In this document: piece after piece, positions 1 to 64,000 of the stretch | How positions within the stretch are numbered: position 1 is the stretch's first letter | Layout: each line of letters starts with the position of its first letter | Assembly (NCBI RefSeq): GCF_000423705.1 | Contig: NZ_AUIM01000004.1 | Location: 434,001 to 498,000 of the forward strand | DNA from: Stappia stellulata DSM 5886 | GTDB lineage: Bacteria > Pseudomonadota > Alphaproteobacteria > Rhizobiales > Stappiaceae | Length of the DNA stretch: 64,000 nt | Direction of reading: 5' to 3' | Notes under the pieces: generated by a model | The model's database searches: none | Told to the model about the DNA's origin: nothing | The model's input: the letters and a program-made list of their open reading frames with translations, nothing else | Program-made: the position numbers and the translations under genes

Positions 1-939
1 GAACGCATGCTGCGTGGCGCGTTCGGCGATAGCAACGCCCTGTACGCCCACCGCGAAGCGGGCCGAGGTCATCATCACGAACATATATTCCAGTCCGCGA
101 TTTTCCTCACCAACGAGGAAACCGGTTGCGCCCTCGTAATTCAGCACCGCCGTCGGGCTGGCGCGAACGCCGAGCTTGTGTTCGAGACTGCCACAGGTGA
201 CCGCATTGCGCTCGCCGGGAGCGCCATCGGGCTCCGGCAGGAATTTCGGCACCACGAACAGGCTCAGCCCGCGCGCGCCAGCCGGTGCGCCAGGGGTGCG
301 GGCCAGAACCAGGTGAACGATGTTCTCGCTGAGGTCATGCTCGCCGTAGGTGATGAAGATCTTGGTCCCGGACACCGCGTAGGTGCCATCCTCCCGGCGG
401 GTGGCGCTGGTGCGGATGCGCGCCAGATCGCTCCCGGCCTGCGGCTCGGTCAGGTTCATGGTTCCGGTCCAGCGCCCGGATATCAGCTTTTCGAGGTAGA
501 GCGCCTGCTGCTCCGGCGAGCCGTTGACCGACAGCGCATCGATGGCCCCGTCCGTCAGCAGCAGACAGAGGCCAAAGCTCATGTCGGCGGCGTTGACGAT
601 TTCCGTCGCCGCCGCACCGGCCGCACGAGGCAGCCCCATTCCACCGAACTCGACCGGGTGTGAAAGGCTCTGCCAGCCGGTTTCAACGAACCTCTCGTAG
701 GCCGCGCCGTACCCGTCGGGCATGACCACCCGTCCCTCGCTCAGACGTGCCCCCGCCACATCCCCCGCCTGTGCCAGCGGGGCGACCACACCGGTGCAGA
801 ACCGGTCGAAGGCGTCGAGTGCGGCCCGGATGTCGCCGTGATCAATACCGGCATAGCGCGGCAGGGCGCCGACCTCGGGCCATTGCGACAAGTGCAGGAT
901 ATTGAACATGATGTCATCTATCGGTGCCTGGCAGATCAT
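1..939 (-). CDS. Acyl-CoA dehydrogenase, N-terminal 313 residues (runs off left edge)
   Basis: FAD-dependent acyl-CoA dehydrogenase, which introduces the alpha,beta double bond in beta-oxidation of an acyl-CoA. The minus strand stays open from 939 to base 1. The protein begins MICQAPIDDIMFNILHL, the usual short N-terminal extension of the larger (about 590 residue) acyl-CoA dehydrogenases. It continues with the substrate/FAD signature MNLTEPQAGSDLARI and with GTKIFITYGEHD. The start at 939 is chosen over the inner ATG at 909 because GGAG lies a few bases upstream and the extension matches the family. About half the protein and its catalytic base lie outside the window. It is divergent from the AraC-type regulator. 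The substrate is not readable from sequence, but the neighbouring beta-oxidation genes suggest it belongs to the same catabolic set. Confidence 0.88.
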   Translation of the reverse strand, partial: MICQAPIDDIMFNILHLSQWPEVGALPRYAGIDHGDIRAALDAFDRFCTGVVAPLAQAGDVAGARLSEGRVVMPDGYGAAYERFVETGWQSLSHPVEFGGMGLPRAAGAAATEIVNAADMSFGLCLLLTDGAIDALSVNGSPEQQALYLEKLISGRWTGTMNLTEPQAGSDLARIRTSATRREDGTYAVSGTKIFITYGEHDLSENIVHLVLARTPGAPAGARGLSLFVVPKFLPEPDGAPGERNAVTCGSLEHKLGVRASPTAVLNYEGATGFLVGEENRGLEYMFVMMTSARFAVGVQGVAIAERATQHAF

Positions 940-1055
940 CCCACCCCCTCCCCGCTCTGTTGTTATGTGACACCTATTCCGCTTAAAATGCCGCCTCAAC
1001 GTCATCGAATGACATTTTCATTTCCAAAAGTGACAAAGGCCGCACCGCAATTGCC
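940..1055. promoter_or_regulatory. Divergent promoter region, acyl-CoA dehydrogenase / AraC regulator
   Basis: This 116-bp AT-richer gap separates two divergent genes. On the plus strand TTGTTA (960-965) is followed after 17 bases by TTAAAA (983-988), a plausible -35/-10 pair for the regulator. Two loosely similar elements of the form TGACA followed by ATTCC or ATTTCC lie near 968 and 1010 and could be AraC-type half sites. This is pattern reading only. Confidence 0.35.
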
Positions 1056-2096
1056 ATGACAGCCACCTTGGATCCCGTCAGCCCCACAACCGTCTCGCGC
1101 CGCCTGATCTCAGACTGGCTGGAGGCGTTGCGCAGGTGTTGTTCGAAGGTGCAGATGCGCGCGCTGCTGCAGCGCTCGGGGCTGGAAGAAATGCCCGCCC
1201 ACCCTGACGCCCGAGTGACCCTGGACCAGATTGTCCTTCTCTATCAGATCGCCGCCGTCGAGAGCGGGGATGAGATGATGGGACTGTGGAGCCGTCCCAT
1301 CCGTGCGCGCGCGCTGCAGCACCTTCTCACCACCGTGCTGGAGGCCGATACGCTGCCCTCCGCCCTTTATCGGTTCTCGACCTTCTGGAATCTCCTGCTC
1401 GATGATTTCCGCTTCGAACTGGAGCAGGACGGGGACCGGATCACCCTCTCGCTGGTGCCGATTGGCAATCAGCAGGTTCAGCGTTTCGGCCATCTCCTGA
1501 TCCTGAAGCTGGCGCATGGGCTGGTTTCCTGGCTCGCCGGGTATGAGGTCCCAGTGCGCTCCATTGGCTTTGTCTTTGCCCGGCCCGATTTTTCCGAGGA
1601 TTACGCCGTGATCTTTCCAGCGCGGGTTGATTTCGAAGCCCCGCGCTCTGAGATCTCGTTCGACGCCGCCGCCCTTGGTCCGCCGCTGACGCGCAGCAAG
1701 TCCGAATTGGTCGAGTTCGTGACGCGGGCGCCGAGAGACTGGATCTTCACGCGCTACCGCGAACATGCACAGTCGCTGCGCGTGCGTGAGTTTCTGTACC
1801 GAGCGGATTGGGAGGCATGCCGGCTGGCCGATGCTGCCGCATCGTTCGGGATGACACCGCGAACCCTGATGCGGCGCCTTGATCACGAAAAGACATCCTT
1901 CCAGGCGATCAAGGATAGCCTGCGTCGTGACATCGCCATGCGCGAACTTCTGAAAGCAGAAAAAAGCGTCGAGCAAATTTCAGAGGACCTCGGGTTCTCT
2001 TCCTCCGCCAATTTTCACAAGGCATTTCGTAGATGGACGGGAGAAAGTCCCGGCATGTTTCGCCGAACCAAGTCGCCCTGTTCCGCTTCAAGCTGA
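1056..2096 (+). CDS. AraC family transcriptional regulator (arabinose-binding-like sensor domain)
   Basis: A 346-residue DNA-binding regulator. Residues about 25-215 resemble the ligand-sensing N-terminal domain found in OruR/ArgR-type AraC regulators. The C-terminal 100 residues carry the two helix-turn-helix units: LADAAASFGMTPRTLMRRL, then VEQISEDLGFSSSANFHKAF, with the family end RWTGESPGMFRR. The ATG at 1056 is the first start after the promoter-like sequence. It is divergent from the acyl-CoA dehydrogenase and faces the end of the beta-oxidation operon, so it probably controls one or both. The effector is unknown. Confidence 0.88.
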   Translation: MTATLDPVSPTTVSRRLISDWLEALRRCCSKVQMRALLQRSGLEEMPAHPDARVTLDQIVLLYQIAAVESGDEMMGLWSRPIRARALQHLLTTVLEADTLPSALYRFSTFWNLLLDDFRFELEQDGDRITLSLVPIGNQQVQRFGHLLILKLAHGLVSWLAGYEVPVRSIGFVFARPDFSEDYAVIFPARVDFEAPRSEISFDAAALGPPLTRSKSELVEFVTRAPRDWIFTRYREHAQSLRVREFLYRADWEACRLADAAASFGMTPRTLMRRLDHEKTSFQAIKDSLRRDIAMRELLKAEKSVEQISEDLGFSSSANFHKAFRRWTGESPGMFRRTKSPCSASS

Positions 2097-2469
2097 GCCT
2101 TCGCGAGAAACGCCACAGGCGATAGCCGGACAAACAGGGGCGCACCGGCCCGCCGGTTGTTCGGCGCTAGTTTGCAATTGAACAGGCAGGCGGCGCTTTT
2201 CATGATCCGGCAAGACGGTACCTCCCCCCTTGGAATGGAGGGCGGTTGAAAGCGTCCGGCCTGAACAAGGCGGGCGGGTCTCACGCATGGCCGACCTGCG
2301 TGCCCGTATCCGTTGAGGTTTTCTCGAAAGGGGATCTGGTTGCCTGCTGGGTACGCAACGAAAGCGCGCAGACTTTGACCGAAAGCGACCGCGCAATGCG
2401 GTTCGCCAGGTTCGGTTGGCGATGGACCAGCCACCGCCAACCGAGATACACTGGAGGCTGCGCGCGGGG
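2097..2469. other. Intergenic region between convergent araC-type gene and hydratase/dehydrogenase gene
   Basis: No convincing gene was seen in these 373 bases; the short open frames here lack ribosome sites and recognisable products. The only clear structure is the inverted repeat at 2412-2444. A small ACCGGC-CC-GCCGGT palindrome lies near 2147-2160. Confidence 0.6.
2412..2444. repeat. Perfect 10-bp inverted repeat
   Basis: TCGGTTGGCG (2412-2421) and CGCCAACCGA (2435-2444) are separated by 13 bases. The hairpin lies 25 bases past the stop of the minus-strand bifunctional gene, where a transcript end would be expected. No T-tract follows on either strand, so it is not a canonical intrinsic terminator. 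It could stabilise a 3' end. Confidence 0.55.
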
Positions 2470-4434
2470 TTAAACCCGCCCGGCCAGGAACATCGGCCCG
2501 CCTTTGTGCCGGGGGAAGCCGTAGCCAAGGATCATCGTCACATCGATGTCGGTGGGGCCTTCGGCGATGCCCTCATCGAGCACGGCCTGGGCCTCCGCCT
2601 GCATCAGCGACATGATGCGTGCGACGATATCGGCCTCACTGAAATCGCGCCGGGCAATGCCAAGGCGTTCGCTTTCCTCAAGGATGATCCCCTCGACCAG
2701 CGGATCGGGCACCGGCTTGCCATCCTCATAGTGGTACCAGCCGGCGTCGGTCTTGCGTCCGAAACGGCCCATCTCGCACAGGCGATCGGCAATCCGCGAA
2801 TAGCGCTCATCCGCCGGACGGGTCGCAGCACGGCGCTTGCGCATGGCCCAGGCGACATCGAGCCCGGCCATGTCCTGCACCGCGTAAATGCCCATGGCAA
2901 AGCCAAAGCCGCGCATGGCCGCATCGATCTGCCAGGGCAGCGCGCCCTCTTCCAGCATGAAGTCGCATTCGCGGCGATAGGCGCTCATGATGCGGTTGCC
3001 AATGAAACCGTCGCAGACCCCGGCGACCACCGGCGTCTTGCGCAAACGCTTGGCCAGCGCACCGGCCGTCGCCAGCGCCCGGTCCGACACCCTGTCGGTG
3101 CGTACCACTTCCAAGAGCTTCATCACATGGGCCGGCGAGAAGAAATGCAGCCCGATCACCCGCTCCGGACGGGCAGTGCGGATTGCCAGCGCATTGACGT
3201 CAAGATAGGAGGTGTTGCTGGCAAGGATCGCGTCCGGCGCCATGATCGCATCGAGACGGGCGAAGACCTCGGTCTTGACGTCCATGTCCTCGAACACCGC
3301 CTCGATCACCAGTTCGCACGGCGTAAGGGCGGCATAGTCGCTGCCCGTTTCCAGCCGCCCGGAGGCATCGGCCAGACCGGCATCGTCGAGCAGGCCGCGC
3401 TTGTGGCTTCCGTCCAGAATCCCCGTAACGCGCCCTGCTGCGGCGGCACAACTCGCCTCATCCCGCTCGATCAGGCTGACGCGCGATCCCGACAGCAAAA
3501 GGGCTGCAGCAATGCCCGCGCCCATGGTGCCGCCACCGATGACGCCCACATGGGCAAGATCGGCGGGTGCGGCGTCGGCCGCCTTCAGGCTGGCACCGGC
3601 GCGGCGCTCCGAGAAGAAGACATGCCGCAGCGCGGCGGCTTCGTCGCTCGCCGACAGACGCAGGAAGCGCGCACGCTCCTTGGTCAGCGCCTCGCGCGCC
3701 GGCAATGTCGCCGCATCGCGCAGCGCGGCCAGGGCCTCCAGCGGAGACACCTGCCCGCGCGATTTCTTGCGCAGGCGCTCGGCAGCAGCGTCCCACTCAG
3801 CGTCCGACAGCGGGGCGACCGGATCCCGATCCAGCAGCGGCGCCGGGCGCCCCTCGGCGGCAAGCGCACGAGCACGCTCCGTCGCCGCATCCAGCAGGTC
3901 GTCGCCGGCCACCGTATCGACCAGTCCGGTCTTCATTGCCTTTTCAGCGCTGACCGGCTTGCCGGTGGTGATCATGTCCAGCGCATCGGCACCTGCGATC
4001 AGGCGCGGTAGACGCACGGTGCCGCCGGCCCCCGGGACGATCCCCAGCGTGACCTCGGGCAAGCCGAGCTTGGCGCCGGGCGCGGCAACCCGTCCATGAC
4101 AGCCGAGGGCAATTTCCAGCCCGCCGCCAAGCGCCGCGCCCTTGATCGCAGCGACCCACGGCACACGGCTGGCTTCGATGGCAGCGATCACATCGGGCAG
4201 ATGCGGTTCGCGCGGCGGTTTGCCCAGCTCGGTGATGTCGGCACCGGCAACGAAGGTCCGCCCGGCGCAGGCGAGGACGACGGCGGCAACCTCCGGCATC
4301 GCCTCGATACGCGTTACGGCTTCAAGCAGCCCGGCGCGGACCGCCTGGGAGGTGGCGTTGACCGGCGGATTGTCGATGGTGACGATCGTCAGATCGCCCT
4401 TTTGGGAAATGGTGACGGGATCGCTCAGCTTCAT
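2470..4434 (-). CDS. Bifunctional enoyl-CoA hydratase / 3-hydroxyacyl-CoA dehydrogenase (FadJ/EHHADH-like)
   Basis: A 654-residue multifunctional beta-oxidation enzyme. The N-terminal crotonase domain (about 1-190) has an oxyanion-hole region with the segment GAALGGGLEIALGCHGRVA. The NAD-binding domain starts near residue 295 with VGVIGGGTMGAGIAAALLL. The 3-hydroxyacyl-CoA dehydrogenase domain carries LHFFSPAHVMKLLEVV and a duplicated C-terminal helical domain containing GFGFAMGIYAVQDMAGLD. The start at 4434 overlaps the thiolase stop (TGATG), indicating translational coupling; a longer open frame upstream is out of context. It is shorter than FadB (about 715) and resembles the peroxisomal-type enzyme. 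It would hydrate and oxidise the enoyl-CoA before thiolysis. Confidence 0.92.
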   Translation of the reverse strand: MKLSDPVTISQKGDLTIVTIDNPPVNATSQAVRAGLLEAVTRIEAMPEVAAVVLACAGRTFVAGADITELGKPPREPHLPDVIAAIEASRVPWVAAIKGAALGGGLEIALGCHGRVAAPGAKLGLPEVTLGIVPGAGGTVRLPRLIAGADALDMITTGKPVSAEKAMKTGLVDTVAGDDLLDAATERARALAAEGRPAPLLDRDPVAPLSDAEWDAAAERLRKKSRGQVSPLEALAALRDAATLPAREALTKERARFLRLSASDEAAALRHVFFSERRAGASLKAADAAPADLAHVGVIGGGTMGAGIAAALLLSGSRVSLIERDEASCAAAAGRVTGILDGSHKRGLLDDAGLADASGRLETGSDYAALTPCELVIEAVFEDMDVKTEVFARLDAIMAPDAILASNTSYLDVNALAIRTARPERVIGLHFFSPAHVMKLLEVVRTDRVSDRALATAGALAKRLRKTPVVAGVCDGFIGNRIMSAYRRECDFMLEEGALPWQIDAAMRGFGFAMGIYAVQDMAGLDVAWAMRKRRAATRPADERYSRIADRLCEMGRFGRKTDAGWYHYEDGKPVPDPLVEGIILEESERLGIARRDFSEADIVARIMSLMQAEAQAVLDEGIAEGPTDIDVTMILGYGFPRHKGGPMFLAGRV

Positions 4435-5636
4435 CACACGCGCTCCATCAGAAGGGCAATGCCCTGGCCGACGCCGATGCACATGGTGCAAAGGGCGAGC
4501 CGTGCATCGCAATATTGCAGTTCCTGGGACGCCGTCAGCGCCAGCCGCGCGCCCGACATGCCAAGCGGATGACCAAGAGCGATGGCGCCGCCGTTGGGGT
4601 TCACATGCTCCGCGTCATCGGGCAGCCCGAGATGCCGGGTCACCGCCAGCGCCTGTGCAGCGAAGGCCTCATTCAGCTCGATCAGGTCGATGTCGTCGAT
4701 CTTGTAGCCGGTCCGTGCCAAAAGCCGCTCGGTCGCCGGGGCAGGCCCGAAGCCCATGATGCGCGGGGCAACGCCGGCGCTGGCCGCACCAACAATGCGG
4801 GCACGCGGCGTGAGGCCGTATTTCTTCACCGCCTCCGCGGAGGCGACGATCAGCGCGGCCGCCCCGTCATTGACGCCAGAGGCATTGCCCGCCGTCACCG
4901 ATCCGCCGGCGCGAAAGGGCGTGCGCAGAGCGGCGAGTTTTTCAAGGCTGGTCTCGCGGGGGTGCTCGTCATGCTCGACGATCACCGGATCCCCCTTGCG
5001 CTGCGGCACGGACACCGGCGCAATTTCCTGCGCGAAGCGGCCGGCGCTGCGCGCCGTGACGGCCCGCTGCTGCGACCGGAAGGCAAACGCGTCCTGGTCT
5101 TCGCGGGAGATGCCGAAATCCTCGGCCACGTTCTCGGCGGTCTCGGGCATGGAATCGACGCCGTAACGCTCTTTCATCAGCTTATTGACGAAGCGCCAGC
5201 CGATGGTGGTGTCATGCACCTCGGCGGCGCGGCTGAAGGCGCTTGTGGCCTTGGGCATGACAAACGGCGCCCGGCTCATGCTTTCCACACCGCCGGCGAT
5301 CATCAGCTCGGCTTCGCCTGCCTTGATGGCACGGGCGGCGGTCGCCACCGCATCAAGCCCGGAGCCGCACAGCCGGTTCATGGTGGTTCCGGACACGCTT
5401 TCGGGCAGCCCGGCCAGGAGTGCGGACATGCGCGCCACGTTGCGATTGTCTTCGCCGGCCTGGTTGGCGCAGCCCATGATCACATCGTCGATGGCATCCG
5501 GCGCGAGCCCGGGCACCTTTTCCATCAGCGCGCGCAGCACGCCGGCCAGAAGATCGTCGGGCCGCATCGAGGACAGCGCTCCGCCATACCGGCCGATCGG
5601 GGTTCTCAAACCTTCGCAGAGAAAGGCATCCGTCAT
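4434..5636 (-). CDS. Acetyl-CoA acyltransferase, 3-oxoadipyl-CoA thiolase-like (PcaF/PaaJ type)
   Basis: A 400-residue thiolase II that would cleave a 3-oxoacyl-CoA with CoA. The nucleophile is Cys90 in [10 protein letters not shown]. The catalytic His356 lies in [11 protein letters not shown] and Cys386 in [10 protein letters not shown]. The stretches [14 protein letters not shown] and [16 protein letters not shown] are typical of PcaF/PaaJ rather than of acetoacetyl-CoA thiolases. It overlaps the upstream hydratase by 4 bases (ATGA) and the downstream dehydrogenase by 1. PcaF/PaaJ enzymes end the beta-ketoadipate and phenylacetate pathways, but no ring-processing genes are visible here, so the actual substrate is uncertain. 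Confidence 0.9.
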
Positions 5637-6457
5637 TTTGAGTGCTCCGCTTCGTCATGCGCCCCGGCAAAGCAAGGCTTGCGTTTTTCCAGGAAGGCGA
5701 GAACGCCTTCGGCGTAATCCGGGCTCCGGCCCGCCTGCCCCTGATAGCCGCGCTCCAGCTCAAGCTGGTCGTCGAGCGGCTGATCGGCGGCGGCGCGGAT
5801 GGCGTTTCGGGTCAGGCGCAGTGCCTGCGCCGGGCCGCGCGCCAGTTGCGCGGTCAGGTTTTCGGCCTCAGTGGCCAGATCCTCGCCCGGCACGGCCCGC
5901 CAGATCAGGCCCCAATCGGCGGCCTCGCGTCCGCTCAACCGGCCGCCGGTGAGCGCCAGCCCCATGGCCCGCGCCTCGCCCAGGCGGCGGGTCAGCGTCC
6001 AACTGGTGCCGGCATCCGGCACCAGCCCGATGCGGGAAAAGCCGATGGCCAGGGGCGCGTCCTCGCCAGCGAGCGTGATGTCACAGGCAAGCGCAATGCC
6101 GATCCCGGCGCCGGCCGCCACACCATTGACGGCGCAGGTCACCGGCTTGTCGAACTCGCGAATGCGCCGCACCAGGGTGTTGTAGTAGCGCCCGACGGAG
6201 TCGGAGAGATCGGGCGGTCCGTCCATCTTGCGCGGATCGCGGTCGCGCAGGTCCTGCCCGGCGCAAAAGCCCCGGCCCGATCCAGTGATCAGCACCGCGC
6301 GGCAAGCGGGATCCGCCTCCGCCCGCGCCAGCCCCCCCATCAGCCCGGCATGCATGTCCGGGGTGAAGGCATTGAGCGTTTTCGGGCGGTTCAGCGTCAG
6401 CTTTGCATAGCCATCGCCCGCGTCGTAAACGACCGATGGCTCCGTCTGGTCAGTCAT
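5633..6457 (-). CDS. Enoyl-CoA hydratase/isomerase, PaaG-like
   Basis: A 274-residue crotonase-fold enzyme. It shows the oxyanion-hole blocks [12 protein letters not shown] and [16 protein letters not shown], then [14 protein letters not shown], where the acidic residue expected of PaaG-type isomerases is present. PaaG converts the ring-epoxide of phenylacetyl-CoA to an oxepin-CoA or isomerises dehydroadipyl-CoA; related proteins act as ordinary hydratases. The ATG at 6457, preceded by AAGAGGA, is chosen over an upstream in-frame start because the protein then begins where the family does. The 3' end overlaps the thiolase by ATGA. Substrate unproven. Confidence 0.85.
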
Positions 6458-6553
6458 GGGTGTGCAGTCCTCTTGCCGGAGAGCCCGGCGTTTACGGCAA
6501 TGCGAAAAGGTGTGGGGCCGGCGCAACCGCAAGGGGCCACGCCGACAAGAGGG

Positions 6554-7474
6554 TCAGCTGGCCAGATGCGCAAGCAAGGCGCTCAGCTTGCGATCCCGTT
6601 CCCGTTGCAAGGTGTCGAGATCCCTGCCCCCGGCCTCTTCCTCGACACCGCGCACGAGCGTGTCGGTCATCGCGGCAAGATCCGGCGTGCGGAAATCGTT
6701 CCAGCGCTTCTGGATCCCGGGGCCGAGCTGCTCCACGAAATGGCGCAGGCCGCCCTGTCCTCCGCCGAGGTGAAAGGCCATGTGCGGGCCGACCACCGAC
6801 CAGCGCGGGCCAAGGCAGTTGACCACCGCCTTGTCGACCTGTTCGACCGAGGCAATGCCATCCTCGACACAGGCCACCGCCTCCCGCCACAGGGCCGCCT
6901 GAAGGCGGTTGACCAGATGGCCGGGGGCTTCCCTTTGCAAGGTCACAGCCACATGCCCGACCCGCTCATAAAAGCGGGCGGCGGCATCCACCGCCTCAGG
7001 TGCGGTACGCGGTCCCGGCACCACCTCGACCAGCGGCATCAGGTAGACCGGGTGAAAGGGGTGACCGACAACCGTCCGTTCGGGGGCGGAAAGTGCCTCC
7101 TGGAACTGACCGAGCATCAGGCCCGAGGTGCTGGTGGAAATAATCACCTCAGCGGGCGCGGCCCGATCCAGGCGGCCAAGGACATCGGCCTTGATCGACT
7201 GGCGTTCCGGCACGTTCTCCTGAATGAAATCGGCACCGGCGGCCGCCCCCTCGAGGGTGTCATGCAGGCTGATCTGCATCGCCTCGGCAGCCTCGCCGTG
7301 TCCGCCCTCGACCAGAAGCTGCCGGATCGTTTCCGGCAGCGCTTCGCGCTGTGACGCGTCGGGATCGAAGGCTCGCACCGGCAGTCCGGCGGCGGCGAAC
7401 CGGGCGGCCCAGCCGGTACCGATCGTCCCGAGGCCGATCACGGCCACGGTTTGGATCATATCGGGATCACGCAT
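6554..7474 (-). CDS. 3-hydroxyacyl-CoA dehydrogenase family protein, L-carnitine dehydrogenase-like
   Basis: A 306-residue NAD-dependent dehydrogenase. The Rossmann motif GLGTIGTGW is at residues 14-22. Further on come ISTSTSGLML, then GHPFHPVYLMPLVEVVPG with a catalytic-type His, and GPRWSVVGPHMAFHLGGGQG near residue 230. These blocks match L-carnitine 3-dehydrogenases and relatives better than ordinary HBDH enzymes. Such enzymes oxidise a 3-hydroxy acid to the 3-oxo acid, often without CoA. The start is one base after the permease stop, with a GGGGAGG ribosome site inside the permease end; MIQ at 7459 is a weaker alternative. Its nearness to a BKACE gene fits oxidation followed by keto-acid cleavage. 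Confidence 0.82.
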   Translation of the reverse strand: MRDPDMIQTVAVIGLGTIGTGWAARFAAAGLPVRAFDPDASQREALPETIRQLLVEGGHGEAAEAMQISLHDTLEGAAAGADFIQENVPERQSIKADVLGRLDRAAPAEVIISTSTSGLMLGQFQEALSAPERTVVGHPFHPVYLMPLVEVVPGPRTAPEAVDAAARFYERVGHVAVTLQREAPGHLVNRLQAALWREAVACVEDGIASVEQVDKAVVNCLGPRWSVVGPHMAFHLGGGQGGLRHFVEQLGPGIQKRWNDFRTPDLAAMTDTLVRGVEEEAGGRDLDTLQRERDRKLSALLAHLAS

Positions 7475-7475
7475 T

Positions 7476-9485
7476 CTACGCCCCCTCCCCTGCACGCTCC
7501 GGCCCGGCACGCTCGGGAAAGACCCAGGCAAACCCGATGGCGACAACTGCAGCCGCCACGGCAACAGCCAGCACCAGCTGCGACGACACCCCGCCAACGC
7601 CGCCCGGATAGAGCAGGCAAAGGCCGGACACGAGCATCAGGATCTGGGCAACCAAGCCAGCGACGCCGCGTCCCAGGGAGCCGAAGCCGACCAGATAGCG
7701 CTGGGTGCCGGCGGAGATGAAGAAGACACCGACGACGGCGGTTCCCAAGATGTAGGCGATCTCCAGCGGCGTTCCCTTCAGGATCAGCGCCGGATTGAGC
7801 ACGAAGAAGAACGGCACGAAGTAGATGATGCTGCCGAGCCGCATGGAGGTCAGGCCGGTCCGCATCGGGCTGGCGCCGGCAATGCTGGCCGCAGTGAAGG
7901 ACCCGAGCGCAACAGGCGGGGTGATGAACGACAGCATGCCCCAGTAGAGGATGAACAAATGCACCGCCAGCGGATCGAGACCGGCGGAGACAAGCCCCGG
8001 CGCCAGAATGATCGCAAGGAACACATAGGCGGCGGTCACCGTCATGCCCATTCCGAGGAGGAAGCTGGTGATCGCGCCCATCAGAAGCATCAGCACCGCG
8101 CTGCCACCGGCCAGAACGATCAGATCCGTGGCCAGAGTTCCGGCCAGACCGGTGACGACCAGCGCACCGATGATCAGGCCGATACCGGTCAGGATCGCGG
8201 TCAACTCCACCAGCGTGCGGCCGATGTCATAGATCAGATTGGTGGCGGCGGACCAGTTCAACCGCTTGCCGAAAATCTGATTGACCACCAGCAAAACGAC
8301 GGTTGCATAGAACGGCGCCGCAGCCTCCTGCTTCAGGAACAGAAGCATCCACATCAACAGCGCGAAGGCGAAGATGTGATGCCACCCCCCTTTCAGGGCG
8401 TCGCGCACCCGGGGCAGTTCCGCGCGCGGAATGCCCTTCAGCTTGCGACGGGCCGAATAGGCGTCGATCTGAAGGAACAGCGCCAGATAGTAGAGCACCG
8501 AGGGAATGATCGCGGCGATCACCACGTCGGAATACGGAATTTGCAGGAACGAGGCCATGATGAAGGCCGTCGCGCCCATGATCGGCGGCATCAAGACCGC
8601 ACCGGTCGAGGCACAGGCCTCCACGGCGGCGGCGTGTTCCTTGTCAAAGCCGGTCTTGCGCATTGCCGGGATCGACATGGCGCCGGTGGTCAGCACGTTG
8701 GTGATGACACTGCCGCTCATCGACCCCAGAAGGCCACTGGAAAAGATCGAGACCTTGGCCGCGCCCCCGCGCACGGTGCCCAGGATCGCGAAGGACAGAT
8801 CCATGAACACCTTGCCGGCACCGGTCGCCTGCAGGGCCGCGCCGAAGATAATGAAGCCGACGACAAGTCCGCCAAAGGCCTGCATCGGAATACCGAAGGC
8901 GCTTTCGCTGGAAAAGGCGTAGAAACCGGCAGCCGTCTCCGGCTCCTGCGGGAATCCCTGGATGGGTCCGGGAAGCAGATCCGCGACGAGCGGATAGAGC
9001 GAGAAAGTCGCAACGATGATGCCGAGCGCCGTGCCACCGGCCCGGCGGCTGGCCTCGATCAGAAGAAGCCAGAACAACCCTGCGACGATCTGGGCCGAGA
9101 CCGGAGCCACGTACTCCCAGCCGGCCATGACGATGGTTTCGCTGTTGAAGTTGAAGAACAGCAGAATGCCCGCCGCCACCAGTGCCAGCGCAACATCGTA
9201 TAGCGGCACCCTGTCGCGCGGAGCAGAAGCGCTCCCCGGGGCGACGATGAAGATGAACGGAAGGATGAAGAGCGCAAGCAGATAGAGGAAGGACGACCCC
9301 ACCAGCGTATAGCCAATCAGAAATTGCAGATTGAACAGCTGGTTGACGACAACCCCCACCGCAGCGATCGTGGCGAGGACCAGAACGACGCGCCAAGTCC
9401 CGGTCAGAGTCCGGTAGCGGAGAGACTCCGCTACCGTATCGTTCCGTTCCTCAGTCGAGGGCGCATCGACGCCCGTCGTTGTCAT
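7476..9485 (-). CDS. TRAP transporter permease, fused small and large subunits (TAXI type)
   Basis: A 669-residue inner-membrane protein made of a DctQ-like 4-helix part fused to a DctM-like multi-helix part, the usual form in TAXI-TRAP systems. Hydrophobic segments run from about residue 30 to 650. Conserved DctM blocks include GSMSGSVITNVLTTGAMSIP and MPPIMGATAFIMASFL, and GSFTAASIAGASPMRTG near the C-terminus. It should import an organic acid with a sodium or proton gradient, using the TAXI binding protein encoded just upstream, with which it overlaps by 4 bases. Lies in the presumed operon with the dehydrogenase and beta-oxidation genes. Confidence 0.93.
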   Translation of the reverse strand: MTTTGVDAPSTEERNDTVAESLRYRTLTGTWRVVLVLATIAAVGVVVNQLFNLQFLIGYTLVGSSFLYLLALFILPFIFIVAPGSASAPRDRVPLYDVALALVAAGILLFFNFNSETIVMAGWEYVAPVSAQIVAGLFWLLLIEASRRAGGTALGIIVATFSLYPLVADLLPGPIQGFPQEPETAAGFYAFSSESAFGIPMQAFGGLVVGFIIFGAALQATGAGKVFMDLSFAILGTVRGGAAKVSIFSSGLLGSMSGSVITNVLTTGAMSIPAMRKTGFDKEHAAAVEACASTGAVLMPPIMGATAFIMASFLQIPYSDVVIAAIIPSVLYYLALFLQIDAYSARRKLKGIPRAELPRVRDALKGGWHHIFAFALLMWMLLFLKQEAAAPFYATVVLLVVNQIFGKRLNWSAATNLIYDIGRTLVELTAILTGIGLIIGALVVTGLAGTLATDLIVLAGGSAVLMLLMGAITSFLLGMGMTVTAAYVFLAIILAPGLVSAGLDPLAVHLFILYWGMLSFITPPVALGSFTAASIAGASPMRTGLTSMRLGSIIYFVPFFFVLNPALILKGTPLEIAYILGTAVVGVFFISAGTQRYLVGFGSLGRGVAGLVAQILMLVSGLCLLYPGGVGGVSSQLVLAVAVAAAVVAIGFAWVFPERAGPERAGEGA

Positions 9486-10642
9486 CTAAAGACAGGCTCC
9501 ATACCGGCTTCGGTCAGAGCTGCGGCGCGAGCGTCGAGCCAGGCCTTTTCGAAAGCATCGCGGGACAGGTCAGCACCCGCACTCGCCTTAAAACCGGTCC
9601 AGGCCGAGGCCAGAACGTCCTGACGCTTGATCAGCTGGTCGTTGTGCGCCTGCATCTCGTCGGTCCACACGCCCTTTTCCTTGAACAGGCGGATGGCGCC
9701 ATCATGGTAGGGAACGGCCCACTTGAAGTTCTGCCGCTCCAGAGCCCAACCCGACGCACCCGGTGCACCGTCCTTGTAGTTCGGATAAAGGTCGACCATC
9801 GCCTTGGTCATGGCATAGACCAGATCGTCATCCTGGTTGGCGTAGACCATCAGCTGCGGCATCGGGTAGAGCGCGCCGTGATGCGGCTTCTCCGGGCTGA
9901 CGCCAGCACCTTCGGTGCCCACGCTGTAGACGAAATACGGCGCCTTGGCCTTGAGCGCGGCCCAGGCTTTGGTGTCGTCCTCGGGAACTTCCGGCCAGAT
10001 CAGGCCGCGCGGCGAGGCTTCGAGCTGGTAGGCACGGCCGGTCGCCATCAGGGCGAAGGCAGCATCCACCTTGTCGGAGATGATGCCGTCCCAGGAATCG
10101 CCGAATCCGGAGAACTCGACCACTTCAACGTCATCCCAGGTCAGGCCGGCGGAAGCCAGCAGAGCCTCGGTGTTGTAGTTCAGCGCCGCAGCCGCCTTGA
10201 TACGGGCAACGCGCTTTCCCTTGAGATCGGCCAGGGTCTTGACGCCAATATCATTGGCAACGCCGAGCCCGAGATTGGTATCGCCGATTGAGGTCATGAC
10301 AATACGGATCGGCTGCGGCCCCCAGTCGGTTCCGGAGAAGTCGAACACGCCTTCCTGAGCGAAGTAGCTGGCAACGCCGCCGGCAATCGCATGCACCTTG
10401 CCGGCACGGGCCGGAATGGTGCGGGCGATGTCGTTCTTGCCCGGCAGGATGCGCAGGTTCACACCCAGCTCTTCCTTCATTGCCTTGCCGATAGCGACGG
10501 CCTGGTTGTAGCTCGCGCCACCGACGCCATAGGACGACCACGCAATGGTCTTGGGCAGTTCCTGTGCCGAAACCGATGCCGTACCCAGAATGGTCGCGGC
10601 AAGAGCGGCGGCAGCGAATGCGTTTTTCGAATAGCGGTTCAA
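9482..10642 (-). CDS. TAXI family TRAP transporter solute-binding protein
   Basis: A 386-residue periplasmic receptor. A Sec signal peptide is clear: charged MNRYSK, a hydrophobic core, and a likely cleavage after ASVSA at residue 26. The mature part has TAXI features such as SSYGVGGASYNQAVAIGKAM and IPARAGKVHAIAGGVA, ending with helices around AGADLSRDAFEKAWLDARAA. It captures the substrate for the fused permease. It is the first gene of the minus-strand operon and is preceded by the divergent regulatory region with an IclR-type operator. Ligand unknown; the enzymes downstream suggest a hydroxy- or keto-acid or an aromatic acid. Confidence 0.92.
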   Translation of the reverse strand: MNRYSKNAFAAAALAATILGTASVSAQELPKTIAWSSYGVGGASYNQAVAIGKAMKEELGVNLRILPGKNDIARTIPARAGKVHAIAGGVASYFAQEGVFDFSGTDWGPQPIRIVMTSIGDTNLGLGVANDIGVKTLADLKGKRVARIKAAAALNYNTEALLASAGLTWDDVEVVEFSGFGDSWDGIISDKVDAAFALMATGRAYQLEASPRGLIWPEVPEDDTKAWAALKAKAPYFVYSVGTEGAGVSPEKPHHGALYPMPQLMVYANQDDDLVYAMTKAMVDLYPNYKDGAPGASGWALERQNFKWAVPYHDGAIRLFKEKGVWTDEMQAHNDQLIKRQDVLASAWTGFKASAGADLSRDAFEKAWLDARAAALTEAGMEPVFR

Positions 10643-10708
10643 GTCATTCTCCTCTCGGCTGACAAATTACCCGTCGAAGGGTGGATTCGTCCCTCCTATA
10701 GGCAGCTT

Positions 10709-10740
10709 GCACAAAATCACAACTTGGGAAAGCACAAAAT
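10709..10740. repeat. Direct repeat GCACAAAAT in divergent promoter
   Basis: The 9-mer GCACAAAAT occurs at 10709-10717 and 10732-10740, 23 bases apart, roughly two helical turns. It lies between the TAXI gene and the BKACE gene, next to the IclR-type palindrome. It could be a second regulator-binding element or promoter sequence. Confidence 0.4.
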
Positions 10741-10745
10741 GGCAC

Positions 10746-10768
10746 ACTGTTCCATATTGCGGAACAGT
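10746..10768. promoter_or_regulatory. Probable IclR-family operator
   Basis: ACTGTTCC (10746-10753) and GGAACAGT (10761-10768) form a perfect 8-bp inverted repeat around ATATTGC. The core GTTCC-N7-GGAAC resembles operators of IclR-family regulators. It sits between the divergent TRAP/beta-oxidation operon and the BKACE-SDR pair, and an IclR gene follows that pair. The natural reading is that this IclR protein controls both directions. Confidence 0.65.
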
Positions 10769-10865
10769 TAAGGTTGTGGCACAGCTACCGCGCCGTGGCG
10801 CCGCGCATGTTCGTGCGCCGTGCCGTGTCGATTCAGATTTTTTGAACTTCCGGAGTGGAACGCGT

Positions 10866-11741
10866 ATGGCCGACAAAGTCATTATCACCTGTGCGATCAC
10901 GGGATCCTTCGACACCCCCAGCAAGAGCGATGCGGTCCCCGTAACGCCGAAGCAGATCGCCGATTCGGCCATCGGCGCGGCCAAGGCCGGCGCAGCGGTG
11001 GCGCATATTCATGTGCGCGACCCCGAAACCGCGGCGCCCTCGATGGACATCGCCCTTTACCGTGAAGTGGTCGAGCGCGTCCGCGACGCGGATGTCGACA
11101 TCGTCCTCAACCTCACCACCGGTGCCGGCGCACGCTACGTGCCGTCCGCCGACAACATGCAGGTCGGCGGTCCGGGTACGACACTTTGCTCTCCGGAAGA
11201 GCGCGTCTCCCATGTTCTGGAGCTGAAGCCGGAACTGTGCACGCTGGACATCGGCACCATGAACTTCGGCGAGCATGCCTTCCTCAACCTGCCCGCGCAT
11301 CTGCGCACCATGGCGCGGCTGGTCGAGGACGCGGGCACCAAGCCGGAGCTGGAAGTCTTCGACATCGGCCACATCGTGCTCGCCAAGAAGCTGATCGCCG
11401 AGGGCGCCCTCACCGGCACCCCGCTGTTCCAGATCTGCCTCGGCATCCCCTATGGCGCGGATGCCACGCCGCAGTCCCACCTGTTCCTGCAGTCGCAGCT
11501 TCCGCAGAACGCCAACTGGGCCGCCTTCGGCATCGGCCGGCAGGAATTCGATATCGTGGCTCTTTCGGCGGTTTGTGGCGGCCATGTGCGCGTCGGACTG
11601 GAAGACAATCTCTACCTGTCGCGCGGCGTCCTGGCACCGGACAACGCCTCGCTGGTGCGCCGTGCCGTCCAGATTTTGGAAGGTCTGGGCAAGGAAACCG
11701 CGAATGCCGCCGAAGCCCGCAAAATCCTGGAGCTTCGCTGA
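10866..11741 (+). CDS. Beta-keto acid cleavage enzyme (BKACE, DUF849)
   Basis: A 291-residue TIM-barrel metalloenzyme of the 3-keto-5-aminohexanoate cleavage (Kce) superfamily. These condense a beta-keto acid with acetyl-CoA and split the product into acetoacetate and a new acyl-CoA. Zinc ligands are visible as His47 and His49 in AHIHVRDPE and Glu246 in RVGLEDN. Arg242 and Asp247 match the catalytic Arg and Asp known in Kce. The ATG at 10866 (MADKVIITCAITG) is chosen; a longer open frame upstream lacks family similarity. The SDR gene follows 4 bases after its stop. With the carnitine-dehydrogenase-like gene nearby, a hydroxy-acid to keto-acid to acyl-CoA route is likely; the exact substrate is not readable. 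Confidence 0.92.
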   Translation: MADKVIITCAITGSFDTPSKSDAVPVTPKQIADSAIGAAKAGAAVAHIHVRDPETAAPSMDIALYREVVERVRDADVDIVLNLTTGAGARYVPSADNMQVGGPGTTLCSPEERVSHVLELKPELCTLDIGTMNFGEHAFLNLPAHLRTMARLVEDAGTKPELEVFDIGHIVLAKKLIAEGALTGTPLFQICLGIPYGADATPQSHLFLQSQLPQNANWAAFGIGRQEFDIVALSAVCGGHVRVGLEDNLYLSRGVLAPDNASLVRRAVQILEGLGKETANAAEARKILELR

Positions 11742-11745
11742 ACTG

Positions 11746-12498
11746 ATGCAGATTTCCGCGCAAACCCGGGTCCTGGTGACCGGCGGCTCCTCAGGCATTG
11801 GCCTTGCCACCGCCAAGGCCTATCTGGCCGCAGGGGCAACCGTTGCGATCAATCACCTGCCGGGGGATGAGAATGCCCCGGCGCTGATCGTCCGTCTCAC
11901 TGAGGAGCACGGCGAAGGCCGCGTTCTCTCCGCCCCCGGTGACGTCTCCGTCCGCACCGAGGCGGAAAGCATGGTCAAGACCGCAGCCGCCGACCTTGGC
12001 GGGCTGGACGTTCTGGTCAACAACGCCGGTACGTCCGGCACCCTGGAACCGATCCCCATGTCGGACCTCGACCGTCTCGATGATGCGTTCTGGGACAAGA
12101 TCCTCAACACCAACCTGATGGGGCCGTTCTGGTGCGCGCGCGCCGCCGCCCCGCATCTGCGCGACGGCGGTGCCATCGTCAACACGGCCAGCATTGCCGG
12201 CCTCGGCGGCGGCGCCAGCTCCATGGCCTATGCGGCCAGCAAGGCGGCGCTGGTCAACATGACCATCAATCTAGCCAAGGGACTGGGCCCGAACATCCGC
12301 GTCAATGCGGTCGCCCCGGGCCTGACCCGCACGCCCTGGACCGAAACCTGGCCGGAGAGCCGCACCGAACGCTCGCTGGCGGCGACCACGCTGAAGCGCT
12401 GGGTGGAAGCATCGGATGTCGCAGAGGCAATCGTGTTTCTCTCCCGCAACGAAGCAATGACCGGACAAACGATCACGCTGGATTGCGGACGCTTCTGA
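11746..12498 (+). CDS. Short-chain dehydrogenase/reductase (SDR)
   Basis: A 250-residue classical SDR. The cofactor motif TGGSSGIG is at residues 12-19, NNAG at 92-95, and the catalytic Ser149, Tyr162 and Lys166 are all present in NTASIAG and AYAASKAA. The C-terminus QTITLDCGRF is typical of FabG-like SDRs. It starts 4 bases after the BKACE stop and ends just before a strong terminator, so the two genes form a small operon. It may interconvert a 3-hydroxy acid and the 3-keto acid used by BKACE. That role is inferred from position. Confidence 0.9.
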   Translation: MQISAQTRVLVTGGSSGIGLATAKAYLAAGATVAINHLPGDENAPALIVRLTEEHGEGRVLSAPGDVSVRTEAESMVKTAAADLGGLDVLVNNAGTSGTLEPIPMSDLDRLDDAFWDKILNTNLMGPFWCARAAAPHLRDGGAIVNTASIAGLGGGASSMAYAASKAALVNMTINLAKGLGPNIRVNAVAPGLTRTPWTETWPESRTERSLAATTLKRWVEASDVAEAIVFLSRNEAMTGQTITLDCGRF

Positions 12499-12533
12499 TC
12501 ACCGGCCCCATCGACCGCTGATCCGCTTTGAAG

Positions 12534-12572
12534 CCGGGCTGTCATCTCCAGATGTCAGCCCGGTTTTCTTTT
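12534..12572 (+). terminator. Rho-independent terminator after BKACE-SDR
   Basis: A long hairpin CCGGGCTG-T-CATCT / AGATG-T-CAGCCCGG with a 2-base loop and one T:T mismatch is followed by TTTTCTTTT. It lies 35 bases after the SDR stop and separates it from the convergent IclR gene. Confidence 0.85.
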
Positions 12573-12595
12573 GACCGAAACAACAAGCCAGGGCT

Positions 12596-13393
12596 TCAGA
12601 CCTGCCGCCCGGCCTCGACCTCGGCCACCAGCGCGCGCGGCGGCAGCGCCGAGATGTGGGAGGCGAGCGCTTCGATTGCCGGCCCCAGATCCTCCAGCAG
12701 CCGCTGTTTTGGCAACAGCGTGGCCACCCCGCCGCAATTGACCGCCATGCGCGTCTTTGTATCCAGATCGAGCACCGGCGCGGCGATGGCATGAATGCCC
12801 GGCAGCCAGGTGTCCATTGACAGACAAAACCCCTGCTCGGCGATTTGCCGACGGGCGTCGGTGACCTTGTCGCCAAGGGTGGCCGCCGCCTGCGGATCGC
12901 TCTCCGCCAGCAGCTCCGCGATTTCGGCGATCTCCCCTCCATCGCAAGCAGCCAGATAGGCCTGGCCGATGGCGGACACGACAATTGGCAGCCGGTCGCC
13001 GACCGTCAGCCGAGTGGTGACGGCAGCCGCCCCGCGCGCCTGCTCGATATACAGCATATGCACGCCCTGCCGGATGGCCAGTGACACCGAAACCGAAGCC
13101 CGGTCCGCCAGCTCCTGCATGGGCCGGCGAGCGCGTTGGCGAATGTTCATGCTCGCCAGCGCCGAATAGCCCAGGCGCAAGGCCCCGGCACCGATGCGGA
13201 AACCGCCGGTCTCAAGCGCCGGACTGAGGTACCCCATGTCGCACAAAACGCTGGTCAGCCGCGAAACGGTCGATTTCGGCATTCCGGTGCGCGCCGATAT
13301 CTCCGCATTGCTCAGACTGTCCTCGCCAACGCCAAAGGTTTCGAGGATCAGAAAGCCGCGACGCAGGCTGTTCAGGGAAGTTTCCTTCTTCAA
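12596..13393 (-). CDS. IclR family transcriptional regulator
   Basis: A 265-residue regulator with an N-terminal winged helix (LRRGFLILETFG, then LSNAEISARTGMPKSTVSRL) and a C-terminal effector-binding domain (ARRPMQELADRASVSVSLAI, SAIGQAYLAAC, then CLSMDTWLPGIHAIAAPVLD). The reading frame starts at a TTG (13393) preceded by GAGGA; the next in-frame Met is inside the DNA-binding domain, so TTG is the likely true start. It converges on the BKACE-SDR operon. The IclR-type palindrome at 10746 is its probable target, making it the local regulator of the catabolic island. Confidence 0.9.
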   Translation of the reverse strand: MKKETSLNSLRRGFLILETFGVGEDSLSNAEISARTGMPKSTVSRLTSVLCDMGYLSPALETGGFRIGAGALRLGYSALASMNIRQRARRPMQELADRASVSVSLAIRQGVHMLYIEQARGAAAVTTRLTVGDRLPIVVSAIGQAYLAACDGGEIAEIAELLAESDPQAAATLGDKVTDARRQIAEQGFCLSMDTWLPGIHAIAAPVLDLDTKTRMAVNCGGVATLLPKQRLLEDLGPAIEALASHISALPPRALVAEVEAGRQV

Positions 13394-13734
13394 GGAGTGT
13401 CCTCGGCCATTCTCGTGTTTCCAGGAGGGCGGTCATAGCAGATTATCAAGTGTTAATCAGCATTTATAAGACGCTGCTCAACCAGGATATGCCAACTGAC
13501 CACAACACATGTCTGCTGTATGGCCAACCTCACAGGCGCGGAACCAATTCGCGGCTGAGGAAAACGAAGCCCGGTCGTACACCCTTCGCCTCATCTACCC
13601 CAGGTTCAACTGCGGACAGGAAACGCCCGCGCCAATCCGGCATGTGGCTGGCCCGAACTCCTTCAGAAAACAAAAAAACCGCCGGCCCGAGAGGAGCGCG
13701 GCGGGTCTTTGTCATGTGAGCCCCGAAGACGATG
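13394..13734. other. Intergenic region between IclR gene and RND pump gene
   Basis: No gene is supported in these 341 bases. The part near 13430-13480 is AT-rich and, read on the minus strand, holds -10-like sequences (TGATAAT) suitable for the IclR promoter. The part nearest the pump gene contains its terminator. Short open frames here have neither ribosome sites nor recognisable products. Confidence 0.55.
13671..13704 (-). terminator. Rho-independent terminator of the RND operon
   Basis: Read on the minus strand, CCGCCG (13704-13699) pairs with CGGCGG (13684-13679) across a 14-base loop and is followed by TTTTTTTGTTTT. It lies about 30 bases past the stop of the RND transporter gene. Confidence 0.75.
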
Positions 13735-16700
13735 TCAACCGGCCTGCGGCGCGGCCTCCTTGCCGGGGGTGAGGTCCTCCGGAGTGCGCTCGGTATCGGC
13801 ACCGCGATATTGCCCCTTCACACGTTCGCGCAGGATCTGCATCACCACATAGAGGACCGGGATCAAAATGACGCCGAAGAGCGTGGCAAACAGCATTCCC
13901 CCGAACACAGCAAATCCGATGGCCTGCTGACTGGCCGCCCCCGCGCCGTTGGCGACCAGAAGCGGAACAACGCCAAGCAGGAAGGACAGCGCCGTCATCA
14001 TCACCGCCCGGAAGCGCAAGTGCGCGGCCGCCCGCGCGGCCTCGATGATCGACTTGCCGGCCGCGCGTTCCTCCATCGCGAATTCGACGATCAGGATCGC
14101 ATTCTTGGCACCAAGCCCGACCAGCATGATCATGCCGATCTGCGTGTAGAGATTGACGTCACGCCCGGTCACCAGCACCGCGACGAAGGCGCCGAGAAGC
14201 GCCACCGTCACCGACATCAGGATAGCGACCGGCATCGTCCAGCTTTCGTACTGGGCCACCAGGAAGAGATAGGCGAACAGGATGGCAAGCAGCAAAATGA
14301 AGATCACGATGGCGCCCGTGCCCTGCTGCTGCAGGGCGGAGCCGGTCCACTCGTACTTGTAGCCGGAGGGCAAGGCTTCCTGTGCCGCGGCTTCAAGCTG
14401 TGCCATCACGACACCGGTCGAGGTTCCCGCCTTCGGCTCTGCATTCAGCGAGGCTGCCCGGAACATGTTGTACCGGTTGAGGATCTGCGGCCCGAGCGTG
14501 TTTTCCACCGTCGCAAGCGTGCGCAAGGGGACCATGTTGCCGTCCTGGGAGCGCACATACAAACGGCCGATGTCCTCCGGCCGGTCACGGAAGGTGCCCT
14601 CGGCCTGAATCATCACCTTGTAGACGCGCCCGAACAAGTTGAAATCGTTGATATAGTAGGATCCGAGATAGGCCTGCAGCGTCAGAAAGACATCGCCGAT
14701 CCCGACCTTGAGCAGCTTTGCCTTGCTGCGATCCAGATCAACGAATAGCTGAGGCACATTGGCCCGGAATGTCGAATAGGCCTGCGCGATTCCCGGCCTC
14801 TGATTGGCGGAATAGACCATTGAGCCGATTCCGGAGGCAAGGTCTTGCGGCGTCCCTCCGCCGGTTTGCTGGATCTTCATTTCCACACCGCCCGTGGTCC
14901 CGAGACCCGGAATCGGCGGCGCGTTGAAGGCGATGATATTCGCCCCCGAGATGGTGGCGAATTCACGCCAGAGCTGGGCAAGGATCCCGTTGGCACTGAG
15001 CGCGGGTGTCTCCCGTTCTTCCCAGGGCTCAAGCGTGACGATCAGCAGCGCTGTGTTCGGCGCAAGACCGGAGTTCAGGATGGAAAACCCGTTCACGGTC
15101 ACGACGTTCTCGATGCCGTCGATCCCTTCCAGCCGGCCCTCGATGTCCTTGGTCACCGCGGTTGTCCGCGGCAGCGCCGCGCCATCCGGCAATTGCACGT
15201 CGACCATCAGGTATCCCTGATCCTCAAGCGGCAGGAACCCCTTCGGGAGCCGGCCGCCGAGCAGGACGATCAGCCCGATGGCGAGGGCAACGGCGCCAAT
15301 TCCCAGGAACGATCGCGGGAGAAGCCGCGACACGATACCGACATAGCCGTTCCGCATTCGGTCCACGACAGACTCAAACACCGCGAAAATACCCGTCGGC
15401 GGTCCCTTTCGCGGCTTGAGGATCAGGCCACACAGCGCCGGGGACAGCGTCAGCGCGTTGATCGAGGAAATCACCACGGCCACGGAGATCGTGGTCGCGA
15501 ACTGGGAATAGAGCCGGCCCGTGATGCCCGGCATGAACATCGTCGGCACGAAGACGGCGAGCAGAACGAGCGTCGTTGCGATGATCGGCGTCGTGATCTG
15601 CCCCATCGCCTTGGCGGTCGCCTCCTGCGGCGAAAGCCCCTCGTCGGCGATGATCCGTTCGACGTTCTCCACCACGATGATCGCATCGTCGACGACGATA
15701 CCGATGGCAAGGACAAGCGCGAACAAGGAGATCGTGTTGAGCGACATTCCCGCGGCGAGAAGGATCGCGAATGTCCCGATCAACGACACCGGGATCGCCA
15801 CCAGCGGGATCAGTGTCGCCCGCCAGTTGCCGAGGAACACGAAGACGACAGCGACCACCAGCGAGAACGTCAGAAGCAACGTCGTGACCACGTCCTGAAG
15901 GGATTTCTCGACGAAATTGGTCGTGTTGAAGGGAACGCCGTAGGACATGTCCTCCGGAAACGCCTTGGAAAGCTCTTCCAGACGCGACAAGACCCCTTCC
16001 GCCACCGCGAGGGCGTTGGCCCCCGGCGCCTGATACACGGCCAGAACCGTGGAGGGCGTGCCATTGAAGCGTCCGTTTGCGGAATAAAACTGGGATCCCA
16101 GCTCAACCCTGGCGACGTCGCGGATACGAACGACCGCACCGTCGGCGCCGGTGCGCAGGATGATGTTCTCGAATTCCTCAGCGGTGCTCAGCCGCCCCTG
16201 GGCCGTCACCGTATACTGGAACTGCTGCCCTTCGGGCACCGGCGGCGCCCCGATCTGGCCGGCCGCGACCTGCACGTTCTGGTCTCTGACGGCGGAAATG
16301 AAATCCGACGGCGTCATGCCAAGGCTTGCCAGACGATCGGGGTCCAGCCAGATCCGCATGCCGTAGGCGAAGTCGGTGAGGACATCCGCCTTGCCCACCC
16401 CCGGAACGCGCGCCAGCGCGTCCTTCAGGTAGATCGAGGCGTAATTGGACAGAAAGACCTCGTCATGATCGTCGTTCGAGGAATAGAGCGTCACCACCAG
16501 AAGCATGTTGGTGCTGGCCTTCTGGACCGTGACACCATTCTTGGTGACGTCGCTCGGCAACTGGCTGGTCGCCTGGCTGACGCGGTTTTGCACGTTGACC
16601 GTCGCGATGTCGGGATCGGTTCCAACCGCAAATGTGACATTCAGCGAGTAGCTGCCGTTGTCGCTGCTGTTCGACGACATGTAGATCATGTTGTCGACGC

Positions 16701-16914
16701 CGTTGACCTGCGCCTCGATCGGCGCCGCAACCGTCTCCTCCAGCACGGTCGAATTGGCACCGCTGTAGCTGGCGGAAACGTTCACAACCGGCGGCGTGAT
16801 ATTGGGGAACTGCTCGACAGGCAGCGACAAATACCCCAAAACGCCGGCAATCGTGATGACGAGGGAAATGACCAGCGCGAACTTCGGCCGATAGATGAAG
16901 ATGCGTGAAAACAT
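13735..16914 (-). CDS. RND family efflux transporter, inner membrane pump (AcrB/MexF type)
   Basis: A 1059-residue proton-driven multidrug pump of the HAE-1 family. The first membrane helix follows MFSRIFIYRPKFALVISLVI, with the classical LPVEQFPNITPPVVNVSASY right after it. The proton-relay Asp pair is present in AIGIVVDDAIIVVENVE. A second half repeats the topology, ending with GLGAKNAILIVEFAMEE and GVILIPVLYVVMQILRERVK. It follows the adaptor gene after 6 bases. There is no outer-membrane channel gene beside it, so it must use an unlinked TolC-like protein. No regulator gene is adjacent. Confidence 0.95.
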   Translation of the reverse strand: MFSRIFIYRPKFALVISLVITIAGVLGYLSLPVEQFPNITPPVVNVSASYSGANSTVLEETVAAPIEAQVNGVDNMIYMSSNSSDNGSYSLNVTFAVGTDPDIATVNVQNRVSQATSQLPSDVTKNGVTVQKASTNMLLVVTLYSSNDDHDEVFLSNYASIYLKDALARVPGVGKADVLTDFAYGMRIWLDPDRLASLGMTPSDFISAVRDQNVQVAAGQIGAPPVPEGQQFQYTVTAQGRLSTAEEFENIILRTGADGAVVRIRDVARVELGSQFYSANGRFNGTPSTVLAVYQAPGANALAVAEGVLSRLEELSKAFPEDMSYGVPFNTTNFVEKSLQDVVTTLLLTFSLVVAVVFVFLGNWRATLIPLVAIPVSLIGTFAILLAAGMSLNTISLFALVLAIGIVVDDAIIVVENVERIIADEGLSPQEATAKAMGQITTPIIATTLVLLAVFVPTMFMPGITGRLYSQFATTISVAVVISSINALTLSPALCGLILKPRKGPPTGIFAVFESVVDRMRNGYVGIVSRLLPRSFLGIGAVALAIGLIVLLGGRLPKGFLPLEDQGYLMVDVQLPDGAALPRTTAVTKDIEGRLEGIDGIENVVTVNGFSILNSGLAPNTALLIVTLEPWEERETPALSANGILAQLWREFATISGANIIAFNAPPIPGLGTTGGVEMKIQQTGGGTPQDLASGIGSMVYSANQRPGIAQAYSTFRANVPQLFVDLDRSKAKLLKVGIGDVFLTLQAYLGSYYINDFNLFGRVYKVMIQAEGTFRDRPEDIGRLYVRSQDGNMVPLRTLATVENTLGPQILNRYNMFRAASLNAEPKAGTSTGVVMAQLEAAAQEALPSGYKYEWTGSALQQQGTGAIVIFILLLAILFAYLFLVAQYESWTMPVAILMSVTVALLGAFVAVLVTGRDVNLYTQIGMIMLVGLGAKNAILIVEFAMEERAAGKSIIEAARAAAHLRFRAVMMTALSFLLGVVPLLVANGAGAASQQAIGFAVFGGMLFATLFGVILIPVLYVVMQILRERVKGQYRGADTERTPEDLTPGKEAAPQAG

Positions 16915-16920
16915 CCGGGC

Positions 16921-18072
16921 CTACTCCGACTTGTCGTCGGCAAGAACCGCGTTCACCGGAACGCCCGGCCGTACTTTTTGCAGCCCTTCCGTGATAACCC
17001 TCTCGCCCTCCTGCAATCCGCTCTTCACCACGAATTTGGTGTCGATCTGCTCGCCCAGCTTAACGCGACGCTGCTCGACATTTTCCTGGCTGCCGATGGC
17101 AAGCACAAAGGGACCGCTCTGGTCCCGTTGCACCGCGGACTGCGGTATCACGATTTCCTCGGCGCTTTCGCCTGCCTCGATCACGACAGTGACGAAGGTC
17201 CCGGCGACCAGAAGCCTGTCACTGTTCGGAAACCGGCCGCGAATGGCGATCGTCCCCGTCGCGGGATCGACGGCATTGTCGACAAAAACGATCTCACCGT
17301 CTTCCTGATACTTCTGGCCATTGGGAAGGACGATATGAATATCGGGGTGGTTTCCGATTTCCCTCAGGTCTTCCGGCGAGGTGCCATTGCTGCGAATGGC
17401 GTCCAGATAGTCTTTCTCGCTAATCGAAAAGCTGACGTACATCGGCGCGGTCCGCACCAGACGGGCAATTGGGCCGGACGACGGTCCCACGACATCGCCC
17501 ACACTGAAATTTGTCTTGCCGAGCTGGCCGTCGAAGGGCGCGTGAATGGCGGTGTAGGAAAGATTGAGGTCGGCCTGGGTAACGGCGGCCTTGGCCGCAT
17601 CGACGGCGGCTTCCGCCTGCTCCTTGGCCGCCAGCGTCGCCTGGTACTTGGCCTTGGAGACGTGCCCCTTTTCAAAGAGGTCCTTGTCGCGTTCCAGGTC
17701 TGCGGCCTTGAGGGCTGCTTCCGCTTCGGCACGTGCGGCTTCGGCTTTCGCCGACGCAAGCGATGCCTCGTAAGGCGCGCGTTCAATGGTGAAGAGCAGG
17801 TCGCCCGCCTTCACCGTCGCGCCGTCCTTGACTTCCTTGCTGTTCAGAAATCCGGACACGCGTGAAATCAGATTGACGTTGTCGACCGCTGCAATCTGGC
17901 CGACGAACTCCGCGGACTGGCGAACTTCCTGGCTAACAGCCGCGGCAACGGTCACAGACGGCGGCGGGGCGGACGGCGCGGCAGCCTCCTCTGACGGGCT
18001 GCAGGCAGCTACTGCCCCCGAAAACCCGACGGCAATCGCCAAAGGTCGTATCCAGGATCCGGCGATCGCCAT
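16921..18072 (-). CDS. RND efflux periplasmic adaptor (membrane fusion protein), lipoprotein
   Basis: A 383-residue adaptor linking the RND pump to an outer membrane channel. The ATG at 18072 is chosen because GGAG lies 7 bases upstream; a longer frame upstream would spoil the signal peptide. The N-terminus has a hydrophobic stretch ending in the lipobox VAAC, so it should be lipid-anchored at the inner membrane. Then come the barrel-sandwich hybrid (NVNLISRVSGFLNSKEVKDG), an alpha-helical hairpin rich in Ala, Lys and Glu at about 100-160, the return lipoyl half (YTAIHAPFDGQLGKTNFSVG) and a C-terminal membrane-proximal domain. Confidence 0.93.
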   Translation of the reverse strand: MAIAGSWIRPLAIAVGFSGAVAACSPSEEAAAPSAPPPSVTVAAAVSQEVRQSAEFVGQIAAVDNVNLISRVSGFLNSKEVKDGATVKAGDLLFTIERAPYEASLASAKAEAARAEAEAALKAADLERDKDLFEKGHVSKAKYQATLAAKEQAEAAVDAAKAAVTQADLNLSYTAIHAPFDGQLGKTNFSVGDVVGPSSGPIARLVRTAPMYVSFSISEKDYLDAIRSNGTSPEDLREIGNHPDIHIVLPNGQKYQEDGEIVFVDNAVDPATGTIAIRGRFPNSDRLLVAGTFVTVVIEAGESAEEIVIPQSAVQRDQSGPFVLAIGSQENVEQRRVKLGEQIDTKFVVKSGLQEGERVITEGLQKVRPGVPVNAVLADDKSE

Positions 18073-18150
18073 CTTGAAACTCCATGAAAATGAACGGTCA
18101 CCGCCACGAGAGGACACGGACGAATGACCTGAAAACGTTACACAGCAATG

Positions 18151-19014
18151 TCACAGGAAAACAAGCGCCAATCCGGCCCCTAAGGAAGCCGGCACGACCA
18201 GTCCCTCCGGCGCGACGCGTGTTTCGAGCCCGGCGTCCCGGCAACGGGCCTCGATTTGCGACCGATTCCCGCCGGAAAACAGGGCGGCGGCGATGCGCGG
18301 TTGCCGGTCGACAAGCTCCACGCTCTCGCCGAATAGCCGCTCATAGGCCTGCGGCGTCATCAGCCTGAGATCACCCCGGGGCGTGGCGATGGTGATTCCG
18401 AGGCTTGTGGCGCGCATTTCCCGCTCGCCGGTAAAGGCCGAGTAGAAGATGTGATGCATCGCCGGTTCCTCGCACACGACAACGATGGCCTTAAGCGTGC
18501 GAACCCCGTTTGCGTGGATCTGGTAATCGGCCGACCAGAAGTTTTCCGGGTAGCGATTGAAGCAGGTGAAGAAGCCGTTGACCGCATCGTTCGGGTCGCG
18601 GGTGAAGGTCAGGTCGAAGCCGACCTTTCGGCTGCCGCCATCGGAAAGCCGTTGCTCCCGTTCGAAGGAAAACGGGGCATAGACCGCAAGCCCCGCCCGC
18701 TCGAAAGCGAGGCGATCGGCCTCGGGATCCCGGCTTTCCAGCACGAGCATGGACCCACCCTCGCGGGCGCTCAGAAAGTCGCGGTTGAACGCACCGAAGG
18801 AGAAGACATCGCCTTCCGATTCGGGAATATCCGCGCCCTCGCCCACACCAAGCAACTCGAGAAAGAACCCGTCAAGCTGCACCAGACGGTTCTCCGTCCC
18901 CCAGGGATGACGCGCCCGCGGCGTCACCGTGAAGCCGAGAGCTTCGAGCCGGGCAGCCGTGGCATCAAGGTCCGTGACGGCCCAGACCAGATGGTCGAAT
19001 CCGCGTGCGGGCAT
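18151..19014 (-). CDS. VOC/glyoxalase-like domain protein
   Basis: A 287-residue protein with a vicinal-oxygen-chelate fold at the N-terminus (ARGFDHLVWAVTDLDATAARL, then RHPWGTENRLVQLDGFFLEL), as in the Glyoxalase_3 type. A second copy-like region follows around GVRTLKAIVVVCEEPAMHHI. The ATG at 19014 is preferred because AGAGG lies 6 bases upstream; GTG at 19020 is possible. It is encoded 59 bases downstream of pyrG on the same strand and could be cotranscribed. Its reaction is unknown; members of this group have not been assigned a clear substrate from sequence alone. Confidence 0.72.
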   Translation of the reverse strand: MPARGFDHLVWAVTDLDATAARLEALGFTVTPRARHPWGTENRLVQLDGFFLELLGVGEGADIPESEGDVFSFGAFNRDFLSAREGGSMLVLESRDPEADRLAFERAGLAVYAPFSFEREQRLSDGGSRKVGFDLTFTRDPNDAVNGFFTCFNRYPENFWSADYQIHANGVRTLKAIVVVCEEPAMHHIFYSAFTGEREMRATSLGITIATPRGDLRLMTPQAYERLFGESVELVDRQPRIAAALFSGGNRSQIEARCRDAGLETRVAPEGLVVPASLGAGLALVFL

Positions 19015-19079
19015 GCGCACCTCTTCTTGTTCTGATCGGCTCGGGCCGACGGGTCGGACAGACGCCCGGTGACGGGACG

Positions 19080-21208
<2,129 letters not shown>

Positions 21209-21308
21209 CGAGGACCAGTCTTTGAGAAAGGAATTGAGCCGGGTTCTACACCAAGGCGCGCCGGGTTTCCACCCTTGATGGCCATCCCGCCGGCGGGAAA
21301 CGGCAACC

Positions 21309-22064
21309 TTATCCCGCGGCGGCCACAATCGGCAGGAAATCGGCGGCTTTCAGGCTTGCGCCGCCGACAAGCGCACCGTCGACGTCATCGATTCCCAGAA
21401 GCTCCGTTGCATTGCCCGCCTTGACCGAGCCGCCATAAAGCAGCCGGACCGCCGCAAAGGCCCCGCCGAACCGCTGCACCAGTTCGCGGCGCATGAAGGC
21501 ATGCATCTCCGCGACGTCCTCCGCGGTCGGTGTCAGGCCCGTGCCGATCGCCCACACCGGCTCATAGGCGACAACGAGCGTCTCCGGCGTGGCGCCTTCC
21601 GGAACGCTGTCTGCAAGCTGGCGCCCGACCACGGCAAGCGCCTCCCCGGCCTTGCGCTCGGCTTCCGTCTCGCCAACGCAGACGATCGCCGTCAGGCCCG
21701 CGCGCCACGCGGCCTGTGCCTTGGCGTTGACCGTCGCGTCGTCCTCGCCGTGATCGGCACGACGCTCCGAATGGCCGACGATGACATAGAAAGCGCCGGC
21801 GTCGGCGAGCATTTCCGCTGCAATGTCGCCGGTATGCGCACCGCTTGCCGAGGCATGGCAGTCCTGCCCGCCAATGTGCACGCCGCTTCCGAAGACCTTC
21901 TGGACCGCCGCCGCGATCATCGTCGCCGGCGGACAGATTGCGACATCCACTGCCCCCGCGCCTGCGCGCACGTCGTCCGCGATGCGGGTCAGTTCCTCGA
22001 GCGCGGCCCCCAGGCCGTTCATCTTCCAGTTGCCGGCGACCAGCGGCTTTGAAACCTTCGACAT
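21309..22064 (-). CDS. tpiA: Triosephosphate isomerase
   Basis: A 251-residue TIM-barrel enzyme interconverting dihydroxyacetone phosphate and glyceraldehyde 3-phosphate. Visible residues are the N-terminal Lys in VAGNWKMNG, the catalytic His in [10 protein letters not shown], the catalytic Glu in [11 protein letters not shown], and the phosphate-binding [28 protein letters not shown] at 22064 is the proper start; an in-frame extension upstream has no family similarity. Divergent from ppiD and upstream of secG. Confidence 0.97.
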
Positions 22065-22299
22065 TCGGGACCCCGTTTTCTTTTCCATAGGCGCGCTGCG
22101 GCCTCCGCGTTCATATGGGGCCACCGAACCTGTCTTTCAGGAGCCGGTGCTAGCAGAATTCCGAATTTGTTCAAGATGGTGACACGGCGGGTTTCGCCGC
22201 CTTGCCCGTAGCCGCTGTCGTCTCTATGATCCGCCCGCTCCGGATGTGGCCATGTGACCGCACTCCTAATTGTTCGCCCTAGAACCTACGGATTCCGCA

Positions 22300-24192
22300 A
22301 TGCTCGATACTCTGCGCGCTGGCGCAAAGTCCTGGATTTCAAAACTCTTGATTGGCCTGCTCGTGATCAGCTTCGCGATTTGGGGCATATCGGGCGATTT
22401 GCTGAACGTCGGGGGCGACCGCGTGGCCTCGGTCGGCGACCAGAAGGTCTCCGTCGAGGACTTCGATACGGCCTATCGCCGCGAGCTCGACCGGATCGGT
22501 CGACGCATCGGGCGTCCCCTTTCCAGGGCCGAGGGCGCTTCGCTCGGACTTCCCGGACAGGTGCTCGGGCGCCTTGTCGCGGAAGCGGCCCTCAACCAGA
22601 CGGCGGCAGACCTCAATCTCGGCGTCACGGATGAGGAACTGGTGCGGCTGATCCAGTCAGCCCCGGCCTTCCAGGCGCCGGACGGCGGCTTCGACCGCGC
22701 CCGTCTCGTCCAGATCCTTCAGGCGAACGGCCTGACGGAGGATCAATTCGTCGAGGAACGCCGGCTTCTGGAAGAACGCCTTCAGATCGCGGAAGCGATC
22801 AGCGGCGGGCTGGCCACGCCCCAACCCATGCTCGAAGCGTTCAACCAGCACGCTAAGGAAGAGCGCAGCGCAAAATACATCGAGCTCGACCAGAACACCG
22901 CCGGCGAGATCCCGACACCCGGCCAGGACGAACTCGCCAGCTATTTCGAGGAAAACCTCGCCGCGTTTCGCGCGCCGGAGTACCGCGAGGTCTCCCTGCT
23001 CGAGATCACGCCGGACCGTGTGGCGCGCCCGGGCGAAGTCAGCGAAGACGACGTGAAACGCGAGTACGAGTCGGCCGGAGGCCGGTTCGGCGAAGTCGAG
23101 GAGCGTCGCATCCTCCAGCTGGCTCTTCCCTCCGCCGACGAGGCAGACGCCGTGCGCCAGGCACTGGCGGAAGGCAAGAGCTTCGAGGAGATTGTCGAGG
23201 ATCGGGGCACGACCATCGAGGCGATCGATCTCGGCTCGATGAAGCGATCCGACCTGATCGACCCCGCGATTGCCGATGCGGCGTTCTCGCTTGGCGAGGG
23301 CGAGGTCTCCGGCATCATCGAGGGTCGTTTCTCGCCGGTCATCGTCAAGATCGCCGAGGTGACCCCGGCCCGCAAGACGCCCTACGAGGAGGTCGCCGAG
23401 ACGTTGCGTGAGGAAATCGCCCTTCGGCTCGCCGAGCGGGAGGTGCTTGATCTGCACGACGAAATCGAGGATGCCCGCGCCGGCGGCGCCACGCTGACCG
23501 AGGTCGCGGACCGCTTCTCGCTGACGCTTGACACGCCACCTGCCTTCGACACCGCCGGCACGGCCATGGACGGCACCGACGTCGATCTTCCCGATGCCGC
23601 CGATCTCGTTTCCGATGCGTTCGAAAGCGATGTCGGCATCGAGACCGATCCGCTTCAACTCGGCCGTACGGGTTTCGTCTGGTTCGAGGTGACCGATGTC
23701 ATTCCGGCCCGTGACCGCACCCTCGACGAGGTGCGCGACCGGGTGGTCGCGGCCTGGACCCGCGAACAGCGGGCGGAACGCCTCGACACCATGGCAACCG
23801 AGATCCTCTCGGCCATTGACGCCGGCACCTCGCTTGAAAGCGTTGCGCAGGAACGCGGGTTGGAAGTGGCGACGGCCGAAGGGCTGCGCCGGAACGCAGA
23901 GACGGACGCCTTCCCCGCCGCGGCGATCGAGGGCGTGTTCTCCGGACCGGTCGGCACCACGGGCCGGGCCGCGCGCGACAGCGACGGCGCCCGCATCGTG
24001 TTCAGGGTGGAATCGGTGAATTCACCGGCGTTCTTCCGCCAGGACGGCGAGATCGCGGCGCTCGACGAGCGCCTCGGCGAAGCACTCCAGAACTCGGTGA
24101 TCGGCGAATACGTCAGCGAACGCCAGGCCGCGCTCGGCGTCAGCGTGAACCAGTCGAACATCAACCTTCTAATCGGTCAGGGCGGCGGATAA
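22300..24192 (+). CDS. ppiD: Peptidyl-prolyl cis-trans isomerase, PpiD/SurA-like
   Basis: A 630-residue membrane-anchored periplasmic folding factor. A short cytoplasmic start MLDTLRAGAKSWISK is followed by one membrane helix (LLIGLLVISFAIWGISG) and then a SurA-type N-terminal chaperone region with long helices. A parvulin-like PPIase domain follows around residues 260-375 (FGEVEERRILQLALPS, then LGEGEVSGIIEGRFSPVIVK). A second, degenerate repeat occupies the C-terminus. It is the first gene of the ppiD-trpD-trpC set, an order common in Hyphomicrobiales. The PPIase domain is diverged, so chaperone action may dominate. Confidence 0.9.
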   Translation: MLDTLRAGAKSWISKLLIGLLVISFAIWGISGDLLNVGGDRVASVGDQKVSVEDFDTAYRRELDRIGRRIGRPLSRAEGASLGLPGQVLGRLVAEAALNQTAADLNLGVTDEELVRLIQSAPAFQAPDGGFDRARLVQILQANGLTEDQFVEERRLLEERLQIAEAISGGLATPQPMLEAFNQHAKEERSAKYIELDQNTAGEIPTPGQDELASYFEENLAAFRAPEYREVSLLEITPDRVARPGEVSEDDVKREYESAGGRFGEVEERRILQLALPSADEADAVRQALAEGKSFEEIVEDRGTTIEAIDLGSMKRSDLIDPAIADAAFSLGEGEVSGIIEGRFSPVIVKIAEVTPARKTPYEEVAETLREEIALRLAEREVLDLHDEIEDARAGGATLTEVADRFSLTLDTPPAFDTAGTAMDGTDVDLPDAADLVSDAFESDVGIETDPLQLGRTGFVWFEVTDVIPARDRTLDEVRDRVVAAWTREQRAERLDTMATEILSAIDAGTSLESVAQERGLEVATAEGLRRNAETDAFPAAAIEGVFSGPVGTTGRAARDSDGARIVFRVESVNSPAFFRQDGEIAALDERLGEALQNSVIGEYVSERQAALGVSVNQSNINLLIGQGGG

Positions 24193-24284
24193 GCCCGCCC
24201 GCCCGCCGACGGTCGGTCGCCGGCGGACAGGGTTCGCCAACGGCAACCGCCCCGGGTGACGGGCGAGTTTGAAAGGACGAGGCA

Positions 24285-25313
24285 GTGAGCAATCTGAAGA
24301 GCCTGATTGCCAAGGCAGCCGACGGCACACCGCTTTCGCGCGAAGAGGCCCGCCAGGCATTCGACATCATCATGTCGGGCGCCGCGACTCCGTCCCAGAT
24401 CGGCGGCTTCCTGATGGCCCTGCGCGTTCGGGGCGAGAGCATCGACGAGATTGCCGGCGCGGTCACGACCATGCGGGCGAAAATGCTGCCCGTCGATGCT
24501 CCGGCCAATGCCGTCGACGTGGTGGGCACCGGCGGAGACGCCTCGGGAAGCTACAATATCTCCACCTGTTCCGCCTTTGTCGTCGCGGGCTGCGGCGTTC
24601 CGGTCGCCAAACACGGCAACCGGTCGCTGTCGTCGAAGTCGGGCGCTGCCGATGTTCTGATGGCGCTCGGCGTGAACATCGACATCAAGCCCAAGCAGAT
24701 CAGCCGCTGCATACGCGAGGTGGGCCTGGGCTTCATGTTCGCGCCCAATCACCATTCGGCAATGAAGCACGTCGGCCCGGCCCGGGCCGAACTCGGCACG
24801 CGCACGATCTTCAACCTGCTGGGCCCGCTGTCCAATCCGGCAGGCGTGAAACGTCAGATGGTCGGCGTCTTCGCCAAGCGTTGGGTCGAGCCCATCGCCC
24901 ATGTGCTGGCATCTCTCGGGTCCGAGGCCGCCTGGGTGGTCCATGGGTCCGACGGACTGGACGAAATCACCACCACCGGACCGACCAGCGTTTCCGCGCT
25001 CGAGAACGGCACGGTTCGCAGCTTCGAGATCTCGCCGCCGGACGTCGGCCTTTCCGTGTCCCGCCCGGAAGACCTGAAAGGCGGCGAAGCGCCGGAAAAT
25101 GCCGCAGCGCTCAAGGCCGTTCTGGAGGGCACGCACAACGCCTATCGCGATACGGTCCTGCTGAATGCCGGCGCGACGCTGCTGGTCGCCGGACATGCCG
25201 CCGATCTGGCTGAAGGCGTGGTCCAGGCCGCGCAAGCCATCGACAGCGGCGCGGCACTGGAGCGTCTGACCCGCCTGATCCAGGTCTCGAACGAGGAAGA
25301 CGGCAATGGCTGA
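24285..25313 (+). CDS. trpD: Anthranilate phosphoribosyltransferase
   Basis: A 342-residue enzyme transferring phosphoribose from PRPP to anthranilate in tryptophan synthesis. Signature blocks are [19 protein letters not shown] (PRPP loop), [17 protein letters not shown], and [12 protein letters not shown]. The start is a GTG at 24285. The stop overlaps trpC by 8 bases, so the two are coupled. No leader peptide with clustered Trp codons was seen in the 92-base gap after ppiD, giving no sign of attenuation here. Confidence 0.97.
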
Positions 25314-26115
25314 CATTCTCGCCCGCATCGAGATCTACAAGCGCGAAGAGATCGCCGCCGCCAAGGCAAGGGTCCCGCAGCCGGAGATCGAGCGCCACGC
25401 GTCGACTGCGCCCGCCCCGCGCGGCTTTTTCAACGCTCTTCAGGCCCGTCAGGCAAAGGGCGACTATGGCCTGATCGCCGAGATCAAGAAGGCAAGCCCC
25501 TCCAAGGGCCTGATCCGTGCCGACTTCGATCCTCCGGCACTGGCACGGGCCTATGAGGCCGGCGGCGCGGCCTGCCTGTCCGTACTCACCGACGGTCCGT
25601 CTTTTCAGGGGGCGCCGGAGTTTCTGGGCCAGGCGCGCGATGCCTGCCGGCTTCCGGTCCTGCGCAAGGATTTCCTCTACGACACGTATCAGGTGCATGA
25701 GGCGCGGGCCTGGGGGGCCGACTGCATCCTGATCATCATGGCGGCACTGGACGACGCAACGGCCGCCGCACTGGAAGCAACCGCCCTGCAACTTGGCATG
25801 GACGTGCTGCTGGAAGTCCATGACGCACAGGAGCTGGAGCGCGCGCTTCGCCTCTCCTCACCCATGATCGGCATCAACAATCGCAATCTGAAGACCTTCG
25901 AAACCCGGCTTGAAACCAGCGAGGAACTGGCGCCGCTGGTCCCGTCCGACAGGATGGTCATCGGGGAATCGGGCCTCTTCACACCGGCCGATCTCTCCCG
26001 CATGCGGGGCTGCGGAATTTCCACCTTCCTGATCGGCGAAAGCCTGATGCGACAGGAGGATGTGGCGGCGGCAACGCGCGCATTGCTGGCGCCTGCCCCG
26101 GCCGCCGCGCTGTAA
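25306..26115 (+). CDS. trpC: Indole-3-glycerol phosphate synthase
   Basis: A 269-residue TIM-barrel enzyme that closes the indole ring from CdRP. Conserved blocks are [19 protein letters not shown] with the catalytic Lys, [45 protein letters not shown] and [13 protein letters not shown]. It is a free-standing trpC, not fused to trpF. It starts inside the trpD end and is followed after 35 bases by moaC. Confidence 0.97.
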
Positions 26116-26150
26116 CCTCGCCTGACGCCCCCGGCCGAGCAGGACGCACC

Positions 26151-26639
26151 ATGCCCCCCACCGATGCAAGACTGACCCATCTGGACGACACAGGCGCCGC
26201 CAATATGGTCGACGTCTCCGCCAAGGACATCACCACCCGCGAGGCAACCGCCGAAGGCTATGTCCGGATGAAACCGGAAACGCTGGAGATGATCCTGTCC
26301 GGCAACGCCAAGAAGGGCGATGTCATCGCAACTGCCCGGATCGCCGGGATCATGGCGGCGAAACGCACGCATGAGCTCATCCCACTGTGCCATCCCCTCG
26401 CCTTGTCGAAGGTGGCCGTCGACATCGAGCCGGACGCGAGCCTGCCGGGACTGAAAGTGACCGCCTACGCCAAACTCGCGGGCCAGACCGGCGTCGAGAT
26501 GGAAGCCTTGACCGCCTGTTCGCTCGCCTGCCTGACGATTTACGACATGGCCAAGGCGGTTGACCGGGGCATGGTGATCCAGAATGTGCGCGTTCTGTCC
26601 AAGTCAGGCGGAAAATCCGGCGACTGGACCGCGGCATGA
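26151..26639 (+). CDS. moaC: Cyclic pyranopterin monophosphate synthase
   Basis: A 162-residue enzyme making cyclic pyranopterin monophosphate, the second product on the way to molybdopterin. The active-site block [19 protein letters not shown] is present, as are [20 protein letters not shown] and [11 protein letters not shown]. It ends KSGGKSGDW, typical of the family. Its stop overlaps the moeA start (ATGA), so both are translated together. Usual length. Confidence 0.97.
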
Positions 26640-27856
26640 CACTGATTTCCGTCGACGAGGCGCTGGCCCGGCTGCTCGACGGCGTGCTGCCGCTTGACGT
26701 CGAGGCGGTCGCCCTGGACGCGGCGAACGGGCGTACGCTCGCCGAAGACATCCAGGCCAGGCGCACACAGCCGCCGTTTTCCGCTTCCGCCATGGACGGC
26801 TATGCGGTGCGCGCCGCAGACATTGCCACCGTTCCAGCCCGGCTGCGCGTGATCGCGGAGGCACCGGCCGGCCATGGCTTCGACGGCAACCTGCAACCGG
26901 GCGAGGCCGTGCGGATCTTCACCGGCGCCCCGCTTCCCCGGGGCGCGGACACGATCCTCATCCAGGAAAACGCCGAACAGAACGCACAAACGTCCGAAAT
27001 CACGGCCCTTGAAACCGCCGAAAAAGGCCGGTACGTCCGGCCGGCCGGGCTCGACTTTCGCGAGGGCGACAAGCTCCTTGGAGCGGGGCAGACGCTCGGG
27101 TTCACGGAACTTGCGCTGGCCGCCGCGATGAACCACGCGACGCTGCCGGTTCATCGCCGCCCGCGCGTCGCAATTCTCGCGACCGGCGACGAGCTTGTCC
27201 CGCCCGGAGCCGATCCCGGTCCCGACCAGATCATCGCCTCCAACCACATCGGCGTCGGCGCACTGGTGGAGGACAACGGCGGCGTGCCGATTCATCTGGG
27301 CATCGCCGAAGACCGCCCCGATGCGCTGGCACGCAAGATTGCCGCCGCACGGGAGGCGAAGGCCGATATCCTTGTGACCCTTGGCGGTGCCTCGGTCGGC
27401 GATCACGATCTAGTTCAGGACGCCCTTGGACAGGCGGGCATGGATCTCGCCTTCTGGCGCATTGCCATGCGCCCCGGCAAGCCGTTGATGGCGGGGCGGA
27501 TCGGCGACATGCAGGTGCTTGGCCTGCCCGGAAACCCGGTCTCGAGCCTTGTCTGTTCGCTTTTGTTCCTCAAGCCGCTGTTGGCCGCTCTCTCGGGCCG
27601 CACGCGCGGCAAACGCCTCTCGGAGCAACTCCCGCTCGCCGTCGATGTCGGCAAGAACGACCGGCGCGAGGACTATCTCAGGGCAAGCCTCGAGATCGAC
27701 AGCGATGGCACCGAACGCGTCAAGCCGTTCGCAAGACAGGATTCTTCAATGCTCGCCACATTGGCGTGCGCCCATGCCCTGATCGTGCGGCCGCCGCATG
27801 GCCCCGCCCTTCCCGCAGGCACCCCCGTCCCCGTCATTCGCATCTCCCGGCGCTGA
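26636..27856 (+). CDS. moeA: Molybdopterin molybdenumtransferase MoeA
   Basis: A 406-residue enzyme that inserts molybdate into adenylated molybdopterin. Motifs are [75 protein letters not shown] and [12 protein letters not shown]. It carries the full domain set and overlaps moaC by 4 bases. lexA follows with its own promoter. Confidence 0.96.
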
Positions 27857-27861
27857 GCCGG

Positions 27862-27890
27862 TTGTGGAACAAGGCGAGAACGGCTAGACT
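27862..27890 (+). promoter_or_regulatory. lexA promoter with SOS box
   Basis: GAAC-AAGGCGA-GAAC (27867-27881) is the reverse complement of the alphaproteobacterial LexA operator GTTC-N7-GTTC. It lies between a -35-like TTGTGG (27862-27867) and a -10-like TAGACT (27885-27890), 17 bases apart. LexA binding here would block RNA polymerase, the expected autoregulation. Confidence 0.82.
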
Positions 27891-27943
27891 ATGTTCATGA
27901 TTTGTCCGTAGTCTGAGTCGAATGGCATTGGGGATCCCGTCGG

Positions 27944-28654
27944 ATGTTGACGCGCAAGCAGCACGAATTGCTCCTGTTTATCCATGAGCGTCTCAAGGAA
28001 ACCGGTGTCCCGCCATCCTTCGACGAAATGAAGGATGCCCTCGACCTGCGCTCCAAGTCGGGCATCCATCGCCTGATCACGGCGCTGGAGGAACGCGGCT
28101 TCATCCGCCGGTTGCCCAATCGCGCGCGCGCGCTCGAAATCGTGAAGCTGCCGGAATCGGTCGCGCCGGGGCTCGCCGCACCGCGCAGCCAGGGATTTTC
28201 GCCCTCCGTGATCGAAGGCTCGCGCGGCAAGACGCCGCCCGCTGCCGCCCGGCCTGCCGTTCCGGACACCGACAGCGTGACGATAGCGGTGATGGGGCGC
28301 ATCGCCGCCGGCGTGCCGATCGAGGCGATCCAGTCCCACAGCCACACGATCTCCATGCCTGCCGACCTTCTCGGGTCCGGCGAGCATTACGCGCTTGAGG
28401 TGCGCGGCGATTCCATGATCGACGCTGGCATTCTGGACGGCGACACCGTCGTCATCCGCAAGTCGGACAGCGCCGACAGCGGCGACATCGTCGTCGCTCT
28501 GATCGACGACGAGGAGGCCACGCTCAAGCGGCTGCGCAAGAAGGGCGAATCCATTGCGCTCGAGGCGGCCAACCCGGCCTATGAGACGCGCATCTTCGGT
28601 CCGGGCCGTGTCCGCGTTCAGGGCAAGCTGATCTCTCTCTTCCGTCGCTACTGA
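27944..28654 (+). CDS. lexA: LexA repressor
   Basis: A 236-residue SOS repressor. The N-terminal winged helix is [17 protein letters not shown], with the recognition region [15 protein letters not shown]. The self-cleavage bond is Ala122-Gly123 in [10 protein letters not shown]. The Ser157-Lys195 dyad lies in GDSMID and ATLKRLR. A linker of about 45 residues separates the domains, longer than in E. coli and usual in Rhizobiales. It should repress itself, through the box at 27867, and the small membrane-protein gene at 53155-53271, which has the same box. It converges on comEC with only 16 bases between stops. Confidence 0.97.
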
Positions 28655-28670
28655 CCGGTCTCCGGGCGGA

Positions 28671-31070
28671 TCAGGGGCGCGGCTGACGTTTGGGCGTCCA
28701 TGGGCGCAGGGCGCTGTAACTGGAGCGAAGCATGACTTGCGGCGGCGCGCCCTGTCTCGGCTCCAGATAGATCGCGATCGCGCCCGTGCGGGCAAGGCTG
28801 CTTGCGTCGAAGACGTGGGGTGCCGCGCAGCTCACGGGCGCACGCAAGGCCGTGACGATCACATCCACCCTCACGCAGTCCTGCGCGAAGGCCGAAGGAT
28901 CGGATACGAGCGAGATAGTCAGCGGCCGGATACCGGCGGTGTCTGTCCCCGACAACATATCTGCGGGCTTGACGCCGGCCGGAGCAGCCCTCGCGCCGCC
29001 CCCGGGGTAGGCGGAGGCGATGCAGGCCCGGTCGTCACAGGCCATGCGCCGGCGTGTCAGGTGCCGGTTGTTCCTCTCGGTCGCCGTCACCGCATCGGCC
29101 CTGAGCCAGACATCCCCCAGAAAACTCGAAGGCCTTGCGGTAACCTGCAAGCGCCCTGTGCTGTCGCGAACGGCAATGGCTTTTCCGTTTGCCGAGACGA
29201 GCATGTCCGGCGGGCGGTGGAGCGCAAGAGCCAACCCCGCGAAAACCAGCGGCACGAGCGCGACGTGCCTGTAGCCCGCCGGCGCAAGACACAGAACGCC
29301 ACCGCCGGTCACAACCAGCAAAATGGCGGACAACGGGAGCATGCCGATCACCCCTTCGCCGGGCGTTGCCGCCTGCGCCCAACTCGAGATCGCCGCGACC
29401 TGTTCCAGCGCCAACCCCATCACCGACAGCGGCAACACCTCCAGCCCGAAAGGCAGCAACGCCAGGGCCAGCACCGCCATCGGCATGACGAGGACGGTCA
29501 CCAGCGGCATGGCAACGAGATTGATCAGTGGCCCGAGCGGGGCGATCCGGTGAAAATGAAAAGCACCGATCGCACCCGTTGCAGCCCCTGCGATAAGCGA
29601 GGTCATCAGGATCGCACCGAGCCAGAGTGCGACATTTGCAATCGCCGACATGACAAGTCCGCGAGCGGCCTGATCGCGCGGATTGGTGCGCGCGCGTCGA
29701 CGGGTCATCTCCTCATAGGCCGCGATCAGGGCGACCACGGCGGCGAAGGACATCTGGAAGCCGGGGTCGAGAAGCGCCTCCGGCGTGACGACGAGAATGA
29801 AAAAAGCCGCGAGGGCGGCATTGCGCAACGTCAGGGCCCGTCGCCCGAGCAGTCTGCCGGCAAGAACGAGCGCAATCATCACGAAGGCCCGCTGCGTGGC
29901 GATCGATCCACCCGAGATCGCGAGATAGAAGGTGGCTGCGGCAAGCGCCGCGCCCGCCGCCCACAGGTCGATCGGCCGGTTTTGGGACAGTCGGGCGGAA
30001 AGCGCCAGGACGGCGCGCACGGAAAAGAACACCGCCCCGGCAAACAGCGCCATGTGCAGGCCGGAAATCGCCAGGATATGCGCAAGCCCCGCTGTCCTCA
30101 GCGCTTCGGTGGTCTCGGGCGGGATAGACGACCGGTCGCCGACGATCAGCGCGACGGCCAGCCCGCCGGCAACGCCCGTGCCGAGCGTCTGCAGGATGCG
30201 TTCGGCAATCGTGCGGCGCAGCCCGTCGATCCCGGCCATCAGCCTCAGGTCGCGGGGCACGGGCCCGAGATCGGTCTTCTCGGGCGCGCCGAAGGCAAAG
30301 CCGCTGGCGCCCACTCCATCGAAAAACGCGCGAAACGAATAATCGTATCCGCCCGGCATCACGGCCGGGGCCGGTGGCATCAACCTTGCGCGCAGGCGAA
30401 CCGCGTTTCCGGTCTCAAATGCGGCGTCCGCACCGCGCACACTCACCCGCACACGCTTTGGAACGCTGTCGCCCCGCAGCGGCGGCGCGTCGACAACCCG
30501 GATGGTCAGGCGCAAGCGACCACCGGCGCGCGTCTCTGCACGCTCCACGAACCCCGAAAGCGTGACGCTCCGCGCGCGTTCGAGGATCGGCGCCGATACA
30601 AGCACGGTGCGAAGGCTCGCCGCAGCGGTTCCGGAAAGCACGACCGCGCATGCGAGAAGCAGTGCGGCGGCGCGGCCATTGCGATGCGCCGACAGAAACA
30701 GCCCCCAGAGAAAGACGCAAACGCCCAGGAGCGCCGGAAGCGAAGGCTCGCGCGGCAACTGAAAGTACCCGGCAATCCCGAGACCGAAGGCGATGCAGGC
30801 CCACACCAGGCCGCGTCCGCGATCCAGGTCCGCCCGCACAGCCATGGCGAACCCGCCGTACCATGCCGCCTCGGCGTCTCGACCGGATTTGCGCGACAGA
30901 AGACGCGAGCGAAGCAGCATTGCGAGCGACGCACGCACGCGCTCTTGCGCGCCGGAACCCGCGTCGGTGCTGTCGCGCCCGGGAGCGTCATCCGGGTTTA
31001 ACGCCGGCTGCCCGTCGCCGACGTCGCGATTTGCGCCCTTTTCAACACCCGCCTTGTCGCTGCCCGGCAT
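28671..31070 (-). CDS. comEC: ComEC/Rec2 family competence protein
   Basis: About 799 residues, inner-membrane DNA-uptake channel family. An N-terminal soluble OB-like region (about 150-270) precedes the competence domain with many helices and the hallmark [18 protein letters not shown]. The metallo-beta-lactamase block expected in long ComEC proteins (DVGQGDA-type motif and HxHxDH) is not seen. The C-terminal 170 residues instead look like a shortened, metal-site-free remnant. The frame can start at TTG 31100, but ATG 31070 with GGGG upstream is preferred; later Mets are possible. It is divergent from gltX. Uptake function is inferred from family only. Confidence 0.87.
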
Positions 31071-31276
31071 CGGCCACGCCCCTTTCAGCGCCGTCGGCAA
31101 AACAGGGCCCTCGAGCCGGTCCGCCGCGCCGTATTCAGGCTTTGGCGAGATCGGACGCTATGCTAAGGGAACCCAACCCCGCGCCAGGACGTGAGCGTGC
31201 AATGCAACTCAGGTTCGCGCAAGACGGGAATTCGTGTCGCCCGGGTTGCAGGCAGGCACGGACAGAACCGTCATCG

Positions 31277-32734
31277 ATGTCAGATAAACAAAAGGCAGTT
31301 GTCATGAGCGCCCCCGTGGTCACGCGTTTCGCCCCCTCGCCCACCGGTTTCCTTCATATCGGCGGCGCAAGAACCGCACTCTTCAACTGGCTCTACGCCA
31401 AGCGCTTCGGCGGCAGGATGCTGCTGCGCATCGAGGATACGGACCGCAGCCGCAGCACGGATGCCGCGATCGACGCCATCCTCGACGGTCTGACCTGGCT
31501 GGGGCTGGACTGGGACGGAGAGCCGATTTCCCAGTATGCGCGCGCCGACCGCCACCGGGCGGTGGCGAAAGCCCTGATCGACGCCGGACAGGCGTATCCC
31601 TGCTACGCCTCCCAGGAAGAACTGGCCGAAATGCGCGAGACCGCCCGCGCGGAAGGCCGCCCGCCGCGCTACGACGGACGCTGGCGCGACCGCGACCCGT
31701 CCGAGGCCCCCGCTGACGTGAAGCCTGTCGTCCGCCTCAAGGCCCCGCTCGACGGCGAGACGGTGATTGACGACAAAGTGCAGGGCCGCGTCGTCTTCAA
31801 CAACAAAGAGCTCGACGATCTCGTCCTGCTGCGCTCCGACGGGTCCCCGACCTACATGCTCGCCGTCGTGGTGGACGATCACGACATGGGGGTCACCCAT
31901 ATCGTGCGCGGCGACGATCACCTGACCAATGCGGCCCGCCAGACCCTGATCTACAAGGCGATGGGCTGGGACGTGCCGACGATGGCGCATATTCCGCTCA
32001 TTCACGGCCCGGACGGCGCCAAACTTTCCAAGCGCCACGGCGCGCTTGGCGCGGAAGCCTATCGCGCGATGGGCTATCTTCCGGCAGCGATGCGCAATTA
32101 TCTCGCACGGCTCGGCTGGAGCCATGGCGACGAGGAGATCTTCCCGACCGAACAATTGATCGAGTGGTTCGACCTCGACGCGATCGGAAAGTCGGCCTCC
32201 CGGTTCGACATGCAAAAACTGCAGAATCTCAACGGTCACTACATGCGCGCCCAGACAAGCGAGGAACTGATGCGCGACTTCGTGGCATTCCTGCCTCATG
32301 CCGAAGGCGGACAGGCCGTCCAGGCCTGGCTGTCCGACAGCACACACGAAAAAATGTTCCGCGCCGCCCTTCCGGGCCTGAAGGAGCGCGCCAAGACCCT
32401 GGTCGAGCTGCTGGAAAGCGCGGAGTATCTGTGGGCCAGCCGCCCGCTTGAACTCGACGAAAAGGCGGAAAAGCTCCTGGCCGCAGAAGGCGCGCGCGCC
32501 GCGCTCGCCGGTCTTCATGAACGGCTTGCCGCGCTCGAGACATGGAACGCGGAAACCACGGAAGCTGCCGTACGCGCCTATGCCGAAGACGCCGATCTCA
32601 AGCTTGGAAAAGCGGCGCAACCGCTGCGCGCCGCACTCACCGGCAAGGGAACCTCGCCCGGGATTTTCGATGTGCTTGATGTGCTTGGACGCGAGGAATC
32701 GCTTGCGCGCATTAACGATCAGGCCGTGTCGTGA
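31277..32734 (+). CDS. gltX: Glutamate--tRNA ligase
   Basis: A class I aminoacyl-tRNA synthetase of about 485 residues that charges tRNA-Glu (and possibly tRNA-Gln, as alphaproteobacteria commonly use the amidotransferase route). The HIGH-type motif is [19 protein letters not shown] and the KMSKS-type motif is [12 protein letters not shown]. The start is ambiguous: ATG 31277 ([10 protein letters not shown]) or ATG 31304 (MSAPVVTRF), the latter giving 476 residues, closer to the usual length. The long upstream frame is an artefact of high GC. Citrate synthase follows after 215 bases. Confidence 0.95.
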
Positions 32735-32949
32735 GGCCAGCCCTCAACCCGGCGCACCTGCCGCAGGGGAAAGGTGAACGGCGCGTCACTCTATGACCAA
32801 AGCGGTAAGGGTGTGCGCTTGCGAGGACCTTACAAATGGGATACCCAACAATCGACTTTTCCTCCCGCCAAGCATGGCCGGCCGGTTTCCTGCCTCTCTC
32901 GAGACGCGGCCACGCAGCAACGGCGCATTCTTACCAGGGGGTAGCCTGA

Positions 32950-34242
32950 ATGACTGATACAAATGCCAAGCTGACAATTGGCGACAAGTCGTGGGACCTG
33001 AAGGTCCGCCCGGGAAGCGTCGGCCCGAACGTAGTCGACATTGCGTCCCTGTACAGCCAGACGGGATGTTTCACGTACGACCCGGGCTTCACGTCCACCG
33101 CGTCGTGTGAATCGGGCATCACCTATATCGATGGCGACGAAGGCACGCTGCTGTACCGCGGCTATCCGATCGAGCAGCTTGCCGAACATGGCGACTTTCT
33201 CGAGAGCTGCTACCTTCTGCTTTACGGCGAATTGCCGACGAAGGCGCAGAAGGACGACTTCGTGAATCGCGTGACCTACCACACGATGATCCACGAGCAG
33301 ATGAGCCGCTTCTTCACCGGCTTCCGTCGCGATGCGCATCCGATGGCGATCATGGTCGGCACGGTCGGCGCACTTTCCGCCTTCTATCACGACAGCACGG
33401 ACATCTCCGATCCGCACCAGCGGATGGTGGCGTCGCTTCGCATGATCGCGAAAATGCCGACGATCGCGGCAATGGCCTACAAGTACCATGTCGGCCAGCC
33501 CTTCGTGTATCCGCGCAACGATCTCGACTATGCGGCGAACTTCCTGCACATGTGTTTCGCCGTGCCTTGCGAGGAATACAAGGTGAACCCGGTGCTCGCA
33601 CGTGCGATGGACCGGATCTTCATCCTGCATGCAGACCACGAGCAGAACGCCTCCACCTCCACCGTGCGTCTGGCGGGCTCCTCGGGCGCAAACCCCTTCG
33701 CCTGCATCGCAGCCGGCATCGCCTGCCTCTGGGGCCCGGCCCACGGCGGCGCCAACGAAGCCGCGCTCAACATGCTGGCCGAGATCGGCTCGGTCGACCG
33801 GATCCCGGAGTACATCGCCCGCGCCAAGGACAAGAACGATCCGTTCCGTCTGATGGGCTTCGGTCACCGGGTCTACAAGAACTACGATCCGCGCGCCCGT
33901 ATCATGCAGAAGACGACGCATGAGGTTCTGGCGGAGCTTGGCATGCGCGACGATCCGCTTCTGGACGTTGCCATGGAGCTGGAGCGTATCGCGCTGAGCG
34001 ACGAGTATTTCGTCGAGAAGAAGCTCTACCCGAACATCGACTTCTATTCCGGCATCACGCTGCGCGCTCTGGGGTTCCCGACCACCATGTTCACGGTGCT
34101 CTTTGCACTGGCGCGCACGGTCGGCTGGATCGCGCAGTGGAAGGAAATGGTCGAGGATCCGTCGCAGAAGATCGGCCGTCCGCGCCAGCTCTACACCGGT
34201 GCGGCGCCGCGCGACTATGTGCCGATCCCGCAGCGTCGCTGA
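32950..34242 (+). CDS. gltA: Citrate synthase
   Basis: A 430-residue type II (hexameric, Gram-negative) citrate synthase that condenses acetyl-CoA and oxaloacetate. The active-site His blocks are [17 protein letters not shown] and [18 protein letters not shown]. The Asp region is [19 protein letters not shown]. The N-terminal extra domain of the type II form is present ([20 protein letters not shown]). The ATG at 32950 follows a purine-rich AGGGGG. It has its own strong terminator. Confidence 0.98.
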
Positions 34243-34275
34243 TCGCGCGATCAGGCTTCGCCAAAACGAAAACAG

Positions 34276-34302
34276 AGGCCGCCCTTCGGGGCGGCCTTTT
34301 TT
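34276..34302 (+). terminator. Rho-independent terminator of gltA
   Basis: Perfect 9-bp stem AGGCCGCCC / GGGCGGCCT capped by a TTCG tetraloop and followed by TTTTT. Lies 33 bases after the gltA stop. Confidence 0.92.
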
Positions 34303-34461
34303 CGTGCTTTCACCATGGTGACATTGAAAGGTTCCGGTCGGCGACCCGCTTGCCCCGCACCCGCAAATGGGCGATTGGCCGCCTTGCGATGTTGTCCGCG
34401 CCGGCGGCTGCCTCCCATCTTCGGCGCGAGGGAGAAGGCTGCCCCGCATACAGGCAGACAA

Positions 34462-35676
34462 TCAGGGGCGGGATCTCGTTGCACGCCCTGCTGCCGCAAC
34501 CTCAAGAACGATACGCGCCGCCTCTCCCGCCTGGCTCCTGCCCTCTCCCAGCTGCATTTCCGCGTCGAGGCGACGGAAGGCATCGACCTGCGCCGCGCGC
34601 TCCGGCGAAAGACGCAGAAGCGGTTCCAGCGTCGCGGCAAGGGCATCCGGAGATGCGCCGTCATCCAGGAATTCCGGCACCACGTTCTCCCCAAGGATGA
34701 TGTTCGGCAACACCATAGATGTAACGGTCGCAATCGGAATAAAACGATTCAAGTCCTTGATCCGACGGTAGAACCAATCGAGGCGGTAGGCGACCGCCAT
34801 AGGCACACCGGCAATCGCAAGTTCAAGTGTGACGGTTCCGGACGCAGCAAGCGCTGCATGCGCACGGCGAAACGCGGCAAATTTCTCCGCCTCCCCGCTC
34901 ACGATTTGCGGCTTTACCGGCCAGTTGGCCGTTTCCTCGGCAATGCGCTCACGGAGATGCGGGACTGCCGGCAGCACGACTTCAATGTCGGGAACGGCGT
35001 CCTTGAGGATTGCCATCGCAGCTCCGAAGTCGGCAAGAAGCCGGCTGATTTCACTGCGCCTGCTGCCTGGAAGCACCAGAAGAACCGGAGCCCCGTTCCC
35101 GGCGAGCGGCGCACGTTCGCCCGCCGCAGGCCGCAGCCTGTCGATGCGCTCGATCAACGGATGGCCGACGTAGGTGGTCGCCGGCCCGCCGAGCTTTTCA
35201 TGCACCTCAGGCTCGAACGGAAGAATGGCAAGGAGATGGTCCACATAGGCCGACATGCGACGGGCCCGCCCCGGCCGCCACGCCCAGACGGATGGCGAGA
35301 CGTAATCGACAACCGGGATATGCGGCGCGCGCTTGCGAACCCGCTTCGCGACGTTGTGGGTAAAATCCGGGCTGTCGATAATGACGACGATATCCGGATT
35401 GCGGTTCACGATGTCATCGACGGTCTGATAGACACGTTTGACGATCAGCGGAAGGCGCGACAGAACTGCGGACAATCCCATCACCGCGATGTCTTCGATG
35501 GGAAAGAGAGATGTGACGCCTTGCGCACTCATGCGCTCTCCGCCCACGCCCAGGAAGCGGATCTGCTGTGGGGCCTGCGCCGTGAGGGCCTCGATCAGGC
35601 CGGCGCCGAGCTGGTCGCCCGATTCCTCCCCGACCACAAGATAGACTGACAGCGGCGTCTCCGGCTGGTCGTTCAT
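34462..35676 (-). CDS. lpxB: Lipid-A-disaccharide synthase
   Basis: A 404-residue GT19 glycosyltransferase joining UDP-2,3-diacylglucosamine and lipid X at the inner membrane. Visible blocks are VVGEESGDQLGAGLIEAL, FLGVGGERMSAQG, IDSPDFTHNVAKRVRK, YVSPSVWAWRPGRARRM, FEPEVHEKLGGPATTYVGHP and VLPGSRRSEISRL. It overlaps lpxI by 4 bases and is last in the lpxD-fabZ-lpxA-lpxI-lpxB series. About 160 bases separate it from the convergent gltA terminator. Confidence 0.96.
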   Translation of the reverse strand: MNDQPETPLSVYLVVGEESGDQLGAGLIEALTAQAPQQIRFLGVGGERMSAQGVTSLFPIEDIAVMGLSAVLSRLPLIVKRVYQTVDDIVNRNPDIVVIIDSPDFTHNVAKRVRKRAPHIPVVDYVSPSVWAWRPGRARRMSAYVDHLLAILPFEPEVHEKLGGPATTYVGHPLIERIDRLRPAAGERAPLAGNGAPVLLVLPGSRRSEISRLLADFGAAMAILKDAVPDIEVVLPAVPHLRERIAEETANWPVKPQIVSGEAEKFAAFRRAHAALAASGTVTLELAIAGVPMAVAYRLDWFYRRIKDLNRFIPIATVTSMVLPNIILGENVVPEFLDDGASPDALAATLEPLLRLSPERAAQVDAFRRLDAEMQLGEGRSQAGEAARIVLEVAAAGRATRSRP

Positions 35677-36572
35677 TTCGCGGCCTCGCGCGGTTCATGC
35701 GCTTCTTCAAGCGGGTCGATCCCCCAAAGCGATATCGAGTTTTCCCGCGCAAGCGCTTCCGTTCGCGCCCTTTCGGCGATCAGCACCCGACCGGCCTCGA
35801 TGCCGATGCCCGACAGGCCGGCATTCGCGGCCGCCCGCACCGTCTCCGGACCGACTGTCGGAAGGTCCACCCGCATGTCCTGACCGGGTTTCGCGCATTT
35901 CACGAGCACACCGCCCCGGCCCTTGACCCGCCCGCGCTCCCGCACCGCGCGGCACCGCTCGAGCATGGCATCCGTGCCTTCGGCGCCCTCAACCGCGATC
36001 ACCCGCCCCGCAACACTCACCGCCGCCTGTCCGATATCCAACCGACCGAGCGCAATAACGGCTTCGCGGGCAAGCTTGAGGTCGAGAGCGGCAGCTGCAC
36101 CCGGATCCTTGCCGACGATGGTTCCGGACCGGGCCAGCAGCCCCGGCGCCACTTCATGAGCGCCGATCACGCGAAACCCTTCATCCTCGAACAACCGGAT
36201 GATTTTTTTCAAAATGGAATCGTCGCCGCCGGCAAGCGAGGCGACAATCTTTGGCAGGCGCCGCATCGTGCCCAGGTCGCCGACGATCTCACGCAGCTCC
36301 GGACGTCGCGTGACACTGCCGATCATCACGATTTCACGGCACCCCTCGCGCTCCAGAAGCGTCGCAAGCTTGCCGATCTGGCCCCAGCCGAGATAGGCCG
36401 GATTGTAGGCATCGACGCCTGTGTCAGCCTCGCCCTTGATGGCGACGGCGACCACCCGCCGACCGCTCTCCACAACCGACGCGATAACCTCTACCGGCAA
36501 GCGACCGCCCCCGCAGATGACCGCGACAGGAAGCGGGAGTGCCCCCGATGCGGGCCGCTCGCCCATGGTCAT
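35673..36572 (-). CDS. lpxI: UDP-2,3-diacylglucosamine diphosphatase LpxI
   Basis: A 299-residue LpxI (DUF1009) protein. It hydrolyses UDP-2,3-diacylglucosamine to lipid X, taking the place of LpxH in alphaproteobacteria. The N-terminal Rossmann-like part has VICGGGRLPVEVI and the C-terminal part has GRGGVLVKCAKPGQDMRVDLPTVG with the conserved Asp. The position between lpxA and lpxB is the standard one. The start is MTMGER at 36572, or MGER six bases later; it overlaps lpxB by ATGA. Confidence 0.93.
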   Translation of the reverse strand: MTMGERPASGALPLPVAVICGGGRLPVEVIASVVESGRRVVAVAIKGEADTGVDAYNPAYLGWGQIGKLATLLEREGCREIVMIGSVTRRPELREIVGDLGTMRRLPKIVASLAGGDDSILKKIIRLFEDEGFRVIGAHEVAPGLLARSGTIVGKDPGAAAALDLKLAREAVIALGRLDIGQAAVSVAGRVIAVEGAEGTDAMLERCRAVRERGRVKGRGGVLVKCAKPGQDMRVDLPTVGPETVRAAANAGLSGIGIEAGRVLIAERARTEALARENSISLWGIDPLEEAHEPREAAK

Positions 36573-36578
36573 GACCGC

Positions 36579-37379
36579 CTATCCGTCGCTTCTCGGTGTG
36601 CAGAACCGCCGTTCAGGTTCGGCCAGAATGAAGTCGGTCACCCGCAGCACCAGCGCACGATCTGCATGGGCTTCAGCAATCTTTTCGGCCCTCTGTCGCA
36701 AGGTGCCGTTGCTGTCTTCGAACAGCGCCTTGAAGGCGCTGCGCAGGGCATGGATTTCCTCGCGGGCAAATCCGTGGCGCTTCAAACCGACCAGATTGAG
36801 ACCATTGAGCCGCGCCCGGTTGCCCATCACCATGCCGAAGGGGATGAGATCGTTCTCCAGCCCGGCGAGCCCCCCGACAAAGGCGTTGTCGCCAACGCGC
36901 GTGAACTGGATGACGGCTGCCCCGCCTCCCATGATCACATTGTCACCGACGCTTACATGCCCGGCAATCATCACGTTGTTGGACAGAATGATGCCGTTTC
37001 CAAGTCGCGAATCGTGACCGACATGCGAATTGGCGAGGAAGGCACAGCGATCACCGATCACGGTTTCCAGACCGCCGCCCTCGGTCCCGGGATTGATCGT
37101 CACGCCCTCGCGCATGACGCAATCCGATCCGATGGTCAGCGTCGCAGCTTCCCCCCGGTATTTCAGATCCTGCGCCTGATGTCCGATCGAGGCGAAGGGG
37201 AACACCGTGCTGCGCGCGCCGATGCGTGTACGCCCGGCCACGACAGCATGCGACTTGAGCTCCACGCCCTCGCCCAGCACAACATCGGGTCCGACATGAC
37301 AGAACGGTCCGATGCAGACACCGTCCCCCAGTTGTGCGCCATCCTCGACGACGGCCGATGCGTGAATGCTTGCTGTCAT
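36579..37379 (-). CDS. lpxA: UDP-N-acetylglucosamine acyltransferase
   Basis: A 266-residue left-handed beta-helix acyltransferase that puts the first 3-hydroxyacyl chain on UDP-GlcNAc. The hexapeptide repeats run from residue 4 (IHASAVVEDGAQLGDGVCIG) to about 190. The catalytic His is in ANSHVGHDSRLGNG and the C-terminal helical domain follows GLKRHGFAREEIHALRSAFK. MTASIHASA at 37379 is the correct start; the longer upstream frame is shadow sequence. lpxI follows 6 bases after its stop. Confidence 0.97.
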   Translation of the reverse strand: MTASIHASAVVEDGAQLGDGVCIGPFCHVGPDVVLGEGVELKSHAVVAGRTRIGARSTVFPFASIGHQAQDLKYRGEAATLTIGSDCVMREGVTINPGTEGGGLETVIGDRCAFLANSHVGHDSRLGNGIILSNNVMIAGHVSVGDNVIMGGGAAVIQFTRVGDNAFVGGLAGLENDLIPFGMVMGNRARLNGLNLVGLKRHGFAREEIHALRSAFKALFEDSNGTLRQRAEKIAEAHADRALVLRVTDFILAEPERRFCTPRSDG

Positions 37380-37390
37380 GAATGTCTGCC

Positions 37391-37858
37391 TTACGCGCCG
37401 TCCACGAGCATCGCGCTGATCTCGGCTTCGGCAACCTTGGTGCCATCGACCGTCGCAATGCCTTCGAACTTCCAGATGTTCGTCCGGTTGCGGATCTTGC
37501 GCATCTCGAAGCGCACCTGATCCCCCGGAAGGACGGGCTTGCGGAACTTCGCCTTGTCGATGGTCATGAAGTAGACCAGCTTGGGGCTCCCCGACTGGCC
37601 GCGTGAATGAACGCAAATGGCGCCTGCGGTCTGTGCCATACCCTCGATCAGAAGCACCCCCGGCATGACCGGCTGGCCGGGAAAATGCCCCATGAAGTGG
37701 GGTTCGTTCGCCGTTACGTTCTTGATGCCCACGGCGCTGTTATCGCCGTCGATGTCGATGATCCGGTCGACCATCAGGAACGGATAACGGTGCGGCAGAA
37801 GCTCCATGATCCGCATGATATCGGCGCTGTCGAGTGTGTTTTTGTCGCCTTCGCTCAT
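37391..37858 (-). CDS. fabZ: 3-hydroxyacyl-[acyl-carrier-protein] dehydratase FabZ
   Basis: A 155-residue hot-dog fold dehydratase for fatty acid synthesis. It shows [16 protein letters not shown], the catalytic His in [18 protein letters not shown] and the catalytic Glu in [12 protein letters not shown]. It sits between lpxD and lpxA as in most Gram-negatives, balancing 3-hydroxyacyl-ACP use between phospholipids and lipid A. Confidence 0.97.
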
Positions 37859-37892
37859 TTCGACGTCCTCAAGATGCCCTTGTCCGACGCGC

Positions 37893-38948
37893 TCAATCCT
37901 TGTCGCGCGTCCCCAGTCCCCGTTCAGCGAGTTTGGCCAGGGTCTTTACCTCACGGAACCAGACCTTGACCGGCTTCGCCGGCACACCACCATAACGCGC
38001 CCCGGCCGGAACATCCGCTTCGACCACGCTCACGGCCGCGATTTGCGCGCCCATGCCGATCGTCACGTGGCCACGGACCCCGGACTGGCCGCCAATCGCA
38101 ACATAGTCCTCAAGCGTCGCACTGCCCGAAATGCCAACCTGGGAAACAATCACACAGTGACGCCCGATTACGACGTTGTGTCCAATCTGGACCTGGTTGT
38201 CGATCTTCGTGCCCTCGCCGATCACCGTATCGCGGTTGGCACCGCGATCCACCGTCGTGTTCGCACCGATCTCGACGTCGTCCTGAACGATCACACGGCC
38301 GATCTGCGGCACCTTGAGATGCCCTCCCGGCCCCATCGCGAAGCCGAAGCCGTCCTGACCGATGCACACACCGGGATGAACGATCACCCGGTCCCCGATC
38401 AAGGCGTGCTGCAAGACAGCGTTCGCTCCGACGGTGCTGTTTCGACCGATCCGGACCCCGGCGCCGACAACCGCATTTGCCTGGATCACGCTGCCGGCAC
38501 CGATCTCGACACCGGGTCCGATGCTGGCGCCAGCCTCGATACACACGCCGTCTTCCAGATCCGCGCTGTCGTCGACGCGCGCGTTCGGGGAAATCCCGCG
38601 GCCGGTCGCATCCATCGCATGCGGGCGCAACGCCGTGGGATAGAGACGCCCGAGCACGATGCCCCAGGCCTTGTAGGGTTCTGCCACAACGATGGCGACA
38701 ACGCCTTCCGGGATCTTCGCCACGTGCCGCTTCGACACCAAGCAAGCCGCAGCACGTGTAACCTCAAGCTCCGCCAGATACTTGGTGTTGTCGAAAAAGA
38801 CGAGATCGCCGCTGGCGGCATCCTCAAGCGGCGCGACGCCGGAAATCGACGTCTCGCCGCCGCCGCCGGGAAGGTCGCCTGCGACCCACGAGGCCACGTC
38901 CGCGACACTGACGGCATCAAAAGGGTCGAAAAAGAAAGGATCGCTCAT
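37893..38948 (-). CDS. lpxD: UDP-3-O-acylglucosamine N-acyltransferase
   Basis: A 351-residue trimeric acyltransferase that adds the N-linked 3-hydroxyacyl chain. The N-terminal uridine-binding domain (about 1-120) is followed by a long hexapeptide-repeat beta-helix ([20 protein letters not shown] onward). The catalytic His is in [12 protein letters not shown]. It lies directly downstream of bamA. Confidence 0.97.
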
Positions 38949-39017
38949 CGGGTCACCACAGCAAAGCCGGCCGCCGAAGATTCGGCGGCCGGATGAAGCA
39001 TCTGCATTGTCAAAGGA

Positions 39018-41387
39018 TCAGAAACGGGTGCCGCCACCGATCCGGAAGAACTGGGTGCGGTCGCCGGTTTCCTTCAGGAGCGGCCAGGCAAAGTCGGCGC
39101 GCAGCGGACCGAAAGGTGACGCCCACTTGACACCAACACCCGCCGAAATCCGGGGAGAGAAGCCGTTCGACAATACCGACGCCCCATTCTGATTTCCGCC
39201 GCATCCATTGGTCGTCTCGACACAGCGTACAATCGCCGGATCCGCATCCCAAACCGCGCCAAAGTCGGTGAACACGGCGCCTGACAGACCAAGCTCCTTG
39301 GGAAGACCGAAGATCGGGAACTCTGCTTCGGCATTTGCATGCACATACCAGCGACCACCGAGCGAATCTCCGGTCAGGCGGTCACGCGGGCCAATGCCCT
39401 GAGGTTCGAAGCCGCGCAACCAATTGTCGCTGTGCTGGAACTGATCGGAGGAGCGCAGGTCACGACCGATGCCCATGATGTTGCCGCCGCCGGCCCGCAG
39501 GATACCGATCACGCCCCACTCGGGAAGCAGTTCCTTGTAGGCACGCGCATCGACGGTGGTCGAAATGTAGCGGCTGTCGCCCCCAAGCCCTGCAAAATCC
39601 TGCCCGAACTTGAAGTAGAAACCGTCACGCGGGTTCATCCGGCTGTCGCGGGTATCCCAGACCAGGGCATAACCGATCGACGACGTCAGATTGCGACCGA
39701 GAGAGGTTTCCAGTCCGTTCGAGTACTGGCGGGTTGGATCCTCGGTCAGCCTCTGATCGAAGATACGGTAGACGAGGTTCAACCGAAGCTCGTCATCCCG
39801 CAGCGGCAGACCGAGACCGATCGAACCACCTGTCGTCTCAAGCTTGTAACGACGGTAATCATTGCGGTCGAAGGACTTGCGATAGGCGTCCAGCGACAGC
39901 GCGATCCGGCGCCCCAGGAAATACGGCTCGGTAAAGGCGAACTCGTAGGACTGGGTCGACGAACCGACACCGACGCGTGCGCTTACGAACTGACCGCGTC
40001 CGAGGAAGTTCTTCTCGCTGATCGTCACATCGCCGATCACGCCGTCCGACGTGGAATAACCGATACCGAAGCCAACCTCACCCGTTGCCTGTTCCTCGAC
40101 ATCGACATTGATGACGATGCGATCGGGCGAGCTGCCGCGCGACGTGGTGATGCGGACATCCTTGAAGAACTGGAGGTCCTTCAGCCGGCGCTCGGCCTTG
40201 TCGAGCAGGACGCGGTTGAAGGCGTCGCCCTCCACCAAGTCGAATTCGCGACGGATGACATACTCGCGTGTCCGGTCGTTTCCGCGAATGTTGATCCGCT
40301 CGATGTAAACACGCGGACCTTCTTCAATGTAGTAGGTCAGCGAAATCGTGCGGTTCTCATAGTCGCGGGTCGCTCGCGGGCGGATCTGTGCAAAGGCATA
40401 GCCCTGCCGCGACACGTCAAGCGTCAGGTCCTCAAGCGTCTTTTCCACCTCAAGCGAGGAATAGGTATCGCCGGAGTCCGTGCGGATCTTGCGACGCAGC
40501 TCTTCCGGATCGACGCTCGACAGCGACGTCTGGAGATCGATGTCGCCATAGGTATACTGCTCACCCTCTTCCACCGTGAAGGTCACGTAGAAGACGTTTT
40601 CCTCGCGGTCGAGATCGGCGACAGCCGACACGATCTGGAAGTCGGCATAGCCGTAGCGATAGTAGAACTGGCGCAGCAGCTCCTGATCGGCATCGAGACG
40701 ATCCGGATCGAAGTTGTCGGTCGTGCGCAGGAAGCTGAGCAGCCCACTCTGGCGCGTGCGGATCACATCGCGCAGACGGCCGTCGCTGAACTTGGTGTTG
40801 CCGATGAAGGTGATGCGCTCGATGCCCGTGCGATCGCCCTCGTTGATCTCGAACACGAGGTCGACACGATTGTTCGACCGGTCGATGATCTTCGGCTCGA
40901 CGGTGGCGCGATAGCGACCGGAGCGGCGATAGGCCTCGAGAATGTTCTGGACGTCGGACTGAACCTTGGCGCTGGTGAGCATGGAGCGCTCTTCCGTGCG
41001 CACGACACCCGTCAGCATCTTGTCGTTCAGACGTTTGTTGCCCTCGAAGGAAATCCGGTTGACCATCGGATTTTCCGTCACGGTCACCACAAGGGAGCTG
41101 CCCTGGCGATTGATCGAAACGTCACCGAAAAGCCCGGTGGCAAAAAGCGTCTTCAGGGATTCATCCACATCGGAGGGACCGTAGGGCCGACCCGGCCGAA
41201 TGGTCAGGTAACTCTCCACCGTGGACGCCTCGACGCGGGAGTTCCCACGCACGACGATGCGGCTGACCGTAGCGGCAGCAGCCTCCACGACACCGATCAC
41301 GGGGAGCGAACCGGTGAGGATCGGCGCGAATCCGCTCAGGATGGCGGCTACCAGGATCGTTCTGGTCAGGTTCTGCAAACACTGCAT
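39018..41387 (-). CDS. bamA: Outer membrane protein assembly factor BamA
   Basis: A 789-residue Omp85 protein that folds beta-barrels into the outer membrane. The N-terminal signal peptide probably ends near VVEAAAA (about residue 36). Five POTRA domains follow, starting with TVSRIVVRGNSRVEASTVES and including the segment VEEGPRVYIERINIRGNDRT. The C-terminal barrel includes GLGLPLRDDELRLN and the lid region RGFEPQGIGPRD, ending in Phe (GGGTRF) as needed for insertion. ATG 41387 gives a proper signal peptide; the frame extends further upstream without one. It lies between rseP and lpxD. Confidence 0.97.
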   Translation of the reverse strand: MQCLQNLTRTILVAAILSGFAPILTGSLPVIGVVEAAAATVSRIVVRGNSRVEASTVESYLTIRPGRPYGPSDVDESLKTLFATGLFGDVSINRQGSSLVVTVTENPMVNRISFEGNKRLNDKMLTGVVRTEERSMLTSAKVQSDVQNILEAYRRSGRYRATVEPKIIDRSNNRVDLVFEINEGDRTGIERITFIGNTKFSDGRLRDVIRTRQSGLLSFLRTTDNFDPDRLDADQELLRQFYYRYGYADFQIVSAVADLDREENVFYVTFTVEEGEQYTYGDIDLQTSLSSVDPEELRRKIRTDSGDTYSSLEVEKTLEDLTLDVSRQGYAFAQIRPRATRDYENRTISLTYYIEEGPRVYIERINIRGNDRTREYVIRREFDLVEGDAFNRVLLDKAERRLKDLQFFKDVRITTSRGSSPDRIVINVDVEEQATGEVGFGIGYSTSDGVIGDVTISEKNFLGRGQFVSARVGVGSSTQSYEFAFTEPYFLGRRIALSLDAYRKSFDRNDYRRYKLETTGGSIGLGLPLRDDELRLNLVYRIFDQRLTEDPTRQYSNGLETSLGRNLTSSIGYALVWDTRDSRMNPRDGFYFKFGQDFAGLGGDSRYISTTVDARAYKELLPEWGVIGILRAGGGNIMGIGRDLRSSDQFQHSDNWLRGFEPQGIGPRDRLTGDSLGGRWYVHANAEAEFPIFGLPKELGLSGAVFTDFGAVWDADPAIVRCVETTNGCGGNQNGASVLSNGFSPRISAGVGVKWASPFGPLRADFAWPLLKETGDRTQFFRIGGGTRF

Positions 41388-41567
41388 AAAGACGCTTCGC
41401 CTTCGGTTTTCCGTCAACCGGCACAAACGAGGGGCGCACCCTCACCGGGACAGTCAGATTCTCTATATCCGTCAGTCGTTTTACAGGCTTTTTCCAACGA
41501 CGCAACCACACATGACCGCGTTTCCGCGTTTCGCGACAAAGCGTTGCACGCGCGACACGCAGTCCAT

Positions 41568-42704
41568 TCAAAGCGAACTGAGATGGAGGACATCATTCCA
41601 CGTCGCGAACACCATCAGGAAGAGCACGATCGCAATCCCGATACGAAAACCATATTCCTGCGTTCGTTCGCTGAGCGGCTTCCCGCGCAACGCCTCGGCG
41701 GCATAGAAAAGCAGGTGCCCGCCGTCGAGCATCGGGATCGGCATCAGGTTCAGCAAACCGATGCTGACGGACAGGATCGCGGTGAGGTTCAGCAGCGCCG
41801 CGAACCCGAGGGTTGCCACCTGCCCCGAGATCTGGGCCACACGGATCGGACCGCCGAGCTGGTCGACGGATTCGCGCCCCGTCACGATCCCGGCAATGTA
41901 TCCGGCGGTCCGGGACACCACGAACCAGGTCTCCTTGCCGCCTTCGACCACCGCTTCGATCGGACCGAAGCTGCGCAGGATGACGTCTTCCTGACTGGCG
42001 CTGCGACTGACGCCAAGCTGGCCGACCCGCTGGACATTGCCGAACCGGTCGCGGATTTCCCGCCTGTTGGGGGTGACGACGAGGTCGAGGGTCCGGGTGC
42101 CGCGCTCCACGGTCACGTTGAGCGGGACATCCGCGCTAACGCTGACCACCCTTTGGAGATCGGCAAAGGTCTCGACCGGGGCTCCGTCAATCGCGAGGAT
42201 CAGGTCGCCCTGCTCAAGGCCAGCCTCGGCGGCAGCGCTATTTTCCTGAACCTGGTCGACACGCGGCGAAATTTCCGGGCGACCCATGGTGGAAAACAGG
42301 ACCGCGAAAATCACGATGGACAGCAGGAAATTGGCAAAGGGACCGGCGGCCACGATCGCGGCCCGACGTGCGACGCTCTTGGTCTGAAAGGCGTCCGCGC
42401 GTTCCGCGTCGCTCATCTTCGCAAGTGCCTCGGTATCGGGAACGCTTGCCTCGTTTTCGTCGCCCGCGAACTTCACGTATCCGCCGAGCGGAATTGCCGA
42501 CAGTTTCCAGCGGGTCCCGTGTTTGTCGTTCCGCCCGAAAAGTTCCGGTCCAAAGCCGACGGAAAAGGCAACGACCCGCACGCCGCACCAGCGCGCAACG
42601 AGAAAGTGTCCCAGCTCGTGAAAGAAGACCACAATCGTCAATACGAAGAGGAAGGGCAGGATATATCCGGCGACAGACCCGAACAGCGATCCGATCAATT
42701 CCAT
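41568..42704 (-). CDS. rseP: RIP metalloprotease RseP (site-2 protease)
   Basis: A 378-residue intramembrane zinc protease. The metal site HELGH is in the first helix (VVFFHELGHFLVARWCG) and the third ligand lies in NLMPIPMLDGGHLLF. One PDZ domain is seen around residues 120-220 (AAEAGLEQGDLILAIDG). The C-terminal helices follow. GGAGA is placed well before ATG 42704. It is in the usual dxr-rseP-bamA order. Confidence 0.96.
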   Translation of the reverse strand: MELIGSLFGSVAGYILPFLFVLTIVVFFHELGHFLVARWCGVRVVAFSVGFGPELFGRNDKHGTRWKLSAIPLGGYVKFAGDENEASVPDTEALAKMSDAERADAFQTKSVARRAAIVAAGPFANFLLSIVIFAVLFSTMGRPEISPRVDQVQENSAAAEAGLEQGDLILAIDGAPVETFADLQRVVSVSADVPLNVTVERGTRTLDLVVTPNRREIRDRFGNVQRVGQLGVSRSASQEDVILRSFGPIEAVVEGGKETWFVVSRTAGYIAGIVTGRESVDQLGGPIRVAQISGQVATLGFAALLNLTAILSVSIGLLNLMPIPMLDGGHLLFYAAEALRGKPLSERTQEYGFRIGIAIVLFLMVFATWNDVLHLSSL

Positions 42705-42811
42705 TTTGTCTCCTTTGGCGGGTTTCGCCCGCCCCGCACCGCCGGCACGAGGCCATCGTGGAAATTCGACCAGGCCCGGACTGTCTTTAACCGGGCGTCA
42801 TTGTCGAGCAT

Positions 42812-44032
42812 CTAGTGCGCGACACGCGCGAGTTCATCGAGCGAGTACCGCCGGGCCGCCGCATCCACGACCATGACGTCCTCGACGGAGCGCGCCTCGC
42901 CGAGCTCACCGGAGGCCGACATGCGCTCGAGTACGCGTTCGATGGTCTCCGCAATACCGAGAAACCCGAGCTTGCGGTCGAGAAACGCCCGCACCATCAC
43001 TTCATCCGCCGCATTGAGCGCAGCCGACGCGGCAGCCCCATCGGCCATCGCCGCGCGCGCAAGCCGCAATGCCGGGAAGCGCACAGGATCCGGCACCTCG
43101 AAGGTGAGCGTCGCCAATGCGGCAAGATCAAGGCGCTGCGCGGGCGTGGACATCCGGCGCGGCCATGCCAGGCAATGGGAAATCGGGGTTCTCATGTCCG
43201 GCGCTCCGAGCTGCGCAAGAACGGATCCGTCGGAATATTGTACCATTCCGTGAACAACCGATTGAGGGTGAACCAGAACCTCCAGCTGATCCTGCCGCAG
43301 AGGAAAAAGATGATGCGCCTCGATGATCTCGAAACCCTTGTTCATCATCGTCGCGCTGTCGATCGAAATCCGCGCGCCCATGCTCCAGTTCGGATGCTTC
43401 AACGCGGCCTCGGGTGACACCGCACGCATTTGCGCAAGCGTGTGTGTTCTGAAGGGCCCGCCAGACGCAGTGAGCGTGAGGCATTCGATCTGCTCGACGT
43501 TGCCCTGCTCGAACACCTGGAACACCGCATTGTGTTCGGAATCGACGGGCAGAATCGTCGCCCCCGAAGCGCGCGCGGCCGACATGAAGAGATCGCCGGC
43601 GCAGACAAGGCATTCCTTGTTGGCGAGAGCGATTGCCGTGCCCTGCCGCACAGCGGCAAGCGTCGGAGCCAGACCAGCCGCCCCCACGATGGCGGCAACC
43701 AGCATGTCCACCGGTCGCACTGCGGCCTCCTCGACCGCCGCGGGCCCCGCCGCGCAGGTGATCCCGGTCCCGGAAAGCGCATCTTTCAGGCTGCCGTAGG
43801 CGCTTTCATCCGCCACGACGGCATGCTCGGCGCGGACCCGGATCGCCGCTGCGGCCAACGCTTTTGCATTCGTGTTCGCCGTGAGCGCACAAATGTCGAA
43901 CCGGCCTGGATTGCGGGCGACGAGATCCAGTGTGCTGGTGCCGATGGATCCGCTGGCGCCGAGCACGCTCAGGCGAAGCGGTGCGTCGGCGTTGCCTCCG
44001 CCAGGGGACTGCCGGCTTCCATTTCCAACCAC
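42812..44032 (-). CDS. dxr: 1-deoxy-D-xylulose 5-phosphate reductoisomerase
   Basis: A 406-residue NADPH-dependent enzyme of the MEP isoprenoid pathway. The cofactor motif is SVLGASGSIGTSTLDLVAR, with ALANKECLVCAGDLFM, LPVDSEHNAVFQVFE, LTASGGPFRTH and WSMGARISIDSATMMNKG. The start is a GTG at 44032, 3 bases after the cdsA stop; the nearest upstream ATG is out of frame. Full length. Confidence 0.96.
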   Translation of the reverse strand: MVGNGSRQSPGGGNADAPLRLSVLGASGSIGTSTLDLVARNPGRFDICALTANTNAKALAAAAIRVRAEHAVVADESAYGSLKDALSGTGITCAAGPAAVEEAAVRPVDMLVAAIVGAAGLAPTLAAVRQGTAIALANKECLVCAGDLFMSAARASGATILPVDSEHNAVFQVFEQGNVEQIECLTLTASGGPFRTHTLAQMRAVSPEAALKHPNWSMGARISIDSATMMNKGFEIIEAHHLFPLRQDQLEVLVHPQSVVHGMVQYSDGSVLAQLGAPDMRTPISHCLAWPRRMSTPAQRLDLAALATLTFEVPDPVRFPALRLARAAMADGAAASAALNAADEVMVRAFLDRKLGFLGIAETIERVLERMSASGELGEARSVEDVMVVDAAARRYSLDELARVAH

Positions 44033-44035
44033 GCG

Positions 44036-44905
44036 TCAGTATCCCCGCATTGAAATGATCTGGCCAACCGGATCGACCATCGACCCGGTCAGGAGAGCGG
44101 CGACTGCGTATCCAAGAACGCCCGCCCCGACCAGCCCGTCGAGCCGGTCCATGACACCGCCGTGCCCGGGGATGATGTGCCCGGAATCCTTCACGCCGAA
44201 ATGGCGCTTCAACGCGGATTCAAACAGGTCTCCGATCTGGGAAAACACCGAAAGCCCTGCAGCAAAGAGGAGCCAGACCCCCATGCCCGCCCGGCCGGTC
44301 ACCTGATGGCCAAGCCAGCCGATTGCCACGGCTGCGACAAACCCGCCAATGGCGCCGCTCCATGTCTTTTTCGGCGAGACCCGGACCCAAAGCTTCGGCC
44401 CGCCGAAGCGGCGGCCGACGAAATAGGCGACGATATCGGTCGCCCAGACGACGCCGAACAGAAAGACGATGACCGCAAGGCCGGCGGTTCCCTCGCGCAG
44501 CACGACCAGCACCGCGCCGGAGCTTCCGGCGTAGGCTACGCCGCCGGCAAGCCACAGGATGTGCCTTTGACCCATCGCAACGGCTGACAAGGCAAGAGCG
44601 GCAGTGGCGACCAGAAGAAGCGCAAATCCGGCCGCAACCTCACCTGCGCTCGCGGCGATCACGGCCACCGTCACCGTTCCATAGGCCAGCGCGCAGGCAA
44701 TACGTGCGTTCTGCGCCTTGACGATAAGGGACCACTCGCGCAGCAAAATGAGCGCACAGGCGCCCGCGCCCAGAGCAAACCAGACTCCGCCGACATAGGT
44801 CACCGCAAGCGCGGCCGGCACAAGAAGAAGCGCGGATATCACGCGCAGCCGGAGTTCAGTGCGCCTGATGTCGGACGTCGGAACGGGCAGCGGTCCCTCG
44901 CTCAT
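44036..44905 (-). CDS. cdsA: Phosphatidate cytidylyltransferase
   Basis: A 289-residue inner-membrane enzyme making CDP-diacylglycerol. About eight hydrophobic segments are seen. The signature VSPKKTWSGAIGGFVAAVA and KRHFGVKDSGHIIPGHGGVMDRLDG carries the catalytic Asp and metal residues. It overlaps uppS by 4 bases (ATGA) and precedes dxr by 3 bases, so uppS-cdsA-dxr is one coupled unit. Confidence 0.96.
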   Translation of the reverse strand: MSEGPLPVPTSDIRRTELRLRVISALLLVPAALAVTYVGGVWFALGAGACALILLREWSLIVKAQNARIACALAYGTVTVAVIAASAGEVAAGFALLLVATAALALSAVAMGQRHILWLAGGVAYAGSSGAVLVVLREGTAGLAVIVFLFGVVWATDIVAYFVGRRFGGPKLWVRVSPKKTWSGAIGGFVAAVAIGWLGHQVTGRAGMGVWLLFAAGLSVFSQIGDLFESALKRHFGVKDSGHIIPGHGGVMDRLDGLVGAGVLGYAVAALLTGSMVDPVGQIISMRGY

Positions 44906-45672
44906 CTCGCGACTTTCGCGGACAAGCCGCCAAAGCGACGGTCCCGCGCGGCATAGGCTGCAAACGCCTGTTCAAGCGCGCATTCATCGAAGTCCGGCCA
45001 GTGGACGTCCGGGAAGTAGAACTCCGCATAAGCCGCCTGCCAGAGCAGAAAATTCGACAAGCGCTGCTCGCCGCTGGTGCGGATGATCAGGTCCGGGTCG
45101 GGGAGCGTGGCAGTGTCGAGATATTGCGCAATGCGCGCCTCGGTCACATCTTCCGCCTTGAGCCGACCTGCCTCAACCTCCCCGGCAATGCGCCGGATCG
45201 CCCTGGCGATCTCGTTGCGGCCACCATAGTTGAAGGCGACCACGAGCGTCATACCGGTGTTGTCGCACGTCAGGGCCTCGCCTTCCTCGATGAGACCGAG
45301 AATTCGTTTATCGAGCCCCTCACGTTCCCCGATCATCGTGACCCGAACGTTCTGACGGTGGATTTCCGCCAGGTCACGCCGCACGAAACGCTCGAGAAGC
45401 CCCATCAGGAACCCCACTTCCGCAGCGGGACGGTTCCAGTTTTCCGACGAGAAGCTGAAAAGCGTGAGAAATTGCACGCCCCGGTCGGAGCAATGGCGAA
45501 CGGTGCGGCGAAGGGAGGTAACGCCGGCGCGATGGCCTTCCGTACGCGGCAGGCCGCGCTTGACGGCCCATCGCCCGTTGCCATCCATGATCACGGCGAC
45601 ATGTCGCGGAACGTCGACACGCTCCGCCGCGCTGACCTGCTCGGATACGTTCAGGCCTGCCGTCACCGTCAT
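44902..45672 (-). CDS. uppS: Isoprenyl transferase (undecaprenyl diphosphate synthase)
   Basis: A 256-residue cis-prenyltransferase that makes the C55 carrier lipid. The diphosphate-binding Asp is in HVAVIMDGNGRWAVKRG. LTLFSFSSENWNRP and the C-terminal DPDLIIRTSGEQRLSNFLLW are conserved. ATG 45672 has GGGAG upstream; the longer frame is not supported. It follows frr by 40 bases. Confidence 0.97.
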   Translation of the reverse strand: MTVTAGLNVSEQVSAAERVDVPRHVAVIMDGNGRWAVKRGLPRTEGHRAGVTSLRRTVRHCSDRGVQFLTLFSFSSENWNRPAAEVGFLMGLLERFVRRDLAEIHRQNVRVTMIGEREGLDKRILGLIEEGEALTCDNTGMTLVVAFNYGGRNEIARAIRRIAGEVEAGRLKAEDVTEARIAQYLDTATLPDPDLIIRTSGEQRLSNFLLWQAAYAEFYFPDVHWPDFDECALEQAFAAYAARDRRFGGLSAKVAR

Positions 45673-45712
45673 CCCCTGCTCCCTTTCGTTGTGATCGAAT
45701 CGCAATCTGCAA

Positions 45713-46276
45713 TCAGATCTGGGAGATTTCCTGTTCTTTCTTGGCAAGCATTGCGTCGATATCGGCGATCATTCCATCGGTCATCTTTTGCACGCGATCG
45801 GCAGATACCCGGCTGTCGTCCTCGCTGATGCTGCCGTCCTTCTCCAGCTTCTTGAGCGTTTCCATGCCGTCACGACGGACATGACGCACCGCCACCTTCG
45901 ACTGCTCCGCGTATTTGTGCGCGACTTTGATCAGATCCTTGCGCCGCTCTTCGTTCAGTTCCGGAATCGGCAGACGCAGGTTCGTGCCGTCCACAACCGG
46001 ATTGAGACCCAGATTCGATTCGCGGATCGCCCGCTCGACGGCGCCCACCATCGATTTGTCCCAGACCTGAACCGAGATCATCCGCGGCTCGGGAACGCTG
46101 ACCGTGGCGACCTGGTTGATCGGCATGGGAGAACCGTAGGCTTCGACAGAAATCGCATCCAGCATGCTGGAGGATGCCCGACCGGTACGCAGACCCGCAA
46201 GATCTGTCTTCAGGACGCCAATCGCCCCGGTCATCCGACGCTCGAGATCGCCAAAATCGACATCCTGATCGGCCAT
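45713..46276 (-). CDS. frr: Ribosome recycling factor
   Basis: A 187-residue factor that splits post-termination ribosomes with EF-G. It shows the helix [19 protein letters not shown], the domain II region [19 protein letters not shown], and the return helices [29 protein letters not shown] at 46276 is the right start. A 190-base gap separates it from pyrH upstream, with no structure noted. Confidence 0.97.
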
Positions 46277-46466
46277 AGTGTCCTCTCTCATCATTTCACG
46301 CGACCGGACCAAGGCCGATCGACCAAACACATTGCGTCTTATTTCCATGACGCGCGGCGGAAACGCAAGCGCTTCCGCACGTCGGCCCCGCCCGAGACCG
46401 CAAAACAACGCTGGAAACGGCAAGGCAATCCGCAGAGCTCCGGCTGTCGAAAGCCGTTTGCGGCAG

Positions 46467-47186
46467 TCAGTCGGAAATGACGGTATAAAGCCCCGCGCCG
46501 TTCATCACGTCGACAAGCGCGCCGGGGGTGCGGATGGAAAAGACGATCACGGGAATCGCATTGTCACGCGCAAGCGCAATGGCGGTTGCATCCATCACCT
46601 TCAGGTCTCGGTTCAGCACCTCGCCGGGCGTCAGCGTGTCGTAGCGCTCGGCGTCAGGCACCTTTTTCGGGTCGTCGGAATAAACGCCATCGACACTCGT
46701 GCCCTTCAGGAAGGCATCGCAACGCATTTCGGCCGCACGCAATGCAGCACCGCTGTCGGTGGTGAAAAACGGATTGCCCGTGCCGCCGGCAAAGACGATC
46801 ACGTCGCCGTCTTCCATGTAGCGCTCGGCGCTGCGCTGGGTGAAGGTCTCGCAGATCGAGGGAACGGGAACAGCGGACAGGACACGGGCGGGAACGCCAA
46901 GACGGCGAAGCGCATCGGCAAGCGTCAGCGAATTCATGACCGTCGCCAGCATGCCCATGTGGTCGCCGGTCACCCGGTTTCCGCCCTTTGCCGCAACGGC
47001 GACGCCGCGGAAGATGTTGCCGCCGCCAACCACGACCCCGACCTGGGCCCCGAGGCTCACCGCCTCGGCGATTTCCTTGGCCACGCGCCCGACAGTTTCC
47101 GGGTCGATCCCGAACTCCTGCGATCCCATCAGGGCCTCGCCCGACAGTTTCACAAGTACCCGCCGCCAGCGAAGTTGTCTCGTCAT
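46467..47186 (-). CDS. pyrH: Uridylate kinase
   Basis: A 239-residue bacterial UMP kinase. Motifs are [73 protein letters not shown] and [15 protein letters not shown]. Normal length. The tsf terminator lies about 95 bases upstream, so pyrH-frr has its own promoter. Confidence 0.98.
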
Positions 47187-47280
47187 CTTTTTGTCTCGCC
47201 GTTTGGGTTGGCCGGTTTTGTTGTCATGTGGCCCGGCAAGGTGACGTGCCCCTGCACAGTGGAGCGACGGTGCCGGACAG

Positions 47281-47308
47281 AAGAAAGGCGCCGGAATGAC
47301 CGGCGCCT
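47281..47308 (-). terminator. Rho-independent terminator after tsf
   Basis: Perfect 11-bp stem AAAGGCGCCGG / CCGGCGCCTTT (47282-47308) with a 5-base loop. On the minus strand it is followed by CTTCTGTC. It lies about 10 bases past the tsf stop and ends the rpsB-tsf transcript. The T-run is short but the stem is strong. Confidence 0.75.
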
Positions 47309-47318
47309 TTGTCGGGGC

Positions 47319-48242
47319 TTAACTGCCTGCCGCCGCGGCGACTTCCGCCGCGAAATCCGTTTCTTCCTTTTCGATCCCCTCGCCGAGGGCAAATCGGACG
47401 AAACCGGTCAGTGTGACAGGGCTGCCGAGATCCTTTGCAAAGGCCTCGATGGCCTGCTCGATCGTCTTGTCCGGATCGATGACAAACGCCTGCTTCTCAA
47501 GCGTCACTTCCTCGTAGAACTTGCGCAGGCGACCTTCGACCATCTTTTCGATGATGTTTTCCGGCTTGCCGGATTCGCGTGCCTGTTCGGAGAAGATCTG
47601 ACGCTCGCGCTCGACAACGTCGGCATCCAGCGATGCGACATTGAGCGACAGCGGGTTCGTCGCAGCGACATGCATCGCGATCTTGCGACCGAATGCATTG
47701 ACCTGCTCGGCATCGCCGGTCGATTCCAGGGCGACGAGAACGCCGATCTTGCCCATGCCGTCGGCAATCGCGCCATGGACATAGGTTGCCACGGCGCCGT
47801 TATCGACCGAAAGCGCGGCAGCGCGACGCAGCGACATGTTCTCGCCGATCGTTGCGATCGCTTCCTTGATCTCGTCGCCAACCGTCTTGTCCCGACCCGG
47901 GAACGGAGCGTCGGCAAGCGCCGCCACATCGCCATCGACGGAAAGCGCCGCCTGCGACGTGCCGGCGATCAGTGCCTGGAACGCCTCGTTGCGAGCCACG
48001 AAGTCGGTTTCGGAGTTGAGTTCGATCACAGCGGCACGGGTGCCGTCCGATGCAACGCCGACAAGCCCCTCGGCCGCGACGCGACCGGCCTTCTTTGCGG
48101 CCTTCGCCAGCCCCTTGGTGCGCAGCCAGTCGACAGCTGCGTCCATGTCGCCGTTGTTTTCCGCAAGGGCTGCCTTGCAGTCCATCATGCCCACGCCGGT
48201 CTTTTCGCGGAGCTCTTTCACCATCGCTGCGGTAATGCTCAT
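47319..48242 (-). CDS. tsf: Elongation factor Ts
   Basis: A 307-residue nucleotide exchange factor for EF-Tu. The N-terminal UBA-like domain is [20 protein letters not shown] with [18 protein letters not shown]. The core has [21 protein letters not shown], with the TDFVARN motif needed for EF-Tu binding. It is downstream of rpsB, separated by a 127-base spacer that holds a hairpin. Confidence 0.97.
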
Positions 48243-48328
48243 AGATCGCCTCGTTGACGGGTGTTTACCCCGGCATTCCTAGCCGAGGCCTCACATAGGA
48301 TTGATGACAGAAACGCACAAACGCTTCG

Positions 48329-48352
48329 CCGGCAGGCACTGCGGCCTGCCGG
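48329..48352. repeat. Hairpin between rpsB and tsf
   Basis: CCGGCAGGC (48329-48337) and GCCTGCCGG (48344-48352) form a perfect 9-bp stem with a 6-base loop, 18 bases past the rpsB stop. No U-run follows on the minus strand, so it may be a partial terminator or an RNA-processing and stability element that sets the S2 to EF-Ts ratio. Confidence 0.5.
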
Positions 48353-48369
48353 GCAACGCTCGGGTTTCG

Positions 48370-49200
48370 TCAGCCGACCTTCGCCGGGGTTTCTTCGGCA
48401 GCGGCCGTTTCGGCCGGAGCCGCTTCGGCCGGAGCCTCGGCCGCAGCTTCCGCTTCAAGCGCCGGCTCGACCGGGGCTTCTTCGGCTGCGCCGACGTCCA
48501 TGCCCATGCCGCCCTGGGCACGGGAAATGCCGTCGATCGCAGCGCGGGCGATCAGATCGCAATAGAGGCTGATGGCACGGCCGGCGTCATCGTTGCCCGG
48601 AACCGGGTAGTCGATGCCGACCGGATCGCAGTTGCTGTCGACGATGGCCGCGACCGGAATGCCAAGACGCTTGGCTTCCTGAATGGCAATCGCCTCGCGG
48701 TTGGTGTCGATCACGAACAGGAGGTCAGGCAGACCGCCCATGTCCTTGATGCCGCCAAGGTTGCGCTCGAGCTTCTCGCGCTCGCGGTCCATGAAGAGCC
48801 GCTCTTTCTTGGTCAGGCCGCTCGGGTTGCTGAGCGTCTCTTCCAGCTTGCGCAGACGCTGGATCGACTGGGAGATGGTCTTCCAGTTGGTCAGCATGCC
48901 GCCAAGCCAGCGGGCGTTGACATGATACTGCGCGGACCGGCGCGCGCCGTCCGCGACAGCTTCCTGGGCCTGACGCTTGGTGCCGACCAGCAGCACGCGA
49001 CCGCCGGCGGCCACGGTGTCGGACACCGTCTTCAGCGCCTGATGCAGAAGCGGAACGGTCTGCGCGAGATCGAGAATGTGGATGTTGTTGCGGACACCGA
49101 AGATGTAATCGCCCATCTTCGGGTTCCAACGGTGCTTCTGGTGACCGAAGTGGACACCAGCTTCCAGCAGCTGACGCATAGAGAATTCGGGCAGGGCCAT
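48370..49200 (-). CDS. rpsB: 30S ribosomal protein S2
   Basis: A 276-residue small-subunit protein. Conserved stretches are [62 protein letters not shown] and [20 protein letters not shown]. The last 40 residues are an Ala/Glu/Pro-rich tail, usual in alphaproteobacteria. Upstream of tsf as in nearly all bacteria. Confidence 0.98.
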
Positions 49201-49545
49201 GGCCGTGCAACTCCTTGATTTTCCGGTTATACCTCCGCAGGGCGTGGCAGCGCTCGCGCGCTTACACCGGATGGACCCCGTTCAAGAACGAAAACCGACC
49301 CTGCGTGTGGAATGCGCGCGTTATAGTCGTCGTCGCCCGGCAATTCAAGCCCGCGCGGGCATCATCGCCAATTCCCTGTGCGCGAGATGCGCCAAACGGG
49401 ACGATCCGGCGAACTGCGGCGGGCCCACACGCACCAAGACCTGCGCGACATACCCGGGATCCGCCCTCTCCTCCCGGCAAACGCCGGGCCGGTCTCAAGA
49501 CAGCCGGTCCAGCCGGTCAGCCGCGATTCGCATGGTCTTCGCGGC
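49201..49545. other. Intergenic region dnaE to rpsB
   Basis: These 345 bases hold no recognisable gene. On the minus strand TATAAC (near 49325) with CTTGAA about 15 bases upstream could be the rpsB promoter core, with a long 5' leader. No clear terminator for dnaE was found; short GC-rich palindromes near 49480-49500 are too weak to call. Confidence 0.45.
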
Positions 49546-52500
49546 TCATGCGAGCTGGACCTCGACGACACCGGGAATTGTCTTCATGGCCCCGGCGATC
49601 TGGGGCGACAGGCGGAAACGTCCGGGCAGTTTCACTTCGACCTCGCGCGCCCCGCCATCGACCAGCACGACGATGCTTACGTCCCCATCGCCACGCTCGC
49701 CGAGATGACGCTGCAGGCGCCGGGCCGCATCCGGATGGTTGAGATACACGGTCAGGCTTCGCTGGACCTGGGTCGCGGCCTCTTCCAGCGGCTTCACCGA
49801 CTGGATACGCAGGCTCGGCTCATCGTCGCGCATGTCGGCACCGACGAGGAGAACCACGGATCTTCCAGGTTCAACCGCATCGCGGTACTGCTGCAGGGAT
49901 TCGGAAAACAGCAGGGCCTCGTACTGGCCCGTGGGATCGGACAGGCGAACGATCCCCATCTTGTTTCCCGAACGTGTCTTGCGTTCCTGCCGACCAAGAA
50001 CTGTGCCGGCAAGACGACCGGCCGTGGCGCCCTGTTTCACCGCTTGCGAGAAATCCGCCCACATCTGGACCCGCATCCGCTCCAAAAGCGGCATGTAGGA
50101 ATCGAGCGGATGCGCCGACAGATAAAAGCCGATCGCCGACTGTTCGCGCTGCAGGCGCTCCTCCGGCATCCAGTCCGGCGCATCGGGAAGATGAACCGCC
50201 TCGCCGCCCTCGCTGCCGCCGAACATGTCGTTCTGCCCGCTCAGCGCTTCTTCGTCGGTGCGCTGCGCGACGCCCAGGATCCGGTCCATCCCGGCGACCA
50301 GACGTCCACGGTTGGACTCAAGCGCATCGAATGCGCCCGCATTGACGAGGCTTTCCAGCGTCCGCTTGTTCAACTGTCGCGCGCTGATGCGGGTTGCGAA
50401 ATCCCCGATGCTGGCGAAAGGCTTGTCGCCGCGCACCTCGATGATGTGCTCCACCGCCTGCTCCCCGACGCCCTTGATCGCGCCCATGGCATAACGGATC
50501 TTCTCGCCCTCGACCGAGAAATGCACACCGGAATGGTTCACCGAAGGCGGCAGGACGTCCACCTTCATGCGACGCGCCTCGACGCAGAAGTCACTCAGCT
50601 TGTCCGTGTTTCCAAGGTCCAGCGTCATCGACGCCGCCATGAACTCGACCGGGTGATTGGCCTTGAGCCAGGCCGTTTGATAGGAGACCAGCGCATAGGC
50701 TGCGGCATGCGACTTGTTGAAGCCGTAGTTGGCGAATTTCGCCACGAGATCGAAGATCGAGCCCGCCTGCCCCTTGTCGATGCCGCGTTCCACGGCACCG
50801 TCGACGAACCGTGCGCGCTGAACCTCCATCTCCGCGGCGATCTTCTTGCCCATCGCTCGACGCAAAAGATCGGCTTCGCCGAGCGAATAGCCCGACAGGA
50901 TCTGGGCGATCTGCATCACCTGTTCCTGATAGACGATGATGCCATTGGTCTCGATCAGGATCGGTTCCAGCAGGGGGTGCAGGCAATCCGGCTCCTGCTC
51001 GCCATGCTTGACAGCATTGTAGACCGGGATGTTGTCCATGGGACCGGGGCGGTACAACGCCACCAGAGCGATGATGTCCTCGAACCGGTCGGGCTTCATG
51101 CCCGCGATCGCGCGGCGCATGCCCTGACTTTCCAGCTGGAACACGCCGACAGTCTCACCGGCCGCGAGCAGCCTGTAGGTCGCGGCATCGTCCATCGGCA
51201 AAGCGGCGATATCGACCGTGATGTCCTTATCGGCGATCAGCTTCACAGCCGTATCGATCACCGTGAGGGTTTTCAGGCCGAGAAAGTCGAACTTGACCAG
51301 CCCCGCCTGCTCGACCCACTTCATGTTGAACTGGGCAACCGGCATGTCGGAACGCGGATCGCGGTAGAGCGGAACGAGCTGCTCCAGCGGCCGGTCGCCG
51401 ATCACCACGCCGGCGGCATGCGTCGAGGCGTGCCGGTAGAGGCCTTCGAGCTTCTGAGACATCGCCAACAAACGCGCGACGATCTCCTCGTCGCGCTGCG
51501 CCTCCTGCAAGCGCGGCTCGTCACGGATCGCCTGCTCCAGCGTCACCTGCTGGCCGGGCGTGGCCGGCACCATCTTGGACAACCGGTCGACCTGCCCGTA
51601 AGGCATCTGCAGGACGCGGCCGACATCGCGCAACACGGCGCGCGCCTGCAGCGTCCCGAAGGTGATAATCTGCGCCACCTGCGCACGTCCGTATTTTTCC
51701 TGGACGTAGCGGATGACCTCCTCGCGGCGGTTCTGACAAAAATCGATATCGAAATCCGGCATCGACACACGTTCCGGATTGAGAAACCGCTCGAAGAGAA
51801 GCGCATAACGCATTGGATCCAGGTCGGTAACGGTCAACGACCACGCGACCAGAGAACCGGCGCCGGAACCGCGGCCCGGTCCAACCGGAATGTCATGCGC
51901 CTTCGCCCACTTGATGAAGTCGGCAACGATCAGGAAGTAACCTGGAAACTGCATCCGCTCGATGATGCCAAGCTCGTAATCGAGACGGGACCAGTACTCG
52001 TCTTCCGAGACGTCCGGAGCCAGACCATGGGCCGCAAGCCGCGCGGATAGGCCCTCCTTCGCCTGGCGGCGCAATTCGTCAACCTCGGCCCGAAAGGCGG
52101 CCTCCGGATCGTCGGAGGCGCCGGCAAACTGCGGCAGGATCGGCGCGTGTTTCAACGGGCGGGCATGGCAGCGCCGCGCGATCTCCACCGTGTTGGCGGC
52201 GGCCTCGGGCAGGTCGGCGAAAAGCGCCAGCATTTCCGCGCGTGTCTTGAAGCAATGCTCCGGCGTCAGCCTGCGCCGGTCGTCCTCAACGAGCATCCGG
52301 CCTTCTGAAATGCAGATCAGCGCATCATGCGCCTCGTAATCGTCGCGATGGGCGAAAAAGGGCTCGTTGGTGGCCACGAGCGGAAGCTCAAGCGCATAGG
52401 CGAGCTGGACCATCGCCTCCTCGGTCGCGATCTCCTCGGGCATGTCATGCCGCTGGATCTCGACATAGAGCCGGTCCGCAAAGCCCGCCTTCAGCGTCTC

Positions 52501-52986
52501 CAGCCGCGCCCGCGCCGTTTCCGCATCGCCCGCCACCAGCGCCTGCCCGACGGGCCCGGCCACCCCGCCGGTCAACAGGATGACACCTTCGGCATGCGCC
52601 ACAAGCCGTGCAGCCGTGACATGCGCCTGGACCGAAGGATCGGTGTCCAGATAGGCCCGGCTGACGATGTCCATCAGGTTGGCGTAGCCCGCTTCGTCCG
52701 CTGCAATCAGCACGACATCGCTCAGATGAACTGTGTCCCGGCCCCGCTTGATCCCGCCATCCTGAAAATCGACCGGTATCTGCACGCCGATGATCGGCTG
52801 CACACCGGCGCCCCAGGCCTTTTCGGAAAACTCCAGTGCGCCGAAAAGATTGGCCGTATCGGTGATCGCGATTGCCGGCTGATCGTCGGCGCGGGCCAGA
52901 TCGATAAGCCGACCGATCGGCAAGGCGCCCTCAAGCAGCGAAAACGCCGAATGAACCCTCAGATGCACGAAACCGACGTCGGACAT
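49546..52986 (-). CDS. dnaE: DNA polymerase III alpha subunit
   Basis: A 1146-residue replicative polymerase. The N-terminal PHP domain starts FVHLRVHSAFSLLEGALP. The polymerase active site includes PVGPGRGSGAGSLVAW at about 367-382, and Asp411 and Asp413 in MPDFDIDFC. The fingers contain KMVPATPGQQVTLEQAI, with helix-hairpin-helix and OB-fold regions at the C-terminus (AGRLAGTVLGRQERKTRSGN). Length and location indicate the main DnaE1, not the error-prone DnaE2. The SOS-boxed small ORF lies 168 bases upstream on the same strand, so dnaE might receive some SOS-driven transcription. Confidence 0.97.
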   Translation of the reverse strand: MSDVGFVHLRVHSAFSLLEGALPIGRLIDLARADDQPAIAITDTANLFGALEFSEKAWGAGVQPIIGVQIPVDFQDGGIKRGRDTVHLSDVVLIAADEAGYANLMDIVSRAYLDTDPSVQAHVTAARLVAHAEGVILLTGGVAGPVGQALVAGDAETARARLETLKAGFADRLYVEIQRHDMPEEIATEEAMVQLAYALELPLVATNEPFFAHRDDYEAHDALICISEGRMLVEDDRRRLTPEHCFKTRAEMLALFADLPEAAANTVEIARRCHARPLKHAPILPQFAGASDDPEAAFRAEVDELRRQAKEGLSARLAAHGLAPDVSEDEYWSRLDYELGIIERMQFPGYFLIVADFIKWAKAHDIPVGPGRGSGAGSLVAWSLTVTDLDPMRYALLFERFLNPERVSMPDFDIDFCQNRREEVIRYVQEKYGRAQVAQIITFGTLQARAVLRDVGRVLQMPYGQVDRLSKMVPATPGQQVTLEQAIRDEPRLQEAQRDEEIVARLLAMSQKLEGLYRHASTHAAGVVIGDRPLEQLVPLYRDPRSDMPVAQFNMKWVEQAGLVKFDFLGLKTLTVIDTAVKLIADKDITVDIAALPMDDAATYRLLAAGETVGVFQLESQGMRRAIAGMKPDRFEDIIALVALYRPGPMDNIPVYNAVKHGEQEPDCLHPLLEPILIETNGIIVYQEQVMQIAQILSGYSLGEADLLRRAMGKKIAAEMEVQRARFVDGAVERGIDKGQAGSIFDLVAKFANYGFNKSHAAAYALVSYQTAWLKANHPVEFMAASMTLDLGNTDKLSDFCVEARRMKVDVLPPSVNHSGVHFSVEGEKIRYAMGAIKGVGEQAVEHIIEVRGDKPFASIGDFATRISARQLNKRTLESLVNAGAFDALESNRGRLVAGMDRILGVAQRTDEEALSGQNDMFGGSEGGEAVHLPDAPDWMPEERLQREQSAIGFYLSAHPLDSYMPLLERMRVQMWADFSQAVKQGATAGRLAGTVLGRQERKTRSGNKMGIVRLSDPTGQYEALLFSESLQQYRDAVEPGRSVVLLVGADMRDDEPSLRIQSVKPLEEAATQVQRSLTVYLNHPDAARRLQRHLGERGDGDVSIVVLVDGGAREVEVKLPGRFRLSPQIAGAMKTIPGVVEVQLA

Positions 52987-53154
52987 GAAACCTCTTCGAC
53001 CCTCGAGGCAAGCCGAGCGCCGGCCCGCGATCCGTCAACCTGACAGGACCTCGAGTGTCGATGGTGCGTCAGTCGATGTCGAGAGGCCGCCCGGTGCCTT
53101 CCCCAGAAACCGCCCGCTGCTCCACAGCAACCGCCAAAGGGGGGCACTGGCGCC

Positions 53155-53271
53155 TCATATCCGGGCGAGTTCCACCAGCACATCGCTCCAGATCAGCATC
53201 GTCGCTCCCATCAAAACCAGGGATCCAAGTGCCGCCAGGTCCTGAAGTGTCTCTCGAAAATCGTCGAGCAT
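53155..53271 (-). CDS. Putative 38-residue single-span membrane protein, SOS-controlled
   Basis: A short ORF with good initiation signals: GGGAGG lies 5-6 bases before ATG 53271 and the stop is TGA at 53155-53157. The product begins MLDDFRETLQDL, continues with one hydrophobic segment (LAALGSLVLMGATMLIW) and ends SDVLVELARI. It is therefore a small bitopic membrane protein with an acidic/amphipathic N-terminus. A consensus LexA box sits inside its promoter. No family is recognised. By analogy only, tiny SOS-induced membrane proteins such as Caulobacter SidA (29 residues) block cell division. It precedes dnaE on the same strand. Coding status is inferred from the ribosome site, promoter and hydrophobic pattern together. 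Confidence 0.6.
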   Translation of the reverse strand: MLDDFRETLQDLAALGSLVLMGATMLIWSDVLVELARI

Positions 53272-53306
53272 GGTGCCCTCCCGCGTCTCTAACCCTCGAT
53301 GGAATC

Positions 53307-53335
53307 ATAATGTTCATGTTTTGTTCCTTTTGCAA
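53307..53335 (-). promoter_or_regulatory. SOS promoter (LexA box) of the 38-residue protein gene
   Basis: GTTC-ATGTTTT-GTTC (53312-53326) is an exact GTTC-N7-GTTC LexA operator. On the minus strand TTGCAA (53335-53330) and CATTAT (53312-53307) form a -35/-10 pair 17 bases apart, with the box between and overlapping the -10. Transcription would start near 53300, giving a leader of about 30 bases before ATG 53271. Confidence 0.75.
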
Positions 53336-53460
53336 CCCCCCACCTCCTTCGCCGGCCGCGCCAGCGGAAACATGGTAAAGCGAATGTGAATTCTTGAAGA
53401 GATCCGGCCCCGCGACTGCCATCCGCTTCGCGGAAGTCCGGAAGGTCCGTCATTGCGCCC

Positions 53461-53489
53461 TTGACGTTTGCGCCCGCAATCCCGATCTT
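53461..53489 (+). promoter_or_regulatory. Candidate promoter of the guanidine riboswitch / SMR gene
   Basis: TTGACG (53461-53466) is followed after 17 bases by GATCTT (53484-53489). The -10 is weak, but a start near 53496 would place the first riboswitch hairpin at the very 5' end of the RNA, as expected for this class. Confidence 0.4.
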
Positions 53490-53500
53490 GACCGGATCAA

Positions 53501-53546
53501 GAGGACGACCTCCCCACCATGGGCAAATTCACCGGGACGACCCGGT
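53501..53546 (+). ncRNA. Guanidine-II riboswitch (mini-ykkC)
   Basis: Two consecutive hairpins each carry the diagnostic ACGR tetraloop. The first is GAGG-ACGA-CCTC (53501-53512). The second is ACCGGG-ACGA-CCCGGT (53531-53546), after an 18-base linker. The Shine-Dalgarno GGGGAG begins 4 bases after the second stem and is followed by the start codon of an SMR transporter gene. In known guanidine-II riboswitches the two ACGR loops bind guanidinium and each other, freeing the ribosome site. Architecture, loops and downstream gene all agree, so the call is strong despite the short first stem. Confidence 0.9.
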
Positions 53547-53559
53547 CATGGGGAGCGCC

Positions 53560-53871
53560 ATGTCCTGGATCCTTCTGATAGTCGCCGGTCTGCTCGAGGT
53601 CGTCTGGGCCTTCGCGATGAAGCTGTCCGCCGGGTTCACACGCCCCGGCCCGACCCTTCTCATGCTCGCCGCGATGGCCGGATCCTTCACGCTGCTCGCG
53701 ATTGCCATGCGCAGCTTGCCGCTCGGGACCGCCTACATGATCTGGACGGGCATCGGCGCGGTGGGGGCGTTCGTCGTCGGGATCGGATTTCTCGGCGAGG
53801 AGCTGTCGCTGCAAAGACTGTTTGCCGCGGGGCTGATCGTTGCCGGAATGGTGGCCATGAAGCTGTCGTGA
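53560..53871 (+). CDS. gdx: SMR family guanidinium exporter (Gdx/SugE)
   Basis: A 103-residue, four-helix inner-membrane antiporter. The essential Glu13 is in AGLLEVVWAFAMK. The Gdx-type signature LPLGTAYMIWTGIGAVGA is present at about 53-70, which separates guanidinium exporters from EmrE-type multidrug pumps. The ATG at 53560 is chosen because GGGGAG is 4-5 bases upstream; ATG 53548 lies in the riboswitch exit and is less likely. Expression is probably switched on by guanidinium through the riboswitch directly upstream. It works as a dual-topology dimer, exporting guanidinium in exchange for protons. Confidence 0.93.
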   Translation: MSWILLIVAGLLEVVWAFAMKLSAGFTRPGPTLLMLAAMAGSFTLLAIAMRSLPLGTAYMIWTGIGAVGAFVVGIGFLGEELSLQRLFAAGLIVAGMVAMKLS

Positions 53872-53971
53872 ACCGCGCAGCCGACGTCGGTACGGCGCGC
53901 GCATCGCATCGTGCTCCCCGCATCGCAGTCGCCGGTCTGATCGCGGTTCAGAGTTCCACGACCTGCCGGAC

Positions 53972-54684
<713 letters not shown>

Positions 54685-54688
<4 letters not shown>

Positions 54689-55974
54689 TCGTACCGCAAT
54701 GCCTCAACCGGATCCAGCCGCGCCGCGCGCCATGCCGGATAGAGTGTCGCAAGCAGAGACAGCACCATGGCCATCACCACGACGGAAAACGTCTCCCCCG
54801 GATCCATTTCCGCCGGCAATCGGCTCAGGAAATAAAGTTCCGGCGAGAAAAGCTCGGTGCGCGTCATCCAGGAAATCGCCTGGCGAATGCTTTCGATGTT
54901 GAGACACACCACGAAGCCGAGCAGAAAGCCGGCGATCGTGCCGACAATCCCGATGCTCGCGCCGGTAATGACGAACACACGCAGGATCGCGCCGCGCGTT
55001 GCGCCCATGGTACGCAGGATCGCGATGTCACGCCCCTTGTCCTTCACCAGCATCGTCATGCCGGAAATGATGTTGAGCGCGGCAACGATCACGATCAGCG
55101 TCAGGATCAGGAACATCACATTGCGTTCCACCTCCAGCGCGGAGAAGAACGTCATGTTGCGCGTCCGCCAATCGCTCACGAATGCCGGCCGCCCCGCGCC
55201 CTCCTCGATCCTGGGCCGCATCTCCCCGACAAGATCCGGGTCCTCCGTGAAGACCTCGATGCCCGTCGCGATACCTTCCTGATTGAAATAGAGCTGCGCT
55301 TCCGACAAAGGCATGAAGGCGATGGTGCCATCGTATTCGGACATGCCGATCTCGAAGATCGCAATGATGGGATAGCCTTTCACACGCGGCGTCACGCCAA
55401 GCGCCGTGACATTGCCGCGCGGGCTCACCACGGTGATGCGGTCGCCGACAGTAACGCCGAGTTGCTGGGCCATGCGGGTGCCGATGGCAAGGCCCTGCCC
55501 CTCGTCGAAGCCATCGAGCGTCCCGGCCGTCACCGTATCGGCAACAAGCGGCAACTTGCGTAGATCGACCCCGCGCACACCGCGCACCAGTGCCCCGAAC
55601 GCACCGGAAGGACCCGAAACAAGCGCCTGCCCTTCCACGAAAGGAAGCGTGAAGGTCACGTTTTCGAGGTTCTCGATACGCGCTGCGACAGCATCGTAGT
55701 CGTCGAGTTCACTGCCGATCGGCTGAACCAGGAGATGCCCGTTGATGCCAAGGATCTTGGAGAGCAGTTCGCCACGAAAGCCGTTCATTACCGCCATGAC
55801 GATAATCAGCGTCGCAACGCCAAGCATGATGCCGAGAAACGAAAAGCCGGCGATCACGGAAATGAAGGTCTCCCGACGTCGCGACCGCAGATAGCGGCCG
55901 GCGAGCATCCACTCGAACCCGGCAAACATGCGGGTTTCGCCAACGTCCTTCGTCGCGGCCGCGCCGTCTGTCAT
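54685..55974 (-). CDS. lolC: Lipoprotein-releasing system permease LolC/E
   Basis: About 429 residues, an FtsX/MacB-fold permease. The N-terminal block [20 protein letters not shown] is followed by the first helix [20 protein letters not shown], a large periplasmic domain (about 60-280), and three more helices ([20 protein letters not shown] onward). Start [10 protein letters not shown] at 55974 has AGGCAGGA upstream. With a single permease gene beside lolD it is likely the homodimeric LolF-type system seen in many alphaproteobacteria. It lies 37 bases after proS. Confidence 0.93.
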
Positions 55975-56011
55975 TCCTGCCTCTCGCGCCCCGGCGCCCG
56001 ATTCTTCAACC

Positions 56012-57343
56012 TCACGCCGCCCCACGATCGCCGCTCAGGCGGTTGACGGCGTCCTGCGCCGAAAGCGAGACGCGCTCGCCGCTGGCGCGGTTCTTCAGTT
56101 CCACCGTCCCCTCCTTCAGTCCGCGCGGACCGACCACAAGCTGCCACGGCAGGCCGATGAGATCCATGGTCGCGAACTTGGCCCCGGCGCGCGTGTCGAC
56201 GTCATCGACAAGGACATCGAGACCGGCGGCGGCGAGCTGCGCCTCGATATCGGCGCAGGCCGCATCCGTCGCGGCATCGCCAGGTTTCAGATTGACCAGT
56301 CCGACATCAAAGGGCGCCACGGATGCCGGCCAGACGATTCCATCGTCGTCATGATGCGCCTCGATGATCGCGCCAAGCAACCGCGATACACCAACGCCGT
56401 AGGACCCCATGTGCACGGGCACCTCGACGCCGTCGGGACCCGCGACCTTCGCGTTCATCGGCTCGGAGTACTTCGTGCCAAAATAGAAAATGTGGCCGAC
56501 CTCGATGCCGCGCGCCGACATGCGCGCATCTTCCGCGACCTCTGCATAGGCGGCGGCATCATGCATCTCATCGGTGGCGGCATAGGGCGCCGTCCAGGCG
56601 TCGATCACCGGCGTCAGGTCGGACTCAAAGTCGGTGTCCTCCCCGGGAACCGGCAGATCGAGAATGGCCTTGTCACAGAACACTTCACTCTCGCCGGTGG
56701 AGGCAAGAATGATGAATTCATGGCTCATGTCGCCGCCGATAGGCCCGGTGTCGGCCCGCATCGGGATCGCCTTCAGTCCCATCCGCTCAAAGGTCCGCAG
56801 ATAGGCGACGAACATGCGATTGTAGGCATGACGCGCGCCCTCCTTGTCGAGGTCGAAGGAATAGGCATCCTTCATGAGGAACTCGCGCCCCCGCATGATA
56901 CCGAAGCGCGGGCGCAGCTCGTCGCGGAATTTCCACTGGATATGGTAGAGATTAAGCGGCAGGTCCTTGTAGGAGCGCACCGAGGCCCGGAAAATCTCGG
57001 TGATCATCTCCTCGTTCGTCGGCCCGTAGAGCATCGCCCGGTCCTGACGGTCCTGAATGCGCAGCATCTCCTTGCCGTAGGCATTGTAGCGCCCGCTTTC
57101 CATCCACAGATCGGCCGGCTGGACGGTGGGCATGAGCAGTTCATTGGCGCCTGCGCGATTTTGCTCTTCGCGAACGATCTGCTCGATCTTCTTCAGAACC
57201 CGCAACCCGAGCGGCAGCCAGGCATAAATCCCGGCCGCCTCCTGGCGGATCAGTCCGGCGCGCAGCATGAGCCGGTGGGAGACGATTTCCGCCTCTTTCG
57301 GCGTTTCCTTCAGGATCGGAAGAAAAAAGCGGGACAGACGCAT
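56012..57343 (-). CDS. proS: Proline--tRNA ligase (type 2, short form)
   Basis: A 443-residue class II synthetase. Conserved blocks are [20 protein letters not shown]-like sequence ([20 protein letters not shown] here), [20 protein letters not shown] (motif 2), and [20 protein letters not shown] (motif 3). The insertion editing domain of long bacterial ProRS is absent, as usual in alphaproteobacteria; free-standing YbaK/ProX-type editing proteins usually compensate elsewhere. [15 protein letters not shown] at 57343 is the start. Likely cotranscribed with lolC and lolD. Confidence 0.97.
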
Positions 57344-57606
57344 TCGGGACACTCGGCTATTGGGCAAGCGCGACCGGCCGGCGATGGAGGCAACGCGGTC
57401 GACGTCTTGCGCGGGAATCTCTCAAGCGGCAGTCAAAGCGCATGCATCGCAAAAAGACAAGGCCCGCGTCAATTTCGGGCAGGCGAATGTCCCCGGCACC
57501 CGACCCTGAAATGCAATCAGGCATTTCAAGAGGGACTTCGCAAAAAATTTGGGCGCAGGTTGCACAAAATGATGACAAGACGACAACGATGCGCTAATGT
57601 CTGCGG

Positions 57607-57800
57607 CGATAACAAGGCAGAGAAGTTGCAAGGCTTACTTTGCTGCAAAAGCAGACATCGCGGTCTGAGTCTTGGGAGGAAGAGCCTTCTGGCGCGCTTT
57701 TCGAAGTCGCTGCCCATGTCAAACATCCTAGATGACTAGACATGCATGAAGGTTTGATACGCGAAACCTAAAAAGCAAGGCCTTGTGCCTTGCTTTTTTT
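57607..57800 (+). ncRNA. Candidate small RNA with intrinsic terminator
   Basis: A strong plus-strand terminator (57771-57800) lies here with no plus-strand gene before it. Upstream, ATGACA (57572-57577) and TAATGT (57595-57600) are spaced by 17 bases and could start an RNA near 57607. Within it, hairpins are possible: CTAG-ATGA-CTAG (57728-57739) and AGGTTT / AAACCT just before the terminator. The size would be about 190 bases. No known family was recognised. An open frame of 56 codons overlaps, but it lacks a ribosome site. Confidence 0.42.
57771..57800 (+). terminator. Orphan rho-independent terminator
   Basis: Perfect 11-bp stem AAAAGCAAGGC (57771-57781) / GCCTTGCTTTT (57787-57797) with a 5-base loop, followed by further T residues. 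No annotated plus-strand gene precedes it within 400 bases, which suggests a small RNA. Confidence 0.85.
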
Positions 57801-57982
57801 CTGCCCGGCACCAATTCCGCAGCTTTTCGTTCAGTAAAGTCAGGGGAAGATCCGCTCGGTCAGACCGACATGCCCCCGCGGCGACTGCCGAAAAATGCGT
57901 CTTCCGGTTGCAATTGCGGCGTCAGGTCACAGCAGGCAGCCGGCGCACCGTCACGGCGCGAAGCGTTGCCTTGTGCGCCCCG

Positions 57983-58594
57983 TCAGCTTCGTTCAGCGAA
58001 CCAGGCATCAAGCGGCTGCACAATTGGTTTCTTTCCATTCGCCTCGGGCCAGGAATCGACCGCGTAAGCCGAGCCGTCGGAACTGCGGACGACAGCGGTG
58101 GCATGGGGATATCGCCCATCAAGAAAGAACCCGCGCGCAACAGGGCGAGAGACCGTATGGTGCGCAAGATATTTTCTGTCGGCGGCAAGAAGCAGCACGC
58201 TGGTGGTGTTTGTTGCCTCGTCGATGCAGTCCATCTGCCCCGGCACCCCGGAATTGTGCAAATCGAAACCGCCGACGTCGCCTTCCGATCCGACAATCGG
58301 GCCTGCCTTGCGCTCCGCCCAGGCAACCGCCTCGGCGATGGCCTTGCGCTCGGCGGCGGGCGAAGCCCTTCCCTTCGCCAGGATGCGGCGAAGCATGGCA
58401 AGATCCTTGCCCGAATAGCTGACCGCAGTCTTGCGCGCACAGCCGAACGCATGGCAGACATAGATCCTGTCGGCGCGCGGTGCGACGCCATCGTGTGCTG
58501 CGTACCAGGAACGCGCAGGACCGGCGGCCTGACCGGCGCATGCCGCAGCCAGCAGAAGGCCGGCAAGCGCAATCGCGCCCGAAGATCTTTTCAT
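57983..58594 (-). CDS. Conserved hypothetical lipoprotein
   Basis: A 203-residue exported protein of no recognised function. A signal with a lipobox-like LAAAC is near residue 19 ([10 protein letters not shown]), so it may be lipid-anchored; a plain signal peptide is also possible. The mature part has [16 protein letters not shown] with two Cys and [20 protein letters not shown] with a third. Then come [31 protein letters not shown] and [12 protein letters not shown]. The Cys-His-Asp spacing in QMDC, HH and DSW resembles a transglutaminase or papain-like triad, but this is only suggestive. ATG 58594 gives the signal sequence; a longer frame upstream does not. Divergent from trmFO. Confidence 0.78.
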
Positions 58595-58733
58595 TCGAAT
58601 CGTTTCCGTTTTCGACCAAGTACGAACAGGTGTTCGCGGTTCGATTGCCACCAGGAAGGGGACGCGCTATGGGAGCGGTCTCGAACCGAGGTATACAGTA
58701 TTCGTCAACGCGCAGGGTGTCGCAAAGGGATTG

Positions 58734-60149
58734 ATGATGAAGCCTGTCCATGTAGTCGGCGGCGGCCTCGCCGGATCTGAAGCCGCCTGGCAAATGGCCC
58801 GCCGCGGTGTGCCGGTCGTCTTGCATGAAATGCGACCGACCCGCGGCACCGATGCCCACAAGACCCAGGACCTTGCGGAACTGGTCTGCTCCAACTCGTT
58901 TCGCTCCGACGATGCCGACCACAACGCCGTCGGATTGCTGCACGCGGAACTGCGCGCGGCCGGATCGCTTATCATGTCCGCAGCCGACAGCCACCAGGTT
59001 CCGGCGGGGGGCGCGCTCGCGGTCGATCGAGACGGTTTTGCCGCAGCGGTCACGAAAACGCTCGAGGATCATCCGCTGATCACCATCGAGCGCGGTGAAG
59101 TCGACGGACTGCCGCCCGAGGACTGGGACAGTGTGATCGTCGCGACCGGCCCCCTGACATCGCCTGCCCTGTCGAGTGCGATCCTTGAGGCAACGGGAGA
59201 GGATGCGCTGGCTTTCTTCGATGCCATTGCGCCCATCCTGCACTTTGAGTCGATCGACCTCGACGTCTGCTGGTTTCAGTCACGCTACGACAAGGTCGGC
59301 CCCGGCGGATCGGGCAAGGATTACATCAACTGCCCGATGGACAAGGTGCAGTATGACGCCTTCATCGATGCGCTGATCGACGGACCCAAGACCGAGTTCA
59401 AGGAGTGGGAACAGTCGACCCCCTATTTCGATGGCTGCCTGCCGATCGAGGTGATGGCGGAGCGCGGCCGGGAAACGCTGCGCCACGGCCCGATGAAGCC
59501 GATGGGGCTGACCAACGCCCACAAGCCGACCGAAAAGCCCTATGCGGTGGTCCAGCTGCGCCAGGACAATGCCCTTGGCACGCTCTACAACATGGTCGGC
59601 TTCCAGACGAAGCTGAAGCACGGCGCCCAGCTTGAGATCTTCCGCATGATTCCGGGGCTGGAAAACGCTGTCTTTGCCCGTCTCGGCGGTCTGCACCGCA
59701 ACACGTTCCTGAACTCGCCGAAGCTTCTTGACGGGACGCTGCGGCTGAAGGCGCGCCCCGATCTGCGCTTTGCGGGACAGATCACCGGCTGCGAGGGCTA
59801 TGTGGAATCGGCGAGTGTCGGTTGCATGGCCGGCCTGTTCGCCGCCGCCGAACGGCATGGCACCGCCTGCCCGCCGCCGCCCCCGACCACCGCGATGGGC
59901 GCGCTGCTCGGTCACATCACCGGCGGGCACATTCTGCGCGACGACCCTGGCCCGGGCTCGTTCCAGCCGATGAACGTCAACTTCGGACTTTTCCCCCCGA
60001 TCGAAGCGCCGCAGGTCGACGACGAAGGCCGCAAGCTCAAGGGCAAGGAAAAGGGCAAGGCGAAGAAACGCGCGATGACAGGCCGCGCCCGCACAGATTT
60101 CGAAACCTGGATCGCCTCAAGCGTTCCGACGCGGCAAGCGGCTGAATAA
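58734..60149 (+). CDS. trmFO: Methylenetetrahydrofolate--tRNA-(uracil-5-)-methyltransferase TrmFO
   Basis: A 471-residue FAD/folate enzyme making m5U54 in tRNA. The dinucleotide motif is [16 protein letters not shown] near residue 7. Other conserved parts are [12 protein letters not shown], the active-site region [20 protein letters not shown] and [17 protein letters not shown]. The start is one of two adjacent ATGs (58734, 58737) after AAAGGGA; the open frame formally begins at TTG 58731. A Lys-rich stretch ([14 protein letters not shown]) near the C-terminus may contact RNA. Confidence 0.96.
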
Positions 60150-60169
60150 ACGCTTCCACACGCACATCA

Positions 60170-60214
60170 CGAAATCGGCCGGTGAAGACGCGCTTCACCG
60201 GCCGATTTCGTTTT
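60170..60214 (+). terminator. Rho-independent terminator of trmFO
   Basis: An 18-bp perfect stem, CGAAATCGGCCGGTGAAG (60170-60187) pairing with 60193-60210, has a 5-base loop and is followed by TTTTCG. It lies 20 bases past the trmFO stop. The convergent channel gene ends just beyond, so it may also stop transcription from that side. Confidence 0.9.
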
Positions 60215-60234
60215 CGCTCGCAGGCCGAACCGCG

Positions 60235-62181
60235 TCACGCCTCGCTTGCCGTCTCCATCAGGTCGTCCATCCGGTCACCACGCAAGGACGCCTTGTTCGC
60301 GCCCTGCGGGCGCTTCTCGTCTTTCGCCGACGGCAAACCGGAATCACGGCCGAGATAGGTCACATTCGACGGGAACGCGAAGTCCGACCCGTTCTCCTTG
60401 ATGAGCCGCCCGACTTCGAGCAGGAGCTCCTCCTGGATCATCAGGAACTCGTCCCGATCGGAGGTCGAGATGTAGGAGAAGATTTCAATGTCGACGGAAT
60501 AGGCACCATAGCCAACGAGCGACACGCGCAACGCCATCTGGTCGAGCACCTTCGGGTGCGCGGAGAAGAAGCCGTGGATTTCACGAACGACGCTCATCAC
60601 CTGTTCGCGCCCGGTTTCATATCGCAGACCGACGACATGACGGAACAAAAACCGGTCGCGCCTGCTGAAGTTGACGATCTTGCGCTTGGCCAGGTCCGAA
60701 TTGGCCACAGTGATCAATGTGCGGTCGAGAGCGCGCAGCCGCGTGGAGCGAATGCCGATTGCCTCGACCGTTCCGGCGAATCCCTCGAACTCGCAGTATT
60801 CCCCGACCCTTACCATCCGGTCGGCATAAAGGATCACGCCACCGATAAGGTTTTCCAGGGTCGGCTGCGCGGCAAGCGCGACCGCCAGACCGCCGACACC
60901 GAGACCGGCGATGACACCGTAGATGGGAATGCCGATCCGCGTCGCTCCATATCCAAGCGTAATGATCGCGAAGGCCAGACCGAACAGTCGGAAGGCCGAG
61001 AGCAACAGACTGGAGTCGAGGCTTGCCGTCGGCATGGCCGGGTTCTTGGTTACATAGCTCGCCAGCAGATCGACGGACTGATAGGCGAGCCAGGCAAGGC
61101 TGACCCACAACACCACGGAGGAGAAAGTCCCGATGGCGATCATCGGCGCACCCGTGATGTTTATCTGTTCGTCCACCACATAACGGAACGCAATCACGAC
61201 GATTAGTTGGAGCAGCGGCTGCTGAAAGCCGCGCAACCGCCGGTGAACCTCCGACAGGGGGACGGCACGCCAACGGTTCCAGCGCTGCAGCATGACCGGG
61301 ATCGCAATGGCAACCAGAACCATCAAGAAGAGCGCCGCCCACTGCCAGTAGGCCTGCGACATGAAATGGTTCTGAAGCCATTTGGGGCCGGCCAGAATGA
61401 GATCGTACCAGCGCGGAGCGACAAGATATCCCGGCGTGTAGATGTAGTAGTCGTAGAAATCTTCCCCCTTGTCGGAGCGTGAGGGGAACATCTTGACGCT
61501 TTCGTAGTCTTCCGGAATCCGGTCGACCGTCTCGCGCGAGACGAGGTACTTCAGATCGCCCTTGGTGGCATCGCTGCGCTGGAAGACGATGCTGGTCCCG
61601 GGAATGGTCCAGCGCTCCGGCAAGTCGGAGACTTCCTTTGCGTGGAGGAAGGACCCGGCCCTGTCACCCGGGATCTCGTCCAGCGGCGGCAAAAAGATCC
61701 GGTCGAGAATCTCCTGAAACTGAAGGACGATTTCCACGCCAACCGCGGTGCGTGCCGTCTCAGGAATATCGCCCAGATCGAAGATCTCGCGGGCCTTCGA
61801 GATCAGCAGGCGAACCACTTCGACCTGCCGCTTCTGCGCGTCCGACATGAAAGCGTTGCCGCTGTCGCGAAAGTCGTTGCGAACCTCCTGCCAGACCCGG
61901 CTTGCCTCGGTCATCAGCACCATAAAGCTTTCCAGCGACGCCCGAGGGCTCGTGGTATCCGGCGGCGAGATCGGATAGTCGCGCAGCAACGTCTGAAGGT
62001 CGGGAACCTGCTCGCGTGCCTCATCAGGTGCTGTATCGGACGATTGCGTTGCCGAATCGATCAACGGCTCCTGCGCGGATGCAGCCCCGCAAACGGAGAT
62101 CGCACCGGCGAGGCACACCGCGCGCGCCCCGGCGAATCCAGCGCGCCGCAAACGAGAAAGGACAGAGCGAAACGGAAACAT
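60235..62181 (-). CDS. Mechanosensitive ion channel, MscS family (large form)
   Basis: A 648-residue inner-membrane channel. A signal peptide probably ends at GAASA (about residue 36). A periplasmic region of some 230 residues follows. Membrane helices then appear (WAALFLMVLVAIAIPVML, LLQLIVVIAFRYVV, SVVLWVSLAWLAYQSVDLL). The MscS pore helix and beta domain follow: VIAGLGVGGLAVALAAQPTL, then NLIGGVILYADRMVRVGEY. The C-terminal alpha/beta domain ends with an Arg/Asp-rich tail. Such channels release solutes on osmotic downshock. The periplasmic domain has no recognised function. Confidence 0.92.
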   Translation of the reverse strand: MFPFRSVLSRLRRAGFAGARAVCLAGAISVCGAASAQEPLIDSATQSSDTAPDEAREQVPDLQTLLRDYPISPPDTTSPRASLESFMVLMTEASRVWQEVRNDFRDSGNAFMSDAQKRQVEVVRLLISKAREIFDLGDIPETARTAVGVEIVLQFQEILDRIFLPPLDEIPGDRAGSFLHAKEVSDLPERWTIPGTSIVFQRSDATKGDLKYLVSRETVDRIPEDYESVKMFPSRSDKGEDFYDYYIYTPGYLVAPRWYDLILAGPKWLQNHFMSQAYWQWAALFLMVLVAIAIPVMLQRWNRWRAVPLSEVHRRLRGFQQPLLQLIVVIAFRYVVDEQINITGAPMIAIGTFSSVVLWVSLAWLAYQSVDLLASYVTKNPAMPTASLDSSLLLSAFRLFGLAFAIITLGYGATRIGIPIYGVIAGLGVGGLAVALAAQPTLENLIGGVILYADRMVRVGEYCEFEGFAGTVEAIGIRSTRLRALDRTLITVANSDLAKRKIVNFSRRDRFLFRHVVGLRYETGREQVMSVVREIHGFFSAHPKVLDQMALRVSLVGYGAYSVDIEIFSYISTSDRDEFLMIQEELLLEVGRLIKENGSDFAFPSNVTYLGRDSGLPSAKDEKRPQGANKASLRGDRMDDLMETASEA

Positions 62182-62248
62182 GGCATGGCCCTTGGAACAA
62201 AGAAGCGATCAATCACCGGGACACTATCGGCCGATAATAAATTCTAGG

Positions 62249-63118
62249 TTACGCGCTCGTCCGCCTTGCCGCCTTACGCCAGGATCGCCAGATCGTCCAT
62301 TGCATGCGCAAGGCCGAAAGCTCGGCAGAGGAATGAAGGGGATCGAACCCCCGCGCCTCCATGCGGTCCAACAGCGGTTCGACAAGGCAGACTGGCAGAA
62401 ACGCCGGAACGACCGAAACCGGAACGTTCGCAACCGCCGCGCGCGTGCGCGCAAGATGGCCATGCGCAACGGCACGCAATTCGCGCAAGGCATTGTGGAG
62501 CCGAGGCGTTGTTTCACCGGAAAAAACCGTTTCGGGGTCGACGCCGTGAGCGTCGAGCAGATCGGCCGGCAGATAAAGCTGGCGCCGTCGCGCATGCCAG
62601 GGCAACGCTCGCATCAACCCCGTCAGGGCGTAGGCCACACCGGCATGTCCCGCCACCTCCGCAGTGTCGGGGTCCCTGCCCTTGGCCAGAATGATCGCGG
62701 CCAGCTGGATCAGGGCTGAAGAGGTCTCTCCGGCATAGCCCTCCAGATCGGAGAGGCCAGGCATCGGATCGTCATAAAGATCGAACACCCGCGCATCGAT
62801 CAAGTTTTCGAAGGCGGACAGCGGGAGAGAATACCTCGCGATCACCGTCCGCACGGCGCCGGCGACCGGATGCTGGTCGATCTCCGCGCCCTCGGGCGCG
62901 CTCAGCGCATCGCGCCACCATTGAAAGCGGATCTCGCCCGGCATCGGGTCGGAGACAACCTCGCGCGCCCTGGCGATCTCGACGTTGAATGCATAGAGCG
63001 CGGCCAATGCTGCCCGTTCCGGCTCAGGAGCGTAAAGCAGAGAGACATAGCGTTCGAAATCATGCTGACGGACGTGTTGCAGGCAATAGCGCACGTCCGG
63101 GATCGAGGCCGAGTTCAT
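62249..63118 (-). CDS. Squalene/phytoene synthase-fold protein, NDUFAF6-like
   Basis: A 289-residue all-alpha isoprenoid-synthase-fold protein. It lacks the catalytic Asp-rich motifs of true squalene/phytoene synthases: the first should be near ARAREVVSD and the second near GLMRALPWHARRRQLYLP, and neither contains DxxxD. It matches the pseudo-enzyme group that includes mitochondrial NDUFAF6, a complex I assembly factor. The next gene upstream encodes an NDUFAF3-like protein, then secF, which supports that reading. A role in complex I or membrane protein assembly is inferred. Confidence 0.8.
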   Translation of the reverse strand: MNSASIPDVRYCLQHVRQHDFERYVSLLYAPEPERAALAALYAFNVEIARAREVVSDPMPGEIRFQWWRDALSAPEGAEIDQHPVAGAVRTVIARYSLPLSAFENLIDARVFDLYDDPMPGLSDLEGYAGETSSALIQLAAIILAKGRDPDTAEVAGHAGVAYALTGLMRALPWHARRRQLYLPADLLDAHGVDPETVFSGETTPRLHNALRELRAVAHGHLARTRAAVANVPVSVVPAFLPVCLVEPLLDRMEARGFDPLHSSAELSALRMQWTIWRSWRKAARRTSA

Positions 63119-63145
63119 CAGGGAACACCTAGGGCCGAAGCCGGT

Positions 63146-63544
63146 TCAGTCCACCGCCAAAAACACGGCAGCCACCGGCCGGCCTTCGGAAAGCAGGACA
63201 TTATAGGTGCGCACCGCCGCACCGGTCGACATCGGGTCGGCACTGATCCCCGCTTCGCGCATGGCGTCCTGCAACGCCGGCGACAGCGGCCGCAGGTCCT
63301 CGCCGGTGCCGACCAGAAGAACCGAGACGTTCTCGCGTTCGTCGAGCACCTTCTCCAGCGCCTCTGGCGTCAGTTCGTCCGGGCGCGTCGCGGCAAAACC
63401 GTAAATCCCGGTCGGAACGCACAGGATGGATCCGCGATGCGACATCTCCGCGAAGCGAAACCCGCCGTTGCCGTAGGCGTCTATCGGCGCCCGATCGGGG
63501 AAATGGGCATCGCGGACAACGATGCCTTCGCCACGCTGTGCCAC
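63146..63544 (-). CDS. Mth938-like domain protein, NDUFAF3 homolog
   Basis: A 132-residue protein of the DUF498/Mth938 family, to which the mitochondrial complex I assembly factor NDUFAF3 belongs. Blocks seen are IDAYGNGGFRFAEMSHRGSI, VSVLLVGTGEDLRPLSPAL, DPMSTGAAVRTYNVLLSEGR and VAAVFLAVD. The start is a GTG at 63544 with GGGA about 8 bases upstream. It lies between secF and the NDUFAF6-like gene on the same strand. Confidence 0.85.
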   Translation of the reverse strand: MAQRGEGIVVRDAHFPDRAPIDAYGNGGFRFAEMSHRGSILCVPTGIYGFAATRPDELTPEALEKVLDERENVSVLLVGTGEDLRPLSPALQDAMREAGISADPMSTGAAVRTYNVLLSEGRPVAAVFLAVD

Positions 63545-63565
63545 TGGCTGTCCCTTTCTCGCTTA

Positions 63566-64000
63566 TCAGGCCGAAGCCGTCTCGGCATCCTTGTCGGATC
63601 CGCCCGAATCGCCATCGTTGCCGACCACCTTGGAGGCCCGCAGCTTCAGGACGATGAGGAACGGAGCGGCAAGGAAGATCGACGAATACGTGCCGATCAC
63701 CACGCCGAAGATCATCGCCAGCGTGAAGGAGCGAATGACCTCGCCACCGAAGTAATACAGCGCGAGAAGCGCGAGAAGCGTGGTGACGGACGTCATCACC
63801 GTGCGCGACAGCATCTCGTTGATCGACCGGTCGAGGAGTTCGGGAAGCGGTGTCTTCTTGTACCGTCTGAGATTTTCCCGAATCCGGTCATAGACCACCA
63901 CGGTATCGTTCAGCGAATAGCCGATAATCGTGAGGATCGCCGCAATCGACGACAGCGAGAATTCGAGCTGCAGAACGACGAACAACCCGACCGTGACGAC
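63566..64000 (-). CDS. secF: Protein translocase subunit SecF, C-terminal part (runs off right edge)
   Basis: The last 144 residues of SecF, which with SecD pulls exported proteins across the inner membrane. Three or four C-terminal helices are seen, with the hallmark IIGYSLNDTVVVYDRIRENL, then LLDRSINEMLSRTVMTSVTT and a final helix before a short Gly/Asp-rich tail. The frame is open through base 64000, so about 170 residues and the start lie outside the window. Confidence 0.94.
   Translation of the reverse strand, partial: VVTVGLFVVLQLEFSLSSIAAILTIIGYSLNDTVVVYDRIRENLRRYKKTPLPELLDRSINEMLSRTVMTSVTTLLALLALYYFGGEVIRSFTLAMIFGVVIGTYSSIFLAAPFLIVLKLRASKVVGNDGDSGGSDKDAETASA

Follow-up and report, generated by a model that had tools for sequence, protein, structure and literature searches.

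The window, a stretch of 64,000 nucleotides from Stappia stellulata DSM 5886, contains a short open reading frame (sORF) directly in front of dnaE, which is the next gene downstream and follows after a gap of 168 nt (Table 1). The product of the sORF, MLDDFRETLQDLAALGSLVLMGATMLIWSDVLVELARI, has a computed hydropathy of 1.98. The ORF of 38 codons with its one hydrophobic segment, the preceding GGGAGG and the position upstream of dnaE were all found where the first-pass annotation of this DNA had placed them. Purine-rich stretches like GGGAGG were seen by eye before the start in many relatives. Between the sORF and dnaE no terminator was found with a generic terminator scan, and the folding of the RNA in this interval barely beats that of shuffled sequences (z -1.83). 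As a separate feature of the region, AGAGTTCCACGACCTGCCGG is present twice, 24 nt apart, spanning the 3' end of the lolD-like gene (window 53950-53993).

Table 1. Genes and sequence elements around the sORF, in window coordinates
Feature	Position	Strand	Remarks
sORF, 38 codons, putative SidA-type single-pass membrane protein	53155..53271	-	hydrophobic core predicted at residues 12-29
GGGAGG ribosome-binding site	53277..53282	-	read from sequence; start ATG at 53271
-10 hexamer CATTAT	53307..53312	-	read from sequence; first base shared with operator
LexA-type operator (predicted)	53312..53326	-	GTTCATGTTTTGTTC on +, GAACAAAACATGAAC on gene strand
-35 hexamer TTGCAA	53330..53335	-	read from sequence; 9 nt before operator
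dnaE, DNA polymerase III alpha subunit, 1146 aa	49546..52986	-	downstream of sORF; name from reading translation
SugE/SMR-like gene	53461-53871	+	between lolD-like gene and sORF; name from reading translation
lolD-like ABC transporter gene	53972..54688	-	upstream of sORF; name from reading translation

Conservation and purifying selection of the sORF

A protein search which covered 61 genomes, the window's own included, matched the sORF in all 13 congeners and in 43 of the 61 genomes overall at E up to 10, the weakest matches requiring inspection. A dnaE motif was present downstream of the sORF in 30 of 30 loci from this search and a lolD-like motif upstream in 17 of them. Eleven weaker matches were fetched, nine of which carried both operator and dnaE; L078 and L079 are chance matches and were left out of the locus counts.

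For the analysis of selection, 15 pairs of close relatives were picked by eye, 11 from the window's order and four from f35, f129 and the Caulobacteraceae. Over these family pairs 113 synonymous and 27 non-synonymous changes were counted (about 26% synonymous expected; pS 0.288, pN 0.024), with 21, 8 and 111 changes at the three codon positions. The sORF frame is under strong purifying selection (simple binomial p ~4e-42). The 11 pairs of the order alone account for approximately 77.5 synonymous and 21.5 non-synonymous changes, summed by hand; one of the 15 pairs shows no change at all, and the pair L037/L038 has 11 of each type. The first-pass annotation had proposed to look in related genomes for the reading frame, the box, the gene order and a synonymous bias: frame, operator and order with dnaE are kept, and the bias is present.

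It is near certain that the sORF is a real gene. A chance ORF beneath a chance match to GTTCN7GTTC could draw on the frequency of this pattern, which is no higher than expected, and on the 86- and 107-aa ORFs on the opposite strand and the 117-aa ORF in another frame which overlap the sORF, but selection in the frame and the conserved operator and synteny leave this explanation with a negligible probability.

Operator and promoter

On the gene strand the operator has the form GAAC-AAAACAT-GAAC and lies between the two promoter hexamers, which are spaced by 17 nt, just as the first reading of the sequence had described it. A generic promoter scan did not detect the sORF promoter, the site being absent at the 9/12 cut-off. 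A promoter survey of relatives, for which 71 loci were given and 67 were usable, showed that 44 loci have TTG exactly 9 nt ahead of the box and 49 have CANNNT at the -10 place.

The assertion that the same operator type occurs in the lexA promoter of the window was also correct: the exact box GAACAAGGCGAGAAC begins 77 nt upstream of lexA, located at 27944 (+) and identified by a LexA motif plus reading of the translation. Beside the exact box, the lexA upstream region (window 27867-27907) contains a second near-match, GTTCATGATTTGTCC, at 27893. Elsewhere in the genome two boxes of this type were found between ssb and uvrA (genes named by reading), the sole clear known SOS pair recognised among 12 stretches around boxes, which were mostly AT-rich. 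The boxes at lexA and ssb/uvrA indicate that the operator type is in use in the genome of S. stellulata DSM 5886.

The count of the operator pattern was rejected as evidence, since GTTCN7GTTC is hardly commoner than the control, with three occurrences versus 2.09 expected in the window and, genome-wide, 124 versus 113 for the reversed control pattern. Its significance derives from conservation across relatives. In three locus sets the 150 nt upstream contained the exact GAACN7GAAC in 28 of 30, nine of nine and 18 of 25 loci; it is missing in two of the 30 loci from the protein search, where the other 28 have it in the same orientation, and in seven of the 25 from an order-wide profile search (see below). 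Within the 92,856 nt of the 30 loci the gene-strand pattern was found exclusively at those upstream sites, while the opposite orientation occurred 12 times, of which five in that 150-nt interval. The sORF is very likely under LexA control. In four loci of family f194 (L129, L131, L132 and L134) the operator reads GAACN7ATAC, with its second half altered, for which reason LexA control there may be weaker or changed.

Distribution of the family and its relation to SidA

A profile, A1, was built from 25 window-type members of 32-38 aa which share one invariant W. It matched 207 of the 297 genomes of the window's order at E up to 0.5 and 104 of them at E up to 0.001 (hand count). The 25 loci from this order-wide search, which overlap in part with the genomes of the earlier protein search, include 22 with the dnaE motif and 16 with both motif and exact operator. 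Class-wide, 141 of 387 genomes were matched at E up to 0.5, mostly by chance; 30 loci were returned, seven with the box and five with the box plus the dnaE motif. L081 and L088 possess the box and a dnaE outside the motif and are true members by reading, family f30 having been added from reading L088; L312 was rejected as a chance match.

As the class-wide profile matches were mostly due to chance, selected dnaE upstream regions were surveyed instead. This survey comprised 80 class loci (L039-L068, L135-L184), 73 of which had a readable dnaE start. The combination of SOS box, short hydrophobic ORF and dnaE was detected in 18 of the 73, in families f1, f24, f29, f35, f42, f60, f79, f93, f125, f129 and f131, and was absent in 55. 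Ten more loci (L185-L194) were picked for having profile matches. In a DnaE tree of 46 loci (four of 50 were left out as too short or unreadable) the carriers do not form one clade, and their distribution takes five changes, at least three of them forced, with many forks open. Such a scatter is what an old gene with losses would produce, repeated gain appearing less likely.

Family f79 represents the Caulobacteraceae, as a DnaE stretch from L214 matches a contig labelled Caulobacter without a single difference over 333 residues. In Caulobacteraceae loci a short ORF of about 29-32 aa (likeliest start) is located just before dnaE. Among named loci with at least 67% DnaE identity to a Caulobacter query (L225-L276), a SidA-like ORF precedes dnaE in 51 of 52, scored with an HMM which was itself built from members of that set and earlier Caulobacteraceae loci; the exact box lies within 500 nt in 43 of these 51 and is missing in eight. 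In the 28 remaining named loci, which come for the most part from Rhodobacteraceae and other alphaproteobacteria, the profile found no SidA-like ORF, and L286 alone has the box plus another short ORF; two of the named loci come from one MAG. NF033228, the NCBIfam model div_inhib_SidA, matches the Caulobacter vibrioides control genome and assigns 59.7 and 57.5 bits to two Caulobacter ORFs (cutoff 35). These matches to ORFs before the Caulobacter dnaE mean that sidA itself occupies the address of the sORF. So far as consulted, the literature agrees with this address: in C. crescentus itself sidA is CCNA_02004 (PMC10769358) and dnaE is CC1926 (PMC1839093), and the two genes are presumably neighbours there. 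The first-pass annotation had asked whether the Caulobacter sidA locus is comparable, and with SOS box, short membrane protein and dnaE in Caulobacteraceae it is. In one genus of this family (g87; L195-L198, L217, L220) all six loci examined have a tandem pair of SOS boxes, 18 nt apart, in front of the SidA-like ORF.

Several lines of sequence comparison connect the two families. Window-type and SidA proteins have the motif R-[DE]-x-x-A-[LF]-x-S in common, and hhalign aligned 19 columns of their profiles (74.8%, E 2.6e-5). In shuffle controls, no more than five of 500 shuffled versions scored as high as the original for 17 of the 23 SidA sequences tested with the window-type HMM and, in the reverse test, for 13 of 25 window-type members tested with the SidA HMM, results which are not independent because the sequences are related. 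Poor controls were obtained for h1, h5, h6, h20 and h24 (158-325 of 500), h2, h7 and h19 (46-77) and s21 (115). Families f35 (SRWFQDIAALASVAAMGWTVLLWSEIAKAAVAG) and f29 have a tryptophan at the SidA position as well as one at the position of the window protein, and score with both HMMs. More K/R residues were found N-terminally in 18 of 25 window-type members (none reversed, seven ties) and in 21 of 23 SidA proteins (none reversed). Outside the order, f42 scores with both HMMs and f93 and f129 gave mixed shuffle results; f60, f125, f131 and L286 have box, short ORF and dnaE with little or no sequence link, and f60, f125 and f131 were not counted as shown family members.

Model searches delimit the likeness. 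No match to NF033228 was obtained for the window ORF at E up to 1, nor for the 25 members of A1 at E up to 10. These members likewise lack the FVWM core motif, and their tryptophan stands about five residues later than in SidA. In the 387 class genomes the model scores above its cutoff in one and at E up to 0.01 in four. Apart from this, NCBIfam gave one weak YmiC match (E 0.043) for the 25 members, Pfam one sub-threshold, unrelated SelB match and no SulA match at E up to 1 for four proteins, and PHROGs nothing for the window ORF and, for the phage-type copy, one weak family of no assigned function (E 0.047). Since NF033228 misses all 25 members, the family is not SidA by the NCBI definition and was filed as a divergent SidA-type family. 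Taken in a broad sense, SidA is characterized by a position before dnaE, a LexA-type operator and a short single predicted transmembrane helix with its N-terminus inside, all of which the sORF has; sequence homology is seen at moderate strength, several members failing when taken alone.

Short hydrophobic helices easily resemble one another, and it is with this caveat that we regard the sORF as a likely homolog of SidA, on the basis of profiles and linking families, and probably an ortholog of the Caulobacter gene. What the first-pass annotation had suggested was a protein with the role of SidA, without asserting a likeness in sequence. The suggestion finds support in the position, the operator and the size, and profiles and intermediate families extend it towards probable homology. 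The description of the protein as undescribed holds for annotation, where none of the 25 members matches the SidA model, but perhaps not entirely for the literature, as an sORF in the dnaE1 5'-UTR of S. meliloti has been reported (PMC10117765).

Proposed function and comparison with known systems

FtsW is the reported target of SidA, the peptide that halts the division of Caulobacter cells with broken DNA. By analogy, LexA bound between the -35 and -10 hexamers would repress the sORF; upon DNA damage RecA would be activated, LexA cleaved and the sORF expressed. The resulting inner-membrane protein of 38 residues, with a predicted N-in, C-out orientation, may then bind the septal peptidoglycan synthase complex (FtsW/FtsN), and division would be delayed until repair. 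A single SEDS (FtsW/RodA family) match, G000:C2:315214-316245, was found in the genome and taken as FtsW, which is in line with the Rod complex reported missing in Rhizobiales (PMC8546619). LexA binding, induction, membrane topology, FtsW/FtsN binding and division arrest are inferred steps of this model. That the product acts as a division inhibitor is likely by homology, and the reading as a whole, an inner-membrane inhibitor of division which is of a divergent SidA type and repressed by LexA, appears to us to be well favoured by the comparisons.

Ribosome profiling in S. meliloti revealed a translated sORF25 in the dnaE1 5'-UTR (PMC10117765). Going by its position, it is probably the same gene as the window sORF, and if so, translation is already demonstrated. 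The authors of that study suggest a possible uORF role for sORFs located in 5'-UTRs, the one at dnaE1 among them (PMC10117765). A LexA-controlled leader tuning dnaE1 expression in cis, with an incidental peptide, would agree with this suggestion and with the location of the sORF within the dnaE 5' region without a terminator being found. We consider it improbable, however, as the amino acid sequence of the peptide is conserved, the distance to dnaE varies, the hydrophobic helix has a conserved charge asymmetry and relatives exist on viral contigs with no dnaE nearby.

These relatives comprise MIIRD-[LI]-LALGSL... peptides on three IMG/VR contigs, encoded near repressor-like genes and on two of the three near SSB (labels by reading). 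No LexA-type box was detected within 300 nt upstream of the viral peptides and no dnaE motif in the approximately 6 kb read on the three contigs, one of which, L329, shares a stretch with the bacterial locus L313. The occurrence of dnaE-free relatives in viral contigs argues for a peptide acting in trans. Altogether SidA-like peptides not adjoining dnaE were observed in L329-L331 (3001-3090), L309, L313, L315 and L316, i.e., in viral contigs and f194 genomes. Their context is partly prophage, and they are possibly phage-borne division inhibitors. A search of phage records with the phage-type copy returned two Yersinia phage records (E 8), and plasmid records returned none.

TisB is a single-helix SOS peptide of the membrane-active toxin kind, and an antisense RNA is usual for TisB/DinQ-type toxins. 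An SOS-induced small membrane protein of such another function, be it a TisB/DinQ-type toxin or a protein regulating some membrane enzyme, whose likeness to SidA would be convergent, has precedents, e.g., DinQ (PMC3567139), and the sequence link to SidA is short; the genomic place, operator type and linking families shared with SidA make this explanation unlikely. The divergent SidA-type inhibitor remains the reading we prefer.

Going further, we lean towards a broader scenario, in which SidA would represent, for the Caulobacterales, one branch of an ancient SOS checkpoint gene of the alphaproteobacteria that is kept beside the replicative polymerase. It would have been overlooked in the window's order since it is so short, reports of LexA-regulated dnaE would partly reflect it, and temperate phages would have taken it up to stop host division. 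If true, SidA extends far past the range of the NCBI model, and two published observations are reinterpreted, the ribosome-profiled orphan sORF of S. meliloti (PMC10117765) and the SOS regulation credited to dnaE, which is listed as SOS-regulated in C. crescentus (PMC3323433). In our view the C. crescentus box belongs rather to sidA, from which transcription may read through into dnaE. Literature searches, as far as the texts were accessible, yielded no account of how the large order of the window halts division after DNA damage; the conserved candidate sORF makes this directly testable by knockout.

Among known damage-induced inhibitors, SulA, a soluble FtsZ inhibitor, was rejected because the sORF product has a hydrophobic helix and the Pfam search gave no SulA match. 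DidA of Caulobacter likewise is a small membrane protein which appears upon DNA damage and inhibits division, but it has 71 residues and is SOS-independent, being activated by DriD (PMC4211646); identity with DidA was rejected in view of the 38 aa and the conserved LexA-type operator of the sORF. YneA, SosA and ChiZ are small damage-induced membrane proteins of late division for which FtsW binding was shown or modelled, yet they belong to other phyla, and SidA is modelled on the opposite side of FtsW TM7 (PMC13396833). sORF25 of S. meliloti, which is also an alphaproteobacterium, is short, translated and located at the same position; here the likeness is one of position, a uORF was proposed, and SOS and SidA are unmentioned in the main text (PMC10117765). 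Compared with the 29 residues of SidA, the product of the sORF is longer, with 38 residues, has a shifted tryptophan, lacks FVWM and is not matched by NF033228. What it shares with SidA of C. crescentus is the tiny single helix, the LexA-type operator, the position directly before dnaE, as seen in Caulobacteraceae loci, and the motif R-[DE]-x-x-A-[LF]-x-S.
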